DNA of 64,000 bases. It comes from Acidobacteriaceae bacterium (GTDB taxonomy: Bacteria > Acidobacteriota > Terriglobia > Terriglobales > Acidobacteriaceae). Positions 1 to 64,000 of the stretch are shown one piece after another (the first letter of the stretch is position 1; every line of letters begins with the position of its first letter). The translations under genes were made by a program, and so were the position numbers. The stretch lies in NCBI GenBank assembly GCA_025355505.1, contig JANXZM010000039.1, positions 1 through 64,000 on the forward strand, given 5' to 3'. The notes below the pieces were generated by a model. The model did no database searches. It worked only from the letters and a program-made list of their open reading frames with translations, and was not told where the DNA came from.

Positions 1-56
1 ATTACGTCCTGTACTTTCATCGCCCGCTCCATCGCGGCCTTCGGGTAGGAATCCAT
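1..56 (-). CDS. Partial transposase N-terminus (ISNCY-like), cut by the window edge
   Basis: Reading leftward from an ATG at 54-56, the frame encodes MDSYPKAAMERAMKVQDV and runs off the left border without a stop. A purine-rich AGGAG lies about 10 nt upstream. From memory, an ERAMKVQ(D/E)V opening is typical of ISNCY-family transposases, which then carry a helix-turn-helix. Two 18-bp direct repeats upstream (93-135) fit the end of such an element. Only about 18 codons are visible, so the family is tentative and it cannot be said whether the element is intact. Confidence 0.45.
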   Translation of the reverse strand, partial: MDSYPKAAMERAMKVQDV

Positions 57-92
57 GCTTGGTATGGTCTCCTACCCTCGCCGCCCGCAAAG

Positions 93-135
93 CGGACATA
101 TCATGTGCTATCTCAACCGGACATATCATGTGCTA
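93..135. repeat. Two 18-bp direct repeats at the presumed IS end
   Basis: CGGACATATCATGTGCTA occurs at 93-110 and again exactly at 118-135. The pair lies just upstream of the truncated transposase and probably marks the element's terminal transposase-binding sites. The outer boundary of the element should lie near 136-145. Confidence 0.6.
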
Positions 136-222
136 CCGACAAAGTGCCTTCTCCTCCGGCGGCGAAGTACAGATTTTATGCTAAACTCCCCAAACTGCGA
201 GGCCGATTTTAGAGCACGCTAG

Positions 223-287
223 TGGAGCGCCTGGCGTCCCCGCCCGGCCACGATGCTGCTGGACGGGCGGGGACGCCCGTCGCTCCA
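223..287. repeat. Palindromic repeat, family B
   Basis: An inverted repeat has arms GGAGCGcctGGCGTCCCCGCCCG and CGGGCGGGGACGCCCGTCGCTCC around a short loop. Related copies lie at 10968-11006 and 47491-47549. It could form a strong hairpin just upstream of the LLM oxidoreductase gene. Confidence 0.75.
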
Positions 288-310
288 TAACCTAGACCGG
301 GGGAGACAAC

Positions 311-1312
311 ATGCAGTTCGGCATCACCATCAAGCCCGACATGCCGGTGGAGCGAATCGTCGCACTCACGCGCCAAGCGGAAGCGTCCGGATTTCAGTAT
401 GGCTGGATTTTCGATTCGCATGTTCTCTGGCTTGAACCGTATCCCATGCTGACGTTGATGGCGAACAACACTACGAAGATGCGGCTCGGCACCTGCGTTA
501 CCAATCCGGCGACTCGCGACATCACGGTCACGTCGAGCCTGTTTGCGACGCTGAATTTGATCTCGGGTGGGCGCATGCAACTGGGCATCGGCCGTGGCGA
601 CAGTTCGCGGCGAGTGCTGGGCAAAAAGCCGGTCACGGTTGCGCAATTGGAGGGGTCAGTAAAGGATTTCCGCGATCTTACGAGTGGGAAAGAAATCGAA
701 TACGAAGGCGGGAAAGCGCGGCTGCCTTGGGCCACCGGTGGCGTTCCGCCGGTGTGGGTTGCGGGATATGGACCCAAAGTTCTCGACCTTGCCGGCCGAA
801 TCGCCGACGGCGTGATTTTACAGTTCGCCGACCCTGACTTGATCGAGTGGTGTGTCGGCTTCGTCAAGAAAGGCGCGGAGTCTGCCGGAAGAGATCCCAA
901 GAAAATTGAGATCATGGCCGCCGCACCCGTTTGGGTTTCCGACGATCTGAAAGTGTGCCGGGAACGAGTGCGCTGGTTCCCTGCTTTGGTGTCGAATCAC
1001 GTCGTCGATCTGGTTTCGCGCTACAAGCCCGAGGAACTCCCGCCCGCTCTGACCTCTTACATACGCGACAAGGGAAAGTACGATTACCTTCACCATTGCG
1101 AAGTCGACAGCAGCAACGCGGAGTTCGTCTCGGATGAAGTGACGGATCGCTTCTGCCTGCTCGGACCTGCCGAAGCGCACATTGAGAAGATTCGCGCGCT
1201 GGCTCGTGCGGGTGTCACACAGTTCAATATTTATCTGATGTGCGGGGATGAAGAGGACACGCTGGAGAAGTATAAGAAAGAAGTCTTGCCGGCATTTCGC
1301 GCGAACGCGTAA
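311..1312 (+). CDS. LLM-class flavin/F420-dependent oxidoreductase
   Basis: The 333-residue protein has the layout of bacterial luciferase-like monooxygenases: an N-terminal strand with F-G-I, then G-F-x-Y-G-W-I-F-D-S-H, a T-C-V-T-N-P-x-T-R-D motif near residue 62 and I-S-G-G-R near residue 88. It would be a cytoplasmic single-domain TIM-barrel enzyme using FMN or F420. The sequence recalls the F420-dependent TIGR03842 (CPS_4043) group, but this is from memory and the substrate is unknown. The ATG is preceded by a GGGGGAG ribosome-binding site. A VOC-family gene follows after about 30 nt on the same strand and is probably co-transcribed. Confidence 0.85.
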   Translation: MQFGITIKPDMPVERIVALTRQAEASGFQYGWIFDSHVLWLEPYPMLTLMANNTTKMRLGTCVTNPATRDITVTSSLFATLNLISGGRMQLGIGRGDSSRRVLGKKPVTVAQLEGSVKDFRDLTSGKEIEYEGGKARLPWATGGVPPVWVAGYGPKVLDLAGRIADGVILQFADPDLIEWCVGFVKKGAESAGRDPKKIEIMAAAPVWVSDDLKVCRERVRWFPALVSNHVVDLVSRYKPEELPPALTSYIRDKGKYDYLHHCEVDSSNAEFVSDEVTDRFCLLGPAEAHIEKIRALARAGVTQFNIYLMCGDEEDTLEKYKKEVLPAFRANA

Positions 1313-1345
1313 GCATTTCACTTTGGATTTGTGAGGCTTCGTACC

Positions 1346-1717
1346 ATGGAACCGATCATCAAAAGCGCTATCCCCGTTCTCCCGGCCGCAGACGCTGCTG
1401 AATCTCTGAAATGGTGGACCGAGGTCTGCGGCTTCAAGGAAACTTTTCGCGACGCTACCCCTCCAACTTATGCAGGTATCAACCGCGGCGAGGCGTATCT
1501 CCACATCGCTGGCATGAGCGACAAGGCGCTCGCACGGAAGGTCGGCGACCAAACAATGGTTCGGCTCGCCGTCAAGGGTATTGAGGCGCTGTACGTCGAA
1601 TACCAGGAGCGGGGCGGCAAGGTGCACCCCAACGGTTCGTTGCAAACCAAGCCTTGGGGGACCAAGGAATTCGGGGCGATTGACCCCAACGGTGTGTGCG
1701 TGACGTTTCAGGAGTGA
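1346..1717 (+). CDS. VOC/glyoxalase superfamily protein
   Basis: This is a 123-residue single vicinal-oxygen-chelate module: I-P-V-L-P-A-A-D near the start, W-W-T-E-V-C-G-F, and a final F-G-A-I-D-P-N-G-V-C-V-T-F strand typical of the bleomycin-resistance/glyoxalase fold. An in-frame GTG at 1331 would add five residues; the ATG at 1346 gives the usual family N-terminus. The last 141 bp of the gene are repeated almost exactly 790 bp downstream (2367-2510), with a toxin-antitoxin pair between the copies. The substrate is unknown. Confidence 0.8.
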   Translation: MEPIIKSAIPVLPAADAAESLKWWTEVCGFKETFRDATPPTYAGINRGEAYLHIAGMSDKALARKVGDQTMVRLAVKGIEALYVEYQERGGKVHPNGSLQTKPWGTKEFGAIDPNGVCVTFQE

Positions 1718-1720
1718 GGG
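1577..1720 (+). repeat. 144-bp direct repeat, copy 1 (3' end of the VOC gene)
   Basis: This segment covers the last 47 codons and stop of the VOC gene plus a few bases. It matches 2367-2510 with only four mismatches seen by eye. Similarity ends at GAGTGAGGG in both copies. Confidence 0.92.
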
Positions 1721-1730
1721 GATAACCGAG

Positions 1731-1806
1731 TGTAGCGCGGACACTCCTGTCCGCGTGTTTGCAGCGATTCCGCCGTCGGCGCGGACAAGAGTGTCCGCGC
1801 CACACA
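1731..1806. repeat. Palindromic repeat, family A
   Basis: The two arms read GCGCGGACACTCCTGTCCGCG and CGCGGACAAGAGTGTCCGCGC and pair over about 23 of 25 bases across a 25-nt loop. A half copy lies at 63511-63537 between ftsL and ftsI. It sits between the VOC stop codon and the antitoxin gene. Confidence 0.8.
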
Positions 1807-1908
1807 ATCCTGGGTGATCCAATCGAAGGGAACCGCCCGCCTTGACCGGAGCGCTGGGACGCGGTACGGTGGGCGAGAAGCATTTCTTTTGCAGGGAGAA
1901 TAGAACAA

Positions 1909-2100
1909 ATGACCGGAATCCAGTTCGTAACCGATGAGAAGGGCCGCAGGACGGCGGTGCTGATCGACCTCAGGAAGCACCGTGCCATTTGGGAGGACTT
2001 CTGGGATGGCCTGGTTTCCGAGTCGCGACGCAAGCAAAAGGGCATTGCCTACGAGGAATACCGGGCCAAACGCCTGAAGCACAATGGCCAGCGTGGCTAA
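1909..2100 (+). CDS. Putative antitoxin of a RelE/ParE-type module
   Basis: This 63-residue charged protein has an N-terminal strand (I-Q-F-V-T-D-E-K-G-R-R-T-A-V-L-I-D-L), the motif W-E-D-F-W-D-G-L and a basic tail. That shape suits a small antitoxin with an N-terminal dimer or DNA-binding part and a C-terminal toxin-binding part. The toxin gene starts 17 nt before this gene's stop, the usual overlap for co-translated pairs. Assignment rests mainly on size, position and overlap, since the antitoxin itself is not a strongly recognised family. It lies inside a segment bounded by the 144-bp direct repeats. Confidence 0.7.
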   Translation: MTGIQFVTDEKGRRTAVLIDLRKHRAIWEDFWDGLVSESRRKQKGIAYEEYRAKRLKHNGQRG

Positions 2101-2353
2101 ATACTCGCTCGAAATAAAACCCGCTGCCGGGAAGGAACTAGACGCGCTGGACCATGCGCTGTTCGCCCGGATCGACCGCAAGATTCTCGTGCTTGCCGAA
2201 AATCCCCGCCCGCCGGGATGCAAGAAGCTCAGAGGGTACAAAGACCAATGGCGCATCCGCGTGGGCGACTGGCGTGTCGTGTACATCGTTGACGATGCCG
2301 CTAAGCGCGTGAGCGTTACCCGCGTCGCTCACCGCAGAGAGGTCTACGACTAG
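2084..2353 (+). CDS. RelE/ParE-family toxin
   Basis: The 89-residue protein ends with the hallmark RelE signature: K-K-L-R-G-Y-K-D-Q-W-R-I-R-V-G-D-W-R-V-V-Y-I-V-D-D followed by V-A-H-R-R-E-V-Y. Family members are usually ribosome-dependent mRNA endonucleases or gyrase inhibitors. The conserved basic residues and terminal H-R-R-E-V-Y are intact, so it looks functional. It overlaps the antitoxin gene by 17 nt. Which RelE/ParE subgroup it belongs to, and so whether the target is mRNA or gyrase, cannot be told by eye. Confidence 0.85.
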   Translation: MASVAKYSLEIKPAAGKELDALDHALFARIDRKILVLAENPRPPGCKKLRGYKDQWRIRVGDWRVVYIVDDAAKRVSVTRVAHRREVYD

Positions 2354-2366
2354 GGACACTGAACGC

Positions 2367-2510
2367 GGTATTGAGGCACTGTACGTCGAATACCAGGAGC
2401 GGGGCGGCAAGGTGCATCCCAACGGTCCGTTGCAAACCAAGCCTTGGGGGACCAAGGAATTCGGGGCGATTGACCCGAACGGTGTGTGCGTGACGTTTCA
2501 GGAGTGAGGG
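2367..2510 (+). repeat. 144-bp direct repeat, copy 2 (orphan 3' end of the VOC gene)
   Basis: This orphan copy of the VOC 3' end includes the same stop codon and starts 13 bp after the toxin stop. It has no start codon or 5' part of its own. The four mismatches with copy 1 are scattered single bases. Confidence 0.92.
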
Positions 2511-2575
2511 GGCTAGTGACTGGTGTCATGAACACCAGCAGCCGTTACAAACTCGCTCGGTGTAGAGTGTTGAAC

Positions 2576-3295
2576 ATGGGTAGCCCTACTGTCCGCGCGG
2601 TTTTGCTCTTGGCAGTAGTGGCGACTGCTTGGGGGCAAGAAAAGACCTCGGCTCAAGCCGAAAAAGACCCGCACCGCCCCGTCTGCACGAGCGCAAGCTG
2701 CCGAAAAATCAAATCCTTCTTGAAGACGCACTATTGCGGTGAGTCGCCCTACGGAAACGGGCCAGATGACGGTTGTCTGATCCGACCGCCGAAGAAACTC
2801 GGGGGAGGGTATAGCGTCACGGCAGACTTTCACTGCGAATGGAGCGAACAAAAGCCGCAATGCGACCAGCACGGACAACCACCTTCCGAAATCAGGAGCA
2901 TCCTGATTAGCGAGATGCGTAAATTAGGTCTTCCCGCTGAAGACGAGAAGCAAACCTATTTTGTGGTTTGGCAGTCGAGTTCCTCTGGCTGGTCGTTGGC
3001 CGAGGCATATAGCCTCCACGTTGTCGGAGACGATATGCTGCTCTGCCAAGTGATTCTCCTTGTCGATCGAAGCTCGCGGCTTGTTGTTCTGCGAAAGGTT
3101 CCGTTCCAAAAAACGGACGTTGATGTTCCCAACGTAACGACGTGGTCGCTTGTTGACGTGGCCGATGTGATTGGAGCTGGACAAGTCGATGTAGTTTTCA
3201 AAGCTGATGCTTATGAAAACCACTGGTTCGAAGTTGACCGCGTGCAAGGGGAGTCTTTTCACACGATTTTTTCGGGTCTTGGCTATTTCCTGTAG
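2576..3295 (+). CDS. Secreted hypothetical protein
   Basis: With the ATG at 2576 the product is 239 residues and begins with a signal peptide (M-G-S-P-T-V-R-A-V-L-L-L-A-V-V-A-T-A-W-G-Q). The frame is open back to 2486 inside the 144-bp repeat, but that upstream part looks non-coding. The mature part has several cysteines (for example V-C-T-S-A-S-C-R near residue 37 and H-C-E-W), suggesting disulfides outside the cytoplasm. I do not recognise the family. Base composition looks less GC-rich than the neighbours, and the gene lies next to the duplicated toxin-antitoxin island, so it may be acquired. Confidence 0.65.
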   Translation: MGSPTVRAVLLLAVVATAWGQEKTSAQAEKDPHRPVCTSASCRKIKSFLKTHYCGESPYGNGPDDGCLIRPPKKLGGGYSVTADFHCEWSEQKPQCDQHGQPPSEIRSILISEMRKLGLPAEDEKQTYFVVWQSSSSGWSLAEAYSLHVVGDDMLLCQVILLVDRSSRLVVLRKVPFQKTDVDVPNVTTWSLVDVADVIGAGQVDVVFKADAYENHWFEVDRVQGESFHTIFSGLGYFL

Positions 3296-3376
3296 GTGGA
3301 AAATAGATCATTGCAGTTGGGCGGGAAGCGAGGCGAAGCAGTCAACTGATGCAATCGGCGTTTTCGCTCACGACAC

Positions 3377-4789
3377 CTATTCCAGCGCCGCTATCTCGCG
3401 CTCACGCTGTAACTTCATCAGCGCATAGTAAACCACGAACGAAACCGCAAATCCCACGAACCAAGAATAGCTATACAAGATGCGCACCGCAGGAACGACC
3501 AATCCCACCAGCGCCGTGCCCGCTCCCAATGCCAGTGCGATGACTGCCAGCCAGTTGAAGCCGCGCGAATATTCGTAGATGCCGCCGCGCAGGTAGAGAT
3601 CGTCAACTACGAGCACTCGTCTGCGAATCACGAAGTAGTCGCAGATCATGATGCCTGCCACCGGGCCGAGGAATGCGGCGTAACCGCCGAGCCATCCGAA
3701 GATGAATGTGCTGTAGCTGGAGAGCAGTTTCCACGGCATCAGGGCGATTCCCATGAAGCAGGTGATTATGCCGCCAGTGCGGAAGCTGATTTTTCGCGGC
3801 CACAGATTGGAAAAATCGTTGGCTGGTGAAACCACGTTGGCGCCAATATTCACGTTCAACGTCGCCAGCAGAATCGCCAGCAGCGAAATCACTACGGCCA
3901 CGGGTGAATGAAAGCGGCTGAGCAATTGCACCGGATCCCAGATCGCGGTGCCGTAAATTACCACTGTCGCTGAAGTCACCAGAATTCCAATCAGCGAATA
4001 AAGCGTCATGGTTGTGGGCAGGGCGAGCGCTTGCCCAATCACCTGTTGCCGCTGACTGCGTGCGAAGCGCGTGAAGTCCGGAATGTTCAGCGACAGGGTG
4101 GCCCAGAAACCGACCGTGCCATTCAGCGCGGGGATGAGGAATTTCAGAAAATCTGAAAAGCTCACGAAGCGCGAAGGCGCCGACAGCATGGGACCGAATC
4201 CGCCAGCCGCTTTGTAGGCCCACGCCAGCAGTAAGAGGCCCACTGCCAGCAGAACCGGCGCGCTAATTCCCTGTAGAAGTCGGATGTACTCGATGCCCTT
4301 CAGAATGACGAGGAGGTTGATGAGCCAGAATGCCATGAAGCAGATCGCCGTACCGTGGCTGACTCTCGCCCAGCCTGGTGCGAGCGTTGTGATCAGGGTG
4401 TTCATGGCTTCGCCGCCGATCCAGGTCTGGATGCCGAACCATCCGCAGGCAACGAGAGCGCGCAAAACCGCCGCGAAATTCGCGCCCAGCACTCCGAACG
4501 ACGCGCGCGCCAGCACGGGAAAAGGAATGCCGTAGCGCGCTCCCGGATGCGAGTTCAACAACATCGGGATCAGAACAATCGTGTTGCCAATAAATACCGT
4601 GGCCACCGCCTGCTTCCAGTTCATGCCTCCCTGGATCAGGCTGGCGGCCAGCATGTAGGTCAGAATATTGACCGACATCGACACCCACAGCGCGGCGAAG
4701 CTGTAGGTGCCCCAGGTGCGCCGCTCGGCGGTCGCGGGCGCGAGGTCTTTGTTGTACAGCGGACTTGATTCGATTCGTGAAGAAGGCAT
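3377..4789 (-). CDS. NCS1-family nucleobase:cation symporter
   Basis: The 470-residue protein has about twelve hydrophobic segments and the NCS1 entry motif N-K-D-L-A-P followed by R-T-W-G-T-Y-S-F-A-A-L-W. This family takes up uracil, hydantoins, allantoin, cytosine or related bases with Na+ or H+; the substrate cannot be read from the sequence. The frame is open 26 codons further upstream, but those codons come from a dispersed palindromic repeat (4823-4902), so the ATG at 4787-4789 is preferred. It is the last gene of a minus-strand cassette behind a nucleoside hydrolase and a nitrilase-type amidase. Confidence 0.88.
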   Translation of the reverse strand: MPSSRIESSPLYNKDLAPATAERRTWGTYSFAALWVSMSVNILTYMLAASLIQGGMNWKQAVATVFIGNTIVLIPMLLNSHPGARYGIPFPVLARASFGVLGANFAAVLRALVACGWFGIQTWIGGEAMNTLITTLAPGWARVSHGTAICFMAFWLINLLVILKGIEYIRLLQGISAPVLLAVGLLLLAWAYKAAGGFGPMLSAPSRFVSFSDFLKFLIPALNGTVGFWATLSLNIPDFTRFARSQRQQVIGQALALPTTMTLYSLIGILVTSATVVIYGTAIWDPVQLLSRFHSPVAVVISLLAILLATLNVNIGANVVSPANDFSNLWPRKISFRTGGIITCFMGIALMPWKLLSSYSTFIFGWLGGYAAFLGPVAGIMICDYFVIRRRVLVVDDLYLRGGIYEYSRGFNWLAVIALALGAGTALVGLVVPAVRILYSYSWFVGFAVSFVVYYALMKLQREREIAALE

Positions 4790-4822
4790 ATGGTAGTTTT
4801 CTGTTCTGCAAGAAACTTGATG

Positions 4823-4902
4823 GTCATCCTGAGCGAAGCGAAGGACCTGCTGTCTGTGCACCTTCACAAAAAAGCAGGCCCTTCGCTTCGCTCAGGATGA
4901 CA
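4823..4902. repeat. Palindromic repeat, family F
   Basis: Two inverted arms, GTCATCCTGAGCGAAGCGAA and its near-complement, flank a loop of about 30 nt. I recall this motif as a widespread intergenic repeat in many bacterial genomes. It lies in the gap between the amidase and permease genes and could form a hairpin in their transcript. Confidence 0.75.
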
Positions 4903-4936
4903 ATTTAATAAAAGTTTGCGAATTCCTCGAACGCGC

Positions 4937-5830
4937 TCATTCCGCGGCCGGCTTCTGTCCCGTCTGCGTCGTCAGCGCTCCATACGTTTCCGGACGCCGG
5001 TCGCGATAAAACTGCCAGACTTTCCTTACTTCCTGGATCATGTCGAGATCGAGATCGGCGACCAGCACTTCGTCTTTATCGCGGCTGGCCTGGGCGAAGA
5101 TCTTGCCGCGCGGATCGCAGAAATAACTCTTGCCGTAAAATTCACCGATATTCCACGGCTTCTCCCTTCCGACGCGGTTGATCGCACCCACGAAGTAGCC
5201 GTTCGCCGCGGCATGTGCGGGTTGCTCGAGTTCCCACAAATATTCCGAGAGTCCCGCGACCGTGGCGGAAGGATTAAAAACAATTTCCGCGCCGTTCAGT
5301 CCCAGCACGCGCGCGCCTTCGGGAAAATGACGGTCGTAGCAGATGTACACTCCGACGCGCGCATACTTCGTCTCAAACACGGGATAACCCAGGTCTCCCG
5401 GCGTGAAATAAAATTTCTCCCAGAATCCGGGATGCACGTGGGGGATGTGGTGTTTGCGGTACTTGCCGAGATACTTGCCGTCGGCATCAATGACCGCGGC
5501 GGTATTGAAGTACAAACCCGGCATCTGCTCCTCGTACACCGGGACCACAATCACCATTTTGTGCTTGGCCGCGACCTTCTGCATTAGCCTGGTCGTTGGT
5601 CCGTCGGGAACTCGCTCGGTAAGGTCGTACCAGCGAATGTCCTGCTCGGCGCAGAAATAAGGACCGTAGAAGAGTTCCTGGAGACAGAGTATTTGGACTT
5701 TCTTTTTTGCAGCCTGCTCGATCAGTTTCAGGTGCTTGTCGATCATCGCTTTCTTGATCGCTGGCAGCGAGCGGCTATTGCTGAGCGCGTTGCTTGCCTG
5801 AATCAGGCCACAGCGAATATTCCGCGACAT
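4937..5830 (-). CDS. Nitrilase-superfamily amidase (beta-ureidopropionase / N-carbamoylputrescine amidase-like)
   Basis: The 297-residue protein carries the whole carbon-nitrogen hydrolase triad: Glu52 in L-Q-E-L-F, Lys126 in Y-R-K-H-H-I-P and Cys164 in Y-I-C-Y-D-R-H-F-P-E. The F-Y-G-P-Y-F segment and the H-I-P-H-V-H-P-G-F-W-E-K-F-Y-F context resemble beta-alanine synthases, which cleave N-carbamoyl-beta-alanine to beta-alanine, ammonia and CO2. The start chosen is the ATG at 5830, which has GGAGGT seven nt upstream; a GTG at 5839 lies inside that Shine-Dalgarno. Neighbours (nucleoside hydrolase upstream, NCS1 permease downstream) fit base salvage or breakdown. No dihydropyrimidinase is present here. 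Confidence 0.85.
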   Translation of the reverse strand: MSRNIRCGLIQASNALSNSRSLPAIKKAMIDKHLKLIEQAAKKKVQILCLQELFYGPYFCAEQDIRWYDLTERVPDGPTTRLMQKVAAKHKMVIVVPVYEEQMPGLYFNTAAVIDADGKYLGKYRKHHIPHVHPGFWEKFYFTPGDLGYPVFETKYARVGVYICYDRHFPEGARVLGLNGAEIVFNPSATVAGLSEYLWELEQPAHAAANGYFVGAINRVGREKPWNIGEFYGKSYFCDPRGKIFAQASRDKDEVLVADLDLDMIQEVRKVWQFYRDRRPETYGALTTQTGQKPAAE

Positions 5831-5880
5831 GGGACGCACCTCCGAAGAAACGCTAAATATATCAGAGTGCTAAATTCATT

Positions 5881-5940
5881 CAACACCAGGGACACGAAGG
5901 TGTGAACCTCTAATGGTTTCCTTCGTGTCCTTCGTGGTTA
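5881..5940. repeat. Palindromic repeat, family D
   Basis: Inverted arms of the type CCA(C)GAAGGACACGAAGG flank about 20 nt. A second full copy is at 52383-52461, and partial copies lie at 16741-16775, 35611-35660, 51171-51190, 55480-55500 and 61200-61256. It fills the gap between the nucleoside hydrolase and amidase genes. Confidence 0.75.
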
Positions 5941-5945
5941 AGGAT

Positions 5946-6911
5946 TTACCGCAGCGCCAAAAATAACGATTCTTTCCAGCGCCGATTGTCCATGGTCCAG
6001 CAGACTTTGGCTTTGCATTTCTTTTCAAGGACGGGCGCCCAGACCTCCTGATTCCGATCATCGGCGGTCACGTTCAGGCGGTCGACCACGGTCATGCCGC
6101 GCGTCAACTCGCTCTGGGTCTCAACGTCGATAAAATGCTCGCTCCAATCCGTCCCGATCGTCGGATGAAGCGCGATCGACATGGCCACCGGATCGGGCAG
6201 CGATATGCCGTCTTCGCCGGTTTGCACCTTGTAGGCCTTGCGCGCGTGGCTGTTGCACTCGATGGCAAACTTCGCGAGTGGGTTGTTGAATCCAAGAATG
6301 CGCGCGATGTCGTCTTCACGAACCACGGCGTCACCGCGGGAGAGGTGCCAGCCTACGAGTTCGACCGGCAACCCACTGCGCATGACGATGCGGGCGGCCT
6401 CGGGATCGACCCAGATGTTGTACTCGGCGGCCGGCGTCACGTTGCCTTCACAACACGGCGCGCCGCCCATGACCACGCATCGTCCAACTTTCGCGGCGAT
6501 CTCGGGCTTCCTGGCCAGCGCCAGCGCAAGGTTGGTGAGCGGCGCCAGCGTGACAATGACGATTCCAGGATTCGCCTCGATCGCCTCGATGATGGCATCC
6601 ACCGCGTGCGCACTCCCCACAGACTGGCGAGGCGCGGGGTAGTCATGATCTCCGAGGCCATCGCGGCCATGAAACCAGGTCGCATTCTGATAGGTGCGCA
6701 GGAGCGGTCTGTCGGCGCCCGTGTAGACGGGTACGTTCGCCCCGCAGAGTTCGACGGTGTAGAGAGCATTCCGGGTTGACTGCAGAACGGGTACGTTTCC
6801 GGCGACCGTGGTGATTGCCACCACGCGAACGTCGGGAGCACGCAGCGCCATAATGAGCGCGACGGCGTCGTCGGAAGCGGTGTCGGTATCGATGAGGAAG
6901 GGGCGCGGCAC
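5946..6911 (-). CDS. Inosine-uridine preferring nucleoside hydrolase family protein
   Basis: The N-terminal D-T-D-T-A-S-D-D-A-V-A-L is the Ca2+-binding D-T-D-x-x-x-D-D signature of nucleoside N-ribohydrolases. It is followed by A-G-N-V, a conserved T-L-A-P-L-T-N-L-A, V-V-M-G-G and E-Y-N-I-W-V-D-P-E-A. These enzymes split ribonucleosides into base and ribose in the cytoplasm. The frame opens with a TTG at 6977, but the GTG at 6909-6911, just before the first strand, gives the normal length of about 321 residues. It is first in a minus-strand cassette followed by the amidase and permease. Confidence 0.87.
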   Translation of the reverse strand: MPRPFLIDTDTASDDAVALIMALRAPDVRVVAITTVAGNVPVLQSTRNALYTVELCGANVPVYTGADRPLLRTYQNATWFHGRDGLGDHDYPAPRQSVGSAHAVDAIIEAIEANPGIVIVTLAPLTNLALALARKPEIAAKVGRCVVMGGAPCCEGNVTPAAEYNIWVDPEAARIVMRSGLPVELVGWHLSRGDAVVREDDIARILGFNNPLAKFAIECNSHARKAYKVQTGEDGISLPDPVAMSIALHPTIGTDWSEHFIDVETQSELTRGMTVVDRLNVTADDRNQEVWAPVLEKKCKAKVCWTMDNRRWKESLFLALR

Positions 6912-7172
6912 GCGACTAGGATAACAAACTGCTGCCCAGGAACAACTCGCGCGCTCCCAGCGGTCAGCAGGAAACAAGGCGGACCACTGGGTGATTCAAA
7001 AATAGAATGGCATTTCCAGTTCAAGCTTGCGGACACAACGGTATCCCAACTGGCAGGAAGTGGGCAGAGAACTTCCCCGCTGCCAAGATCATTTAGTTTG
7101 GATGCTGGGGTTATATCGAACTAACGACAATTCAGCATGCGGACAACCGGGATGTTACTGCTTACCGCGGAC

Positions 7173-7400
7173 TCAGGCCTTGTTCTCGGGCTTGATTTCG
7201 GGCTTGATTTCGGGCTTGATTTCGGGCTTGGTATCCTTATCCTTCATACCATCTTTCAGGGCACGAATGCCCTCGCCCAGCCCCTTGCCCAACTCGGGTA
7301 ATTTCTTGGGACCAAACACCAGCAATGCGATGGCGAAGATCACCAGCAGGTGCATGGGTTGAAACAAACCTTCCAACATAAAGCCTCCGAACCCGGACAT
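7173..7400 (-). CDS. tatA: Twin-arginine translocase subunit TatA/E
   Basis: This 75-residue protein has one N-terminal membrane helix (M-H-L-L-V-I-F-A-I-A-L-L-V-F-G-P-K-K-L-P-E-L-G-K) with the invariant F-G-P-K-K-L-P-E-L hinge, followed by the amphipathic helix G-L-G-E-G-I-R-A-L-K-D. This is the pore-forming subunit of the Tat pathway for folded proteins. The tail is K-P-E-I repeated three times, produced by a 12-bp tandem DNA repeat (7187-7230), and is charged and unstructured. An alternative ATG at 7379 would remove seven residues. No tatC or tatB is adjacent, so the rest of the system is encoded elsewhere. Confidence 0.93.
   Translation of the reverse strand: MSGFGGFMLEGLFQPMHLLVIFAIALLVFGPKKLPELGKGLGEGIRALKDGMKDKDTKPEIKPEIKPEIKPENKA
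7187..7230. repeat. 12-bp tandem repeat inside tatA
   Basis: The unit CGGGCTTGATTT occurs about 3.7 times with perfect identity. It encodes the K-P-E-I tail of TatA in frame, so slippage would change the tail by four residues per unit without breaking the gene. Confidence 0.9.
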
Positions 7401-7615
7401 GCCGACTGTAAATACCGGCCAGCAGGACCATCAGTAGTGTACCCCAGTTTGTCCCCGAGAGTCTCACTGACTCCCGCCACAATCGCGGCCCCTGCCTTCT
7501 TGGGCCATGTCCCTCGAAATTACTTCGGTGACCTATCGGCCACACCGTCGCCGGACTATTTTGGCCACAGGGCGATTCTCGCGCGTCAAAGTCGCCAAAA
7601 CTGCTGGAGGGCTTC

Positions 7616-9160
7616 GTGAAACGGTTTGTTCGATGGCTTTTGCTTCTGCTGGTGGCAGGCTCTTTGCAAGCTGAACAGGCTCCGGCCACGGCCGTTTCCG
7701 ACAACATTTTCCTGTGGCTGGCGGGAGGAATTTCGAGCGCGCGGGTCCAGCGTCTGGCCCAAGCGCGGGACATATCTCTGAACTTTTCTCTGAACTCTGC
7801 CCGGACCCTTTCATGCCACGCCAGCACGCAATGCACCCGTGCCCTGCAAAAGGCGGGGGCTGACTCGGGCTTGATTCAAGGTCTCGGGGGTTTGAGTTCG
7901 GATCGAAACCCGGATCGAAATCCGGGCCAAAAGGCAGCCGCGACCGCCTCCTGTACCTGCTCTAGTCCGGCGGCACAGGTTGCCGCTCTGGTTCATGAAA
8001 AGAACTTCGACGCCGCCAAAGACAAAATTCGCGCCCTGCTTCACGACGATGCGGGCGATGCTTTGCCGAACAGTGCTTTGCTGCATTTTGTTCTCGGAAC
8101 CGTTCTGCGCCGCGAGGATCGGTTCGACGAAGCACTCGACGAATTTATGGAATCATCGCGCCGGATGCCCGGTTTTCCTGAAACGCACAGCCAACTTGCT
8201 TATCTTTTTTACCGGACAGACGATTCCGAAGATGCCCTGAAGGAAGCGCGCACCGCCCTCAGCATGGATTTCGCCAACGCCGAGGCCTACCGCTACCTCG
8301 GACTCGCCCTCTACGCCAATGGCCACTACGATGCCGCACTGCACGCCTTCGAGGAAGCGCTGGCTCGCGAACCCGCCGGCTCCCTCGCGAACGCGGACGT
8401 CTACTTCGACATGGGAATCACGCACCGCGATCAGGGCGACCTGCGCCGCGCCGCCCTCGCCTATCGCCACGCTCTCAGCCTGCGCCCCAACTTCTGGGAG
8501 GCGCACAGCAATCTCGGCGTCGTCCTGCACGATCAAGGCAAACTGGATGAGGCGATCGCGGAATACCGCTCCGCCAAGCGCCTCAAGCCTGAAGACGCCA
8601 GCGTCCGCAACAACCTGGGAAATACCCTTTGCGACAAGGAAGACTTCGATAACGCCATCACGGAGTTCACGGATCTCTATCGTCAGAGTCCGGAGTGGGA
8701 AGGCGGTCACAACTGTCTGGCCCGCGCTTACATGTCCAAGCGCGATTACCCATCGGCCATTCGCGAGTTAAAGGCCGCCATCGCCGCCAATCCCGCCGGA
8801 GCGGCTGAACATCGCGTCTTGGGGCAGGCCCTCCTGCTTTCGGGAAAAGATCAGGAAGCCGTGGACGTGCTGCACAAAGCCGTTGCGCTCAATCCCGAAT
8901 CCGGCCTGGCCCACCACTATCTCGGCACCGCGCTCGTAAATACCCAACAACTGGCTGAGGCTGAAAAAGAGTTTCGCGAAGCCCTCCGTCTCGAACCCAG
9001 CGCCCAGAATCACTATTCCCTCGCCGCCTGCCTGATGGCTCTTAACCAATACGAAGAGGCTCTCGGAGAACTCGAAATCGCATCTCGCATGGATCCCAGC
9101 CAGAACCTCTATCGGGCCCGCATGCAGGAAGTTATCCGGCTGATCACAAGTTCAAAGTAA
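7616..9160 (+). CDS. Secreted TPR-repeat protein
   Basis: The 514-residue protein starts at a GTG with GGAGG a few bases upstream. It has a signal peptide (L-L-L-L-L-V-A-G-S-L-Q-A) and then a segment with a C-H-A-S-T-Q-C pair and a C-T-C cluster. From about residue 120 to the end there are ten or more tetratricopeptide repeats (for example L-G-L-A-L-Y-A-N-G-H-Y-D-A-A-L-H-A-F). TPR arrays act as protein-binding scaffolds; the partner is unknown. The residue 35-65 segment may be a short secretin- or STN-like strand region, but this is not certain. Confidence 0.82.
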   Translation: MKRFVRWLLLLLVAGSLQAEQAPATAVSDNIFLWLAGGISSARVQRLAQARDISLNFSLNSARTLSCHASTQCTRALQKAGADSGLIQGLGGLSSDRNPDRNPGQKAAATASCTCSSPAAQVAALVHEKNFDAAKDKIRALLHDDAGDALPNSALLHFVLGTVLRREDRFDEALDEFMESSRRMPGFPETHSQLAYLFYRTDDSEDALKEARTALSMDFANAEAYRYLGLALYANGHYDAALHAFEEALAREPAGSLANADVYFDMGITHRDQGDLRRAALAYRHALSLRPNFWEAHSNLGVVLHDQGKLDEAIAEYRSAKRLKPEDASVRNNLGNTLCDKEDFDNAITEFTDLYRQSPEWEGGHNCLARAYMSKRDYPSAIRELKAAIAANPAGAAEHRVLGQALLLSGKDQEAVDVLHKAVALNPESGLAHHYLGTALVNTQQLAEAEKEFREALRLEPSAQNHYSLAACLMALNQYEEALGELEIASRMDPSQNLYRARMQEVIRLITSSK

Positions 9161-9180
9161 CTCACGTCTGATTTCTCCGC

Positions 9181-9241
9181 AGAGACGCGGATTGCCGCGT
9201 CTTCTGCCGCAGAGTGAGACGAGGCAAGCCCCGTCTCTACA
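9181..9241. repeat. Palindromic repeat, family C
   Basis: The inverted arms are AGAGACGCGGATTGCCGCGTC and GAGGCAAGCCCCGTCTCTAC. Better-preserved copies are at 46216-46279 and 54303-54379. It lies between the TPR gene and the zinc-ribbon gene. Confidence 0.75.
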
Positions 9242-9388
9242 TAGGGAAACCCCCAATTTTTCAGCAGCCAGTCGGGCATTACTTTTGTTATGCACTGACG
9301 TGCATCGCCTCCAGTCCTCAACAAACCTAGAATATGAGAGTAGAACGTGGCGTTCGCAGTGCCGCTGGGGCGATCGAGGAAAAGATCA

Positions 9389-10033
9389 ATGGAAAACAGC
9401 GCTACCAAGCAAGCTCGGGAAAAGTCCGTCAACCCTGCTGCACTATCCAGCCCAGAACAGCATAAACCGCATGGGGCCGCGCCCGAGATCGCATCGGTGC
9501 TGGAGAAAAAATCCATCGGCTACGGCCTGCCTTGTTCGCGCTGCCACGCCTACTATCCCGCTGACATGCACGTCTGTCCGATCTGCAAGTCGCCGGATCG
9601 TGTCTCGCCCACCGAACCGGTGGCGCATTCGATGAATTCTGCCGCGGCGAAGCCCGTAACCGGCGCACCCCTCGACGACGACCGCGCACGCCTGCTGAAA
9701 GAGCTCAAGTCACAGGCCTTCGCTTCCCACACTCAGATCAATACCGCAGCCACGTTCAGTTGTGTTCTCGAACATCAACACAGCGGGGCCACCGAACCGG
9801 CCGCGGTTTGCCATAGCTGCTACAGCGAGGCCCGCCAGCAGGCCGACCGCATGGAAGCCGCCCTGCACATCGACGCAAAAGAAGCCGCAAAAATTGTCTA
9901 TGAAGCGGTCTGGGCCGACACGTCCGATCCCAACTCCACCTACTTGAACGCCGCCAAATCTCTCCTGGCTGAGATGCAGAAACGCGCCGGTATGGTCTTC
10001 CTCCTCGGGGCGAATCAGCCACTGGCGCACTAG
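9389..10033 (+). CDS. Zinc-ribbon hypothetical protein
   Basis: With the ATG at 9389, preceded by GAGGAAA, the product is 214 residues. It contains a four-cysteine ribbon C-S-R-C-H-A-Y-Y-P-A-D-M-H-V-C-P-I-C-K near residue 47 and a second possible metal site (F-S-C, H-Q-H, C-H-S-C) near residues 120-145. The C-terminal third is predicted helical. I do not recognise a named family; a nucleic-acid or protein-binding cytoplasmic role is only a guess. It ends in a 4-nt overlap with a convergent short ORF. Confidence 0.65.
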   Translation: MENSATKQAREKSVNPAALSSPEQHKPHGAAPEIASVLEKKSIGYGLPCSRCHAYYPADMHVCPICKSPDRVSPTEPVAHSMNSAAAKPVTGAPLDDDRARLLKELKSQAFASHTQINTAATFSCVLEHQHSGATEPAAVCHSCYSEARQQADRMEAALHIDAKEAAKIVYEAVWADTSDPNSTYLNAAKSLLAEMQKRAGMVFLLGANQPLAH

Positions 10034-10329
10034 CCCCAGCGCTCCTCGTATTCATAGTTGCCAAACCCATTCGTCGTCGCCAATATTTTGGGACTTTCAT
10101 CCGGAAAGAACAACCTTGTCTGGCCGGGGACGCAGAGCTTAACCATGTGAACAAAATGGTGTTCGTAACAGTGTATTTGGCACCCGCACGCTGCCATGAT
10201 AGGGCTCGCTTGAACGTACTCTCGAACGTAGCGCTGGTAAAGCTCAGCCAGCGACGAATACGCGAGGCTCGTGATGGGTTGAGACGGCACCAACAGATTC
10301 GGAAAAAAATATATAATGCAAACCGTCAT
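10030..10329 (-). CDS. Small uncharacterised ORF
   Basis: A 99-codon frame opens with an ATG at 10329; further ATGs at 10338 and 10341 are possible. The codons read like real protein, with H-C-Y-E-H-H-F-V-H-M-V-K-L, L-F-F-P-D-E-S and a final Y-E-Y-E-E-R-W-G. I do not recognise the family; the His/Lys-rich centre loosely recalls small nuclease-type domains, which is a guess. There is no clear ribosome-binding site and the upstream DNA is low-complexity (CACCA/CATCA-rich), so it may be a truncated remnant. Confidence 0.4.
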   Translation of the reverse strand: MTVCIIYFFPNLLVPSQPITSLAYSSLAELYQRYVREYVQASPIMAACGCQIHCYEHHFVHMVKLCVPGQTRLFFPDESPKILATTNGFGNYEYEERWG

Positions 10330-10518
10330 CCGCACCATCATCGAACACCAAGCGCATCACCAGTGCAGCGCCGACCGTCGGCAACACCGCCAGAACGAGC
10401 ACCAGTGACAGCATCATCACCAGCATGATGACCAGCACCGGGATGACACCAGAATCGGACGTAAAGCGGTTTGCAACTTTCGAGCCCGTTTAACATCTTA
10501 ATTGTTGGAGATACCAAC

Positions 10519-10929
10519 ATGACCGAAAAACTCACCGAGAAGATCACCAAGACCGACGCCGAGTGGCAGCAGCAGCTCACGCCTGAGCAGTATCAGGTGG
10601 CTCGCGCCTGCGGCACCGAGCGCGCTTTTACCGGCCAGTACTGGAACAAGCACGACGACGGGACGTACCATTGCGTCTGCTGTGGCACGCTGCTTTTTGG
10701 TTCGGAAGCAAAGTTTGATTCAGGAACCGGATGGCCGAGTTTCTTTGCCGCCGCCGACCACAAGAACATCGCCGAACACACCGACAGCAGTTATGGCATG
10801 GCTCGCACCGAGGCGCGCTGTGCCAGGTGCGATGCGCATTTGGGCCACGTGTTTCCGGATGGTCCGGGGCCGACCGGGCTGCGCTATTGTATGAACTCCG
10901 CATCCCTCGACTTTAAGCCGAAAAAGTAA
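10519..10929 (+). CDS. msrB: Peptide-methionine (R)-S-oxide reductase
   Basis: The 136-residue protein is a full MsrB. It has structural zinc cysteines C52-V-C-C55 and C101-A-R-C104, the G-T-G-W-P-S-F motif, [10 protein letters not shown], and the catalytic Cys124 in R-Y-C-M-N-S. It reduces methionine-R-sulfoxide in damaged proteins using thioredoxin. The open frame extends back to 10471, but the ATG at 10519 with GGAG about nine nt upstream gives the standard start. There is no signal peptide, so it is cytoplasmic. It stands alone in a non-operon setting. Confidence 0.95.
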
Positions 10930-10967
10930 GCGGCCCAGCGGCAAGCAATCCCACGGAAAAGAGAAAA

Positions 10968-11006
10968 CGATGGAGCGGCGGGCGTCCTCGCCCGTCCCTC
11001 CATCGT
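10968..11006. repeat. Palindromic repeat, family B (short copy)
   Basis: CGATGGAGCGGCGGGCGTCC and its near-complement form a compact hairpin between the convergent msrB and bactofilin genes. The position would suit a bidirectional terminator, but no T-run follows. Confidence 0.6.
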
Positions 11007-11044
11007 TATTCTTGAATTCCGACTTCGAATTCAACCTCGCAAAA

Positions 11045-11533
11045 TTATGCGTTGCCCGCGGTGGCGGCCATCGCCTTGGGCGGTTCCGGCTTATTCTGCG
11101 CCTGCACCTGCGTTTTCTGATCTTTCTTTTCGAGGTTGCGCACTTCCACACCACCCTTGAGGATCGCCCCTTCCTCGACGCTGATGCGATGTGTGATCAC
11201 GTCGCCCGAGAGCACGCCTTCGCTGCGAATGTCCAGCCGGTCCGCGCACTCGACGTTGCCCTGCACCTTGCCCATAATTACGACTTCTTTGGCGGTGATG
11301 TTCGCCGCGACGTTTCCGTTGCGGCCGATGGTGACGCGATTGTCGGGAAAGTTAATGGAGCCTTCGACGCGTCCGTCAATAAAAAGCGCTTCCGCACCCG
11401 TCACTTCACCCTTAATAACGAGCGACCGTCCGATGTTGGCCTGATCCATGGGTGAGGTGGCCAGCTTGACCGGAGTGTAACTATTGGTGGGGGCTGCGTT
11501 TGGAGAGTACTTCGGTTCCGGAGACTGCAACAT
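11045..11533 (-). CDS. Bactofilin (polymer-forming cytoskeletal protein)
   Basis: The 162-residue protein has a disordered N-terminus with P-x-P stretches. A central region of about 100 residues follows, with regularly spaced short strands (I-G-R-S-L-V-I-K-G-E-V-T-G, L-F-I-D-G-R-V-E-G-S-I, V-V-I-M-G-K-V-Q-G-N-V) typical of the right-handed beta-helix of bactofilins (DUF583). The tail is K/Q/P-rich. Bactofilins polymerise without nucleotide and organise cell shape or membrane-bound machines. No LytM-type peptidase, the frequent partner, is next to it. ATG start at 11533. Confidence 0.88.
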   Translation of the reverse strand: MLQSPEPKYSPNAAPTNSYTPVKLATSPMDQANIGRSLVIKGEVTGAEALFIDGRVEGSINFPDNRVTIGRNGNVAANITAKEVVIMGKVQGNVECADRLDIRSEGVLSGDVITHRISVEEGAILKGGVEVRNLEKKDQKTQVQAQNKPEPPKAMAATAGNA

Positions 11534-11738
11534 GAATGAACCTCACTTGAGATCCGCACCCACAGCGGGAGTTGGCCCTGCGGTTGCGGTCGATGGGCTT
11601 CTAACGGCAAGAAGAGAATGGCACGAAAGGACGGGGTTACGACAGGTTACCGAAGTGTGTGTACGTTGGCTCGCCTTTGATGGTGCAAGCTCAGGACGGA
11701 ATCTACCACCCTTCATTCTTCATTTTCCGATTCGTCCA

Positions 11739-11981
11739 GTGTTGCAGTTGCTCGAACAGAGCGGGTTCGACCACGACAAATCGCAGGCCCGCTCTTCCTC
11801 CAGCGAGGGCCCCTACCAGCCGGCCTTTCGCCTGCATCACGGTTTCGACCGCATGGCCACCCAGCCCACCGTCGGCCCGGTCTCACCCGCCAACAAATTC
11901 TGGCTCAGCCGCCGGCTCAAAGCCAAACCCTATCGCCCCGAAGCACCGATCGCAAAAGCTCAAACCGCCACGATGGACTAA
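11739..11981 (+). CDS. Small hypothetical protein
   Basis: The frame ending at the TAA at 11979-11981 has clear coding character in its last 60 codons (strong G/C at third positions; F-R-L-H-H-G-F-D-R-M-A, N-K-F-W-L-S-R-R-L-K-A-K-P-Y-R). It continues upstream to 11484, overlapping the bactofilin start, but the 5' part looks non-coding. The GTG at 11739 gives about 80 residues and is only the most plausible start, without a good ribosome-binding site. I do not recognise the family. Confidence 0.4.
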   Translation: MLQLLEQSGFDHDKSQARSSSSEGPYQPAFRLHHGFDRMATQPTVGPVSPANKFWLSRRLKAKPYRPEAPIAKAQTATMD

Positions 11982-11988
11982 CGACTGA

Positions 11989-13116
11989 CTACCTAACGAT
12001 TGGCTGGCGCTTCGGGAAATACAAGTCAACCACGCCTTCGGCCAGAACGGATGCGTCAACCTCGGCGCGATTCGACAGGACAATCACGGTGAGACGGTCA
12101 TCGGGAAAGCGCTGAATGGCGCTCCGAAATCCTACCGTCTCGCCGTAATGAGCATAGCGGCGATGCCCACGGTACGGATTGAGAAACCATCCAAAGCCGT
12201 AGAGCGGCGCAACGCTGCCGTCCGATTGCTGCAAAGGCGCGCCGTTCGCCGGAGTCAATGCCGGCTCCATTTCTTTCGCGCTGAGCAGCGTGTGACCGGC
12301 CAGTGCGCGGTCCCATTTCTCAAGGTCGTCGAGCGACGTGTAAACGCCGCCGTCGCCGAGGGTGGCCGAGGTCGAACTCTGATCCGTCTCGCTCCATCCA
12401 TCCGCTGTTCTGGTGTGCCCGTAGGCGCGACGCGCCACTTCGTTCCTGCCCTTCTCGTACGCAATCGTGCCGGTCATCCCCAGCACCGCGAAAATTCGCC
12501 GGCGCAGAAAGTCCCCAAAGCTCATCCCCGACCGTTTCTCCACCACCATGGCCAGCACCACATAACCCGAATTGCTGTATTCCCAGCGCGTGCCGGGCGT
12601 GAACTTCGTGCCCGTCTGCTGCTTCAGCAAGTCCAGTACACCGGCGTCCCTGATCTGTGGGATTTTGTCATCGGATATTCCCGCATACTGCTTTGCCATG
12701 ATGTCTTCGTAATCGACCAGGCCAGAGGTGTGGTTCAACAACTGGCGGATTGTGATCGCCTTGCCATAAGCGGGGAAGTCTCGGAAAACGTCGGTGAGAC
12801 GGTCTTCATAGTGCAGCTTGCCATCGTGAACCAGCAGCATCGCTGCCGTGGCGGTGAATTGCTTCGTGAGTGATGCCAGTCGAAAGTTCGTTTCCGGACC
12901 AATCTTCTGCAACGTTCGCAAATCGGCGACGCCATAGCCTTTCTGGAATACCGGCCGGGCGTCCTTGATCACCAGCACCGCGCAAGCGGGGTCGCGCGAG
13001 CTGACAAATTTCGAGAACAATCCGTCAATCGCCGCGGCTGAGATCTGAGCAGGCGCGGCGCTGGACCATGAGAGAAGTATCATTAGAACCACGAAGTCGC
13101 CGATGAGAAGACGCAT
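11989..13116 (-). CDS. Secreted serine hydrolase of the beta-lactamase (class C/DD-peptidase) family
   Basis: The 375-residue protein has a signal peptide (F-V-V-L-M-I-L-L-S-W-S-S-A-A-P-A). It carries the active-site S82-L-T-K85, the Y180-S-N182 motif and a late H-Y-G-E-T-V-G-F loop that replaces the K-T-G. This is the pattern of esterase/D-aminopeptidase/penicillin-binding-like hydrolases of Pfam Beta-lactamase, so antibiotic resistance should not be assumed. The ATG at 13116 overlaps the TGA of the upstream metallo-beta-lactamase/rhodanese gene by one base (TGATG), so translation is probably coupled. A longer frame to 13167 would hide the signal peptide. Confidence 0.87.
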   Translation of the reverse strand: MRLLIGDFVVLMILLSWSSAAPAQISAAAIDGLFSKFVSSRDPACAVLVIKDARPVFQKGYGVADLRTLQKIGPETNFRLASLTKQFTATAAMLLVHDGKLHYEDRLTDVFRDFPAYGKAITIRQLLNHTSGLVDYEDIMAKQYAGISDDKIPQIRDAGVLDLLKQQTGTKFTPGTRWEYSNSGYVVLAMVVEKRSGMSFGDFLRRRIFAVLGMTGTIAYEKGRNEVARRAYGHTRTADGWSETDQSSTSATLGDGGVYTSLDDLEKWDRALAGHTLLSAKEMEPALTPANGAPLQQSDGSVAPLYGFGWFLNPYRGHRRYAHYGETVGFRSAIQRFPDDRLTVIVLSNRAEVDASVLAEGVVDLYFPKRQPIVR

Positions 13117-14531
13117 CACACCTTCGCCAGTTGCTCCGCAACTTCCGGAAGCCCCGCGGCGTGCCAAGCGTCGAAGCCTCCCGCCACGTTGATCGCGTTG
13201 CGATGGCCGGCGCGCTCCAGTAAACTACACGCAATCATGCTGCGGTATCCACTCTTGCAATGAACCGCAACCGGGCGCTCATCATCTGTTACGGGCAGAC
13301 CGTGCGGGAACGTATCCAGCGCCCGGCACTGCACTTCGGCAATGTGCCCCGCTTGCCATTCGCCTTCGCGACGCACGTCCAGAACATCCGCCGCGCGCAA
13401 GTTTCCCGAGCGCATTTTCTGGTTCAGTTCCTGAACGGAAATTTGTTCCGTCTTCACCACCGGCAAGCCGGCCTTCTGCCAGGCCGCCACGCCGCCAACC
13501 AGATATCCACGCAGATCTTCGATGCCCACACGAGCGAGCCGCAGCCGGGCTTCCTCAATCTGCGCGTCGGTTTCGCCGATCAGAACCGGCTTTGAGTGAA
13601 TGCCAAGAATCCCGCCCGCCCACGACGCGAATTGTCCCGAGAGCGCGATGCCGATCGACCCCGGCACGTGTCCCGCCGCGAACTCGTCGCCCGAACGAAC
13701 GTCAAGCACGTTCGCATTCTGCTGCAACAGCGCCTGCACCTCCGCCGGAGAAAGTCCCGGCAGCGGCGGCAATTCCGTCAACGCCGCCGCACCCGACCGA
13801 TTGATCTCGGCATCCTCCAGAAAATAGTCGGGACGAACCGGAAGGTTGGTGGTCAACTGCGAAATAAATTCTTCCCGGCTCGCAATCTGCAGCGCATAGT
13901 TCGTAAGGCGCTCGGTCCCTATTGTCGATGACCGCTCGGCTCGCATAGCGCGTCCGCAGAGCGATCCCGCCCCGTGCGCGGGATACACCATCGTTGCATC
14001 AGGCAGCGCCAGCAGCTTCTGGTGCAGACTGTCGTAAAGCAATCCCGCAAGCTCCTGCGGCGTGTGCGTGCGCGAAAGATCCGGGCGTCCCACATCGCCA
14101 ATAAACAACGTATCGCCGGTCAGCACCGCCAAGGGCTGCACTGATTTATCTGGAGATGATTTGCTTTCATCGCTAATCACCAGGCAGACGCTCTCGGGCG
14201 TGTGGCCCGGGGTCTCCAGCGCCCGAATTCGCACCGCTCCCATCTTTACCTCAAAGCCGTCGGTCAGTGGCACATGCGCAAATTTGGCATTGGCCTGCGC
14301 TCCGATGTAGATCTTCCCGCCCGTGCGCGCCGCCAGCTCTTTGTGTCCGGAAACAAAATCGGCATGCAGATGAGTTTCGAATATGTGCCGTATTTTAAGA
14401 TTCTGCTCCTCGGCCGCCTTCAGATAGATGTCCACATCGCGCTGCGGATCCACCACCGCCGCCTCCCCTTCCGATCCGATCATGTAAGAAGCATGGGCCA
14501 GGCAGGTTAAATAGAAATGTTCGAAATACAT
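13116..14531 (-). CDS. Metallo-beta-lactamase fold protein with two rhodanese domains
   Basis: Residues 1-230 form an MBL domain of the persulfide-dioxygenase/glyoxalase II type, with T-H-L-H-A-D-F-V-S-G, P-G-H-T-P-E-S, G-D-T-L-F-I-G-D-V-G-R-P-D and Y-P-A-H-G-A-G-S. Two rhodanese domains follow. The first (about 265-350) has I-G-E-T-D where the catalytic cysteine should be and is probably structural. The second (about 375-471) has the active loop H-C425-K-S-G-Y-R-S. Such fusions act in persulfide and sulfide oxidation or sulfur transfer. It is 471 residues, probably cytoplasmic, and is followed with a 1-nt overlap by a serine hydrolase. Confidence 0.88.
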   Translation of the reverse strand: MYFEHFYLTCLAHASYMIGSEGEAAVVDPQRDVDIYLKAAEEQNLKIRHIFETHLHADFVSGHKELAARTGGKIYIGAQANAKFAHVPLTDGFEVKMGAVRIRALETPGHTPESVCLVISDESKSSPDKSVQPLAVLTGDTLFIGDVGRPDLSRTHTPQELAGLLYDSLHQKLLALPDATMVYPAHGAGSLCGRAMRAERSSTIGTERLTNYALQIASREEFISQLTTNLPVRPDYFLEDAEINRSGAAALTELPPLPGLSPAEVQALLQQNANVLDVRSGDEFAAGHVPGSIGIALSGQFASWAGGILGIHSKPVLIGETDAQIEEARLRLARVGIEDLRGYLVGGVAAWQKAGLPVVKTEQISVQELNQKMRSGNLRAADVLDVRREGEWQAGHIAEVQCRALDTFPHGLPVTDDERPVAVHCKSGYRSMIACSLLERAGHRNAINVAGGFDAWHAAGLPEVAEQLAKV

Positions 14532-14982
14532 ATCGTGACTCCGAGCCGGATACAGCTTCCGGTGGTTTTTAGATTATCCCATGCAGAAGTACGACTCCAG
14601 ACCTGGGCCCGCATCCAGAAGTTTTTGCACGAAGCTCACCCGATCATGAAAGAAATATCCTGCCAATTTTCTCGCCCGAGAGTTCCGCGAAGATTCCACA
14701 CGCCGGCACCGACCTGCCGCTTTGTGCCCCGCCCCTCGGCCCCTTCGACCCTTCTTCCCAACCTATTGACCGGATTATGGTTAAGACCGCACCGTCTGCG
14801 TACTCCTTTTGTAACTTGGAATTGCACCCAATAACGGCCTACAGTCAAATGGGTCGCGCTTTTGCGGTTTTCGGCCCCCGGCGTGCACCGAAGTATTTGA
14901 AAGTTCCGATATTCACAGGGCGTCTGAAATACGATTTACGAACCGGGCGCAAGTAATTAAAGAAGAAATAGAAGAAGAAAAA
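14532..14982. other. Intergenic region without a recognised gene
   Basis: This 450-bp region lies between the divergent MBL/rhodanese and VWA genes and should carry both promoters. Short frames on both strands lack coding character. The last 40 bases are A-rich (AAGAAGAAATAGAAGAAGAA) directly before the VWA start codon and probably serve as its leader. Confidence 0.6.
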
Positions 14983-16017
14983 ATGACGAAGCGCAGCAAA
15001 TTCGGGTTGGCGCCAAGCGGATTCACGCTCCTCGTATTCGCCATCGCCGCCGTTCCTGTTCTGTCCGTTCTTGGTCTGTCCGTTTCCGCATGCGCCCAAA
15101 CCAATCCTTACGTCATGGCCGCTTCCACTGTTGCGGTGGACTCGAGCAGCGCCGCCACCATCAACGATGCCGACGATACTATCCTCACCATCAAGAAACG
15201 CGTCGATGAAGTTAACGTGATCTTCATCGCCACCGATCGCCGCGGCAAATTTGTCCGCAATTTAAACCAGACCGATTTCTCTATTTTCGACGACCACAAG
15301 CCCGTGCAGTCCATCCTCAACTTCCACCGCGAGACCGACCTGCCTATCGAACTCGGCCTGCTCGTGGACGTGAGCGGTTCGGTGCAGGGCCGCTTTCGAT
15401 TTGAAAAAGATGCAGCCACCGGATTTCTGCAGCACATCATCCGTCCCGGTTATGACCGCGCGTTCGTCGTAGGCTTCAACAAAGAGAGCCGCCTCACCCA
15501 GGATTTCACCGACAAAGTGCCATTACTCGCCGCCGGCGTGCAGCACCTCAGCAATGGCGGCGGCACCGCACTCTATGACGCAATTTACAAAGCGTGCAAG
15601 GAAAAACTGCTGCGCGAACATTCCGACCATCCCATTCGCAAAGCCCTCGTCATCCTCAGCGACGGTGAAGACAATCAGAGCGAATACACGCGCACCCAGG
15701 CCATCGAAATGGCGCAGCGCGCCGAAGTTCTTGTTTATGCCATCTCTACGGACGACAGCGGCCTGATTCTGCGCGGCGACCGAGTTCTCGAAGACCTCGC
15801 TTCCGCCACCGGCGGTCGCGCCTTCTTTCCCTACAAGATGAAAGACATCACGCACTCCTTCGCCGCCATTGAAGACGAATTGCGCAGCCAGTACGCCGTC
15901 TCCTACAAGCCCTCCGACTTCGACGCCGACGGACGCTACCGCTCGATCCAGATCACTGCCTTGAAAAAAGACCTGCAAGTCCGCGCTCGCCGCGGTTACT
16001 ACGCTCCTCGGCAATAG
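14983..16017 (+). CDS. Secreted VWA-domain protein of the acidobacterial type
   Basis: The 344-residue protein has an N-terminal signal or anchor (F-T-L-L-V-F-A-I-A-A-V-P-V-L-S-V-L) and a strand-rich segment with I-F-D-D-H-K-P-V-Q. A von Willebrand A domain from about residue 120 carries the metal site D129-V-S-G-S133, the T-A-L-Y-D-A-I loop and L-S-D-G-E-D-N. The arrangement and the ending R-R-G-Y-Y-A-P matches what I recall as the VWFA-related Acidobacterial domain (TIGR03436), abundant in that phylum and of unknown function. It is followed on the same strand by lemA and a DUF2207 gene. Confidence 0.88.
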   Translation: MTKRSKFGLAPSGFTLLVFAIAAVPVLSVLGLSVSACAQTNPYVMAASTVAVDSSSAATINDADDTILTIKKRVDEVNVIFIATDRRGKFVRNLNQTDFSIFDDHKPVQSILNFHRETDLPIELGLLVDVSGSVQGRFRFEKDAATGFLQHIIRPGYDRAFVVGFNKESRLTQDFTDKVPLLAAGVQHLSNGGGTALYDAIYKACKEKLLREHSDHPIRKALVILSDGEDNQSEYTRTQAIEMAQRAEVLVYAISTDDSGLILRGDRVLEDLASATGGRAFFPYKMKDITHSFAAIEDELRSQYAVSYKPSDFDADGRYRSIQITALKKDLQVRARRGYYAPRQ

Positions 16018-16037
16018 TGCAAGGTTTCTAAGCTTGC

Positions 16038-16072
16038 AAAGTTTCAAGGTTGCTCCAAGTCCTTGAAACTTT
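16038..16072 (+). terminator. Perfect 12-bp inverted repeat after the VWA gene
   Basis: AAAGTTTCAAGG and CCTTGAAACTTT pair exactly across an 11-nt loop, 20 nt after the VWA stop codon. No T-run follows, so it may be a weak terminator, an RNA-processing hairpin or another small palindromic repeat. Confidence 0.45.
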
Positions 16073-16128
16073 CAAACTTGGCCTTTCTGTGCTAACGTCC
16101 CCTTGAATCCGCATCGAGGAGGAACTGC

Positions 16129-16674
16129 ATGGCTTGGATCGTTCTGGCAGTCATAGTTCTGTTCGGCATCTTCCTGGTTGCGATGTACAACAGCCTGGTG
16201 CAGTTGCGCGTGCGCTCCGAATCGGCCTGGTCCGACATCGATGTTCAGCTCAAACGCCGCCACGACCTGATTCCAAATCTGGTTGAAACCGTAAAAGGCT
16301 ACGCCGCTCACGAAAAAGATACGTTCGAGAACATCGCGAAATTCCGCTCCATGGCTATGCAGGCCACCGGCCCCGTCGACAAGGCCGCCGCCGAGAATCA
16401 ACTGACTGGCGCGCTCAAAAGCCTGTTTGCGGTGGCTGAAAATTATCCCCAGCTCCAGGCCGCGCAGGAATTCACGCAACTGCAGAATTCTCTAAGTGAA
16501 ATCGAGGATGCAATTCAAAACGCCCGCCGCTATTACAACGCTGTGGTGCGCGACCTGAACACCAAGATTCAATCCTTCCCGACCAACATTCTGGCCGGGA
16601 GTTTCAACTTCCAGCAAAAACAGTTCTTCGAAGCGGCTGCCGCCGATCGCGAACCAGTCGCAGTGAAGTTCTAG
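16129..16674 (+). CDS. lemA: LemA family protein
   Basis: The 181-residue protein has one N-terminal membrane helix (W-I-V-L-A-V-I-V-L-F-G-I-F-L-V-A-M) and the LemA core: Y-N-S-L-V-Q-L-R-V-R, A-W-S-D-I-D-V-Q-L-K-R-R-H-D-L-I-P-N-L-V-E-T-V-K-G, then L-F-A-V-A-E-N-Y-P-Q-L and N-A-R-R-Y-Y-N-A-V-V-R-D-L-N. LemA proteins are membrane proteins of poorly defined role, commonly encoded beside DUF2207 or TPM-domain genes. AGGAGG sits just before the ATG. The DUF2207 gene begins 2 nt after the stop, so the two form an operon. Confidence 0.93.
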   Translation: MAWIVLAVIVLFGIFLVAMYNSLVQLRVRSESAWSDIDVQLKRRHDLIPNLVETVKGYAAHEKDTFENIAKFRSMAMQATGPVDKAAAENQLTGALKSLFAVAENYPQLQAAQEFTQLQNSLSEIEDAIQNARRYYNAVVRDLNTKIQSFPTNILAGSFNFQQKQFFEAAAADREPVAVKF

Positions 16675-16676
16675 GC

Positions 16677-18515
16677 ATGTTGCCCCAGCCTTCGCGCCGT
16701 CAAAAACCGTCGTGCAAGTCTGGTCCGGGCACTCCCCTGCGCCCCTCTGTGTCCTCTGTGCCCCCTGTAGTAAAGCTCTTGCTCTTGCTTCTGGGGTTAC
16801 TGCTAAACCACGTCACCGCCTCTGCCCAGGACCGCAACTGGCACGTTGCCGATTTCAAGGACACCGTCTCCATCGCCGCCGATGGCACTGCTTTGGTCAG
16901 CGAGAAAATCACCCTCGCTTTCGTCGGCGAGTGGCACGGCATCCACCGCACCATTCCGGTCGAGTATCCCGGAGCGCAGGGAACTAACTACACGCTTTTT
17001 CTTGACGTCATCAGCATCACCGACGAAATCGGAAATAAGCTAAAGTACGATTCGAGCAAGTCCGGAGCCTACCGCGATCTCAAAATCTACATTCCGGGCG
17101 CGGTCGACACCACGCGCGTCGTCAACATCGATTACTCCGTCCGCAACGGTGTCCGCTTTTTCGATAGTAACAACGGTAGTAACAACGATAGTTACGCTGA
17201 GTTCTACTGGAACGTGACCGGCAACGATTGGCCCGTTCCCATCGACCATGCCTCGGCCTTCGTGACTCTGCCCGAAAATGCCGCCGGAGGACTGCGCGCT
17301 CAGGCCTTTACCGGCGCCTACGGCTCCCAGCAAAGTGCAGCGACTGCCGAAGTCAAAGGCGCTGACGTTCTCTTCGAAACCACTCAGCCGCTTCCCATGC
17401 GCGGCGGCGTCACCATCGACATTTATATCCCGCGGGGAGTGCTCAAATCTCCGTCCACGCTCACGAAGTTGGGATGGTTTCTGAGCAGTAATCCCATCCT
17501 TTTCCTGCCGCTGTTTACTCTAGCCGCGATGTTTGGGCTCTGGTATTCCGTGGGACGCGATCCCGACCCCGGCGTTTCCGTGGCCCCGCAGTACGAGCCG
17601 CCCAAAGGCCTGTCTCCCGCCGAAGCCGGGACTTTGATCGACGACACCATCCATCCCCGCGACATTACCAGCACCATCGTCGATCTCGCCGTGCGCGGCT
17701 ACATCAAAATCGAAGAAAAAGTTGACACCTTCCTGGTCTTTCACCACAAAGATTATTTATTCCATCTTTTGAAACCGCTCGATCAGTGGGGCCCCGACCT
17801 CATGCCGCACGAACGCGTGATGCTGGAAAATATTTTTCCCGGCGGCGCTGAGGCCCTTTTGTCCAACCTGAAGAATCGCTTCTACACCGTGATTCCCATA
17901 GTGCGTCAGGACATCATGTCTGCGCTCAAGGGCAAGGGCATCTACAATCTCGATCCCGAATCGGCCAATGGCTACAGCATCGTCGCTGCCGTTGTCATCG
18001 CGATTCTCGTGGTCGCCGTGCAAGTCCTCGGCTGGATGAACCTGTTCTATTCCATTCCGCTGGTGATCGGGAGCGTTCTAGTTTCCGCCCTGATCTGGTG
18101 GCTCTTCGCGCGCCAGATGACGGCGAAGACTGTGGCCGGTGCGCGCACCCGCGTCTCTGTCCTCGGATTCCAGGAGTTTATGAACCGCGTCGATGCCGAC
18201 CGCATCAAGCGCATGCCGCCCGACACCTTCGAGAAATTTCTCCCCTACGCTATGGCGCTGGGCGTCGAACACCACTGGGCACAAGCGTTCGACGGAATAA
18301 TAAAAGACCCTCCGAGTTGGTACGTTTCGCCAAACGGCTACACCGGCTTCAGTCCGCTTTTCTTTTCCAGTTCCATGCACAGCATGGCGTCGGACATGCA
18401 CCAGGTCTTCGTCTCCGCCCCCCGAGCCAGTTCCACCGGCTCCGGTTTCAGCGGAGGAGGCGGAGGTGGCTTCTCCGGAGGTGGCTTCGGCGGCGGCGGC
18501 GGCAGCGCCTTCTGA
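16677..18515 (+). CDS. DUF2207 membrane protein with glycine-rich tail
   Basis: The 612-residue protein has a signal sequence ending at A-S-A-Q (about residue 51), then a large extracellular DUF2207 region with H-G-I-H-R-T-I-P-V-E-Y. A membrane helix lies near 270-290, a pair of helices near 430-475, and the tail is almost all Gly/Ser/Phe (18440-18515). The ATG at 16677 gives an unusually long pre-signal stretch, part of which is translated from a family D repeat (16741-16775). In-frame GTGs at about 16749 and 16758 are possible real starts. A short repeat at 17163-17195 encodes S-N-N units. Partner of LemA; function unknown. Confidence 0.88.
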   Translation: MLPQPSRRQKPSCKSGPGTPLRPSVSSVPPVVKLLLLLLGLLLNHVTASAQDRNWHVADFKDTVSIAADGTALVSEKITLAFVGEWHGIHRTIPVEYPGAQGTNYTLFLDVISITDEIGNKLKYDSSKSGAYRDLKIYIPGAVDTTRVVNIDYSVRNGVRFFDSNNGSNNDSYAEFYWNVTGNDWPVPIDHASAFVTLPENAAGGLRAQAFTGAYGSQQSAATAEVKGADVLFETTQPLPMRGGVTIDIYIPRGVLKSPSTLTKLGWFLSSNPILFLPLFTLAAMFGLWYSVGRDPDPGVSVAPQYEPPKGLSPAEAGTLIDDTIHPRDITSTIVDLAVRGYIKIEEKVDTFLVFHHKDYLFHLLKPLDQWGPDLMPHERVMLENIFPGGAEALLSNLKNRFYTVIPIVRQDIMSALKGKGIYNLDPESANGYSIVAAVVIAILVVAVQVLGWMNLFYSIPLVIGSVLVSALIWWLFARQMTAKTVAGARTRVSVLGFQEFMNRVDADRIKRMPPDTFEKFLPYAMALGVEHHWAQAFDGIIKDPPSWYVSPNGYTGFSPLFFSSSMHSMASDMHQVFVSAPRASSTGSGFSGGGGGGFSGGGFGGGGGSAF

Positions 18516-18583
18516 TGTTCCAACGAAAGCTTTGAAAGGGCTTGGCTTGAGCCATGCCGTTAGAACCCGCAACAATACCGGCT

Positions 18584-18941
18584 TTAGCCGCCAAGGGTCG
18601 CTTCTTCCAGCCTGCACTCTTGCGCAAACTTATCCGCCCGCAGCCCCTTGAACGCAGGCGCGCAGCTTCATCCCACCCTCCGCACTCTAATGAGTCCACT
18701 CCGCAAACTTGATTTCAGCAACAAGCTCCGGACGCACGAATTGAACTTTCCACAATCCACCGATCTCGCCATGAAGCGGATTCTGTTTCGTTCTCAGCGG
18801 CTGCAAGCGGGCGGAAATTGCTTTAAGCGTCTTCTGATCGAAGTCCGTTGCAATATTTAAATCCCGATAGTAGCTATATACGACATACACCACTAATACA
18901 TATTTCCCCACTTGAACGCTTGGCGGCATTCGGAAGGACAA
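18584..18941 (-). pseudogene. Remnant of the C-terminal domain of a LigD-type ATP-dependent DNA ligase
   Basis: The minus frame reads K-T-L-K-A-I, L-R-T-K-Q-N-P-L, then V-Q-F-V-R-P-E-L-V-A-E-I-K-F-A-E-W-T-H, which is the conserved closing motif of LigD ligase domains. A TAG follows directly at 18687-18689. Beyond it the protein resumes as S-A-E-G-G-M-K-L-R-A and, after a frame change, F-K-G-L-R-A-D-K-F-A-Q-E-C-R-L-E, ending at a TAA at 18584-18586. No catalytic domain remains upstream, and the first 30 codons do not look like ligase. It is therefore a dead 3' fragment with a stop, a frameshift and a 5' deletion. Confidence 0.8.
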
Positions 18942-19037
18942 GGGATTCTCCGCCGCCCGTGTTAGTTCGGCTAGCTCATAGCAAATCCAGAGTTGCCGTG
19001 ATCACAGGCGGCTGCCGCGCTGCACCAATCGGCCGGA

Positions 19038-20150
19038 CTAATCGGCCATCTTGGCGACATGCACCGCGAAGCCCGTCTTGGGCAGTAGCGACGTTAGCTC
19101 GAATACCTTGAAGCCGTGACCGGTAATTTCCGTCTGGCGATAAATGCCGGGCTCGGTTTCGGAGGTTTCGTGGCGGCCCTCCAACTCGTTGACAAACTTC
19201 TGCGCGTCTTTGAGGCTGGATTCTCCGCCTTTGGCACGCGTCACCACGGCCTCGGTGGCATAGGAGCGGGCCAGCTTCGGCCAATACTTTTGCAGCAGTT
19301 GGGTGCTCGCGAAAATGTCAGCCCAGACAATTTCTCCGTTCACGGCAACCACTACGCCCACGGCATGCTTATCGCGCAGTTGGCGGATCACGCTTTCGTA
19401 GCTGCGTTGCATCGGTTCGGCGACAGCATCGACCTGCTTTTGAACTTCTCTATTGTCCATAACGCGGGCGTAAGAACTTTCAGCGTTCACCGCGGGAGCG
19501 GCGCCGGTTACCTCTACGCTCTCCGCCATGGCGTGCTGTGAACTGCGGACGCTGTCCCACACTTGCTGCTGATCTTTCGCGGCCATCGCCTTGCTGCGCA
19601 CGACGGGAGCGGCGAGAAGACCAACCGCACTGCCTCCCCTGTTGCTGAATTCGTATTTACCGTTCGCCGCCACCCAACGTCCGGGCTCGACGCAGAAGAC
19701 ACTGAGGTCGACCGGATCGCTTTCCGCGGGCACGATGCGGTCTTTCCCGATGACGCGGTCCTGCTTGCCGCCAGTTACTATCTCGCCCGCGAGGAGTAAC
19801 AGTGGGCGCTTCGAGTTATTGACCAGGATTAGCCGATTCACCTCCGCATCGCGTACGGGATGCATGATTGCCGGTTCGTTGGGACGGTGACGGATGAGGC
19901 CCCGCGCCTGGCCGGCTTCTGTCACCACAACGTCGCCGCTGCGCAGGCCTTCATCCAGAGTGAGAAACTCTGCCGTCTCATACGACTTACTGGCTGCAAT
20001 GGGAAAGACGGTCAGGTTACCGCTGTGAATGGGGCTGAGCAGCGCATAACCAGACGCTGGTGCTACTTCGCCTGCCTGCAGCAGGCACGGGATGACAACA
20101 TTCGCCACAACTAACAGAGCGATTCCAGTAACCGCGATGGCCAACCGCAT
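19038..20150 (-). CDS. Exported ARPP-1-like (DUF6569) protein
   Basis: The 370-residue protein has a signal peptide (A-V-T-G-I-A-L-L-V-V-A-N-V-V-I-P). The central motif L-V-N-N-S-K-R-P-L-L-L-L-A-G-E-I-V-T-G-G-K-Q-D-R-V-I, followed by V-F-C-V-E-P-G-R-W, fits, from memory, the ARPP-1 domain (DUF6569), named for association with ADP-ribosylglycohydrolases and rhodanese phosphatases. The C-terminal half ends with G-H-G-F-K-V-F-E. Function is unknown. It is divergent from the sigma factor gene across a 217-bp gap. An exported form is unusual for a domain proposed to act on nucleotide signals. Confidence 0.72.
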   Translation of the reverse strand: MRLAIAVTGIALLVVANVVIPCLLQAGEVAPASGYALLSPIHSGNLTVFPIAASKSYETAEFLTLDEGLRSGDVVVTEAGQARGLIRHRPNEPAIMHPVRDAEVNRLILVNNSKRPLLLLAGEIVTGGKQDRVIGKDRIVPAESDPVDLSVFCVEPGRWVAANGKYEFSNRGGSAVGLLAAPVVRSKAMAAKDQQQVWDSVRSSQHAMAESVEVTGAAPAVNAESSYARVMDNREVQKQVDAVAEPMQRSYESVIRQLRDKHAVGVVVAVNGEIVWADIFASTQLLQKYWPKLARSYATEAVVTRAKGGESSLKDAQKFVNELEGRHETSETEPGIYRQTEITGHGFKVFELTSLLPKTGFAVHVAKMAD

Positions 20151-20367
20151 AATTCAACCTCCCGGCAGTAAAGACAGCTGTAAAGACGCCGATCCTCCCG
20201 TGTACGCGCGGTGCTCTGCGTGTGCCGCTGCCCCGGCACGCCAAGATAGAGCGCGCCGGGGGGACTCAATCGCGAGTCTTCCAGGAGTGTCTTTCTCTGC
20301 TCGCTGATCGAAGAACGCACGATTTATTCTTCCTTGCGTCGAAAAAATTGCTAGCATCATCTGGGAC

Positions 20368-21333
20368 ATGCCACGGGGGTACATGCTAAGGTCCGACCAA
20401 TCCGTCCAAGGAGAAGACGCCGCCGCGGCGCTTTACGAGCGCAGCGGGGCGGCGGCGTACGGCGTGGGCGCCGAGCAGTTCTCGGCAATCCTCGATGAAA
20501 TTCTGCGCAAGCATCTTCACCAGATTTCGGCCTCAAGTTCGGCACCCAATTCGGCTCACGCTTCGACCGAACAGAAGGCTGACTTCTGCGCCGGGCTGCG
20601 CCTGGAAGAGCTGGCTCTGGCGCGCGCATGTGCTGCGGGAAACGAGCGGGCGTGGCAGGACTTCATCAGCCGCTACCGGCAGAAGCTGCACGGCATGGCG
20701 ATGCACATTACGCGCGACGGCGCCCACGCCGCGGAGTTGGCCGATTCGCTGTTTGCGGATCTGTATGGCGTGAACGCACGCGATGGAGTACGCAGTTCTA
20801 AGCTCGCGTCCTATACCGGGCGCGGTTCGCTCGAAGGGTGGTTACGCACGGTGATGGCGCAGGAGTTCATCAATCGCTATCGCAAGCAGAAGCGCACGGT
20901 CAGCCTGGAAGAGCAGACGGAAGCGGGTGTGCAGTTTGCGGCGGCGGCTCCTGAACCTGCGTGCACTTCAGACCAACGGCTGGAAGCGGCAACCGACGAG
21001 GCGCTGGCGGAACTTTCGTCAGAGGACCGGTTTACGCTGGCGTCCTATTATCTGGATGGGCGGACGCTGGCCGAAATTGCACGCGCGCTGGGGCTGCATG
21101 AGTCGAGCGTGAGCCGGCGGCTCGATCGGCTCTCGACGGGGCTCCGGAAGCGCATTCTGGCGGGGCTGCGCACACAGGGAATGAGCCCTGCCCAGGCTGC
21201 GGAAGCGCTGGAAACCGACGTGCGGGACCTACAGTTGAATTTGCGCTCGCGTTTGACGCAAGATTCGGGGGCGAAAACGTTCCTTGAGGGAAAGTCCCCA
21301 GCGCCAAGAACCGACGACGGAAGCACGGACTAA
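20368..21333 (+). CDS. RNA polymerase sigma-70 family factor (ECF-like)
   Basis: The 321-residue protein has a sigma-2 region (about 95-170: A-C-A-A-G-N-E-R-A-W-Q-D-F-I-S-R-Y, then G-S-L-E-G-W-L-R-T-V-M-A-Q-E-F-I-N-R-Y-R) and a sigma-4 helix-turn-helix near 225-275 (L-A-E-I-A-R-A-L-G-L-H-E-S-S-V-S-R-R-L). It carries an extra N-terminal stretch of about 85 residues and a C-terminal tail of about 45, making it longer than classic ECF factors. The next gene starts 6 nt after its stop and encodes a zinc-finger membrane protein, the usual anti-sigma arrangement. ATG at 20368. Confidence 0.88.
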   Translation: MPRGYMLRSDQSVQGEDAAAALYERSGAAAYGVGAEQFSAILDEILRKHLHQISASSSAPNSAHASTEQKADFCAGLRLEELALARACAAGNERAWQDFISRYRQKLHGMAMHITRDGAHAAELADSLFADLYGVNARDGVRSSKLASYTGRGSLEGWLRTVMAQEFINRYRKQKRTVSLEEQTEAGVQFAAAAPEPACTSDQRLEAATDEALAELSSEDRFTLASYYLDGRTLAEIARALGLHESSVSRRLDRLSTGLRKRILAGLRTQGMSPAQAAEALETDVRDLQLNLRSRLTQDSGAKTFLEGKSPAPRTDDGSTD

Positions 21334-21339
21334 CGGAAG

Positions 21340-22686
21340 ATGACTGAAGTACCCAAAATCGTGTATGACCGCCTGCGGGCTGCTTCGCTGGAGCGAGCTT
21401 TACCGGAGCGAGCTTTACCGCAGCAAGCAGCGCCCGAGCCAGCGCATCCGGATGCGGATCTGCTGACGGCTTTTGCCGAACAGGCGCTTTCGGCAACCGA
21501 GCGCGAAGACGTGATCGGGCACCTGGCGCTCTGCGGAGACTGCCGCGAGGTGATCGCTCTCGCGCTTCCGGCCGCGGACCCAGTGGGCGCTCCGATTGCC
21601 GCCGATACTGAAGCGGCTCGGGCAATGGCAGTTTCGACGAAGTCTAAGAGAGGCTGGCTGACCTCACAAGCATTTGCCTGGCCAAGTCTGCGCTGGGCCG
21701 CGCTGGCAGCGGGGGTTGCGGTGGCTGCTTCGGTGCTTCTGATGCACCCGGGAAAACTGAATCAGGCAACGCTGCCTTCCGCAACGCCGCAGGTCGCCAC
21801 TACTGTGCCGCCAGCTTCCGACTCGCGGCTCGCGTCGTCGCCGATGGCAAAGTCGTCCGCCGACCTATCGGCAGCCTTGGCTCAAACCGGTGAAGCACGA
21901 TTTAACGCGAAATCGCCGTGGTCCAAGAAAGCTGCCAGTGAACAGGCGGTGACGGCGGCGCGAGCGAAGCAAGGAATATTGCTCGCTGACAATAAGCCTG
22001 ACAATCGGAAAGACGCGGCCACGGCAGACAAGCCGTCGCCAGCGCTGTCCACCGGGGCGGCGGCGCTCGATAAAACAATCGTTGGAAGGCCGAGTGAAGT
22101 CGTTGAAGTTACTGCAGAATCCCCCACAGTGCAGGCAGAGGTCTCTGCCGACGACCGACGGAGGGCGCGGAGCAACGCACCGGCGATCGAAAAGGCAAAG
22201 CCGGCGCGGCGGACCGAAACCGGGCAGATGCAGAACACCATCTCGGCTAACATCGGCGAGCTCCCTCGTCAGGCCAAAAATGAGGTGCCGCTCACGAAAC
22301 AAGAGTCGCCAGCAAGCCAGCCTTTGGCGCGCAATGTCACCTGGGCGATTAAGACGGGCATACTGCAACGGTCACTGGACAGTGGCCAGAGCTGGCAAAA
22401 CGCCTTGCGCGCCGATCATTCATTGCTGTGCTACGCAAGTCACGACGAGGATGTATGGGCGGGCGGACAGGCGGGCAAGCTTTTCCACTCGTCCGACGGC
22501 GGAGTAACTTGGATGCAGGTGCAAGCTTCCGTCAAGGGCCAGGCACTTACCTCCGACGTCACTCACATTGATGTGCGGAGTGATGCGCGCGGCGATGCAC
22601 ACGGCCTGGCGGAGATTGTACTTTCCACTCGCAACAACGAAACCTGGAGCAGCTTGGACGCCGGAAAAACCTGGGAGAAAAAGTGA
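21340..22686 (+). CDS. Anti-sigma-like zinc-finger membrane protein with a YCF48-type C-terminus
   Basis: Residues 35-70 (H-P-D-A-D-L-L and H-L-A-L-C-G-D-C-R) form a zinc-finger anti-sigma motif with H-x3-C-x2-C. A membrane helix lies near 125-140, then a long Ala/Lys/Pro linker. The end (about 340-448) has repeats such as S-L-D-S-G-Q-S-W-Q, S-S-D-G-G-V-T-W and S-L-D-A-G-K-T-W, typical of YCF48/BNR-type propeller blades. The linker contains V-V-E-V-T-A-E-S-P-T-V-Q-A, a motif common in acidobacterial TonB-dependent proteins. A perfect 15-bp tandem repeat is at 21391-21420. The stop overlaps the next gene (GTGA). Confidence 0.8.
   Translation: MTEVPKIVYDRLRAASLERALPERALPQQAAPEPAHPDADLLTAFAEQALSATEREDVIGHLALCGDCREVIALALPAADPVGAPIAADTEAARAMAVSTKSKRGWLTSQAFAWPSLRWAALAAGVAVAASVLLMHPGKLNQATLPSATPQVATTVPPASDSRLASSPMAKSSADLSAALAQTGEARFNAKSPWSKKAASEQAVTAARAKQGILLADNKPDNRKDAATADKPSPALSTGAAALDKTIVGRPSEVVEVTAESPTVQAEVSADDRRRARSNAPAIEKAKPARRTETGQMQNTISANIGELPRQAKNEVPLTKQESPASQPLARNVTWAIKTGILQRSLDSGQSWQNALRADHSLLCYASHDEDVWAGGQAGKLFHSSDGGVTWMQVQASVKGQALTSDVTHIDVRSDARGDAHGLAEIVLSTRNNETWSSLDAGKTWEKK
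21391..21420. repeat. 15-bp tandem repeat in the anti-sigma-like gene
   Basis: GAGCGAGCTTTACCG occurs twice in perfect tandem, coding for E-R-A-L-P twice in frame. Confidence 0.9.
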
Positions 22687-23619
22687 TCCGGTTGTTTCTG
22701 ACGGTCAGCCTTGCAGCTTTTCTCTCGGTCGGCAGTTTCGCACAACCGCCCAAAGAGCCGCTTCGTCCGGAGTGGTGCCGCCAGCTGCCAAGGCCGGAGT
22801 ACGGCAGATTAGAACGCGTTCTGCGCGATGAACCGTGGTTTGAAATCTACCGCATTCGTCCGGGCGTGTTCGCCATCTACGAGCCGAAGCAATTTGAAGA
22901 AGTCATCTCCTATCTGACTTCTTGGTGAGAAACGCGCCCTGCTGTTTGACACGGGTCTGGGCGTGGGAAGGATCAGCGCGACCGTCGCCAGACTCACGCC
23001 TTTGCCGGTGACCGTCATCAACTCGCACACACACTTCGATCACGTTGGTGGCAACGCCGAGTTTCAGGAGATATGGAATCGCGATCTACCCTACACGCGT
23101 CAGAACATGCGCGGGGAAAGCAACGTTTATTCGCGCGATGCGCTTGCCCCCGAGCGTCTGTGCGGAGCGCTGCCCACGGGCACAAGTTCCAAATCGTATT
23201 CGATCCGTCCGTGGAGGAGTACGCACACTTTGCAGGACGGCGAACGGGTTAACCTTGGCGGACGCGAACTGAAAGTGATTTTTACGCCTGGACACACACC
23301 GGATTCCCTGGCCCTTCTCGATCGCAAGAACGGATTGCTTTTTACCGGAGACAGCTTTTATCCCGGCCCGATTTACCTTTTGGTTCCGGAAACCGACTTC
23401 GCCGCCTACGCGCGATCCGTCCAGCGGCTGGCTACGCTGGAAGCTCAAATCAAGTTGCTTCTGCCGGCGCACAACCTGCCGGTTGCCGAGCCGTTTTATT
23501 TGAAGCGCCTCGCCGATGCCGTCCAGCAGGTGCAACACGGCCAGGCTAAAAGCCGGGTAACCGAGGGCCACCGGGAATACTCTTTTGGTGGCTTTTCCCT
23601 TTTACTTTTAGACAGATAG
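22683..23619 (+). pseudogene. Secreted metallo-beta-lactamase fold hydrolase, frameshifted
   Basis: A first frame (GTG at 22683, 81 codons, signal peptide L-F-L-T-V-S-L-A-A-F-L-S-V-G-S-F-A) stops at 22926-22928. A second frame continues the same fold with G-E-K-R-A-L-L-F-D-T-G, N-S-H-T-H-F-D-H-V-G-G-N, P-G-H-T-P-D-S-L and F-T-G-D-S-F to 23619. Skipping one base near 22920 rejoins them as S-Y-L-T-L-G-E-K-R, so one extra nucleotide (probably a T in ACTTCTT) broke the gene. It overlaps the anti-sigma-like gene by 4 nt and was the third gene of the sigma operon. A sequencing error is possible. Confidence 0.8.
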
Positions 23620-23639
23620 CGTCCAGTGGCTCGGCAAGG

Positions 23640-23806
23640 TGAGGTTACCTCCGCGCATGACCCCGCGGTACCCACTTGCGAGCTTTACATTACGAAGGTG
23701 ACATTTACAGTGGGGCCAAGTGGACATAGGATGAGCACGTGGTTTGGCAGTTCTGGGGGAGGACTGCCGAAGGCGTCCTGAGCGTAACCGCTTAGGGCGT
23801 TTTTTA
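23640..23806 (+). ncRNA. Possible structured small RNA or long 3' leader ending in a terminator
   Basis: This gap of about 225 bp has no coding character. It contains two adjacent hairpins: GGCAGTTCT/AGGACTGCC with a GGGGG loop at about 23743-23767, and the terminator at 23773-23805. It could be the 3' untranslated region of the sigma operon or an independent RNA. I could not match it to a known RNA class by eye. Confidence 0.35.
23773..23805 (+). terminator. Rho-independent terminator
   Basis: GCGTCCTGAGCG pairs with CGCTTAGGGCGT (12 pairs, three of them G-U) across a TAAC tetraloop and is followed directly by T6. It reads on the plus strand and would end the sigma operon or the possible RNA before it. 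Confidence 0.8.
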
Positions 23807-23846
23807 TTGCGCTCAACAATTCGTCGGACAAGAAGGTTTCTCAAGC

Positions 23847-24764
23847 TTAGCTGGTGGCAGGAGCGGCGATCCTCTTGCCGCCAAAAACGGAATCCACCGT
23901 GGCTACGATCTGCTCCATAGCTCCATCAATGTCCAGCGTGAAGCGGACAAGATCCATATTTTCAAGCGCAGGATAAGTCGTGACCAGGGTCTGCCACGCC
24001 ACATCACCGCCGAGATCAACCGCTATGACCTCCTCATAGCCGTAGCCCAGGTAGCGCACCCGGCACAGAAGATCACTCAGGTGAACCAGGCATGCCAGCG
24101 GTCCGGCAGCCGGCAGAAGGCTTACATCGTGGTGACAGCGAGCGGCGTCCACCAACTCCTTGGACAAGCCCCAATGCTCGCAGAGCATCTGCCCGGTCTC
24201 GCAATGAGTAAACCCGAGAACCTGCTCTTCGATAACATGAAGGGCGACTTGCTGATCGGCTGCGCGCCGGAGGCATTCGCGAAAATCCTCGGTATAGAGG
24301 ACCGAGTTCACGAGGAACCCAAGGTCGTGCAACAATCCAGCCAGGTAAGCTTTTTCGGGCTCCGGATATTCGATTTTCTTAGCCATCCTTTGGGTGACCA
24401 AAGCGCACCCGAGCGAATGCCGCCAGAATGCATCCGGCTCAATCACCCACTTATCTTTCGGGACAACTCGATTCACGCACAAACCGAACAGCATGGAGCG
24501 TATTCTCTCGAGGCCAAGAGCCATGACCGCGGAGCGCACGGTTTCGGTCTGGCGCCTTCCGTAGAGAGGAGAATTTGCCAGGCGAAGGCATTGCGCCGCG
24601 ATCGACCCGTCGTAAGAAATCAGCTCAACCACTTTTTCAACTTTGATTTTCTCGGAAGGCAATCGCAGGATATCGAGGAGCGGCATCAGGATTGCCGGAG
24701 CGGTCGAGATCGAATCCAGCTTCTTAATTTCGGTTTCCAGTTTTGCGTGCAGTGTGGAGTTCAT
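23847..24764 (-). CDS. HDOD-domain signalling protein
   Basis: The 305-residue protein is an HDOD domain over residues 10-220: L-R-L-A-N-S-P-L-Y-G, S-A-V-M-A-L-G-L-E-R-I-R, A-Y-L-A-G-L-L-H-D-L-G and H-C-E-T-G-Q-M-L-C-E-H-W-G-L. The H-D dyad of the HD superfamily is partly present (L-L-H-D-L-G, C-H-H-D-V). HDOD proteins are regulatory and often sit with chemotaxis or cyclic-di-GMP genes. The ATG at 24764 overlaps the cheR stop by four bases (ATGA), so translation is probably coupled; this is the last gene of the che cluster. The open frame extends further upstream inside cheR but is not used. Confidence 0.9.
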   Translation of the reverse strand: MNSTLHAKLETEIKKLDSISTAPAILMPLLDILRLPSEKIKVEKVVELISYDGSIAAQCLRLANSPLYGRRQTETVRSAVMALGLERIRSMLFGLCVNRVVPKDKWVIEPDAFWRHSLGCALVTQRMAKKIEYPEPEKAYLAGLLHDLGFLVNSVLYTEDFRECLRRAADQQVALHVIEEQVLGFTHCETGQMLCEHWGLSKELVDAARCHHDVSLLPAAGPLACLVHLSDLLCRVRYLGYGYEEVIAVDLGGDVAWQTLVTTYPALENMDLVRFTLDIDGAMEQIVATVDSVFGGKRIAAPATS

Positions 24765-25672
24765 TTTTTGCCTCCGCCGGCCGGAGGGGCGGTCGGTTTG
24801 CAATACGCCGTCGTGCCCGGAAAATGGATCAGGCGAAACGAATCGTCCACCTGGAATAAAGATTCCGCATGTCCCAGGAAAAGGTGGCCACCCGGCAAAA
24901 GATTGGAATAAAAATGCTGTACCACACGGCGCTTCGAAGCCAGGTCGAAGTAGATCAGCACATTGCAGCAGAAAATGATGTCCATCCCTTTCTGGAACAA
25001 CATCTTGCTGTCGTCACTGAGGTTCAGGCGGTCAAAGCGGATCTGCGATTTGAGCAGATCGTTGGCCTGAAGTTTCTTGTCGCCCACATCCTTGAAGTAT
25101 TTCCGGCGCAGCAGCTCGCTGGTATTGCGCAGGGCATACTCGCCGTAAATTCCGGCGCGCGCTATTTCGAGCGAATTGTCGTTCAAATCGGTGGCGAGAA
25201 TGTCCCAGGTCCACCCCGCAAGCAGCTTGTCTTTTTGTTCCAGCAGAAACATGGCCAGCGTGTGGGGCTCTTCTCCGGTCGAACAGCCGGCGCACCAGAA
25301 GCGCAGGCGTTTCAGACTGATCAAACCCTTGACCTGCAGGATCTGGGGAAGAATCACGTTGCGCAACGCATCCAACTGGGTGGGGTGGCGAAACATGTAA
25401 GTTTCGCCTATGGTGATTTCGTTCAGCAGCAGGCGCAACTCCGCGTCGCGATTTCCCCACGTCGTGAGGTGCTCCAAATACTCCGGGGGGCTGGCCACGC
25501 CGAGCGCGACCATACGGCGCGCGCAGCGTGAGATCAGAAGATAAAGCTTCTCCTCGGCATGATAGATTCCGGAGATCCGGTAAATCAGATCGCGGATCTT
25601 TAAATATGCCGGATCACCCGGGTTGGTGTCCGGAGTGACGGCAGACTTCGCTTTTGCGATTCCGATGGACAT
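24761..25672 (-). CDS. cheR: Chemotaxis protein methyltransferase CheR
   Basis: The 303-residue protein has the CheR all-alpha N-domain (about 20-95: I-R-D-L-I-Y-R-I-S-G-I-Y, with L-N-E-I-T-I-G-E-T-Y-M-F-R-H-P-T-Q). A SAM-binding domain follows, with W-C-A-G-C-S-T-G-E-E-P-H-T-L-A-M, I-L-A-T-D-L-N-D-N-S-L-E-I-A-R-A-G-I-Y and I-I-F-C-C-N-V-L-I-Y-F. It methylates receptor glutamates using S-adenosylmethionine. Its stop overlaps the start of the HDOD gene, and cheB lies 52 nt upstream. Together with cheB it provides adaptation for the two MCPs in the cluster. Confidence 0.95.
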   Translation of the reverse strand: MSIGIAKAKSAVTPDTNPGDPAYLKIRDLIYRISGIYHAEEKLYLLISRCARRMVALGVASPPEYLEHLTTWGNRDAELRLLLNEITIGETYMFRHPTQLDALRNVILPQILQVKGLISLKRLRFWCAGCSTGEEPHTLAMFLLEQKDKLLAGWTWDILATDLNDNSLEIARAGIYGEYALRNTSELLRRKYFKDVGDKKLQANDLLKSQIRFDRLNLSDDSKMLFQKGMDIIFCCNVLIYFDLASKRRVVQHFYSNLLPGGHLFLGHAESLFQVDDSFRLIHFPGTTAYCKPTAPPAGGGKK

Positions 25673-25724
25673 CGTTTCATCTTTCGCCAGCTAAACTTCC
25701 GGGCGTTGCTCAGTTAATAAATTC

Positions 25725-26801
25725 TCAAATTCTTCCCGGGCGGGCGGCGGCGGCAAAAGCCCTCTGCATCGACACCCTGCGCACCACTTCCGGCGCAATG
25801 CCGCCTAGAGGATAGATGCGATCCGCCAGGCTGGCGGCAACCACGCTTCCGGGCATGCCCCAAACCACCGAGGACGCTTCATCCTGGACGATTACCTCCC
25901 CGCCCGCCTCCCGTATCTCGGCCGACCCGCGAGTGCCATCCGCCCCCATGCCGGTCAGCACCACCGCCAGCACGTTCGCGCCGTAGGTTTGAGCCACCGA
26001 GCGAAACAACACATCCACCGCGGGGCGGCAGGAATTTTCCTGAGGATCATGGTTGATGCCCAGCACGAATTCAGTCCCTCGGCGAGCCACCGTCATGTGC
26101 TGGTCGCCGGGCGCAATCCAGATATGACCGCGCTGCAATTTTTCCCCTTCCTTGCCTTCCCGCACCTCGAGCCGCGCAAGGGTGTTGAGACGCTCGGAGA
26201 GCAGTCGCGTAAACAGCGACGGCATGTGCTGCACGATCACGATGGGCACGGGAAAATCTGCGGGGAACTGCGGGATCAGCAGAGTCAGCGCGTTCGGTCC
26301 ACCGGTTGACGTGCCGATGGCCACCACGTCAATCCGCGCCTGCGGGCGGGCGGAGACCAGCGTGGGCTTCGGCCAGGGCCCCGGCTGCGGCACACGCACC
26401 ACGCACAAGGACTTGATCTTCCGAATCAGTTCTTCCCGCACCCGCTCGCGCGAGACACCCGCTCTCTCATGCGAAGGTTTCGTGACATAGTCGCTGGCTC
26501 CCCGGGCCAACGCCTCCAGGGTTGCCGTCGCACCGCGCTCGGTAAGAGTACTGAACATAATCACCGGTAATTTTGGATACAGTTTGCGAATCTCGACCAG
26601 GGTTTCCAGCCCGTTCATTCCTGGCATTTCAATGTCGAGCGTGACCAGATCCGGCTTCGTCTCTGGAATCCGGGTCAGCGCCTGAATGCCGTTTCCCGCC
26701 GTGCCGGCGACGACGATCTCCGGGTCGGATGCCAGCATTTCACTGAGCACCCTGCGAATGACGGCCGAATCATCGACAACTAGTATGCGAACTGGTTGCA
26801 T
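25725..26801 (-). CDS. cheB: Chemotaxis response regulator / protein-glutamate methylesterase CheB
   Basis: The 358-residue protein has a receiver domain (5-120) with V-V-D-D-S-A-V-I-R-R and the phospho-acceptor Asp in V-T-L-D-I-E-M-P-G-M-N-G. The methylesterase domain (about 165-350) has the catalytic Ser in I-G-T-S-T-G-G-P-N-A-L, V-Q-H-M-P and V-L-T-G-M-G-A-D-G-T-R-G. Phosphorylated CheB removes methyl groups from receptors and deamidates them. Between the MCP genes and cheR on the same strand. ATG at 26801. Confidence 0.96.
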   Translation of the reverse strand: MQPVRILVVDDSAVIRRVLSEMLASDPEIVVAGTAGNGIQALTRIPETKPDLVTLDIEMPGMNGLETLVEIRKLYPKLPVIMFSTLTERGATATLEALARGASDYVTKPSHERAGVSRERVREELIRKIKSLCVVRVPQPGPWPKPTLVSARPQARIDVVAIGTSTGGPNALTLLIPQFPADFPVPIVIVQHMPSLFTRLLSERLNTLARLEVREGKEGEKLQRGHIWIAPGDQHMTVARRGTEFVLGINHDPQENSCRPAVDVLFRSVAQTYGANVLAVVLTGMGADGTRGSAEIREAGGEVIVQDEASSVVWGMPGSVVAASLADRIYPLGGIAPEVVRRVSMQRAFAAAARPGRI

Positions 26802-26853
26802 GTCTGCTGTCCCAGGTTGCTGCTGGCCTCATAAGCTTCCATAACAGCGCGTC

Positions 26854-28539
26854 TCATCGCGCACCGGCAGCATGGCCTGCCGCCTTCATCGAAGCATCTT
26901 GTTCCGGTTGCGCAGGGTCTTCCGGCGGTTTCGAGCTCTCGGCTCGAACTTTGAAGCGGTCCACCAGATCCCGCAGCTGGGTCGCCCTGCGGGCCAAATG
27001 CTCGCTGGCGATTTGCGCATCGCCGACATACGTCGAGGTGTCCTGCGCCGCATCGGCAACTTTTTTAATGTTGGTCGATATCGTGCCCGCTCCCCGCGCC
27101 GCTTCCGTCACATTCCGCGCCATTTCGCTGGTCGTCGCACTCTGTTCCTCGACCGCCGTCGCAATGTCGGTCGAAATATGGCTGATCTTGTCGATCACTC
27201 CCCGGATGCCCCCAATTGCCGCCACCGCCCCGCCCGTGTTCTCCCGGATGACCGTGATCTTCTGCTTGATCTCCTCCGTCGCTTTTGCCGTCTGCTTGGC
27301 CAGTTCCTTGACCTCGTTCGCCACCACCGCAAACCCTTTCCCCGCCTCGCCCGCCCGCGCCGCTTCAATCGTCGCGTTCAACGCCAGCAGGTTGGTCTGC
27401 TGCGCGATCGAGTTGATTACCTCGATCACCTTGCCGATTTCGACGCTCGAATCGCCCAGCAGTGACACCGTCTGGTTCGCCGATTCCGCGGCTTCGACCG
27501 CCTCGCCCACTACCCGGGCCGCCTCGGTTGCGTTCTTCGCAATCTCGCCAATGCTTGCATTCATTTCCTCGGCGCCCGAGGCCAGGGTCTGCAAATTGGT
27601 GTTGATCTGACTGCCAGCTTCGAAAACCACCAGCGCCTGTGCCGTCGTCTCCTCGGAATTGACCGTGATCCGCTGGCTCGAACTGGCAAGCTCGTCGCTC
27701 GCCTGTGCAACCTGTTCCGCAGTCCCCCGCATGGACTGGATCAAGTCATGCAGGCTGGTCTGCATCCGGTTGATCGCCTGCGTCAGGTCGCCCAGTTCGT
27801 CGTTGCCCTGAGATTTCATTTCCTCGCACGTCAAGTCCCCGGCGGCTATGGACTCCGCCTGGGCCAGAATGGAATTGGTGGTGGCGGAAATGCGGCGGCT
27901 CAGAAACACTGCCACGAAAATGCCGATGCCCAGCGCCGCGAAAGTGGTTGCCGCGATGGTCAATCTGAGCGCCCGGTTCTTCGCACGCAATTGTTCCCGG
28001 TTCCTGGTCAATTGCGTGACGAACTCATCCGCCATTTCGTCCAGGGATTTCTTGATTGCCTCATTGATCGGTGAGGCCTGGTCGGTAAAGTCGTCTCCCG
28101 ACTTAATCACCGCACCGGACTCGCCAGCGGCAACATTCATCGCATCCTCCTGGTCGCTATGGAGCAGCGGAAGTTGCTTCTTGACTTCGTCCCATTGGTC
28201 ACGGTTGGCCTGAGCCGCCCATTGGGGAGCCAATTCGTCCATCCCCTCCGTGTCCTTTTCAATCTCGTCCCAGGCTCCCTTCCACGCCACCCTCGCGTCC
28301 TCTCTCCGGGCTGGTTTTGCGCCCGCCAGAATCGCTTGCCGCCCTGTGTTCTGTGTCTGATTCAGGTCCCGCTGCAGCCTTCTGGCGGTTTCAAGCGAGG
28401 GCGAACGTATACCGAGCGCGCCCTCCTGAGTTTGCCCCGTGTCGACCGACTTCAGGTAGGTCATGGTAGAGCTGAACGACATCAAGGCCAGGATCACTCC
28501 AAAACCCCCGCCTAGCTTTTTTCCAAGTGTAAGTCTCAT
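26854..28539 (-). CDS. Methyl-accepting chemotaxis protein (first of a pair)
   Basis: The 561-residue protein has an N-terminal membrane helix ([15 protein letters not shown]), a helical periplasmic sensor of about 150 residues and a second helix near 187-208 ([21 protein letters not shown]). A HAMP domain follows (to about 260), then the signalling domain with hairpin tip [21 protein letters not shown]. Its signalling half is almost identical, also in DNA, to that of the next MCP (28733-30394), while the sensor halves differ. No C-terminal CheR-docking pentapeptide is present. Confidence 0.94.
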
Positions 28540-28732
28540 GCGCTACTCCTAGAGAGCTGGTGAATGTGAAACCAAATTTTTTTGCCCGCCAACCGCGCCG
28601 AGGCGAGCGGCACTCCGCCATAATGCGCCGGCGGTTTCAGCTGCCGGCTCGAAGCCGCGGAATCGGGCCGCTTCGCCACCAGCCTGCCCTGAAATGCAGC
28701 TGTGGGCCTCAACGAATCCGACAAAAACCTTC

Positions 28733-30394
28733 TCAGCGCTTACCCGCGGCATGGCTTGCCGCCTTCGGCAAGCGGCCTTCGTCCTGTTTCTTCGCGCTCC
28801 CGGTGTCGACTTTGAAGCGGCCCACCAGATCCCGCAACTGGTTCGCCATCCGCGCCAGATGTTCGGTCGCCGTATGCGCTTCGCCGACCGTCGTCGAAGT
28901 GTTCTGCGCCGCCGCCGCCACCCCTTTGATGTTGTCCGAGATTGTCGTCGCTCCACGCGCCGCTTCCGTCACATTCCGCGCCATTTCACTGGTCGTCGCA
29001 CTCTGTTCCTCGACCGCCGTCGCAATGTCGGTCGAAATATGGCTGATCTTGTCGATCACTCCCCGGATGCCCCCAATTGCCGCCACCGCCCCGCCCGTGT
29101 TCTCCCGGATGACGCCGATCTTTTGCTTGATCTCCTCCGTCGCTTTCGCCGTCTGCTTGGCCAGTTCCTTGACTTCGTTCGCCACCACCGCGAACCCCTT
29201 CCCCGCCTCGCCCGCCCGCGCCGCTTCAATCGTCGCGTTCAACGCCAGCAGGTTGGTCTGCTGCGCGATCGACGTGATCACCTCGATCACCTTCCCAATT
29301 TCGACGCTTGAATCGCCCAGCCGCGATACCGTCTGGTTCGCCGATTCCGCGACTTCGACCGCTTCGACCGCCACCCGCGCCGCCTCGGTTGCATTCTTCG
29401 CAATCTCGCCAATGGTCGAACTCATTTCCTCGGCCCCCGAGGCCAGCGTCTGCAGGTTGATATTGACCTGACTGCCGGCTTCGGAAACCACCTGCGCCTG
29501 CGCCGTCGTCTCTTCGGAGTTCGCCGTGATCTGCTGGCTGGTGGCGGACAGCTCTTCGCTCGCACTGGCCACCTGCTCCGCGTTTTCGGCAATCGATCCA
29601 ATGGTCTTGGCTATGCCTTCGATCGCCTGGTTCAGCGCGCGGCCCATGTCGCCGATCTCGTCCGTAGAGTCCACCTCAACATGTTGACGGAGGTCGCCAT
29701 CGGCCAGCGCTTGCAGCACAGTCAATGTCCTGTTGAGAGGACCAAGAATGCCGCGGGCGATGACATACGAAAGACCAACCACCAGGACGAGCGCGACCAG
29801 TCCAACCAGAATCAGTGTCCGAGTTCGACTCTGCACTACAGCGGCAGCCTCGGCTTGATTGTTCGCGACAACGTCATTGGTGACTTTTAAGATGTCGTCC
29901 ACGATCGCTGCCTGGGCAGTGAACAGTTTCGCCATCTTGGTCGTCCGAATCTCATGGGCCTTCTTCCGGTCCCCGCTCAGCACGGCAGGGACAAATTCCT
30001 GCTCCATGATCCCAAACCATTCGTTAGCGCTGGTGTAGGCGGCGCCGCCTACCAGTTCTTTGAGCTTGCCCTCCGGGAGTTGGTGCATCCATTTCGTGTG
30101 ACCTTCCTCAAAGTTCTTTTGGCCTTCTCGCAGCAGTTCCAGAAAGTGTTGGGTGGTGGCCTGGTCAGGTGCTTCTTCCATTTTCACGGCGTCCAGCACG
30201 GCCACCCCGAGACTCTGCGAGGGTTGAACGTAATCTGCATATATGTCCTTTGTCATTGCAATCCGCTCGTAAACCGGGCCACCAACCTCGACCTGACCCA
30301 GCGTCGTGAATGCCACCACGCCAAAAACCAGCAACCCCAGTACGGCGGAACCGGCCAGCAGGAACAGCTTCGCTTTGAACGACAAGTTCTTCAT
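28733..30394 (-). CDS. Methyl-accepting chemotaxis protein (second of a pair)
   Basis: The 553-residue protein has a first membrane helix ([20 protein letters not shown]) and a four-helix sensor with L-Y/W-rich turns. A second helix lies near 193-213 ([17 protein letters not shown]), followed by HAMP and a signalling domain with the same tip as its neighbour. The sensor is unlike that of the first MCP, so the two receptors should sense different cues but feed one kinase. About 190 bp with no gene separates them. Confidence 0.94.
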
Positions 30395-30478
30395 TTCCAG
30401 CCCTCACCATCTCTCAAAATACGTGCGTATCTCGGTCTCGCATGCTCGTGCCTCTAATACCCGTCCCACAAACATTGA

Positions 30479-30703
30479 TCATTCGCGGCGCTGCAACTCC
30501 GTGACAGGATCAATCCAGCCCATTCCAACAAGAATTTCATCGGCATCGACGTCGTTGACCTCAACTACAATCCAAGAACAAAAGGGAGGGGGCGATGGTT
30601 CCTGACAAAATCGCCGCCACACGCAGCCTCGCGGAATGTGCTCCCACTTAGACCGAAAAAGAACGCAGCAGTTGACTGGCCTTCCTACCTCGTCCGGATC
30701 CAC
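30479..30703 (-). CDS. Doubtful small ORF after the outer-membrane protein gene
   Basis: A 74-codon frame starts at a GTG overlapping the end of the outer-membrane gene by about 19 nt. Its middle (V-E-V-N-D-V-D-A-D-E-I-L-V-G-M-G-W-I-D-P-V-T-E-L) reads like protein, but there is no clear ribosome-binding site and no family is recognised. It may equally be a non-coding gap before the MCP genes. Confidence 0.25.
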   Translation of the reverse strand: MDPDEVGRPVNCCVLFRSKWEHIPRGCVWRRFCQEPSPPPFCSWIVVEVNDVDADEILVGMGWIDPVTELQRRE

Positions 30704-31527
30704 GAATAGACGTTCCCTAATGCATAGGTGACGCCAACGAAAACCCGCTTCCGTAAAGCTCCCGAGGTGATTCCGGCATCCAGACCGCTATCCAGATACC
30801 AGCGCGGTTGCACCTGATAGTTGAATCCGATCATGGCGAAAGCAAAAGCCGGAGTGCTTTGATTGAGAAGCGTCGAACCGTAGGGTTCCACCACCAAGTT
30901 CAAGCGGCGCGTCAGGGTTAGCCAGGACGAAAGCGCGAATCCCGTGCTGTGATCGAATCCAGAAGCGGCTGGACGGCCAGCCAGCAGTTCAATCACGTTG
31001 AAGTCAAGGTGGAGCCGATGAATATCTTTGCTGGCAAGAAACGAGATGGCATGATCGACCCGGCCCGAACCTAATCCGAGCACCACGCTCGCCGACGGCA
31101 CCTTTGCCGCATAAAACAAACCCAAACTGGGCCGGCGTTTTGTCTGTTTCAGGAAACGGTACTTCAAGCCCAGCCAGGTGTCGCCAAAGCCAGTCCGATT
31201 CCCAGATCCATCCATGACGTGAAGAAAAATGGATGAGGACCAGTGAAAGTCCAGGTTGTGGGTAAGCCCCATCCGCAGGCCGCCGGAAAGGTCGTCGCGA
31301 TTCGCCCCGCTGCCCGGCCATTGCCGTTCCAGGCCATACTCGAGTTCCACTACGCCGCACTCGGTTGTGTCCGTGGCGTTAGCCACAGTAGGCCGGCTGG
31401 AAACTGAAACGACGGCCCTGCCGGCACAAGCTTCCGTGGAATTCAATGGCGCCTGGGCCCATGTCCGTGTGGCCCCCAGAAACAACACTGCCGACGTGAG
31501 CAGAATGCAGGGTCTTTGAGAACGCAT
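30685..31527 (-). CDS. Outer-membrane beta-barrel protein (MetA-like transporter family)
   Basis: The 280-residue protein has a signal peptide (L-L-T-S-A-V-L-F-L-G-A-T-R-T-W-A-Q-A). Repeated amphipathic strands follow, such as V-V-E-L-E-Y-G-L-E-R-Q-W, G-G-L-R-M-G-L-T-H-N-L-D-F and F-G-D-T-W-L-G-L-K-Y-R-F-L. The pattern fits the putative MetA-pathway/outer-membrane transporter barrels (Phenol_MetA_deg). Whether it transports anything is unknown. Its place inside a che cluster, between cheW and the MCPs, is unusual and suggests an outer-membrane ligand route or structural role for the receptors. Confidence 0.72.
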   Translation of the reverse strand: MRSQRPCILLTSAVLFLGATRTWAQAPLNSTEACAGRAVVSVSSRPTVANATDTTECGVVELEYGLERQWPGSGANRDDLSGGLRMGLTHNLDFHWSSSIFLHVMDGSGNRTGFGDTWLGLKYRFLKQTKRRPSLGLFYAAKVPSASVVLGLGSGRVDHAISFLASKDIHRLHLDFNVIELLAGRPAASGFDHSTGFALSSWLTLTRRLNLVVEPYGSTLLNQSTPAFAFAMIGFNYQVQPRWYLDSGLDAGITSGALRKRVFVGVTYALGNVYSWIRTR

Positions 31528-31651
31528 AAGTTTCCCCTAATCGTCAGCTAGCCGAAAACACCTCGAAGCAGCGTCCTCAGCCGGAGCCTACGACTTCGGG
31601 CTCGCCATTCAACGCTCGCCAATCAACGCTTGCCATTCAGCCGCTCACCGC

Positions 31652-32137
31652 TCAGCCCCCGCTGCTCTGCCCCTGACCGATTGCCTGAATCTCGCATGCC
31701 TGGTCGGTATCGAGGACGTGCATCAACTGGTGCTCGAGTTTGTGCACTCCGAGGATCACCGACCGCAACCGCGGCGACAGCGTCTCGGGCGAGGGTTCAA
31801 ACGTCTGCTCTTCCACCTCGACTACGTTGCCAACTTCGTCGGCCAGCAGGCACACCGTACCCGACGCTGCGCGCACCACCAGGCAGATCGGAGTCATGTC
31901 CGGGGAACGCTCGGGCAGTTCCAGTTGGCGGCGCAGTTCGAGAGCCACCACCACCTGCCCGCGCAGGTTCATCAGCCCGCTCACCACCGGCGGCGCCAGA
32001 GGAACCGGGCGCAACTCGCGGTACGTGACCACTTCCTGAATCTTTTGCGACTCCACTCCGCATAGCAAGTGATCCAGGTAAAACGTGCAGAATTGACGAG
32101 TGCTGGTCGTCGTCATAAGTTCAGTCATAAGTTCCAT
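31652..32137 (-). CDS. cheW: Chemotaxis coupling protein CheW
   Basis: The 161-residue protein is a single CheW domain with F-Y-L-D-H-L-L-C-G-V, I-Q-E-V-V-T-Y-R-E-L-R-P-V-P-L-A-P, V-S-G-L-M-N-L-R-G-Q-V-V-V-A-L-E-L and L-A-D-E-V-G-N-V-V-E-V. It links receptors to the CheA kinase. The start lies in a short tandem repeat (32112-32160) that yields several in-frame ATGs (residues 1, 4 and 8), so the exact start is not certain. cheA ends 35 nt upstream. Confidence 0.94.
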   Translation of the reverse strand: MELMTELMTTTSTRQFCTFYLDHLLCGVESQKIQEVVTYRELRPVPLAPPVVSGLMNLRGQVVVALELRRQLELPERSPDMTPICLVVRAASGTVCLLADEVGNVVEVEEQTFEPSPETLSPRLRSVILGVHKLEHQLMHVLDTDQACEIQAIGQGQSSGG

Positions 32138-32160
32138 TCATAAATTCGGTCATAAGTTCA
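32112..32160. repeat. Short tandem repeat at the cheA-cheW junction
   Basis: Four units of the form CATAAGTTC with 4-8 nt spacers (GTCATAAGTTC, AGTCATAAGTTC, CATTCATAAATTC, GGTCATAAGTTC). On the coding strand each unit supplies GAACTTATG, an ATG with a purine-rich lead. Confidence 0.75.
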
Positions 32161-32172
32161 GCGCCTGGCCAG

Positions 32173-34551
32173 CTAGGCCTCCGCCGGCTCGTACGCTTCT
32201 CCGGCGTGCAGCAGGGCGGAAACATCCAGCAACTCCGTCACCCGCTCCGCGATCACGGAAGAATGCAGCACACCGGCGCGCGTCGGGGGAGATTGCGGTT
32301 CGAGCGTGCTTTCGACAATGTCGAGGATCTGGTTCACCACCAGCCCGAAGGTCTGATGTTCGTTCTCGAGCACCAGCACCTGCAGCGTGGACGTGGTCGG
32401 CAACGACAGCACACCCTCGCCGGGCGGCAGATGCCGCCGCTCCTCGAGGGCGTGACTGACGCGGATCAGGGGAAGAATCTGTCCCCGGTACTGCGTCACC
32501 CATTGATTGCCGGACCGCTCCACCTGGGCTCCCGGAATGTTTTCCAGACGGGCCAGCATCTCCAGCGGCACCGCCATCCGTGCCCCGGCCCGGCCCGCGA
32601 ACAACACCAGTTTTTGTTTTCCGTTCGCGCCTTCCGCCGTAACTTGGACGGCTTCGTCCTGCAGCCGCTCACGTCCCTCGGTAACAATCTTCGAGCACTG
32701 CGCCAGGCCGAGCACGTCCAGAATCAGCGCCACTTTGCCGTCCCCCATGATGGTGGCTCCGGCATAGACGGCGATGCTTTTCAAGTGCTTGCTGAGCGGC
32801 TTGACCACGATCTCTTCGGTGTCGTTGATTTCGTCCACCACCAGTCCAAACTGCCGCCCATCGGCCTCGAGCACCACAATGTTGACACGCCCCGACCCGG
32901 ACGCTGCGACCGCCGTCGTCTGCAACGCGTTCTTCAGGTGGACCAGCGGCAGCAGCCGCCCGCGCAACCGGTACACCGGCGACCCGTGGATGGTTTCAAT
33001 GCCCTTCCGCGCCTGTTCGCCATCCAGGCCAACCAGTTCCAGCAGGTTGACCTGCGGCACGGCATAGCGCTCGCCCGCGCTCGTCACAATCAGCGCGGGA
33101 ATGATGGCCAGGGTAAGCGGAATCTTCATGCGGACCATCACGCCATGACCGGGCTTCGACTGCAGATCGACGGTACCGCCGATCTTTTCGATGTGGGTCT
33201 TCACCACGTCCATGCCCACCCCCCGGCCGGAGACGCTGGTCACCTTCTCCGCCGTGGAAAAGCCCGGCAGGAAAACCAGATTGACGATCTCCCGATCGCT
33301 CATGCGCCCGGCCTGGTCGGCGGAAACCAGGCCTTTCTGCACCGCCTTGTTGCGAATCCTCTCCTGGTCGAGGCCCGCCCCATCGTCCGAGATCTCGATG
33401 TTAACCTGTCCCCCTTCATGAAACGCGCGCAGGAACAGCCGGCCCTCCGGATCTTTCCCAGCGGCCTGGCGAACCTCGGGACGTTCGATGCCATGATCCA
33501 CGGAATTCCTTACCAGGTGAGTCAGCGGATCCTTGATGGCTTCGATCAGCGTCTTATCCAGTTCGGTCTCTTCACCCTCCATCTCCACCCGCACCCGCTT
33601 GCCGCAGCCAAGGGCAAGGTCGCGCACGGTTCGCGGAAACTTGCTCCAGATGTTGCCGATCGGTTGCATGCGGGTCTTCATCACCCCTTCCTGCAACTCG
33701 CTGGTGATCAGGTTCAGCCGCTGGCTGGTGGCCAGCAGGCCGCTATCTTCGGTGCTGTTGGCGAATTGCAGGATTTGGTTGCGCGCCAGCACCAGTTCTC
33801 CGACCAGATTCATCAACTGGTCCAGTAGGCTGACGTCCAGCCGGATGGTTCTGTCGCTGGCGCTCTGCCCGCGCGCGGCCTGCTGCACCTGCTGCGCATC
33901 CGCCACCTCGGCCGACTGCGCCGCCGATTGCTCCACTACAATCTCGGGCGGCGGCGGAGCGGCTGGTTTCGGTTCCTCGACCGTACTGTCGAGCTTTGGA
34001 CTATCGAGCTTTGGACCCCCGACCTTCGGACTGCTCATCTTTGATTTGCCGAGCTTTGGACCGCCGATCTTTGGACTATCGGGCTTTGGACCCCCGAGCT
34101 CTTCCGGCGCGGCGGCCTTCCGTTCGGCAGCAACCCCACTTTCCCCCCGCACCTCCGCCGCCTCCGAAACCCGCTGCAACCGCGTCAACCGCGAAATCAG
34201 CGCGCTGTCGTCGCGTTCGCCCTCGGCCCCGGTCGCTTCTATGCTCGCCAGTATCTGACGGACAGCATCCACCGTCGCCAGCAGAGCGGTCGTGATTTCC
34301 GGATTCAATACCAACTGACCATCGCGCAACCGCCCCAGCAGGCTTTCGCCAACATGGGCCACGGCTCCCAGCTTGTCGAAGGCCAGAAAACCCGACGTGC
34401 CTTTAATGGTGTGAATCGTCCGGAAAACGCTTCCCAGGATCTCGCGGTCGTTGGGATTTTTCTCCAACGTAATCAATTCCCGGTCCAGGCGGTCAAGGTT
34501 TTCGTAGCTCTCGACCAGAAACTCTTTGACAATGTCGTCGGAATCATTCAT
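32173..34551 (-). CDS. cheA: Chemotaxis histidine kinase CheA with a duplicated CheW-like end
   Basis: The 792-residue protein has an Hpt domain with the phospho-acceptor His47 in T-I-H-T-I-K-G and a linker (about 150-230) made of S-P-K/G-P-K pentapeptides. The dimerisation and HATPase regions follow (H-L-V-R-N-S-V-D-H-G-I-E, D-D-G-A-G-L-D, G-R-G-V-G-M-D-V-V-K), then a CheW-like P5 domain. A second CheW-like segment (about 660-780: L-P-L-I-R-V-S-H-A-L, V-N-Q-I-L-D-I-V-E) follows the first. A P2 (CheY/CheB-binding) domain is not obvious and may be replaced by the repeat linker. First gene of the cluster; no cheY is present in the window. Confidence 0.95.
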   Translation of the reverse strand: MNDSDDIVKEFLVESYENLDRLDRELITLEKNPNDREILGSVFRTIHTIKGTSGFLAFDKLGAVAHVGESLLGRLRDGQLVLNPEITTALLATVDAVRQILASIEATGAEGERDDSALISRLTRLQRVSEAAEVRGESGVAAERKAAAPEELGGPKPDSPKIGGPKLGKSKMSSPKVGGPKLDSPKLDSTVEEPKPAAPPPPEIVVEQSAAQSAEVADAQQVQQAARGQSASDRTIRLDVSLLDQLMNLVGELVLARNQILQFANSTEDSGLLATSQRLNLITSELQEGVMKTRMQPIGNIWSKFPRTVRDLALGCGKRVRVEMEGEETELDKTLIEAIKDPLTHLVRNSVDHGIERPEVRQAAGKDPEGRLFLRAFHEGGQVNIEISDDGAGLDQERIRNKAVQKGLVSADQAGRMSDREIVNLVFLPGFSTAEKVTSVSGRGVGMDVVKTHIEKIGGTVDLQSKPGHGVMVRMKIPLTLAIIPALIVTSAGERYAVPQVNLLELVGLDGEQARKGIETIHGSPVYRLRGRLLPLVHLKNALQTTAVAASGSGRVNIVVLEADGRQFGLVVDEINDTEEIVVKPLSKHLKSIAVYAGATIMGDGKVALILDVLGLAQCSKIVTEGRERLQDEAVQVTAEGANGKQKLVLFAGRAGARMAVPLEMLARLENIPGAQVERSGNQWVTQYRGQILPLIRVSHALEERRHLPPGEGVLSLPTTSTLQVLVLENEHQTFGLVVNQILDIVESTLEPQSPPTRAGVLHSSVIAERVTELLDVSALLHAGEAYEPAEA
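33991..34100. repeat. 15-bp tandem repeat in the cheA linker
   Basis: About seven units of the type GAGCTTTGGACYMYC, partly diverged, code in frame on the minus strand for pentapeptides such as G-P-K-L-D/S-P-K-I-G. Copy number could change by slippage without frameshift. Confidence 0.88.
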
Positions 34552-35010
34552 GGCGAATACCTCTCCATCGGCACGGCCCTTCCCTCACTTGAGCGCAGAG
34601 GTGCCGGCAGATCTCGATTTCGTTTCCCTTCCTCGACCAATCGATCGCACGGAAAATCGCGCTCCCGTTAGAAAGCTCTCACGGTAGGACTCCGCAATTC
34701 CTGAGTGGTGCAATCGCGGACCCCAAACCGCGCGCGCCCATCCCCTTCGACAGTCCCCAATGGATGGATCGAGCACGCCTCCGCTCGCACTTAATGCTTT
34801 GAACTTTTGTCTGGACTTCAGAAATGGCCGAAAAACCTCTCGCCCTGAAAAACAATACCTAGTTCATTCCCGAGACGACCCCGGGTGCTTTCGCTGTGAA
34901 GGGGCGCGGCTTCAGCCGCACCGTAAATGTTCGCGAAATCAACTTCGGCTTTAGCCTCTGAGGGGAACTGCCGTCCAAAGACACGACAAGTTTTCGCTGT
35001 CTCCTGGAGG
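34552..35010. other. Intergenic region upstream of cheA, with a family G repeat
   Basis: This 459-bp region has no credible gene. It must hold the promoter of the che cluster; I could not identify its boxes with confidence. A palindromic repeat with GGCTTCAGCC and GGCTTTAGCC arms lies at 34894-34965. Confidence 0.55.
34894..34965. repeat. Palindromic repeat, family G
   Basis: CTGTGAAGGGGCGCGGCTTC and GGCTTTAGCCTCTGAGGGG face each other around about 30 nt. Related pieces occur at 18530-18598, 37541-37570 and 37732-37795. Confidence 0.65.
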
Positions 35011-35562
35011 CTACACCGAGTAAGAGACACCGTCATCTGCCGCGTCTAGCGCCGTGCTTTCTCTCGCGGACACAGCCTCGCCAGGCTTGCTGCCACGTCG
35101 CATGGCCACGATACCGGTGCGCACCATCTCCAATACACCATAGGGACGCAGTAACTCGAGCAGCCCGTCGATCTTATCTTCTGCGCCGGTGATTTCCAGG
35201 GTCAATGATTCGGGAGCGACGTCGACCACCCGCGCCCGAAACACGTTGGCGAGTTCCAGCACGTGGGAGCGCGCTTCGTGCGTGGCCGCCACCCGGATCA
35301 TGGCCAGGTCGCGGATGATGGCCGGTTGATTGGTGATGTTCTCGACCAGCAGCACGTTCACCAGTTTGTACAGATTCGCTTCGATGCGCCGAGCCTGGTC
35401 GCGGTCGGCGTCGACCGTAATGGTCATGCGCGACACCTCTGGTTTTTCAGTCCGCCCCACCGTCAGCGAATCAATATTGAAGGCGCGCCGCCGAAACAGC
35501 GAAGCCACGCGGGTGAGCACACCCGGTTTATTTTCGACGTACACCATGAATGTATTCAGCAT
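35011..35562 (-). CDS. ilvN: Acetolactate synthase small (regulatory) subunit
   Basis: The 183-residue protein begins with an ACT domain (F-M-V-Y-V-E-N-K-P-G-V-L-T-R-V-A-S-L-F-R-R-R-A-F-N-I-D-S-L-T-V-G) with the glycine and R-x-F-N-I residues of valine-binding IlvN/IlvH. The C-terminal regulatory part has A-R-V-V-D-V-A-P-E-S-L-T-L-E-I-T-G. It controls the IlvB catalytic subunit in valine, leucine and isoleucine synthesis. ilvB is upstream on the same strand, 190 bp away, with a palindromic repeat in the gap. Confidence 0.94.
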   Translation of the reverse strand: MLNTFMVYVENKPGVLTRVASLFRRRAFNIDSLTVGRTEKPEVSRMTITVDADRDQARRIEANLYKLVNVLLVENITNQPAIIRDLAMIRVAATHEARSHVLELANVFRARVVDVAPESLTLEITGAEDKIDGLLELLRPYGVLEMVRTGIVAMRRGSKPGEAVSARESTALDAADDGVSYSV

Positions 35563-35610
35563 ATTTTTTGACCGTCGTCAGCTCTTACCTCTCAGCTAAT
35601 TCGCGCCTTA

Positions 35611-35660
35611 CGTTTTCCTCTGGGCTGTTTCTCCTGTGTTCCTCCGTGCCCCCTGTGGTT
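35611..35660. repeat. Palindromic repeat, family D (partial)
   Basis: A degenerate arm with TCTCCTGTGTTCCTCCGTGC and CCCTGTGGTTCAGCC fills the gap between ilvB and ilvN. Confidence 0.5.
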
Positions 35661-35752
35661 CAGCCCTTTTCTCTTTACCGAAACCCTCTCTGCTGCTCGC
35701 CGGACAACACTTTCCCTGAAACCGTCATCCTAGCCAGCCGCGAGCAGCGTCT

Positions 35753-37507
35753 CTACTCATCCTCGGCAGTCTCAACAATCGGGCTCGGCCGCCGAATCAT
35801 ATCGTGCAGCGCCGCGCCCGCTGCAACCATCGGATAAACCGTATCTTCCTGTTCCACCTTAAAATTAATCAGCATCGGCCCATCGTGCTGCCGCGCCGCT
35901 TCCACGGTAGGCACAACTTGCGAACGCTCTGAGACCGTCGCACTCCGAATACCGTAAGCCTCGGCCAACCTCGCGAAATCCGGATTGAGCAAAGGCGTTG
36001 CCGCATAGTTGCGATCGTAGAAAAATTCCTGCCACTGCCGCACCATGCCGAGATAGCCGTTGTTGATGATGGCGATGTGGATTTTAAGATTTTCCTGCAC
36101 CAGCGTCGCCAGTTCGCACATAGTCATCTGGAATCCGCCATCGCCCACAATCACCCAAACCTCGGCCTCGGGGCAAGCCACTTTCGCGCCAATGGCCGCC
36201 GGCAGCGCGAAACCCATCGTGCCCAGTCCCCCGGAAGTAATCAGCGAGCGCGGATGCTCATGCTTGTAGTACTGCGCCTCCCACATCTGGTGCTGCCCGA
36301 CGTCGGTTACGACAATGGTGTTGCCGTCCCGCGTCTGCCGCCACAAATCGTTGATCACATGCGCGGCATACAGATGCCCGCTGTCGGGCAGGTTCTGAAT
36401 ATCGCGCACCGCGGAATCGCCCTTCAGCTTGTCAATATGATCCAGCCACTCGCTGCGGTCGATGGACTCCACCTTCGGCATCAATTCCAGCAACACTTCC
36501 CGCAAATCGCCGACGAGCGGCACATCCACCTTGACGTTCTTGTTGATCTCCGCCGGATCGATCTCAATGTGAATCTTCTTCGCATTGGGCGCGTAAGTTT
36601 TCAGGTTGCCCGTTACCCGGTCGTCGAAGCGCATGCCGAAAGCCAGCAGCAGGTCGGCTTCCTGGATCATGTGGTTCACCCAGGCTTCCCCGTGCATGCC
36701 CATCATGCCGAGATTAAGCGGGTGCGATGCCGGAAACGCGCCAAGACCGAGCAGCGTAAGTGCGACCGGAATCCCGGCACGCTCGGCAAAATCGCGCACC
36801 TCGCGCATGGCTCCGGAAATGATGATGCCGTGCCCCGCTAAAATCACGGGCCGCTTCGAATTGTGGATCAACTCCAGCGCCTGCTCATACTCCCGCGGTG
36901 CCGGTGAAAGGTCGGGACGGTAGCCCGGCAATTGCGGCTTGGCCGCCTCCCAGTCGAACTGGCACGAACCCTGCTGCGCATCTTTTGTGATATCCACCAG
37001 CACCGGACCAGGACGCCCGGATCGCGCCACATAAAAAGCCTCCCGAATCGTGCGCGCCACTTCGCTGGCCTGCGTAACCAAATAGTTGTGCTTGGTGATC
37101 GGAAGAGTCACACCGGTGATGTCGGTTTCCTGAAACGCGTCCGACCCAATCAGTTTGCTGCCAACCTGCCCCGTGATGCAGACGATCGGAGAGGAATCCA
37201 GCATGGCGGTCGCGATGCCAGTGACCATATTCGTCGCTCCCGGCCCCGAGGTCGCAACCGCAACTCCCACCTGCCCACTGGCACGCGCGTAGCCGTCGGC
37301 CATGTGAGTTGCCCCTTGTTCGTGGCGCACCAGCACGTGATGGATTTTGCTGCCCCTGAGAGCATCGTAGGCGGGCAAGATGGCGCCGCCAGGATAACCA
37401 AACACAACCTTCACCCCTTCACGTTCCAGACATTCCCAAAGAATGCTGGCCCCGGTCATTGTCGTCTTGTCCTTGGTTGTGGTTGGCGTAGCTTTCTGAT
37501 CCGTCAT
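35753..37507 (-). CDS. ilvB: Acetolactate synthase large (catalytic) subunit
   Basis: The 584-residue protein shows the thiamine-diphosphate enzyme layout: V-F-G-Y-P-G-G-A-I-L-P-A-Y-D and H-E-Q-G-A-T-H-M-A-D-G-Y-A-R (catalytic Glu), a central FAD-binding-like domain, and the cofactor motif G-D-G-G-F-Q-M-T-M-C-E-L-A-T with I-N-N-G. It condenses pyruvate (or pyruvate and 2-ketobutyrate) in branched-chain amino acid synthesis. The frame runs another 65 codons upstream, but the ATG at 37507 with GGGAGG just before it is the right start. The upstream part crosses palindromic repeats and is not coding. Confidence 0.96.
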   Translation of the reverse strand: MTDQKATPTTTKDKTTMTGASILWECLEREGVKVVFGYPGGAILPAYDALRGSKIHHVLVRHEQGATHMADGYARASGQVGVAVATSGPGATNMVTGIATAMLDSSPIVCITGQVGSKLIGSDAFQETDITGVTLPITKHNYLVTQASEVARTIREAFYVARSGRPGPVLVDITKDAQQGSCQFDWEAAKPQLPGYRPDLSPAPREYEQALELIHNSKRPVILAGHGIIISGAMREVRDFAERAGIPVALTLLGLGAFPASHPLNLGMMGMHGEAWVNHMIQEADLLLAFGMRFDDRVTGNLKTYAPNAKKIHIEIDPAEINKNVKVDVPLVGDLREVLLELMPKVESIDRSEWLDHIDKLKGDSAVRDIQNLPDSGHLYAAHVINDLWRQTRDGNTIVVTDVGQHQMWEAQYYKHEHPRSLITSGGLGTMGFALPAAIGAKVACPEAEVWVIVGDGGFQMTMCELATLVQENLKIHIAIINNGYLGMVRQWQEFFYDRNYAATPLLNPDFARLAEAYGIRSATVSERSQVVPTVEAARQHDGPMLINFKVEQEDTVYPMVAAGAALHDMIRRPSPIVETAEDE

Positions 37508-38104
37508 GCGACCTCCCGTATCCTGAAGCTTCGTATCAGGGTATCGCTTTAGCTTTAGCGATACCGAAAGTCCTTCAAAATCAGACGCCCCTTTAGGGGC
37601 TGGGCGTCGGAATTCTTCTTGTTCAGCAAACTGTTCAGCCACGCCGTCCCTGCCGCGCAAGCTTGCGCTCCCAAATGCTGAAAAACTCAATACCGCGCGC
37701 ACCCGCCGTACTGCACATACCGCCGTGGAAGAACGGCCCTTCAGGGCCGCGTAAGCCCTCTGAAATCATCGCGGGCTTTAGCCCCGGTGGTCGTTCTTTC
37801 TAGGCGGATACCATCTCCCAGCCGCCTTCTTTCGCCGCTGGACGCCCACCCCCAACCCACCTCGATACTATCCGACCGACCGTCCGGTCTGCAAACGCGT
37901 AGTCAGACTGGCCCGCTAAGCGATTCATTTTCCCTGCGTGCACGTGCCATTCCTTTTTTCGACGTTCCTTGTCGGATTGTCGCCTACTCGGTGGCTGCTT
38001 AGCCGCCCAGGCCATCCCCAGTTGACAGTTTCTAACAAATGCCCCGCCGATTTGGTTGGGCCTACTTATTTCCCTTCGCAAGGGTGCAGATGGCTGGCTC
38101 ACGT
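37508..38104. other. Upstream region of ilvB: several palindromes, no credible gene
   Basis: This 597-bp region holds a near-perfect inverted repeat (GGTATCGCT/AGCGATACC at about 37535-37565), a nested hairpin with GACGCCC/GGGCGTC arms (37584-37608) and GGCCCTTCAGGGCC (37735-37748), plus family G pieces. A 100-codon minus frame (37800-38102) lacks coding character. No leader peptide rich in Val/Leu/Ile codons was found, so classical attenuation is not supported. Confidence 0.55.
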
Positions 38105-38896
38105 TCAGTAGTACAGATCGGGCGGGCCTTTGTACTCCTGCAGGGCATTGCCGCCGTCAATGATAAGCAGTTGGCCGGTGATGTAGGAGGCGGATTCGGA
38201 GGCGAGAAACGCGATAGCAGCGGCGACTTCGTCAGGACGGCCGGGGCGGCCCACGGGTGTATTTCTACCAGCGATGATTTCGTGCCCGGTAGAGGACGCG
38301 GTTTCGATCCAGCCGGGAGCGACGGCGTTCACAGTGATTCCCTGGCGGGCAAGCTCGAGGGCGAGACTGCGAGTAAGCCCGACCATGCCGGCTTTCGCCG
38401 CACTGTAAGCGGTCTCGCGAGGGTTGCTGACGACTGGGCCGGTGGTAGAAGAAACGTTCACGATACGCCCATAGTTCGCGGTCACCATAAAGGGCAAAAC
38501 GGCTTTCGTAATGTTGAAAGCCGTCTTGAGGTTGATGGCGATGCCGTAATCCCACTCCTTTTCGGAAAGCTCGGCCAGAGGTAACGAGGTGGTCTCGGCA
38601 GGACTGCCCACCTGAGTCATGCCGGCGTTGTTGACGAGGATGTCGAGGCGGCCATAGCGGGCGAGGACTTCATGAACCAGCACCTGCGTGCGCGCGTGAT
38701 CCAGCAGATCGGCGGACAAAGCAAAGACATCGGCGCCCTCTCCAGCGAGTTCGCGGGCGCGCTCTTCGATTCTTTCTGTCGTGGAAGTGATTGCGATTTT
38801 CGCCCCTTGTTGTGCGAGCAAACGAGCAGTTGCGAAGCCTATCCCCTGCGGGCTGCCCGCGCCCGTGATGAGCGCCACTTTCCCGGAAAAATTCAT
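38105..38896 (-). CDS. Short-chain dehydrogenase/reductase (FabG-like)
   Basis: The 263-residue protein has the Rossmann motif T-G-A-G-S-P-Q-G-I-G, the N-N-A-G motif, a catalytic Ser in V-N-V-S-S-T-T-G, and Tyr/Lys in A-Y-S-A-A-K-A-G. The end shows T-V-N-A-V-A-P-G-W-I and I-D-G-G. It uses NAD(P)H on an unknown alcohol or keto substrate; it could be a 3-oxoacyl-ACP reductase paralogue. The ATG at 38896 is preferred over one five codons upstream. It starts 31 nt after the tricorn-like protease gene and is probably its operon partner. Confidence 0.9.
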   Translation of the reverse strand: MNFSGKVALITGAGSPQGIGFATARLLAQQGAKIAITSTTERIEERARELAGEGADVFALSADLLDHARTQVLVHEVLARYGRLDILVNNAGMTQVGSPAETTSLPLAELSEKEWDYGIAINLKTAFNITKAVLPFMVTANYGRIVNVSSTTGPVVSNPRETAYSAAKAGMVGLTRSLALELARQGITVNAVAPGWIETASSTGHEIIAGRNTPVGRPGRPDEVAAAIAFLASESASYITGQLLIIDGGNALQEYKGPPDLYY

Positions 38897-38927
38897 CGAT
38901 TCGGTCCCCACACAATCAGAGTTCCCC

Positions 38928-41900
38928 CTACAGCCCCGGCCCCTCCGGATAAGTCGGCAAATCCGCAGGCCGTGCCGGCAGTGTCTTTGGATTGGCCTTG
39001 ATCTGCTCCATCAGCATCTCCACCGCTTTCTCCAGTTGTGGGTCTTGCCCCTTCAAAACTAAGTCCGGTGGATTATCCACCACCACATCGGGTTGCACGC
39101 CCCGATTCTCAATCAGCCACTTGCCGTCGAGCGAAGACAGCGAAAATTCCGGACGCGTGATGTAGCCGCCATCCATCAACGGAATATCCCCGCGAATGCC
39201 GCGCACTCCGCCCCATGTCCGCTCCCCGATGAGTGGTCCCAGCTTGTACTGCTTGAAGAAGTAGCTAAAGAAGTCTCCATCGGACGCGGCGTAGTGGTTG
39301 GTCACGCAGGCCATGTATCCATAGAAGACGTTGCCCGGAATCGTGCCCGGCTCCCAGTTGCGCGCCGGACTCATGGCGGCCAGCACGCGCCGCAAGCGCG
39401 TAAAAATCAGCTGGTCCACGAAGCCGCCCCCGTTGTAGCGGACGTCAAAGATGATGCCTTCCTTGCGAATCTGCGGGAAGTACTGCTTCACGAACTCATT
39501 CAGTCCTTCGTCGCCCATGTTGGGCAGGTAGACATAGCCGATGCGCCCGCCGCTGGCCGCGTCCACTTTCTTGCGGTTAGTCTCGATCATGTTCAGCTCG
39601 CGCAAGCTGTACTCGTCGCCAATCGGCTTCACTACCACTTTATGCGCGCCGTCCGCCGCGGGTTTCGAGTTGACGGTCAGCGTCACAACTTCGTTGGCCG
39701 CGTTCACCAGCAATTCGTCGGGCGTCTGCGGAGTGCGCAGCGGTCGCCCATTGATCGCAACCAGATACTCGCCTTCTTTAATGTTGACGCCCGGCTCGGT
39801 CAATGGCGACCGGGTGTGCGCATCCCAGTTTTCACCGGAATAGATTTTCTTGATCCGGTACATACCGCTGGCCGCGTCGGCTTCATAGTCCGCACCCAGC
39901 AATCCGACGTTCACCGCGTGCAGTTCCGGCAAATCGCCGCCGCCAACATAGGTGTGCGAATTCGATAACTCCCCAATCATCTCGCCCATAATGTAAGTCA
40001 GCGAATAGCGATCGGCTACATACGGAAGCAATTGGGCGTATTGATCTTTAGTCTTCTGCCAATCCACTCCGTTCATCGACGCTTCGAAGAAGTAGTCGCG
40101 CTCCTGCCGCCAGACCTCGTTAAAGATTTCTTTCCATTCCTGCTGAGGGTCGACTTCAGCTCGCATGCCGTCCAGTTTGAGCGCGCCGTCTCCCACCTTG
40201 TGGGGCGCATCTGGCGGCTTGGCGTCGATAATCCCAACCGGGCCGTCGCCGTCGGCGCGGTACAACAACTTCGAACCGTCGCTCGAGAGTGCGAATCGAT
40301 CCGCGCCTTCCAACAGCACTTTGTCTTTACGCTCTTTCAGATCGTAGGCATGGATCGCGGGAGTTTCTCCGGGCAGCGGCCCCGACAGTCCTTGAATCGG
40401 CGAAGTCGAGTAGTAGATCGCATCCTTCGAAGCGTCCAGGCTGTGAATCACCGCTGGCGGAACGGCCAGCGCTACGATCCGGCTTTGAATGCCGTCGAGC
40501 TCGATCTTAAAGACTTTCGGTGGCTCCTTGGTCTCGGTTTGTGAGGCTTTCTCTTCGGACTTTTCTCCCTGCTCCTTTTTGTTTGGCGTTTGTTTCGCGT
40601 TCTTCTTATTACCATTGCCCGGCTCGGGCGCCGGCGAGGCCGCTGGCTCTTCGCTCTTCACCTTCACCTCGTCGCTCAAAGCCGGAAACGGTGAAGGCTC
40701 GTCCGCCGTCAATGTGACCACGTAAACCCGCGTCGTCTTCGGATTCGCGAACTCGAAGTCGACGTTACCCAGCACTTCGTTGTAATCGCGGTCAGAAAGA
40801 AAGTATAAGTATCGCTTGTCCCGATCGAATACCGCGGCGTAACTGTTATTGAGCGTTGAAGTCACCGCGGTACTCTTCCGGTCGTCTAAGCCGTACAGGT
40901 ACACCACTGAATAACCCGACGCCAAATTCTTATCGTAAGCCAGCCACTTACTGTCTGGAGACCAGCTGTAATTCAGAATCTCGCCATACTTGCCGCGATC
41001 CACTTCAACGGGCTTTTTCTCTTTGATGTCCACATGCCAGAGTTTCAGGTCTTTGTCGGCCCAGGCGATTTTTGAGCTGTCCGGCGACCACGCCGGCTGG
41101 AACATGAAACCTTTGTGTCCGCTGGTGATCTGCTCTTCGGCGGCCAGCCCGTCTTGCGCAGCGATATAAATCTCATCTTCGCCAGTGCGGTCGGAAACGT
41201 ACGCGATCCATTGCCCATTCGGCGACCAAGCCACCTTCTGCTCGCGAACGCCCGGAGAACGCGTCAGGTTGCGGATGCTTCCATCCTTCGCCGGAACGGT
41301 AAAAACTTCTCCGCGCGCCGCGAGCACGGCCCGCTTGCCGTCGGGCGCGATGTCGAAGTCGGTGATCTGCCGGCTCGCGCTCACCCAGTGCTTCATGGCT
41401 TGGTCGCGTTCGCCATTCACATAGATGGTCAGTTTCTTGGGTTGCCGGGTCTGCAAGTCGAACGTGTACAGGTAACCGCCATTCTCAAAAATAATCGCAT
41501 CGGGGCCAAGGCTCGGCCACATAACATCGAAGTCGTCGAACTTGGTAAGTTGCTCGACCTGCTTGCTGCCCTGGTCGTAGCTGTAGAGATTCAGCCGGTG
41601 TGCGGACCCGCGATCGGACGTGAAATAAATCGTGGTGCCATGCCACATCGGAAATGTGTCGGTGTAATCCGTGTGCGGGATAACCTGATCGACCACATTA
41701 TTCTTGATGTCGTAGATGGTGATGTCCTGAGCCATGCCGCCGGTGTAGCGCTTCCACTGCCGGAAGTTGCGGAAAATCCGGTTGTAGGCGACCTGGGTGC
41801 CGTCCGCCGAAAACGAAAGCAGGCCGCCCTCATCCATGGGCATGGGCTGAGGCAGGCCGCCGCCGACGCTGATCGTGTAAGGGCGTTTTATCCAGCCGTT

Positions 41901-42344
41901 CGAAGCGTCACGACGAGAAAGAAAGACGATGCTCTTGCCATCCGGAGTCCAGCCAATCACCTGGTTGAGCACACCCATGCGGTCGCTGAGCGGCTGCGCC
42001 GATCCCTGATAGAAGGTCAACTGCTTCGGCTGGCCGCCCTCGGACGACATCACGTAGACGTTGAAGTTGCCGTCGTACTGGCCGGTAAATGCCAGCCACT
42101 TTCCATCCGGCGAAAACTTTGGGAATAGTTCCCGCCCGGGATGCGAAGTGATGCGGTGGGCCGTGCCTCCCGCGCTTGTCGCCAGCCAGAGATCACCGCC
42201 ATACATGAACGCAATTTTGTCTTTATAGATGTCAGGAAAACGCAGCAAGCGGCCTTCTTGCGCCTCCTGCGCTGCTGTCAGGGAGGCACAGCCGATGACG
42301 CAGCCGACAACCACGAACGCAAAAACACTTCGGATAGAAATCAT
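38928..42344 (-). CDS. Tricorn-like S41 protease with beta-propeller and PDZ domains
   Basis: The 1138-residue exported protein has a signal peptide (F-A-F-V-V-V-G-C-V-I-G-C-A-S-L-T-A-A). Two WD40/TolB-type propellers (about 30-530; many S-P-D-G-K-W-L-A-F/Y repeats) are followed by a charged E/K/P linker (about 555-610), an S41-like N-terminal helical part, a PDZ domain (about 850-930) and the peptidase core. The core has G-Y-V-Y-L-P-N-M-G, D-V-R-Y-N-G-G-G and a nucleophile region A-S-D-G-D-F-F-S-Y-F-F-K with G-E-R-T-W-G-G-V-R-G. It resembles archaeal tricorn protease, here periplasmic. An SDR gene follows. Confidence 0.9.
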   Translation of the reverse strand: MISIRSVFAFVVVGCVIGCASLTAAQEAQEGRLLRFPDIYKDKIAFMYGGDLWLATSAGGTAHRITSHPGRELFPKFSPDGKWLAFTGQYDGNFNVYVMSSEGGQPKQLTFYQGSAQPLSDRMGVLNQVIGWTPDGKSIVFLSRRDASNGWIKRPYTISVGGGLPQPMPMDEGGLLSFSADGTQVAYNRIFRNFRQWKRYTGGMAQDITIYDIKNNVVDQVIPHTDYTDTFPMWHGTTIYFTSDRGSAHRLNLYSYDQGSKQVEQLTKFDDFDVMWPSLGPDAIIFENGGYLYTFDLQTRQPKKLTIYVNGERDQAMKHWVSASRQITDFDIAPDGKRAVLAARGEVFTVPAKDGSIRNLTRSPGVREQKVAWSPNGQWIAYVSDRTGEDEIYIAAQDGLAAEEQITSGHKGFMFQPAWSPDSSKIAWADKDLKLWHVDIKEKKPVEVDRGKYGEILNYSWSPDSKWLAYDKNLASGYSVVYLYGLDDRKSTAVTSTLNNSYAAVFDRDKRYLYFLSDRDYNEVLGNVDFEFANPKTTRVYVVTLTADEPSPFPALSDEVKVKSEEPAASPAPEPGNGNKKNAKQTPNKKEQGEKSEEKASQTETKEPPKVFKIELDGIQSRIVALAVPPAVIHSLDASKDAIYYSTSPIQGLSGPLPGETPAIHAYDLKERKDKVLLEGADRFALSSDGSKLLYRADGDGPVGIIDAKPPDAPHKVGDGALKLDGMRAEVDPQQEWKEIFNEVWRQERDYFFEASMNGVDWQKTKDQYAQLLPYVADRYSLTYIMGEMIGELSNSHTYVGGGDLPELHAVNVGLLGADYEADAASGMYRIKKIYSGENWDAHTRSPLTEPGVNIKEGEYLVAINGRPLRTPQTPDELLVNAANEVVTLTVNSKPAADGAHKVVVKPIGDEYSLRELNMIETNRKKVDAASGGRIGYVYLPNMGDEGLNEFVKQYFPQIRKEGIIFDVRYNGGGFVDQLIFTRLRRVLAAMSPARNWEPGTIPGNVFYGYMACVTNHYAASDGDFFSYFFKQYKLGPLIGERTWGGVRGIRGDIPLMDGGYITRPEFSLSSLDGKWLIENRGVQPDVVVDNPPDLVLKGQDPQLEKAVEMLMEQIKANPKTLPARPADLPTYPEGPGL

Positions 42345-42457
42345 GAGAGATCCTCTTGGGAGATATGTTTGCCGGGAATAATCAGCAGAAGAGAAACCAT
42401 TTCGACAAGCGGGATTGTATCAGCTTGCAGGCTGCTGCTTCGAACACTAATTGCGTT

Positions 42458-44872
42458 TCACTGGCTCGGCGTGTTGCCTGCCACGCGCACCGCCTCCTGG
42501 CAAGTGCCTGCGGCGGTCAACACTTTGTCAAAAGCTGGATCGGTACGAAGTTTTGCGAGCAGAGGATCAGAAAGCAAATTCGCGTGCGCGCAATAGTTCT
42601 GCTCGACCGCGCTCTGGAGCAGATGGAGAGCCGCCTGTTTCTTGCCGCAGTAAGCGAAAAGCGCCCCCTGGTAATACCACGTCTCCGGGTCGGGCTCGGT
42701 GGGCAGACTGGTTGCGGCTACCTGCGCCATCCGATCCAGATCCGCAACTGGCCGCAACTGCAGACAAGCCTCCAGCAGATCGCGGTGATAGCGCGGCGTG
42801 ACCGGCATGCGCTTCACGGCCTCGCGTGCTTCCGAAATCTTTCCCTCGCGCAGAAGAATGGATGGCATCACATACGCGGCCCATTCCGAACCAGCATCCA
42901 GACGGACAAAATCCGCGGCCCGTTCGGTCTTACCCAACTCCATGAACGCCCAAGCGCAAGAACGAAAAGAATAGTTACCAGGGTCGAGCGCCAGCGCCGT
43001 GTTGCATTCCCCCGTCGATTGCTCCAGCATCCCGGCATAACGATAGACAAAGCTCATCACAAAATGGGCCTGGGCGCTCTCGGGACGGCGCTTGACCAGC
43101 GCCTGCGCCGACTGATACGCCTTGTTAAGTTCGCCGCGCTCCACATGGTTGGTGATCAGTTGTCCAGCGGCTACGGTTCGATTCGGATCGAGCTCTATGG
43201 CACGTTCGTAGGCTTTGTTGGAGCGCTGGAACATGGGCTCGCCACCGTCGGAATAGTCCGCGTCATAGTAGCAACGCAAACCTAGTTGCTCCCATGCGGG
43301 CGCGTAGGTTGGATCCACTTCGACCACATGCTCCAGAACCGCGATCGCATCCTTATTTGGCCCGGCATCGTGAGGCAGCGCGATGCTATGCAGGTAGAGA
43401 TCGTAGGCTTCCGCGTTTTTCGGGCGCGTGCCGGTATCCAGAAAACCGCCGCCCGCACCGAGCGCCGGCAGCAACCCTTGACGCATCTGGGCAGCCATCT
43501 GCGCTTGCAATGCGATCAGATCCTCAGCGGGCGCAGTCACGTTCGTCTGCCACAAAAGCTTGTTACCCTCCACCTGGATCGCCTCGAGCGTAATCAGAAG
43601 GCGGTCGCCTTGCTTCAGGAAGTGCCCGGTAAGAATGTTGGCAACGTGCACTTCCTTCCCTGCCTGCTGCGGATCCACGTCGTTGCCTACAAACTTTCGC
43701 GTGATCGCGGATGGACGAACGTCAAGCGTCCGGGCGTAGGTCAGGGTGTTGGCAATTTCATCGGCCAGCGCGAAGCGTAGAAACTCCACGCTGACATCGC
43801 CATTCATGTTCTGCAACGGCAGCACCGCGATGGTGTTCTTCGGCGCGCCATCGCCCACCATCTCACGCTGTTTGAACCACCACGCTCCTACCGCAACCAA
43901 AACCGTGAGCAGCAGCGCGCTGACTCCCAGCAGAAGATAAATTGAAATTTTACTCGTGGCCTGAAAAGTGCTCGTGGCTATGCGATACGGCAAGGCTGGC
44001 CGCCGCACCCCGGTCTTGGTTAATCCCGATTCCGTTTCTTTCCGCAACGACTGGAGGTCGCCCTTCATCGCCAGCGCGTTCGGGTAGCGGTGTCCCCGGT
44101 CTTTTTCCATGGCGCGACCGATGATGCCTTCCAGATCCCGGGGGAGCGACGGGTTGAGACTACAAGGAGAAACCGGCTTATGGTTGAGAACTGCGTCCAG
44201 CGTGGTGATCACGTTGCCGGTGGCAAAAGGCTTCTTGCCGGTTGCCATTTCGTAAAGCACCACTCCGAGCGAGAACAGATCGCTCCGCGCATCCAGTTCC
44301 TCGCCGCGCGCCTGCTCCGGTGACATGTAAACCGCTGTTCCCGGAATCACTCCCACCGCCGTCAGCGAGTCTTCGAGCGCTGCCTCGCTCGATCCCGGTT
44401 CAGGCATCGACTTGGCCAATCCGAAATCCAGAATTTTTGTCTGCCCCGTCTGCCCCACAAAAATATTCGCCGGCTTGATGTCACGATGGATGATCCCCTT
44501 GGCGTGCGAAGCCGCTAGAGCATCCGCCACCTGGATGCCGATGTCGAGGATCTCGTCGACTTCCATCGCCTTGCCGCGGATCCGCTCCTTCAGGCTCACC
44601 CCTTCCAGCTTCTCCATAACAATGAACGGATGTCCGCCGTTGTCGTCGATATCGTGGATCGTGCAGATCCCGGGATGGTTCAACTGGGAAGCGGCGCGGG
44701 CTTCGCGCACGAAGCGGTCAAGCGACTTTTTGTCGTGGACCATCTCCACAGGAATGAATTTAAGGGCAACGCGACGGGCCAGGCGCGTGTCTTCCGCCTC
44801 ATACACCACGCCCATGCCTCCACCACCGAGCTTTCCGACGATGTGATAGTGGGAGATTGTCTGGCCAATCAT
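42458..44872 (-). CDS. Membrane Ser/Thr protein kinase with TPR sensor domain
   Basis: The 804-residue protein has a complete kinase domain (about 9-275): [11 protein letters not shown], the lysine in V-A-L-K-F-I, catalytic [15 protein letters not shown], and M-S-P-E-Q-A-R-G. A membrane helix lies near 320-345 ([17 protein letters not shown]). The C-terminal 450 residues have a FlgO/TolB-like domain followed by TPR repeats, an extracytoplasmic arrangement often seen in Acidobacteria. The frame extends further 5', but the ATG at 44872 gives [10 protein letters not shown], the usual start. Confidence 0.92.
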
Positions 44873-45194
44873 TTCGAGGGCCTCAGTGCCTTCGGCGGCT
44901 ATGTTAGGCCGGGGCGGAGGCCGGGTCAACCCTCTCTCCCAGCCCCCAGTGATTGGCGTCACTCCGTACTTACGAAAACTCGTACTTTCCGGCCAAACGG
45001 CAGTCACTTTGCTGCTTTTGGAAAGCCGGAGCTTTGCACTTTTTCGGAGCTAAATCATCTGGCTCCATCTGCCGATTCTACAAAACGTATCTCTGGGATG
45101 CACGGGCCAGCATTGCCAGCCCCTCCAGCAGTCTCTTGGCCTTATGATGGTGGGTCAGGTTAGATGGCGTACTGATTTGCCACGGAGGGTGTGA

Positions 45195-46199
45195 ATGAGC
45201 GGCCGTTGGTTATTTGACACACCGGAGGTCGGAGGTTCAAGACTCACCCAGGCATTGGTGGTCGATGATTCGGCTGTCTACCGCAAATTGATCGGCGATC
45301 ATTTGCGCAGCTGGGGTTTTGGCGTCACCCTCGCGGAGACCGGCTCCGAGGCTTGGCGCATCCTCGAGCAGCCGGATGCTCCCAAGCTCGTTCTGCTCGA
45401 TTGGGTGCTGCCCGATCTCGATGGCATCGAGATCTGCCAGCGCATCCGGCAAGCCGGATCGTCCGGTCCTTACGTCTACGTTATCCTGCTCACCAGCAAC
45501 GAGGGCCGCCAAAACATGCTCGACGCCATGCAGGCCGGGGCGGACGACTATCTGGCCAAGCCCTTTGATGAGCTGGAATTGAAGGCCAACCTGCTGGTCG
45601 GCAAGCGCATTCTCGACCTGCAGGAGGAACTGGTTTCCGCTCGGGAGTCCATGCGCCACGCCGCCACCCACGATAGCCTCACCGGATTGATGAATCGCGG
45701 AGAGATTGTCGGAATGCTCCAGCGGGAATTGGAACGAGCGCGCCGGGAGCACAAACCAGTAGGAGTGCTCCTTGGCGACGTCGACCATTTCAAGAGCGTG
45801 AACGACACACTTGGCCATCTTTTTGGCGATGAGGCGCTCCGGGAAATCGGTCGGCGACTGCGTAAGCAACTCCGCATCTACGACGGCGTTGGCCGCTATG
45901 GCGGAGAAGAATTTCTTATGGTTTTGCCCAACTGCGATTTGCCCAACACTCTGCTGCGCGCCAATGAGCTGCGCGAAATCGTTGGCAGTACGCCTGTCGT
46001 TTATTCCGGCGAGGAAAGACTCATCACCATGAGCATGGGAGTCGCCATCTCTGCTTGCGATGGAAAAAACGAAGTGGAAGCGCTGTTGCATCAGGCCGAC
46101 GCCGGCCTTTACCTCGCCAAGGAGAATGGCCGGAACCGGATTGAGCACTTCACTGGTCCCGCCAGGAAAACCACGGCTGGGCGCTCGCGCAAAAGCTAG
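45195..46199 (+). CDS. Response regulator with diguanylate cyclase output
   Basis: The 334-residue protein has a receiver domain (about 18-130) with V-V-D-D-S-A-V-Y and phospho-acceptor Asp in L-L-D-W-V-L-P-D-L-D-G. A GGDEF domain (about 165-320) carries the active G-G-E-E-F and an inhibitory I-site R-I-Y-D five residues before it. It should make cyclic di-GMP and be subject to product inhibition. GGAGGG precedes the ATG by 7 nt. No partner kinase is adjacent; it is divergent from the Ser/Thr kinase gene. Confidence 0.94.
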   Translation: MSGRWLFDTPEVGGSRLTQALVVDDSAVYRKLIGDHLRSWGFGVTLAETGSEAWRILEQPDAPKLVLLDWVLPDLDGIEICQRIRQAGSSGPYVYVILLTSNEGRQNMLDAMQAGADDYLAKPFDELELKANLLVGKRILDLQEELVSARESMRHAATHDSLTGLMNRGEIVGMLQRELERARREHKPVGVLLGDVDHFKSVNDTLGHLFGDEALREIGRRLRKQLRIYDGVGRYGGEEFLMVLPNCDLPNTLLRANELREIVGSTPVVYSGEERLITMSMGVAISACDGKNEVEALLHQADAGLYLAKENGRNRIEHFTGPARKTTAGRSRKS

Positions 46200-46215
46200 A
46201 CAATCAACTTTTCCT

Positions 46216-46279
46216 GTAGAGACGCGGCTTGCCGCGTCTCCCGTCGCCTACAAGGGAGACGGGACAAGCCCGTCTCTAC
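46216..46279. repeat. Palindromic repeat, family C
   Basis: GTAGAGACGCGGCTTGCCGC and CGGGACAAGCCCGTCTCTAC face each other around a short loop. The repeat fills the gap between the diguanylate cyclase and queG genes. Confidence 0.85.
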
Positions 46280-46312
46280 CAGCGGAAGAAGTGGTAGCCT
46301 TTCCTGGAGGAT

Positions 46313-47476
46313 GTGAGTTCTTCCCAGCGGCCGTACTGGCCGCGAGCCGCTGCCCACTTGTTTCCCGACCTTCCAACCCGCATCAAGCAGTCTGTGCGCC
46401 ACGCCGGATTCGATCTCTGCGGCATTGCGCCGGTTCGCGATTTCGCCGAGTTACACGTCTTCCCCGCGTGGATCGCGGACGGAAAGCACGGCGAAATGAA
46501 GTACATGGAAGCCCGCGATGAGACCGGGGAACTCAAGCGTGCGTCGCTGGCCCGAGTGGCTCCCTGGGCGCGCAGCGTGGTCGTGTGCGCCATTAACTAC
46601 AACACCACTCATTCCTACTCGAATCAAGCGCAGCCGCGGACCGAAGCTGCGAGCCGAGGCTGGATTTCGCGCTACGCCTGGGGCCACGAGGATTACCACG
46701 ACGCCGTCCTCCGCCGCCTCCGGCAGATAGAAGATGAATTGCGCCAACTACTCGACGCAACTAGCGGCGGGCAACTGGGTACTGGCAACTCGCTCCAACT
46801 TCGTTCCTATGTCGACACCGGCCCGCTCATCGAACGCGTGTATGCCAAATACGCCGGCGTCGGATGGATCGGCAAGAACACTTGCATCATCAACCAGCAG
46901 CTTGGATCATGGCTGTTTCTGGGCGTAATTCTTACTTCGCTCGATCTAACCAAAGATGACCTCACCGCCGACCTGCCTGCGCCCGATCGTTGCGGCACTT
47001 GCACGCGCTGCATCACCGCCTGTCCCACCCAGGCGATTGTTGCGCCCGGCGTGCTGGATGCGCGCCTCTGCATTTCCTATCTGACCATCGAGAAGCGGGG
47101 CGAGATTCCAGACCAACTGCGCTCGGGCATGGGACGCCACGTCTTCGGATGCGATATCTGCCAGGACGTATGCCCGTGGAACCGCAAGGCGCCAGCAACT
47201 TCGACGGCGGAATTCGAAGCCCGTGAAGGCTTGGTCAATCCCGCGCTAGACTGGTTAGCCGAAATGCAGCAGGAGGAATTTCGAGTTGTGTTTCGTGGAT
47301 CTCCCCTCCGGCGCGCAAAGCTTTCCGGCCTGCGGCGGAACGCGGTGATTGCGATGGGTAACAGCGGGGACAAAAAATTCGTGCCGACGCTAAGAAAACT
47401 CTGTGAGGATTCAGACCCGGTGGTCGCGGAACACGCGCGCTGGGCGGCGGCGGTGCTCGAACCAGCATCTCTCTAG
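46313..47476 (+). CDS. queG: Epoxyqueuosine reductase
   Basis: The 387-residue protein shows the QueG N-domain (I-A-P-V-R-D-F, W-I-A-D-G-K-H-G-E-M-K-Y-M) and R-S-Y-V-D-T-G-P-L-I-E-R, G-V-G-W-I-G-K-N-T. Two [4Fe-4S] motifs are present (C-G-T-C-T-R-C-I-T-A-C-P-T and C-D-I-C-Q-D-V-C-P-W-N), with HEAT-like repeats at the end. It performs the last step of queuosine synthesis in tRNA with cobalamin. The start is a GTG with GGAGG directly upstream (46306-46310). No other queuosine gene is near, which is usual. Confidence 0.94.
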   Translation: MSSSQRPYWPRAAAHLFPDLPTRIKQSVRHAGFDLCGIAPVRDFAELHVFPAWIADGKHGEMKYMEARDETGELKRASLARVAPWARSVVVCAINYNTTHSYSNQAQPRTEAASRGWISRYAWGHEDYHDAVLRRLRQIEDELRQLLDATSGGQLGTGNSLQLRSYVDTGPLIERVYAKYAGVGWIGKNTCIINQQLGSWLFLGVILTSLDLTKDDLTADLPAPDRCGTCTRCITACPTQAIVAPGVLDARLCISYLTIEKRGEIPDQLRSGMGRHVFGCDICQDVCPWNRKAPATSTAEFEAREGLVNPALDWLAEMQQEEFRVVFRGSPLRRAKLSGLRRNAVIAMGNSGDKKFVPTLRKLCEDSDPVVAEHARWAAAVLEPASL

Positions 47477-47490
47477 ATCTAAGCTTGCTG

Positions 47491-47549
47491 GTGGAGATCC
47501 GGGCGTCCTCGCCCGGCTGGCGGGACGGGCGGGACCCGTCGCTCCACCG
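47491..47549. repeat. Palindromic repeat, family B
   Basis: GTGGAGatccGGGCGTCCTC and GGACGGGCGGGACCCGTCGC arms, ending in GCTCCAC, form a hairpin between queG and the SDR gene. Confidence 0.75.
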
Positions 47550-47598
47550 GCACATTTATCTGTATACAATCGTCGGTTCATCAACGGAGGGTTGACCA

Positions 47599-48453
47599 AT
47601 GTTCCAGAAAGATCTGCTTCAAGGCAAACGCATCCTCATCACCGGCGGCGGAACTGGTTTGGGCAAGGCCACAGCGCAACGGTTTCTGGAACTCGGCGCG
47701 GAGGTTTATATCTGCGGGCGGCGGCAGGAAGTTCTGGCGGCAACCGAGCAGGAGTTACGCGCGCGCACCAGCGGCAAGATCCACTCCCGTCCCTGCGACG
47801 TGCGCGACGCAGCCGCGGTCGAAGAGATGATCGAAATCATCTGGGCCGAAGGTCCGCTCGATGTCCTCATGAACAACGCGGCAGGAAATTTTCTGGCGCG
47901 CACCGAAGACCTTTCGCTGGGGGCGTTTCAGTCGGTGATTGGTATTGTCCTGATGGGCACACTGCACACAACCATGGCTTGCGGGCGCCGGTGGCTGGCA
48001 GCGGGGCGCGGAGGCGTAGTGCTGAACGTCACCACCACCTACACGACGACGGGCTCGGCGTATGTGGTGCCATCGGCGGTGGCAAAGGCGGGCGTGCAGG
48101 CGCTGACGCGAAGTCTGGCAGTCGAGTGGGGCAATCGCGGGATTCGGATGAACGCCATCGCGCCCGGGCCGATTCCGACCGAGGGCGCTTTCTCGCGTCT
48201 GCTGCCCCGTCCAGAACTGGAGGAGGCGGCGAAAAAACGAAACCCTTTGGGGCGGTTTGGGACGATGGAGGAGTTTGCCAACCTGTCCGCATTTTTGATT
48301 AGCGACGGCGCAGGGTATGTAAATGGAGAAGTCGTGACCATGGATGGCGGCGAATGGCTGCAAGGAGCAGGCGAGTTCACGGCTCTGGGACGGGAACTGA
48401 CGGAGAAAGAGTGGGAGATGATGAGACCGCAGAAGAACTCGCCGAAGGCCTAA
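47599..48453 (+). CDS. SDR-family reductase resembling 2,4-dienoyl-CoA reductase
   Basis: The 284-residue protein has T-G-G-G-T-G-L-G (cofactor), N-N-A-A-G-N-F (active-site Asn region) and V-P-S-A-V-A-K-A-G-V-Q-A-L-T-R-S-L-A-V-E-W-G. The residue four before the active-site Lys is Ser, not Tyr, as in dienoyl-CoA reductases. The later A-P-G-P-I-P-T-E-G is also typical of that group. This suggests a role in unsaturated fatty acid breakdown, although the exact substrate is inferred. ATG with GGAGGG upstream. Confidence 0.82.
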   Translation: MFQKDLLQGKRILITGGGTGLGKATAQRFLELGAEVYICGRRQEVLAATEQELRARTSGKIHSRPCDVRDAAAVEEMIEIIWAEGPLDVLMNNAAGNFLARTEDLSLGAFQSVIGIVLMGTLHTTMACGRRWLAAGRGGVVLNVTTTYTTTGSAYVVPSAVAKAGVQALTRSLAVEWGNRGIRMNAIAPGPIPTEGAFSRLLPRPELEEAAKKRNPLGRFGTMEEFANLSAFLISDGAGYVNGEVVTMDGGEWLQGAGEFTALGRELTEKEWEMMRPQKNSPKA

Positions 48454-48641
48454 GCTAAAGGCAATACCGCTCGCTTGCCGAACGGGATCAAATACACCGC
48501 AAAAAACGAAAGCGCCCGGACTCGGTTAGAGTCATCGGACGCCCGTTTGAACAGCCCTCCCCCGAAGTCTGCTCACCACCTACCCTACGTTTAGATCGCC
48601 GTGGGGGGAATGGCACGAACGGGCGACTCCGTAGGACTTTC

Positions 48642-48718
<77 letters not shown>

Positions 48719-48879
48719 CCGCCAAAGACAGGATTCTGACCACTTAATTATAAGGGAAACACGCGGATGCGTAGGTTGTGGAGAGTGGTCGGGCCGCCGT
48801 TCCGCCATCACCCGGCTTGCTTCCGGCCAAAAAAAAACCGTCCCCAGCGGGAACGGGCTCCTGAACAGGACAAACTTGT

Positions 48880-49128
48880 CTAATCTTTCAACGGCACCAT
48901 GGTTCGATCGCCACGGCAAAAAGTTGCAACTTTCAAGAGGCCGCCTGGCGCCTGGGGCATCGTCATCACCGGTCCGTAGCAGTACACCGCGTGCCCGGTT
49001 GCGGCGAAGTACCAGCGCCCTCCCTTTCGCTTTGCCGATTGCTGGCTGGGGCTGGGCGACAGCTGAGCTGGTGGTGCCAACCGGGGCACGGGAAGAGACA
49101 AGACTAGAGCTAGGGCCAGGGCCTTCAT
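48880..49128 (-). CDS. Small secreted hypothetical protein
   Basis: With the ATG at 49128 the product is 82 residues with a signal peptide (A-L-A-L-A-L-V-L-S-L-P-V-P-R-L). The mature part is short and basic with W-Y-F-A-A-T-G-H-A-V-Y-C-Y-G-P-V and two cysteines that could form a disulfide. The family is not recognised. The frame runs 16 codons further 5', without signal-peptide logic. Confidence 0.55.
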   Translation of the reverse strand: MKALALALVLSLPVPRLAPPAQLSPSPSQQSAKRKGGRWYFAATGHAVYCYGPVMTMPQAPGGLLKVATFCRGDRTMVPLKD

Positions 49129-49246
49129 AGTTTGGTCTCGCTTGCCTCGCGGCCCCCACATAAGGCCGCGTTTCACAGAACCGCTTTCTCTCGAAAAGCC
49201 TAATCTCTCTCGCGGATTCCAACTACTCGCGCTAGTACCACCGCTG

Positions 49247-49690
49247 CTAGATCACTCGAGTAGAGCGCCGCACATCCTCTAAATCCGCGGCCGGCCTCCC
49301 CGGAACTTCCTTCATCACGTGCGCCGACTTACCGGGTCGTTTTGTTTCTTTGTCCGATCCTTTTACCCCTGCCGCGGGATTGCCGGATTCTGCCGCTTTC
49401 TGGTCCGCTTGCGCAGACGCTTTGTCGTGGAACCGCTTGCTGTCGTCTCGCGCCAGTTTGCCTTTGAGCGTGGCTAGTTGGGTGCTGTCCTTCAACATTT
49501 CGCGGATCAAACTGCGCTGTGATTCGATGGTCTGGCCCTGCTCGAAAACCAGCATGGTCAGAATGCCATAGGAGACGACGAACAAAATCACCAGCAGCGG
49601 TAGAATCGCTGCCGGACGCGTCGGCGTTCGAGAAGCTACGCACTCAGCGCTGTAAATGACGGTCACAGTTTGCCCCCAAGTTCGCCCCAT
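49247..49690 (-). CDS. Hypothetical membrane-anchored protein
   Basis: The 147-residue protein has one hydrophobic helix (A-A-I-L-P-L-L-V-I-L-F-V-V-S-Y-G-I-L-T-M-L), then a stretch (E-Q-G-Q-T-I-E-S-Q-R-S-L-I-R-E-M-L-K-D-S-T-Q) likely to be helical or coiled-coil and a Lys/Glu/Gly-rich disordered tail. I do not recognise a family. The N-terminal 25 residues before the helix are basic, consistent with cytoplasmic orientation. Confidence 0.6.
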   Translation of the reverse strand: MGRTWGQTVTVIYSAECVASRTPTRPAAILPLLVILFVVSYGILTMLVFEQGQTIESQRSLIREMLKDSTQLATLKGKLARDDSKRFHDKASAQADQKAAESGNPAAGVKGSDKETKRPGKSAHVMKEVPGRPAADLEDVRRSTRVI

Positions 49691-49945
49691 ACGCTCCGGG
49701 CTTCACGAGGGAATAGTGCACCCATGAAACCATATGAAAGGTAGAACGTAAGTGTTTGTTGCGAATGGAGTTAGTAAGCGGAAATGGGATCGCGCTGATC
49801 CCTCGAGTGCAAGCATCTGCACTTTATGAGTAACGGTCCCAGCGTTACCACGGTAAGTTCGCCCGGAACAAGGAGACCGGAAAGCCGCGCCAGCCAGGGC
49901 TTCTGGAGGCGTTCCCTGAATCAGGTCCGATTTCAGACCCCGCCT
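49691..49945. other. Intergenic region, nothing recognised
   Basis: About 255 bp between the convergent or tail-to-head neighbours; no gene, repeat or structured RNA was seen. It contains the downstream end of the HMGL gene's transcript and the promoter of the membrane protein. Confidence 0.5.
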
Positions 49946-51151
49946 TTAGATAATGTGCATGACCGCGAGGATCTGGCGAAAATGGTCATTGCTCACCAGC
50001 CCGCCCTTGCCCACCGCAGCCTGCTTGACCGCGGCCTGCTTGACCGCGGCCAAAACAGGGCCTCGCTGCTCGGCTGTAATCGTAACCCCGAGCTCCTTGC
50101 ATTTCAGGTCAATGCTGTCGAGCCCGCTTTTTTTGCCAAGAACAATCCGGCGCTCCGCCCGCACAATTTCCGCCGAGTAGGGCTCGATCGCCTCCGGGAG
50201 ATGGAACTGGCTGGCCACCGCGCCGCTTTCGCGCATGAACAGGTTTTCGCCGACCAGCGGCTTCCACGCCTCCAGCGTATATCCCGCCGCCCGCCGCACC
50301 ACCTCGGAAACCTCGCGCGCCTTTTCGAGATTCATTACTACCGGTACGTCGTACAGGCAGCGTAGCGCCAGTGCAATCTCAGCGATATCGGCATTGCCCG
50401 CGCGTTCGCCCATGCCGTTGATCGTGCCTTGGATCCAGGTCGCTCCCCCGCGAACCGCTGCCACCGCGCAGGCCGTCGCCATACCGAAATCGTTGTGTCC
50501 GTGGAAGTGCACCGGCACGCCTTTGCCAGCCCACTCACAGACTTGCCGCGTCAGATATTCCGCCGCCTCGGGCCCGCAGGCCCCGATCGTGTCGACAACC
50601 ACCAGTTCCTTCGCTCCCGCATCGAGCGCCGACAGGTAAACGGTTTTTAGAAATTCCAACTCGGTGCGCGTTCCATCCACGGCGAAGAACGCAACCGTGA
50701 TGCCCGCCTCGCGCGCCACCGAGACCGCATCGCGAATTCGGCGCAACACTTCTTCCCGCGAAATACCATACGCCTTTAGCTTGATCGCGCTGGTGGGCGC
50801 TTCAATCACGGAGTATTCCAGGTTCAGCCGCACCAGTTCTTCGACATCGGCTTTGACCGCGCGCGAAAATCCCCACAGCTCCGCCTTGATCCCAGCCTTC
50901 TGCATGAGCTGTATGGCTTCGGCGTCTTCCGCCGAAACGCGTGGAAAGCCGGCTTCAATGCGGCTCACTCCAAGCTCATCCAGCTTGTACGCGATTCCCA
51001 GCTTCTGCTGCGGCGAGAGCACCACCCCAACCGTCTGCTCGCCATCGCGCAGCGTCGTGTCGTAAAACCGGATGGCCGTTTGCGGAAACGCGCCCCGCAC
51101 CTCCGGTCGAGCATTGAGCTCGCTGACCCAGATTTTAGAATTTGCAGTCAT
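49946..51151 (-). CDS. HMGL-family acyltransferase (homocitrate/isopropylmalate/citramalate synthase-like)
   Basis: The 401-residue protein has the metal-binding F-Y-D-T-T-L-R-D-G-E-Q-T, I-E-A-G-F-P, H-F-H-G-H-N-D-F-G-M-A-T-A and I-N-G-M-G-E-R-A-G-N-A-D signatures of the HMGL/LeuA/NifV group. Length and motifs are closest to NifV/AksA-type homocitrate synthases. The LeuA-type regulatory domain is absent. The exact acceptor (2-oxoglutarate, pyruvate or other) is not decidable here. The C-terminus has a short tandem repeat, A-V-K-Q-A twice (50014-50051). An FAH-family gene lies upstream on the same strand. Confidence 0.85.
   Translation of the reverse strand: MTANSKIWVSELNARPEVRGAFPQTAIRFYDTTLRDGEQTVGVVLSPQQKLGIAYKLDELGVSRIEAGFPRVSAEDAEAIQLMQKAGIKAELWGFSRAVKADVEELVRLNLEYSVIEAPTSAIKLKAYGISREEVLRRIRDAVSVAREAGITVAFFAVDGTRTELEFLKTVYLSALDAGAKELVVVDTIGACGPEAAEYLTRQVCEWAGKGVPVHFHGHNDFGMATACAVAAVRGGATWIQGTINGMGERAGNADIAEIALALRCLYDVPVVMNLEKAREVSEVVRRAAGYTLEAWKPLVGENLFMRESGAVASQFHLPEAIEPYSAEIVRAERRIVLGKKSGLDSIDLKCKELGVTITAEQRGPVLAAVKQAAVKQAAVGKGGLVSNDHFRQILAVMHII
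50014..50051. repeat. 15-bp tandem repeat near the HMGL gene 3' end
   Basis: About 2.5 units of CCGCGGCCTGCTTGA (one with an A variant) encode A-V-K-Q-A in frame. Confidence 0.9.
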
Positions 51152-51190
51152 TGCCTGAAAAACTCACACCCACCACGGAGACACGCAGAA

Positions 51191-51253
51191 CAATTTGTAA
51201 TTTTGTAATTTGAAAACTCATGCGATCGGTTTCAAATTACCAAATTACCAATT
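51191..51253. repeat. AT-rich palindromic repeat, family E
   Basis: CAATTTGTAATTTTGTAATTTG and its near-complement CAAATTACCAAATTACC face each other around GATCGGTTT. A closely related copy is at 56950-57050 between murD and mraY. It fills the gap between the FAH and HMGL genes. Confidence 0.8.
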
Positions 51254-51255
51254 CT

Positions 51256-52290
51256 CTATTTCACAGTCTCCTGCGCAGCCGCCGGTTTCTGGCCATACGC
51301 TTTTTCCCACGAGATCACCGGGTTCCGCAACACACCAATTTTTTCAATCTCGCATTCCATCACGTCGCCCGGCTTCAAATACCACGCCTTCGGATCTCCC
51401 GAAAACGCCGCCACGCCCGACACCGTTCCGGTCGACACCACATCCCCCGCGCTGTATCCCATCGGCGAGTAGTGCGAGAGAATCTCCGGTATCTTCACCG
51501 ACATTTTGCTCGAATGCGAGCGCTGCCGCGACTCGCCGTTCACCCTTAGTTCCATGGCCAGGTTATGCGCGTCGGGAATCTCGTCGGCGGTCACGATCCA
51601 CGGCCCCAGCGGGCAGAAAGTGTCAATCCCCTTGCAGAAACTGAACACGCCCGATTTCATCTCGCGGCGCTGAATGTCACGCGCCGTAATGTCGTTGAAA
51701 ATTACGTAGCCGCCGATGTAGCTGGACGCCTCTTCCGGCGTAAAGTGCTTGCCCGCTTTCTTCAGAACCACCGCCAGTTCCAGTTCGTAATCCAGTTCCT
51801 GGGTCAGGTGTTCGGGATAGATCACCGGCTCGTCGTGCCCGATGATCGCGTCGGTGTTCTGAAAAAAGACGATCCACGGCATGACCGGATGCGAAAAGCC
51901 CGCTTTCGTCGCCTCTTCATGGTGCTCGCGAAAGTTGCCCGCCGTGTGAAAAAACTTCTTCGGAATAATGGGTGCCTTCAGCCTTATGTTGCTGAGCGAA
52001 TGGAGCAGCATTTCCCCGCGAGGACCGGCAACCTCGGCGCCGCCCGCAGCGAGGTGCGCGACATAGTCCAGAGCTTTGCGCGCCGCCTCCAGGCTCGTGT
52101 CTCCTCCGCGAAACAGCGCGCGCATCTCGGACGGCACAAGGGCATCGGCCATGCGGTAGAAAATCGCTTCGCTCTCAACGTCGCGCAGGTAGAGCGCACA
52201 AGCCGTGTGCAAATCGACAATTTGGTGGTCGCCAACCAGCGCGCCAATGCGGGATTGCCGCGCAGCATTTTCGAAAGTCACAAGTTTCAT
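51256..52290 (-). CDS. Fumarylacetoacetate hydrolase family protein
   Basis: The 344-residue protein has the FAH fold: K-L-V-T-F at the start, F-H-T-A-G-N-F-R-E-H-H, metal-binding E-L-D-Y-E-L-E-L-A-V-V-L and N-D-I-T-A-R-D-I-Q-R-R-E, then F-C-K-G-I-D-T-F-C-P-L-G-P-W and S-T-G-T-V-S-G-V. Members cleave or decarboxylate acylpyruvates or hydrate dienoates in aromatic and amino-acid breakdown. The frame extends to 52380, but the ATG at 52290 is the normal start. It is just upstream of the HMGL gene; a shared pathway is possible but not proven. Confidence 0.88.
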   Translation of the reverse strand: MKLVTFENAARQSRIGALVGDHQIVDLHTACALYLRDVESEAIFYRMADALVPSEMRALFRGGDTSLEAARKALDYVAHLAAGGAEVAGPRGEMLLHSLSNIRLKAPIIPKKFFHTAGNFREHHEEATKAGFSHPVMPWIVFFQNTDAIIGHDEPVIYPEHLTQELDYELELAVVLKKAGKHFTPEEASSYIGGYVIFNDITARDIQRREMKSGVFSFCKGIDTFCPLGPWIVTADEIPDAHNLAMELRVNGESRQRSHSSKMSVKIPEILSHYSPMGYSAGDVVSTGTVSGVAAFSGDPKAWYLKPGDVMECEIEKIGVLRNPVISWEKAYGQKPAAAQETVK

Positions 52291-52382
52291 CGGAGTTTGC
52301 CTGCAAGTGAAAGCAACTTCAGATTTTATTGACGGAAACGGGCATTGTCCATCGCCAGGACTGAATCGGTAGCGCCCCATTT

Positions 52383-52461
52383 AACCACGAAGGACACAAA
52401 GCAGCACGAAGGAAACCCTCGATGTAAAAGACCTTCGTGTACCTTCGTGTCCTTTGTGGTT
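52383..52461. repeat. Palindromic repeat, family D
   Basis: AACCACGAAGGACACAAAGC and CCTTCGTGTCCTTTGTGGTT arms flank about 40 nt. The repeat lies between the FAH gene and a secreted protein gene. Confidence 0.85.
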
Positions 52462-52485
52462 GATGATTCTCGCTCAGTAGCGGCC

Positions 52486-52974
52486 TTAATCCGCTTTCAC
52501 CACCACATACTTCCGCCCGGCGTACAGCCGGTACGTCGCATCGACTTTTTCAAATTTCAAAGGAACCGGGTGTTTGAGCTGATCGTCGTTCTGACTAGCC
52601 ATCGACAACAGGTCCGTTGCCGCCACGTTCATCACCGTAAATTTGCCATCCTTGAATCCGAATCCGTACGTCCCCGGCTCCAGGGTAGCTCCGTCAAAAC
52701 TGAGTTTGGTTTCGGTAATCAGGAAGCCCTGGTATTTCTCCGCGATGGCGGTGGAATACCCCGATGTATCCACCAGCCCGGCCAGCACCACTTTGCCCGC
52801 GGAGTTCTTCAAGCCGGCCGCATTCCTTAGTTGCACGGCTGCGCTCTGGCCGGCAAAGAAAATCGAGCTCGGAGCAACTTTCTTCACTTGAGCGCCCGTG
52901 AGAATTTGCGCGCCAGCCTGCGCCACAAGAGCCACCAGCACAACCAGCCATATCATCTTGCGATTGCAGTTCAT
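52486..52974 (-). CDS. Small secreted hypothetical protein
   Basis: The 162-residue protein has a signal peptide (I-W-L-V-V-L-V-A-L-V-A-Q-A-G-A-Q). The mature part has the character of a compact beta-rich domain (V-V-L-A-G-L-V-D-T-S-G-Y-S-T-A, L-E-P-G-T-Y-G-F-G-F-K-D-G-K-F-T-V). I do not recognise a family, though similar small proteins occur widely in Acidobacteria. It stands between the FAH gene and ada and has its own gaps on both sides. Confidence 0.68.
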   Translation of the reverse strand: MNCNRKMIWLVVLVALVAQAGAQILTGAQVKKVAPSSIFFAGQSAAVQLRNAAGLKNSAGKVVLAGLVDTSGYSTAIAEKYQGFLITETKLSFDGATLEPGTYGFGFKDGKFTVMNVAATDLLSMASQNDDQLKHPVPLKFEKVDATYRLYAGRKYVVVKAD

Positions 52975-53169
52975 AGTGTGTCCTCTTCAGATTCCTAAAT
53001 TCACTTTTGTCGCATCGAGCCCGCATACTACATGACTCGCTGGATTCTGGCAGTGATGCATGTCACGATTCCATTCGCTGCCCTCATAGCCAACCCCGCA
53101 GTGCGGAAAAAATCGTTTGACCGCAACATTCGGATAGTCCGCGGGGCGCGACTGCCCTAGGCTAGCTGC

Positions 53170-54306
53170 ATGGCCACCAATGCGATACTTTCAGAAGAAG
53201 AAGCGGCGATGAAGGCAACTCCAAAACGGACAGCGAAACGAACCGCGGCGCAAGTAATGGACCGCCGCTGGCAAGCCGTGCTCGATCGTGACAGCTCGCT
53301 CGACGGAGCCTTCGTTTTCGGCGTCTCGAGCACCGGCATATTCTGCCGCCCTTCGTGTCCGGCGAAACGTCCGCGCCGCGAGAACGTCAGCTTTTTTGAT
53401 CACTTCCTTCAAGCTGAACAGGCCGGCTATCGCGCCTGCCTGCGTTGCCGTCCCAAGGCTGTGGACGGAAACCCGCAATCCGCCCTGGTCCGCGCGATGT
53501 GCCGCTTCATCGAGCAGCACATCATCGATCAATCTACGGAAGACCGCCTGACGCTCAGCCTGCTGGCCAAAGAATTCCGCCGCAGTTCTTTCCACTTGCA
53601 GCGGACGTTCAAGTCGGTGCTAGGCGTGTCGCCGAAGGCCTACATGGACGCCTGCCGCCTGCGGCAGGTGAAACAGAATTTACAGGCCGGCCACTCGGTG
53701 ACGACCGCGCTCCATGCCGCCGGATACGGCTCCAGCAGTCGCCTCTACGAGCGCACCGCCACGCAACTCGGCATGACCCCGGAGAAATACCGCCGCGGCG
53801 CTGTGGCCGCCGTCGTCCGCTACACCATCGCCAGTTCGCCTCTCGGACGCATGCTGATCGCCGCCACCGACAAAGGCATCTGCTCAATTCAGTTTGCCAA
53901 CTCCGATCGGCAGCTTCAGCAAGGCTTGATCCGCGAATTTCCTTTCGCCGTTCGCCGCCGCGACGATGCCACCATGGCACAATGGCGAGTCAGCCTAACT
54001 AGCTTGATGGAGGGACGCGAGGCGAATCCCTCTCTCCCGCTAGACATACGGGCCACCGCCTTTCAACGCCGAGTCTGGGAGGCGCTCCAGAAAATTCCGC
54101 GCGGAGAAACGCGCTCCTACAGCGCCGTGGCGAAAAAGATCGGCATGCCGAAAGCCACCCGAGCCGTAGCCCGAGCCTGCGCAACGAATCCAGTAGCGGT
54201 CGCGATCCCCTGCCACCGCGTAGTGCGTCAGGATGGCGAGTTAGGCGGCTACCGCTGGGGCTTAGAACGCAAAGAGCAATTGCTAAAGCTGGAACGGCAA
54301 CCGTAG
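53170..54306 (+). CDS. ada: Ada: bifunctional DNA-methyl repair protein and regulator
   Basis: The 378-residue protein has the zinc methyl-phosphotriester domain (about 30-100) with G-I-F-C-R-P-S-C-P-A-K and A-C-L-R-C-R-P, an AraC-type helix-turn-helix (about 105-215), and the O6-methylguanine-DNA methyltransferase domain with the acceptor Cys in V-A-I-P-C-H-R-V. All three parts are complete, as in E. coli Ada. It repairs alkylated DNA and, when methylated, activates the repair genes; autoregulation is likely. The 3' end overlaps a family C repeat and ada is convergent with ftsW. No alkB or alkA is near. Confidence 0.94.
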   Translation: MATNAILSEEEAAMKATPKRTAKRTAAQVMDRRWQAVLDRDSSLDGAFVFGVSSTGIFCRPSCPAKRPRRENVSFFDHFLQAEQAGYRACLRCRPKAVDGNPQSALVRAMCRFIEQHIIDQSTEDRLTLSLLAKEFRRSSFHLQRTFKSVLGVSPKAYMDACRLRQVKQNLQAGHSVTTALHAAGYGSSSRLYERTATQLGMTPEKYRRGAVAAVVRYTIASSPLGRMLIAATDKGICSIQFANSDRQLQQGLIREFPFAVRRRDDATMAQWRVSLTSLMEGREANPSLPLDIRATAFQRRVWEALQKIPRGETRSYSAVAKKIGMPKATRAVARACATNPVAVAIPCHRVVRQDGELGGYRWGLERKEQLLKLERQP

Positions 54307-54379
54307 AGACGGGGCTTGCCACGTCTTGTCGCCAGTATTGTCGCCTCGTCTGCGGAGACGCGGCAAGTCGCGTCTCTAC
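54303..54379. repeat. Palindromic repeat, family C, at the ada-ftsW junction
   Basis: GTAGAGACGGGGCTTGCCAC and GCGGCAAGTCGCGTCTCTAC arms lie between the two convergent genes. The repeat contains the last bases of ada and the TAG of ftsW (54376-54378). Confidence 0.85.
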
Positions 54380-55467
54380 TCTGCCTGCTTCGTGATATTC
54401 AGCAGCACCCCAACGCACATCAGCGTCACGAACAGAGACGATCCGCCATAAGAAACAAACGGCAGCGGGATTCCTTTGGTCGGCATCAAGCCCAGCACAA
54501 CGCTGATGTTGATAAAAGCCTGCAGCACGATCATGCTGGTGATTCCGACGGCAAGGAAGCGGCCGAAGTTATCTTGCGTCCGCAGCGCCGCGCGTGTTCC
54601 GCGCCATAGGAAGATCGCAAAAAGAATGACGACGGCAAGCGCTCCAACCAGCCCCAACTCTTCGGCGGTAACGGCGAAAATAAAATCAGTGTGCGGCTCG
54701 GGAAGATAAAACAGTTTCTGCTTCCCTTCCATCAGGCCCAGCCCGGTCACGCCGCCGGTCGCGACTGCAATCAGCGACTGGATAATGTGGAAGCCAAACC
54801 CCTTCGGATCGGCGTACGGATTCAGAAAAGCCAGGATGCGGTCTTTCCTGTATGACACGTGAAAAATCAGGAAATACAGTGGCACAAGCGCGGCCGCAAA
54901 CGCGTATCCGAAGTACCGCAGGCGGATGCCGGCGACAAACAGGATACAAGCGGTAATCCCCGCGCAGGCGATGGCAGTGCCGAGGTCCGGCTGAAAAACA
55001 ATCAGTCCAAGAAGAACTACGGTGGGCGTCACAGCGGGGATCAGCGTGTTGCGCCAGTCGTCCACGGCGTTGGTCTTGTTTTCGAGAAACCATGCAAGAA
55101 ACAGGATGAGCGCGGGCTTGGCCAACTCCGAAGGCTGCAAAGAAATCGGACCCACGTGGAACCAACGGTGCGTGCCGTGAGCGCGATCAAGAAAAAAAAC
55201 GAGAACAAGCAGAAGGGTCGTTAAGCCGAGAAACGTGAAAACCAGCGCCGGATGTTGCAGGCGCTTATAGTCCACCTTCATGGCCAACACCATCACGGCG
55301 AGTCCCGCGACGGCCCATACCAGTTGCTTCACCAGGAATTCGTAAGCCGAGCCGAACCGCTCCTTAGCCATCACTGCCGAGGCGCTGAAGATCATGACCA
55401 GTCCAATAAAAACCAGGATCGTGGTCACGGTGAACATCCAGCGATCGACGCTGACCCGCTTCGCCAT
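54376..55467 (-). CDS. ftsW: Lipid II polymerase FtsW
   Basis: The 363-residue SEDS-family protein has about ten membrane helices. Motifs include F-S-A-S-A-V-M-A at the first helix end, S-L-Q-P-S-E-L-A-K-P-A-L, F-Q-P-D-L-G-T-A, Y-R-K-D-R-I-L-A-F-L-N-P and F-V-S-Y-G-G-S-S-L. It builds septal glycan strands from lipid II with FtsI. It is the last gene of the minus-strand wall cluster here; downstream the normal partners (murG, murC, ftsQ, ftsA, ftsZ) are missing and ada is convergent. The final codon lies in a palindromic repeat. Confidence 0.95.
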   Translation of the reverse strand: MAKRVSVDRWMFTVTTILVFIGLVMIFSASAVMAKERFGSAYEFLVKQLVWAVAGLAVMVLAMKVDYKRLQHPALVFTFLGLTTLLLVLVFFLDRAHGTHRWFHVGPISLQPSELAKPALILFLAWFLENKTNAVDDWRNTLIPAVTPTVVLLGLIVFQPDLGTAIACAGITACILFVAGIRLRYFGYAFAAALVPLYFLIFHVSYRKDRILAFLNPYADPKGFGFHIIQSLIAVATGGVTGLGLMEGKQKLFYLPEPHTDFIFAVTAEELGLVGALAVVILFAIFLWRGTRAALRTQDNFGRFLAVGITSMIVLQAFINISVVLGLMPTKGIPLPFVSYGGSSLFVTLMCVGVLLNITKQAE

Positions 55468-55479
55468 AGAAGATCATTT

Positions 55480-55500
55480 CACCACGGAGACACGAAGACA
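55480..55500. repeat. Partial family D repeat
   Basis: CACCACGGAGACACGAAGAC, a single arm, lies in the 94-bp gap between ftsW and murD. Confidence 0.55.
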
Positions 55501-55560
55501 TGCAGGAGTTTCGGCTGTGGATTCTGGGCAGGGGATAACTGAGTTGGTTCCACGCGCCAA

Positions 55561-56931
55561 CTACCCTAACGTGGAACGAGACATTGCCAGGGAATGCACT
55601 GTCTCTTTGAACACTTTGCCGCGGTGTTCGTAGCTCTGAAACTGATCGAAGCTCGCGCAGGCCGGAGCTAGAAGAATAACGTCGCCGGGCACAGCGGACT
55701 CGCTGGCCCGCCGGACGGCGTTTTCCAGAGTTTCCGCATGTTCGATTTCGGCAGCTCCCTGAATCTGCGATTCGATCTTGGCGGCTGCGGCCCCTATGGT
55801 GTACACGCGCTTCACTCGCTGTCGCAACAACTCATGGAGCACGGTGTAGTCGCTGCCCTTATCCTTGCCACCCAGAATCAGGTGAATGTTAGCCGGGAAA
55901 GATTCCAGCGCTTTGATGGTGGCGTCCACGTTCGTGGCTTTGGAATCGTTGTAATAATCCACGCCTGCGACCCTGGCCACAAATTCCAGCCGGTGCTCGA
56001 CCGCTTTAAAATTCCCCACGGCCTGGCGGATTGGTTCAGGCTGGCAGCCGACAAGCATGCCGATGACGACGCCTGCGAGCACATTTTCCAAATTGTGCCC
56101 ACCTCTCAACCGGACTTCGGAAAGTGGGAGGATTTCGCGTTCATTGTGGCCGTCCCGGAAGTAAATATGCGTGCCGCGGACAAAGACTCCCTTTTCAATC
56201 TCCTTCTTTCGGCTGAACCAGAACAACTGCGCGCCGGTGCGGTCCGACAATCCAGCGGTGGTGGGATCATCGGCGTTGAGGACGGTGAAATCCTCCTGTC
56301 GTTGGTTCTCGAAGATGCGCGCCTTGGCGTTGACGTAATTGACAAAAGTCTTGTGGCGATCGAGATGATCGGGCGTGATGTTCAGAATCACCGCAATCCG
56401 CGGACGAAATTCAACGATCGTTTCCAGTTGAAAGCTTGACACTTCAAGCACAGTCCAGGTCGCGGGCCCGGCCTGATCCACAAAACTGATGGCAGGCGTC
56501 CCGATATTGCCGCCAACCAGTGTTGAGAATTTTCCGGCGGCAATAATTTCGCCGGCCAATGCGGTGGTGGTGGTTTTGCCGTTGGCTCCGGTAATGGCTG
56601 CGATCGGACCAGGCAGAAACCGCGCGGCAAGTTCGATTTCGCCGATGACCGGCTCTCCCAGGTTGCGCGCCTGCACCAGTTGCGGCGCATCGACCGGTAC
56701 GCCCGGGCTGACCACGATTAAGTCTTGTCCACGAAATGTGCGGTCGCCGTGGCCGCCGGTTTCCACCGTGATCCCATGCTCCAGCAGGAGCAGAATTTCA
56801 TTGCGAAGCTCGGCTTCGGGCTTGGAATCCGACACCGTGACGCGGGCGCCGCGCGATTTAAGAAAAAGCGCCGAGGCCACGCCGGACTTGCCGAGACCGA
56901 CCACCAGCACGCGTTTGTTGTTGAGATCCAT
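55561..56931 (-). CDS. murD: UDP-N-acetylmuramoyl-L-alanine:D-glutamate ligase
   Basis: The 456-residue Mur ligase has the N-domain V-L-V-V-G-L-G-K-S-G-V-A, the ATP-binding G-A-N-G-K-T-T-T-T, N-I-T-P-D-H-L-D-R-H, and Y-N-D-S-K-A-T-N (the MurD-specific segment). It adds D-glutamate to the muramoyl precursor in the cytoplasm. The frame begins with a TTG three codons upstream; the ATG at 56931 is preferred. mraY lies 129 nt upstream with an AT-rich palindromic repeat in the gap. Confidence 0.95.
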   Translation of the reverse strand: MDLNNKRVLVVGLGKSGVASALFLKSRGARVTVSDSKPEAELRNEILLLLEHGITVETGGHGDRTFRGQDLIVVSPGVPVDAPQLVQARNLGEPVIGEIELAARFLPGPIAAITGANGKTTTTALAGEIIAAGKFSTLVGGNIGTPAISFVDQAGPATWTVLEVSSFQLETIVEFRPRIAVILNITPDHLDRHKTFVNYVNAKARIFENQRQEDFTVLNADDPTTAGLSDRTGAQLFWFSRKKEIEKGVFVRGTHIYFRDGHNEREILPLSEVRLRGGHNLENVLAGVVIGMLVGCQPEPIRQAVGNFKAVEHRLEFVARVAGVDYYNDSKATNVDATIKALESFPANIHLILGGKDKGSDYTVLHELLRQRVKRVYTIGAAAAKIESQIQGAAEIEHAETLENAVRRASESAVPGDVILLAPACASFDQFQSYEHRGKVFKETVHSLAMSRSTLG

Positions 56932-56949
56932 CGAGTTCAATTGGGAATT

Positions 56950-57050
56950 GGGTGATTTGTAATTTGGTAATTTGGCAATTTGAAACCGATCCCATGCTGT
57001 TTGATCAAGGGTTCTTAAATTGCCAAATTACCCGATTACAAAATTACAAA
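56950..57050. repeat. AT-rich palindromic repeat, family E
   Basis: GATTTGTAATTTGGTAATTTG and GCCAAATTACCCGATTACAA arms flank a GATCCCATGC loop. It shares GATCGGTTTCAAATT and the AATTTGG/TAATTTG pattern with 51191-51253. Very AT-rich in a GC-rich context. Confidence 0.8.
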
Positions 57051-57059
57051 ATCTTTCTT

Positions 57060-58193
57060 CTACCTCAGTTTCAGCGTTGTCAGCGCAAACAGCGCGAACA
57101 CCAGCGAAGCGATCCAGAAGCGCACAATCACCTTCGACTCCGACCAGCCCAGCAGTTCGAAGTGATGGTGGATTGGCGCCATCTTGAAAATGCGTTTTTT
57201 GCGCAGCTTGTAGGAACCAACCTGCAGGATCACCGAGAGCGCCTCGATGACAAAAATCCCTCCAATGAACGGCAGCAACAGCTCCTGTTTGATCATGACG
57301 GCTACAGTGCCAATCGCGCCGCCCAGCGCCAGCGAGCCGACGTCGCCCATGAACACTTCCGCCGGATGCGCGTTGTACCAGAGAAATCCAATGGACGAAC
57401 CAACCATGGCTCCGCAAAAAATCGTCAGTTCGCCGATCTGCGGCATGCGCTGCAACTCCAGGTAGGTGGCAAAAGTGGCGTGGCCGCTGAGGTAGGTGAG
57501 AACTGCGAGCGCTCCGGCCGCGATCACCGTACAGCCGATCGCGAGCCCGTCAAGGCCGTCGGTAAGATTCACGGCATTGCTCGATCCCACAATCACAATC
57601 ACCACGAAAACCACGAACGGCAGGAAGGCCAGCGGCCAGAGTTGGGGATGAACCGCCCATCTCTGGATCACGAGGTCGGGGTGGAACTGCTTGAAGAAGG
57701 GAACAACCAGCCTGGTTGTGTATTCTCCGCGGTGCTGTAAAACGATCAGCGCGATCGCAATCGCGATGCTGGCCCCGATCTGAAAGCCCAGCTTGGCGCG
57801 TGCGGTAAGGCCGAGATTGCGGCGATGAACGACTTTAAGGTAGTCGTCGGCAAAACCGATCGCACCGAACACGATCGTGGAAAACACGGCGATCCAGACA
57901 AACGGATTGCTCAGGTCCGCCCAGAGCAATGTAGGCACCAGGATGGCAATGGCGATCAACAGACCACCCATGGTCGGCGTGCCCGCTTTTTTCTGATGAG
58001 CCTGCGGACCTTCTTCGCGGATGTATTGCCCGATCTGGAAATCGCGCAGGCGCCGAATAACGATCGGCCCAACGATCAAGCCGGTGAAAAGGGCGGTGAG
58101 GCTGGCGAAGGCTGTGCGGAAAGTCAGGTACCGAAAAATGCGGAAGGGCGGAAAATAATGGAAGAGCTTCAGGTAGAGCAGCCAGTAGAGCAA
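57060..58193 (-). CDS. mraY: Phospho-N-acetylmuramoyl-pentapeptide transferase
   Basis: The 377-residue protein has ten membrane helices and the MraY signature F-A-D-D-Y-L-K-V-V-H-R-R-N-L-G-L-T, N-L-T-D-G-L-D-G-L-A, H-P-A-E-V-F-M-G-D-V-G-S-L-A-L-G, and H-H-H-F-E-L-L-G-W. It makes lipid I on the membrane. The start is TTG at 58193, with GGAGG close upstream, as the first residues (L-Y-W-L-L-Y-L) form the expected N-terminus. It lies between murF (41 nt gap) and murD. Confidence 0.96.
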   Translation of the reverse strand: MLYWLLYLKLFHYFPPFRIFRYLTFRTAFASLTALFTGLIVGPIVIRRLRDFQIGQYIREEGPQAHQKKAGTPTMGGLLIAIAILVPTLLWADLSNPFVWIAVFSTIVFGAIGFADDYLKVVHRRNLGLTARAKLGFQIGASIAIAIALIVLQHRGEYTTRLVVPFFKQFHPDLVIQRWAVHPQLWPLAFLPFVVFVVIVIVGSSNAVNLTDGLDGLAIGCTVIAAGALAVLTYLSGHATFATYLELQRMPQIGELTIFCGAMVGSSIGFLWYNAHPAEVFMGDVGSLALGGAIGTVAVMIKQELLLPFIGGIFVIEALSVILQVGSYKLRKKRIFKMAPIHHHFELLGWSESKVIVRFWIASLVFALFALTTLKLR

Positions 58194-58234
58194 TCCGCCT
58201 CCGACACCAGTTATCAGCTATCAGTTTTCAGCTA

Positions 58235-59632
58235 TCACTTCCCAACGCCAGGGGCGGAGGGAAAACCGATTTTTCGTTGCCACGTCTCCAGCGCTTTTTC
58301 CAGTTTCACGCCCCGAGACGCTTTCAGCAATACGACATCGCCTTCGCGAGTTTCGCGCGCAAGCCACTCGCCGGCTTCTTCTGGCGTCGCGACGAATTCC
58401 GCCTTCATTCCCGCTTTGCGCGCCGCTTCCACCATCGGCTTCGCCAGGTCCCGCACACCGAGCAGAAAGTCAAGTTTACTTCCGGCCATGTAATGTCCAC
58501 AGTGGCGATGCAGCTGCTCACCGGTGGCGCCGAGTTCCAGCATCTCACCGGCAACAACAATCCGGCGCCGGGCGGGCATGCCTGCCAGAGTATCCACCGC
58601 AGCCATAAGCGCCTTCGGACTTGAATTGTAGCAATCGTACAGCACCGTGATGTTACCCAGTTGGACGACCTGTCCGCGCTTGTCGGCGGGTTGGAGGGAC
58701 GGCAGAGCTCCGGCGATCTCTGAGGGGGTGATGCCGTGCTCAAGCGCAATGGCGGCCGCGGCGAGAACGTTATACACATTGTGTTTGCCAAGCAGCGGAC
58801 TCTGCACCGGCTGGCGCACTTCCCGGCTGATCAGATCGAAGCGCGTGCCTTCAGGTCCGAGTACCTCGATGTTTTCCGCCCGCACATCTGCCGTTGCCTT
58901 AAATCCGAACATGACAACCTTGCCCCTGAAGTCGCGTCCGAACTGGCACACATATTCGTCGTCGGCATTCAACACTGCGGTGCCGCCGTGCGGAAGAGCT
59001 CCGATCAGTTCATACTTCGCGCGCGCAATTCCGGCGATCGAGTTAAAACTTTCCAAGTGTACGGGAGCCACATTGGTGACCACGGCCTGATTCGGCAGGG
59101 CGATGCGCGCCAAGGCGGAGATTTCACCGGAGTGGGACATCCCCATCTCGACCACGGCGACGTCGTATTCCGGCTCAAGCGTCAGCAGCCCCAGTGGCAG
59201 ACCAAAATGATTGTTGAAATTTCCCTTAGTGCGATGCACGCGGTACTTGATCGCGAGCAAATGGGCCATCGCTTCCTTGGTCGTCGTCTTGCCCATCGAA
59301 CCGGTGACGCCGATGGCAGTCTTGCCCCACATTTTCCGGACCGCCGTCGCCAGCATCTGGAGCCCGGCGAGAGTGTCATCAACGCCAAGCAGGCCGGCAG
59401 GGTTGGAATAGCGTGCCAACTGCCCTTTCGCGACCACCGCGGCAATCGCGCCCCGGCTCAGTGCCTGCTCGACGAAGTCGTGTCCGTCGAGACGCTCGCC
59501 TTTGACCGCAAAGAAAACTTCGCCAGGTTGCACGGTGCGGGAATCGATGGAATATCCCTGGGCGGTCGCGCGCCCGTCGTATTGGCCAGTCGCGGAAATA
59601 AATTCGGCGATGCGGGAGAGAAGAAGTTTCAT
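58235..59632 (-). CDS. murF: UDP-N-acetylmuramoyl-tripeptide:D-alanyl-D-alanine ligase
   Basis: The 465-residue Mur ligase has D-S-R-T-V-Q-P-G-E-V-F-F-A-V-K-G at the N-domain, the P-loop G-S-M-G-K-T-T-T-K and N-N-H-F-G-L-P-L-G-L-L. The end shows Y-N-S-S-P-K-A. It adds D-Ala-D-Ala to the tripeptide precursor. The ATG at 59632 overlaps the murE stop by four bases (ATGA), so the two are translationally coupled. A much longer upstream frame is merely the reading of murE DNA. Confidence 0.95.
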   Translation of the reverse strand: MKLLLSRIAEFISATGQYDGRATAQGYSIDSRTVQPGEVFFAVKGERLDGHDFVEQALSRGAIAAVVAKGQLARYSNPAGLLGVDDTLAGLQMLATAVRKMWGKTAIGVTGSMGKTTTKEAMAHLLAIKYRVHRTKGNFNNHFGLPLGLLTLEPEYDVAVVEMGMSHSGEISALARIALPNQAVVTNVAPVHLESFNSIAGIARAKYELIGALPHGGTAVLNADDEYVCQFGRDFRGKVVMFGFKATADVRAENIEVLGPEGTRFDLISREVRQPVQSPLLGKHNVYNVLAAAAIALEHGITPSEIAGALPSLQPADKRGQVVQLGNITVLYDCYNSSPKALMAAVDTLAGMPARRRIVVAGEMLELGATGEQLHRHCGHYMAGSKLDFLLGVRDLAKPMVEAARKAGMKAEFVATPEEAGEWLARETREGDVVLLKASRGVKLEKALETWQRKIGFPSAPGVGK

Positions 59633-61158
59633 GCGGTATTCCCCGCGGTGCCCGCCTTCGCGGCACTCGTGCAGTCGTAGCCCAGAGCCTTCAGGTTCTC
59701 GCGCGCGACGTCCACATCGTCGAACGGAATCGTTCCTTCCTTTGTGGCCTGCACTTTTTCGTGTCCCTTGCCCGCGAGCAGCACGATGTCGCCGGGGGTT
59801 GCCTGTTGCAGAGCGCAAGCGATAGCCTTGCGGCGGTCGGGCTCCATGGAATATTTTGCTCCAGTTTTTTGTAACCCGACCACTGCATCGTTCATGATGG
59901 CCAGCGGATCCTCGGAGCGCGGGTTGTCGGAAGTAAGCACCACAAAGTCGCTCCCCTTACCCGCCGCCTCGCCCATCAGTGGACGCTTGGCGCGATCGCG
60001 ATCGCCGCCGCAGCCGAAAAGCGTGATGACCTTGCCCTTGAGGCCGGCGCGAACGACAAAATCGCGAGCCAGCCCGGTGAGGTTGCGGAGCGCGTCGTCG
60101 GTGTGCGCATAATCCACCACCACCGTGAAGGGCTGGCCACAGTCCACGCGCTCAAAGCGGCCGGGAACGCTAGCGAGGTCGAAGATTCCTTTTGCGATCG
60201 CCTCGGCGGAACAATCGCGCGCATATCCAGCGGCAGAAGCTGCGAGCACATTGTACACATTGACGTTGCCGATCAGCGGAGACCACATGGCGATCTTTCC
60301 CGAAGGCGTCACCATTTCAAAACGGGTTCCCCGCGGCGTGATCTCAACCGCCTCGGCATGAAAATCGCCGGACGCCAGACCGTAGGAAAGTACCAGGGCA
60401 CTCTTCTTTTTGCAGAGCTTCAAGAGCTGGCGGCCATATTCATCGTCGATGTTCAGAACGGCGGCGCGCGGTGGCTCTGTCCCGCAGCCTTCGAACAGCA
60501 TCTGCTTGGCGCGGAAGTAGTCTTCCATCGTACCGTGGTAATCGAGATGGTCGCGCGTGAGGTTCGTGAACACGGCCACATCAAAAGGAATTCCGAAAAT
60601 ACGCTGCTGCTCCAGCGCGTGCGATGACACTTCCATCACCGCTTCGGTGACTCCCAAGCCGAGGCCCTCCGACAATAGCCGATTGAGTTCCAGCGCTTCC
60701 GGCGTGGTGTGCGGAGCTGGGAGAATCTTCCCCGCAACGTGATATTCGATGGTGCCGACCAGCGCGGCCTTGCGTCCGGCCGCCTGGAATATGGATTCGA
60801 TCAGGAAGACAGTCGTGCTTTTTCCATTCGTGCCCGTAATCCCGGTATTCGCAATTCGCTCGGCAGGACGTTCGTAGAAATTCGCGCTCAGGCGGGCGAG
60901 CGCACGCCGTCCGTGCAGGACTTGCGCCCAGGCAACCGCGGGACGCTGCGCTTCGGCAGTGGAGTCGGTGACGATGGCTACCGCTCCGGCGGCGATGGCT
61001 TGATCGATAAACCGATTGCCGTCGCTGCTCTCACCCTTCATGGCGACAAAAACAGTTCCGGGACGCACCCGTCGGGAATCGTATTCCACTCCGGCAACGC
61101 CCGGGTTTCCGCTCTGGGAGAGGACCTCGGCGCCTTGCAAGAGTTGTTGGAATGTCAT
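59629..61158 (-). CDS. murE: UDP-N-acetylmuramoyl-tripeptide synthetase (meso-DAP type)
   Basis: The 509-residue Mur ligase has D-S-R-R-V-R-P-G-T-V-F-V-A-M-K-G, the P-loop G-T-N-G-K-S-T-T, and the diaminopimelate-specific D-N-P-R motif in T-S-D-N-P-R-S-E-D-P. This indicates a peptidoglycan with meso-diaminopimelate at position three. The ATG at 61158 gives the family start; the longer frame (to 61251) runs into a family D repeat and is unlikely. The stop overlaps the murF start; ftsI lies upstream. Confidence 0.96.
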   Translation of the reverse strand: MTFQQLLQGAEVLSQSGNPGVAGVEYDSRRVRPGTVFVAMKGESSDGNRFIDQAIAAGAVAIVTDSTAEAQRPAVAWAQVLHGRRALARLSANFYERPAERIANTGITGTNGKSTTVFLIESIFQAAGRKAALVGTIEYHVAGKILPAPHTTPEALELNRLLSEGLGLGVTEAVMEVSSHALEQQRIFGIPFDVAVFTNLTRDHLDYHGTMEDYFRAKQMLFEGCGTEPPRAAVLNIDDEYGRQLLKLCKKKSALVLSYGLASGDFHAEAVEITPRGTRFEMVTPSGKIAMWSPLIGNVNVYNVLAASAAGYARDCSAEAIAKGIFDLASVPGRFERVDCGQPFTVVVDYAHTDDALRNLTGLARDFVVRAGLKGKVITLFGCGGDRDRAKRPLMGEAAGKGSDFVVLTSDNPRSEDPLAIMNDAVVGLQKTGAKYSMEPDRRKAIACALQQATPGDIVLLAGKGHEKVQATKEGTIPFDDVDVARENLKALGYDCTSAAKAGTAGNTA

Positions 61159-61199
61159 TGGAGTGATTATAAATAGCCTGCGTTTCGGTTTCTTCTGTG

Positions 61200-61256
61200 T
61201 CCCCTGTGATTCAGGTTTTTCTTTTCTACCACAGAGGACACAGAGGCACACGGGGA
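61200..61256. repeat. Palindromic repeat, family D
   Basis: GTCCCCTGTGATTCAG and CCACAGAGGACACAGAGGCA arms lie in the 102-bp gap between ftsI and murE. Confidence 0.7.
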
Positions 61257-61260
61257 AATC

Positions 61261-63459
61261 TTATCTGCCAAAATGCACAGTAATCCGCGACCCAGTCGCG
61301 ACGTGCGCACCGGGCTGAGGCGACTGTTCGCGAGCGACGCCGCTGCCGACGGCGTCGAGGTCGAGTCCGGCATCCTGCGCGGCTTCAATGGCAACACGCA
61401 GATTTTTGCCGAGGAAGGAAGGGACCTCAATCCCTCCCTCTTCCACGTCGAGAACCACCATTCCGCCGGCTGGCAATTTCTGCAGGGGTGCATTCTCGGA
61501 CTGTGTGCCCGGTGAACTTGCAGCCAGTGAACTCGCTGCCGCTGTCGTCGATGTGCTCTTCGCAGAGTGATCCAGCTCTCTTGCAGTCTGCGCGGCCTGA
61601 ACGACCTGTGCGCCAATTGTGCCGGGCTTGACCCCCGCTGGAATCACGGGCGTTCCATTGGCCTCGGCCATATCCAGGCTGGCGCCCAGATGATCGGGCG
61701 AGCTTTCTTCCAGACTTGCGTCAGGCACATCGCGGCGAGCCAGCAAAACCTGGCGGCTGGGCGGAAGCTGAACGTCATGCGGGACGTGCAGATACCCAAG
61801 CACCTGCTGCGTGACGCGTTGGAAGATCGGCGCTGAGACTTGCCCCCCCTGGTGCAGGCCAACAGCGGAGTCAAGGATCACCACCACTGCAATTTGCGGA
61901 TCGTTGATGGGAGCGAACCCGGCGAAAGACGCCACATACTTCGTCTTCGAGTAGCCGCCGGTAGCTGGGTCCACTTTCTGTGCCGTCCCGGTTTTGCCCG
62001 CCGAACTATAGCCCTCGAGAAGGGCTTTGCGTCCGGTGCCGTGGAGTACCACTCCCTGCAACATCTGCCGCATCTCGGCTGCGGTCAGCGATGAGATTAC
62101 GCGCGTCCCTTCAGCGGGCTGGAAGGCGATCGTTTGCGGAGTATTCTGCGGTGCAATTGTGCCGGCCACGATGCGCGGCGGAACGCGTACGCCGTCGTTG
62201 GCAATCGTCGAGACCAGCGAAACCAGTTGTAGCGGCGAAATTCCGATCTCCTGGCCCATGGAGATCGCGCCAATGGAAACCTTCGACCAACGGCTCACCG
62301 GCTTGGTCAAACCACGTGTTTCACCGGGAAGTTCAATCCCCGTTTGCTGGCCGAAGCCGAAGGCGCGAATGTATTTGTAGAAGCGATCATCGCCCAGCCG
62401 AAGTGCGATTTTGATGGCGCCGACGTCGCTTGACTCCGCCAGAATGTCCGCCACCGAGAGCATGCCGTGCGGCTTGCTGTCGCGGATGCGCATGCCGTTG
62501 ATGACAATCGATCCCATCTGGCAGTCGAACATTTCGTCGGGGCGCGTGATCTTCTCTTCAAGGCCGGCGGAGATGGTCACCATCTTGAAAGTCGAGCCCG
62601 GCTCGTACACGTCGCTGACCGCGCGGTCTTTCAGCGCCTCGTTTCGAATTTCCTTCCGTATATTGGGATTGAATGTGGGCCGGTTGGTCAGCGCCAGAAT
62701 CTCGCCGGTGTGGGGATTTTCCACAATCACCGTCCCCGCAATGGCGTGCGTCTCTTCCATCCCGCGCGCCAGTTCCCGTTCGGCGATGTACTGAATATTC
62801 TGATCGATGGTGAGCACAACGCTGTTGCCGGACTCGGGCTCTTTTTCAACACTGGCAAACCAGCGCTTGCGCGCGTCAACGGAAATCATCAGCTTGCCGG
62901 CCTTGCCCTGCAGTTGCTGGTTGAATTGCCGTTCCAGTCCGCTCAGGCCCTGATCGTCGGTGCCAACGTACCCCAGAATTTGCGCCGCCAGTTCACGCTT
63001 GGGATAAAAGCGCTTGGGTTCTTTCTGAAAGTGGATGCCTTGCAGATTCAACGCGCGGATGCGCTCAACGATTTCCGCGTCGGCCTTGCGCGCCACCCAA
63101 CAGAAGGTCTTGTGGGCGCGGCAATCCGCCAGCACGACCCGGGGATCGTCTTTCGTGATGCGCGCAATCAGGCTGACGGTATTCGCAAGATCGGGAGCTT
63201 CCGACGGCACCACGAACACCGAGTCCACCTGGATAGACATCGCCAGCTCCCGTCCGGCGCGATCGTAGATGACGCCGCGCTTCGGCGAAAGGTCGAAGCT
63301 GCGCTGCTGCTGATGCTGGGCGCGGCGCTCGAAATCGCCGTAGCAGAAAATTTGGAGATAGACCAGGCGGACACAGATCGCCAGCAGCCAGAGGCACAGC
63401 AATCCAGACAAGGCGTAAAGCCTGAATCTTGCGCCGTTTGAAGAAGTACTCGCCGCCAC
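61261..63459 (-). CDS. ftsI: Division transpeptidase FtsI (PBP3) with a PASTA domain
   Basis: The 732-residue protein has a membrane helix near 15-37, a PBP dimer domain with R-G-V-I-Y-D-R-A-G-R-E-L-A, and the transpeptidase with S289-T-F-K, S-S-D and G-K-T-G-T-A-Q-K motifs. At the end (about 675-730) is a PASTA-like domain (V-P-S-F-L-G-K-N-L-R-V-A, S-P-Q-P-G-A). It cross-links septal peptidoglycan with FtsW. The start is a GTG at 63459 with GAGGA upstream. The PASTA extension is absent from E. coli FtsI but found in some other phyla. Confidence 0.95.
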   Translation of the reverse strand: MAASTSSNGARFRLYALSGLLCLWLLAICVRLVYLQIFCYGDFERRAQHQQQRSFDLSPKRGVIYDRAGRELAMSIQVDSVFVVPSEAPDLANTVSLIARITKDDPRVVLADCRAHKTFCWVARKADAEIVERIRALNLQGIHFQKEPKRFYPKRELAAQILGYVGTDDQGLSGLERQFNQQLQGKAGKLMISVDARKRWFASVEKEPESGNSVVLTIDQNIQYIAERELARGMEETHAIAGTVIVENPHTGEILALTNRPTFNPNIRKEIRNEALKDRAVSDVYEPGSTFKMVTISAGLEEKITRPDEMFDCQMGSIVINGMRIRDSKPHGMLSVADILAESSDVGAIKIALRLGDDRFYKYIRAFGFGQQTGIELPGETRGLTKPVSRWSKVSIGAISMGQEIGISPLQLVSLVSTIANDGVRVPPRIVAGTIAPQNTPQTIAFQPAEGTRVISSLTAAEMRQMLQGVVLHGTGRKALLEGYSSAGKTGTAQKVDPATGGYSKTKYVASFAGFAPINDPQIAVVVILDSAVGLHQGGQVSAPIFQRVTQQVLGYLHVPHDVQLPPSRQVLLARRDVPDASLEESSPDHLGASLDMAEANGTPVIPAGVKPGTIGAQVVQAAQTARELDHSAKSTSTTAAASSLAASSPGTQSENAPLQKLPAGGMVVLDVEEGGIEVPSFLGKNLRVAIEAAQDAGLDLDAVGSGVAREQSPQPGAHVATGSRITVHFGR

Positions 63460-63510
63460 TTCCAGTCCTCAGAAACTTTCGGCGGCCCCGAAGAGCCGCC
63501 GCGAAAATTG

Positions 63511-63537
63511 TGACGCGGACACTCCTGTCCGCGTGCT
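63511..63537. repeat. Half copy of family A repeat
   Basis: TGACGCGGACACTCCTGTCC plus GCGTGC, matching one arm of the palindrome at 1731-1806, lies between ftsL and ftsI. Confidence 0.75.
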
Positions 63538-63552
63538 TCGACTGTGATCGAT

Positions 63553-63996
63553 CTACCGCGCTGAAATCACCGCGACCGGAGTCACACTGGCCATTACCGG
63601 AGTAGCGGCATCGCTGGTGGCGTCCATGCGAAGCACCTGCCCAGGCTGCGGCGATTGCATGCCCAGTTTGCGCGCCATCACATCAATTCGCTCCGGGTCG
63701 CGCAGCGACGCCTCTTCCAGGCGCAGGGCTCGGTTCATCTCCGTAAGACCATCGCGCTGCGACCGCAGCGTCTCGATCTTGTATCCGTATTCAATCGCGC
63801 GGAAATGCTGCAGCGCGTATCCCATCACCAGCAGAAACAGGATACACAGCGCCAATCCAAAGTATTTCATCTCGCGCGCCCGGCGCGGGTCTTCGACCTT
63901 CACCAGGCGCGAGTTGTCGATGGTTTTGCGGAAATAAATTTCCGGGGTTCCCAGCCAGCTGGACTTGCGCCGGCTAAACGGAGCTGCGCTTGGCAT
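63553..63996 (-). CDS. ftsL: Cell division protein FtsL-like
   Basis: The 147-residue protein has a cytoplasmic N-terminus, one membrane helix (M-K-Y-F-G-L-A-L-C-I-L-F-L-L-V-M-G-Y-A-L), a short coiled coil (I-E-Y-G-Y-K-I-E-T-L-R-S-Q-R-D-G-L-T-E-M-N) and a conserved R-I-D-V-M-A-R-K-L-G-M end. This is the FtsL/DivIC shape, and the position directly before ftsI supports the name. It belongs to the divisome complex that activates FtsW-FtsI. ATG at 63996 is close to the window edge; further genes of the cluster (such as rsmH) would lie beyond. Confidence 0.85.
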   Translation of the reverse strand: MPSAAPFSRRKSSWLGTPEIYFRKTIDNSRLVKVEDPRRAREMKYFGLALCILFLLVMGYALQHFRAIEYGYKIETLRSQRDGLTEMNRALRLEEASLRDPERIDVMARKLGMQSPQPGQVLRMDATSDAATPVMASVTPVAVISAR

Positions 63997-64000
63997 TGCC

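Follow-up and report, generated by a model that had tools for sequence, protein, structure and literature searches.

To our knowledge, how membrane-bound anti-sigma factors read the periplasm is understood in only a few cases. We take an H-X24-H-X3-C-X2-C motif to define the ZAS anti-sigma factors, of which RsrA is presumably a soluble, redox-sensing member. The Ycf48/HCF136 assembly factor is seven-bladed, the GH74 xyloglucan-degrading enzymes are Asp-box propellers too, and nvPizza2 and the RSL lectin have two blades per chain. PMC6805158 gives four to twelve blades for beta-propellers and describes WD40 fragments with few blades per chain.

The 64,000-nt stretch of DNA analyzed, hereafter the window, comes from a soil acidobacterium. 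Three forward-strand genes lie in a row: a sigma factor (20368-21333, 321 aa), a regulator (21340-22686, 448 aa), and a broken MBL-fold gene (first frame 22683-22928, 81 aa, with a further frame open to 23619). The tight packing reported in a first-pass annotation is borne out by these coordinates, which leave a 6-nt gap between the first two genes (21334-21339) and a 4-nt overlap, GTGA, between the second and third (22683-22686). The same annotation treated the genes as one unit, and for the first two this holds: 38 of the 39 relative loci have a sigma orthologue upstream of the regulator, on the same strand and within ~200 nt, and the remaining locus is truncated by a contig end. The MBL-fold gene is not a constant member. 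When the three-gene order was sought in relatives the pair was kept. The search covered 24 genus genomes, not all of them complete, and the MBL-fold gene directly follows the regulator in just six (six of 39 loci). Because of this the order is not fixed, and we rejected a three-gene operon as a fixed system.

Sigma70_r2 (residues 100-177) and r4_2 (residues 210-254) both score above their Pfam cut-offs on the sigma factor, as does TIGR02937 (68.8 bits, cut-off 42.9). No region 1.1 or region 3 model was present among the 24 Pfam families listed. Judged by its sequence, gene 1 is thus an ECF sigma factor, containing sigma-70 regions 2 and 4 without 1.1 and 3. It carries extensions of ~95 aa at the N-terminus and ~60 aa at the C-terminus; translation may start at 20368 or 20383, as the start codons of relatives can be aligned to either. 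TIGR03001 (Sig-70_gmx1) scored 78.2 bits, below its curated cut-off of 154.6.

Upstream of the sigma gene, a 26-nt conserved element, CTTGCRTC..A..A.TTGCTAGCATC (20333-20358, forward strand), ends 9 nt ahead of the first candidate ATG. It aligns across 17 loci of the genus, of which one has a shorter spacer. We regard it as a candidate promoter (CTTGC-N16-GCATC). Allowing up to 3 mismatches, the element occurs in 22 of 24 genus genomes and precedes the sigma orthologue in all 22. A regulon search of the window genome at the same threshold returned the sigma site alone, and one extra genus site, with 3 mismatches, was found in genome G012 with no locus gene found nearby. As nearly all sites precede sigma, the element may be nothing more than an ordinary operator or promoter. 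Between the sigma gene and a divergent gene there is also an inverted repeat, CCCCGGCACGC / GCGCGCCGGGG (20231-20261), which recurs upstream of sigma at three other loci (L062, L094, and L099).

The divergent gene (19038-20150, reverse strand) encodes an ARPP-1 protein (PF20208, 209 bits, cut-off 27) with an N-terminus resembling a signal peptide. It was absent from the first-pass annotation and is a more frequent neighbor of the pair than the MBL-fold gene. At 24 of 38 loci a divergent ARPP-1 gene lies no more than 500 nt away (one of these is a partial match). No ARPP-1 neighbor of the pair was detected at the other 14, which include all four family f2 loci and three loci with a contig end within 1.2 kb. 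ARPP-1 is a possible sigma target; inspection by eye of the intergenic alignments, one of them partly cut, revealed no shared ARPP-1 promoter motif on the other strand.

The regulator comprises a zinc domain (residues ~36-69), a transmembrane segment (~117-135), a long unstructured linker (~140-330), and an Asp-box module (~332-448). The zinc-finger anti-sigma part that had been annotated is upheld by a zf-HC2 match at residues 40-69 (26.0 bits, Pfam cut-off 22.2) and by the ligands H36, H61, C65, and C68, which are unchanged in all 34 aligned regulators and belong to ten invariant columns. This alignment (A2) covers 34 of the 39 regulator loci; L071, L074, and L078 were omitted for uncertain starts, a long N-terminus, or a short contig, L080 as a fragment, and L097 as a fusion. 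The H...C..C motif was present in 38 of 38 regulator ORFs read. With its H-X24-H-X3-C-X2-C motif, zf-HC2 match, and adjoining sigma gene, gene 2 is by these sequence features a ZAS-type anti-sigma factor that probably restrains the sigma factor by binding it. The ChrR family model TIGR02451 scored 21.5 bits, below its cut-off of 124.5. One hydropathy peak, from residue 117, agrees with the single membrane helix annotated earlier.

The C-terminal module (22333-22683, forward strand) was modeled from the window and nine of ten related loci (alignments A1 and A3). The prediction contains two four-stranded blades and one weak third unit, with three Asp boxes at regulator residues 345, 384, and 438. 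Mean pLDDT was 69.7, a moderate value, with the first ~23 residues less confident; the full-length model had a mean pLDDT of 44.7, with low confidence outside the C-terminus, and in that low-confidence part no strands were predicted before residue 334. The module model argues for a folded rather than a disordered C-terminus, with fair confidence past the first ~23 residues. W335, W352, W373, G388, and G442 are invariant in 34 of 34 regulators, and dN/dS of the module was below that of the whole regulator in three of three comparisons. Considering that three Asp boxes and two four-stranded blades occupy 121 residues, against the four blades or more of a propeller, a complete propeller in one chain was rejected. 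The propeller-like C-terminus proposed in the first-pass annotation therefore stands as a predicted fold resembling Ycf48 and Asp-box proteins, but one that lacks the length for a whole propeller.

A phmmer search against the PDB matched Ycf48 chains to the regulator C-terminus at 2e-6. In Pfam, the YCF48, BNR, and sortilin matches to this region were all sub-threshold, and the curated Ycf48 cut-offs were not reached (PF14870, 18.2 vs 27 bits; NF010237, 21 vs 326 bits). The top structural match listed for the predicted module was Ycf48 (5ojr_C, Z 12.1, rmsd 1.7, 84 residues). Five of the first 12 matches listed by VIA-align were xyloglucan-degrading enzymes, which scored almost level with the remaining Ycf48 entries, and most of the 50 matches had Z-scores of 8.7-10. 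The likeness to Ycf48 thus rests on sequence as much as on fold.

The MBL-fold gene begins with a GTG that overlaps the regulator stop. Its first frame (22683-22928, forward strand) encodes a signal-peptide-like N-terminus and the remainder lies in another frame (22921-23619, forward strand). Lactamase_B (PF00753) scored 75.6 bits on the downstream part (cut-off 22.7), which contains the motifs HTHFDH, GHT, GDS, and AHN, presumably the metal-ligand motifs; on this sequence evidence, the product is a member of the MBL superfamily. The downstream part fell below the NCBIfam cut-offs for B3 and B1 beta-lactamases (44.2 vs 240 and 24.9 vs 200 bits), and none of the 25 NCBIfam models listed reached its own cut-off. 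The change of frame falls between 22917 and 22920. Relatives have 3 nt between the aligned halves, which share one frame, and the window has 4, so the single extra base annotated earlier is real in the window; the break was observed in the window genome only, and is either recent or an assembly error.

That the extra base is a draft-assembly error, and the gene intact in the organism, has in our estimate slightly less than an even chance. The downstream part, 76-82% identical to five linked homologues, shows no excess of private amino-acid changes (8, compared to 12 in G003), and its dN/dS of 0.06-0.17 is near the 0.085-0.147 found between intact copies. Against an error, dN/dS of the upstream part, which includes the signal peptide, is somewhat raised (0.18-0.34, four usable comparisons), and the genomes with the regulators nearest to that of the window (G015, G008, and G018) have no MBL-fold gene beside the pair, which makes loss in this lineage plausible; a very recent true break would look identical to an error. 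A programmed frameshift is unlikely because the five linked relatives read in one frame.

Four other genomes have a secreted MBL-fold gene after the regulator, intact apart from one cut by a contig end, and all keep the GTGA overlap, which thus occurs in five genomes including that of the window. In G016, a single 626-aa frame carries the MBL domain in the propeller's place and lacks a signal peptide. As a normally secreted enzyme here lies C-terminal to the anti-sigma helix without a signal peptide, the regulator C-terminus most likely faces the periplasm. The closest relatives lack the gene, but three of them keep short traces of the MBL start, detected in alignments that extend over the final ~30 nt of the regulator; the MBL start alone as query gave a sole same-strand match near the expected place in G018, a weak one (E 0.024). 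The traces, identified from such short matches, are candidate relics. Across relatives the MBL-fold gene is an optional add-on to the switch: some retain it, others have lost it, and in one it is fused to the regulator. It was probably present in the genus ancestor, followed by repeated loss, one fusion to the anti-sigma anchor, and the break in the window genome.

An alternative that we consider unlikely is that the MBL-fold gene merely happens to lie behind the pair, as an unrelated passenger, and that the G016 fusion arose by accidental deletion. The pair does persist without the gene, which follows the regulator at only six of 39 loci, and eight MBL homologues at 48-56% identity sit elsewhere, with no sigma or regulator match in up to ~1.5 kb of flank. 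Against a passenger stand the identical overlap in five genomes, the low dN/dS between linked copies, and a fusion that is in frame, retains the metal-ligand motifs, and joins the linker straight to the enzyme without the propeller.

Just downstream of the locus there is a small-RNA family (23741-23810). It had no Rfam match at the gathering score and one weak match (E 0.14). Among 15 genomes whose gap after the regulator was examined, the conserved downstream sequence is present in 12, G007 has a 19-nt match, and it is absent in G002 and G009.

Taken together, we propose, with a probability of roughly 0.65, that the locus encodes an ECF sigma/membrane anti-sigma switch with a periplasmic Asp-box module and an accessory MBL enzyme. 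The zinc domain of the regulator would hold the sigma factor in the cytoplasm, and the membrane helix and unstructured linker would place the small Asp-box module in the periplasm. Altered binding or assembly of the module would then free the sigma factor, through regulated proteolysis or a conformational change. The freed sigma factor would probably transcribe its own operon, perhaps together with the divergent ARPP-1 gene, and the secreted MBL hydrolase would act as an accessory on the periplasmic side.

It is doubtful that the zinc domain is itself a redox sensor, as in the soluble ZAS factor ChrR, and the periplasmic module a mere envelope anchor. The invariance of the zinc ligands is consistent with that idea, and the review PMC8999054 gives oxidative stress as the normal cue of soluble ZAS factors. 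The constraint on the module, in both its five invariant residues and its dN/dS, would hardly be needed for a pure anchor, making an anchor-only role unlikely. A speculative form of sensing, to which we assign a low probability, is that the modules are open two- to three-blade fragments, and that two or three anti-sigma chains close the ring by gathering around a ligand, or a protein awaiting assembly, in the periplasm. Ring assembly would then control sigma release, and the MBL would be an alternative head on the same anchor.

Our proposal of a switch with a periplasmic Asp-box module bears on sensing, as the locus offers matched natural variants of one switch: the partial propeller, the same with a secreted hydrolase, and the hydrolase on the anchor replacing the propeller. 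With this set, exchanging domains offers a direct test of the sensor part. If true, sensing through the assembly of propeller fragments would be an uncommon principle of signaling. Among papers found on anti-sigma factors in connection with YCF48, BNR, propellers, or Acidobacteria, none, judged by title and abstract opening, describes the domain architecture of this regulator; the sigma group is perhaps already in the ECF classification.

The pair resembles known ECF sigma factors with membrane ZAS (zf-HC2) partners in having regions 2 and 4, a downstream regulator with the zinc motif, one transmembrane segment, and a C-terminal part beyond it. It differs in that an Asp-box fragment of two to three blades forms this part, and in that a natural variant bears an MBL-fold enzyme instead. 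The module is like Ycf48/HCF136 in Asp-box blade sequence and fold (phmmer 2e-6; 5ojr_C, Z 12.1), but is about one-third as long, is fused to a membrane anti-sigma factor, and falls below the family cut-offs. With few blades per chain it recalls the oligomeric fragment propellers 6r5y and 6r5z, as described by their titles; most of these and of nvPizza2 and RSL are designed, one being a lectin, whereas for our module closure into an oligomeric ring is a hypothesis. The MBL-fold product shares its Lactamase_B match and metal-ligand motifs with glyoxalase II-like, B3-like, and SoxH-related hydrolases. Unlike these enzymes, it reaches no listed NCBIfam cut-off, and its gene accompanies that of an anti-sigma factor or is fused with it.

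The window's source (G000) is a draft acidobacterial genome of 4.16 Mb in 119 contigs, and the ten named relatives recovered comprise nine metagenome-assembled genomes (Acidobacteriaceae, Terriglobia or Terriglobales) and one weak Chitinophagales match. The three-gene layout of the first-pass annotation was borne out: the sigma gene (20368-21333, + strand) is followed after 6 nt by the regulator gene (21340-22686, +), whose stop overlaps by 4 nt the GTG start of a third gene on the same strand, encoding a secreted MBL-fold hydrolase. The broken reading frame reported for this third gene was also found, with the frame switch located between 22917 and 22920.

Sigma-70 regions 2 and 4 were the only sigma regions detected in the sigma gene product. 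It scored above the cut-off of the ECF superfamily model (68.8 versus 42.9 bits). The top-scoring model, Myxococcales family 1, gave 78.2 bits, far below its own cut-off of 154.6, and the protein was thus assigned to no named subfamily. The regulator carries a ZAS-type motif, H-X24-H-X3-C-X2-C, at residues 36-68; the four zinc ligands are unchanged across all 34 aligned regulators and the H...C..C portion is present in all 38 ORFs read. The zinc domain is followed by a single hydrophobic segment peaking from residue 117 and then by approximately 190 residues, modelled with neither predicted strands nor confidence, that lead to the C-terminal module (residues ~332-448).

Modelled alone with AlphaFold2 from ten sequences, the module (pTM 0.66, mean pLDDT 69.7) formed two four-stranded blades, the majority of whose residues scored pLDDT 70-90; construct residues 1-23, including most of the first Asp box, fell below 50. 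The top VIA-align row was Ycf48 (5ojr_C; Z 12.1, rmsd 1.7, 84 aligned), and rows 2-5 were also Ycf48 (Z 10.3-10.8), in a tie with xyloglucan-degrading enzymes (9.8-10.2). The same list includes the multi-chain propellers (by title) 6r5y and 6r5z, as well as nvPizza2 and RSL, also propellers assembled from several chains. In Foldseek, the full-length regulator model had no match below 0.001; Ycf48 came closest, at 0.0016. By sequence, phmmer matched Ycf48 at 2e-6. Together these results indicate that the module is genuine and Ycf48-like, yet incomplete: the propeller-like C-terminus proposed earlier stands as a predicted fold, but as two modelled blades rather than a whole propeller.

The regulator was detected in 38 of 61 genomes, from which 39 loci were fetched (G012 contributes two); L074-L076 were assessed by scoring their sigma and C-terminal matches and by reading the zinc motif in the ORFs. 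At 38 of the 39 loci the regulator is preceded, within about 200 nt and on the same strand, by a sigma orthologue. The remaining locus, in G019, is cut by a contig end, and a sigma orthologue and ARPP-1 lie at the edge of another G019 contig. The proposed three-gene order holds in relatives for the sigma/regulator pair, but the MBL gene follows the regulator in only six genomes. Among 297 genomes sampled across the phylum, 95 match the regulator profile at 1e-8, although most rows span the zinc part alone or the blades alone; one match covers nearly the whole profile in eight, seven of them from the window's family. A divergent ARPP-1 gene (19038-20150, -, in the window) was found within 500 nt at 24 of 38 loci, one (L065) as a partial match; at three of the other 14 (L078, L098, L099) at most 1.2 kb of contig precedes sigma. 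The second G012 locus (L073, contig 24) is a diverged sigma/regulator pair. Contig 86 of G000 (L081) holds a further frame with a sub-threshold YCF48 match at about 25539-25730; the window's sigma and regulator had no match in this 18-kb stretch at E 1e-4.

A 26-nt element (20333-20358) ends 9 nt upstream of the first candidate sigma ATG. Allowing up to three mismatches, it occurs in 22 of 24 genus genomes (20 at fetched loci, plus G005 and G019) and precedes a sigma orthologue in all 22. The two exceptions are G010, with a spacer one base shorter, and G020, where the contig stops 76 nt upstream. G012 has a second site, with three mismatches and no gene of the locus nearby. The element is single-copy in G000, none were expected from shuffles of the window, and a reversed-pattern control gave one match in the 24 genomes (G022). 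Its CTTGC-N16-GCATC arrangement would suit an ECF promoter, in which case the sigma message would be nearly leaderless; alternatively, TGCTAGCAT might be read as an extended -10. An inverted repeat between the ARPP-1 and sigma genes (20231-20261), visible in most of 17 aligned genus loci, is a candidate operator or RNA hairpin.

The MBL part was matched in 15 of 61 genomes, in G057 at just 32% identity. The gene lies directly behind the regulator in the window, G003, G023, G014, G020 and G016; the first five share an identical GTGA overlap and a signal-peptide-like enzyme N-terminus (the G014 gene is truncated by a contig end). On a 742-kb contig of G016, a single 626-aa frame (L097, 8034-9914, -) runs from zinc domain through membrane helix and linker into the MBL enzyme, a natural fusion with neither propeller nor enzyme signal peptide. 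We regard this fusion as the best evidence for a periplasmic location of the regulator's C-terminal side, and for placing propeller and enzyme on one and the same side of the switch. For eight MBL homologues (48-56% identity), the flanks, covered for up to ~1.5 kb in each direction, gave no match to sigma, regulator or ARPP-1.

In 12 of 15 genus genomes without the MBL gene at this position, the window's conserved downstream sequence lies shortly behind the regulator. G008, G015 and G018 retain the overlap and a start resembling that of the MBL gene, which in G008 reads on through a signal-peptide-like stretch; their downstream match begins inside the window's MBL gene (open to 23619), in its final ~26-38 nt. 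G004 and G010 retain the start overlap alone. A modestly supported tree of sigma plus the regulator N-terminus distributes the MBL carriers over two parts of the genus. The simplest reading is that the gene was ancestral in the genus and repeatedly lost, though the traces are short. For the window's copy, dN/dS was 0.06-0.17 in the downstream part and 0.18-0.34 in the short upstream part, versus 0.085-0.147 for whole intact pairs (some dS values large or saturated), and its downstream part shows no excess of private amino-acid changes (8 versus 12 in G003). These values argue for either a very recent break or an assembly error.

Further downstream lies a candidate new small RNA (23741-23810, +), preceded by promoter-like boxes TTTACA (23704-23709) and TAGGAT (23727-23732); a TT[TG]AC[AG]-N15-19-TA...T pattern precedes 23 of 30 copies. 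Its hairpin, GCAGUUCU[GGGGG]AGGGCUGC, keeps the five-G loop in all 30 aligned copies; the loop differs in L192, a second copy in G000, and in some distant copies. It is followed by a terminator hairpin with compensated pairs, with two-sided changes at 8 of 21 predicted pairs. A model of the RNA has matches in 41 of 200 genomes of the class, 33 being from the window's family (matches at 25-31 bits are candidates), with three copies in G000. Rfam gave nothing at gathering score for this RNA, which in some other genera lies away from the sigma pair. A weak match in the window (48502-48578, -; 19.8 bits), near a tRNA gene (48645-48718), may be chance.

Most likely, the zinc domain would sequester sigma in the cytoplasm and the periplasmic module would pass on a signal, sigma being released by proteolysis or by conformation. 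No anti-sigma factor with a Ycf48-like part was found in the literature searched, by title and start of abstract; the main ECF classification lay outside that scope. Newly made D1 protein is described as a binding partner of Ycf48 (PMC10403576), so one possible ligand of the module is an envelope protein not yet assembled. WD40 fragments of two to five blades are reported to give closed homo-oligomers (PMC6805158); in the boldest reading the evidence allows, the two- to three-blade fragment of the regulator may need partners for closure.
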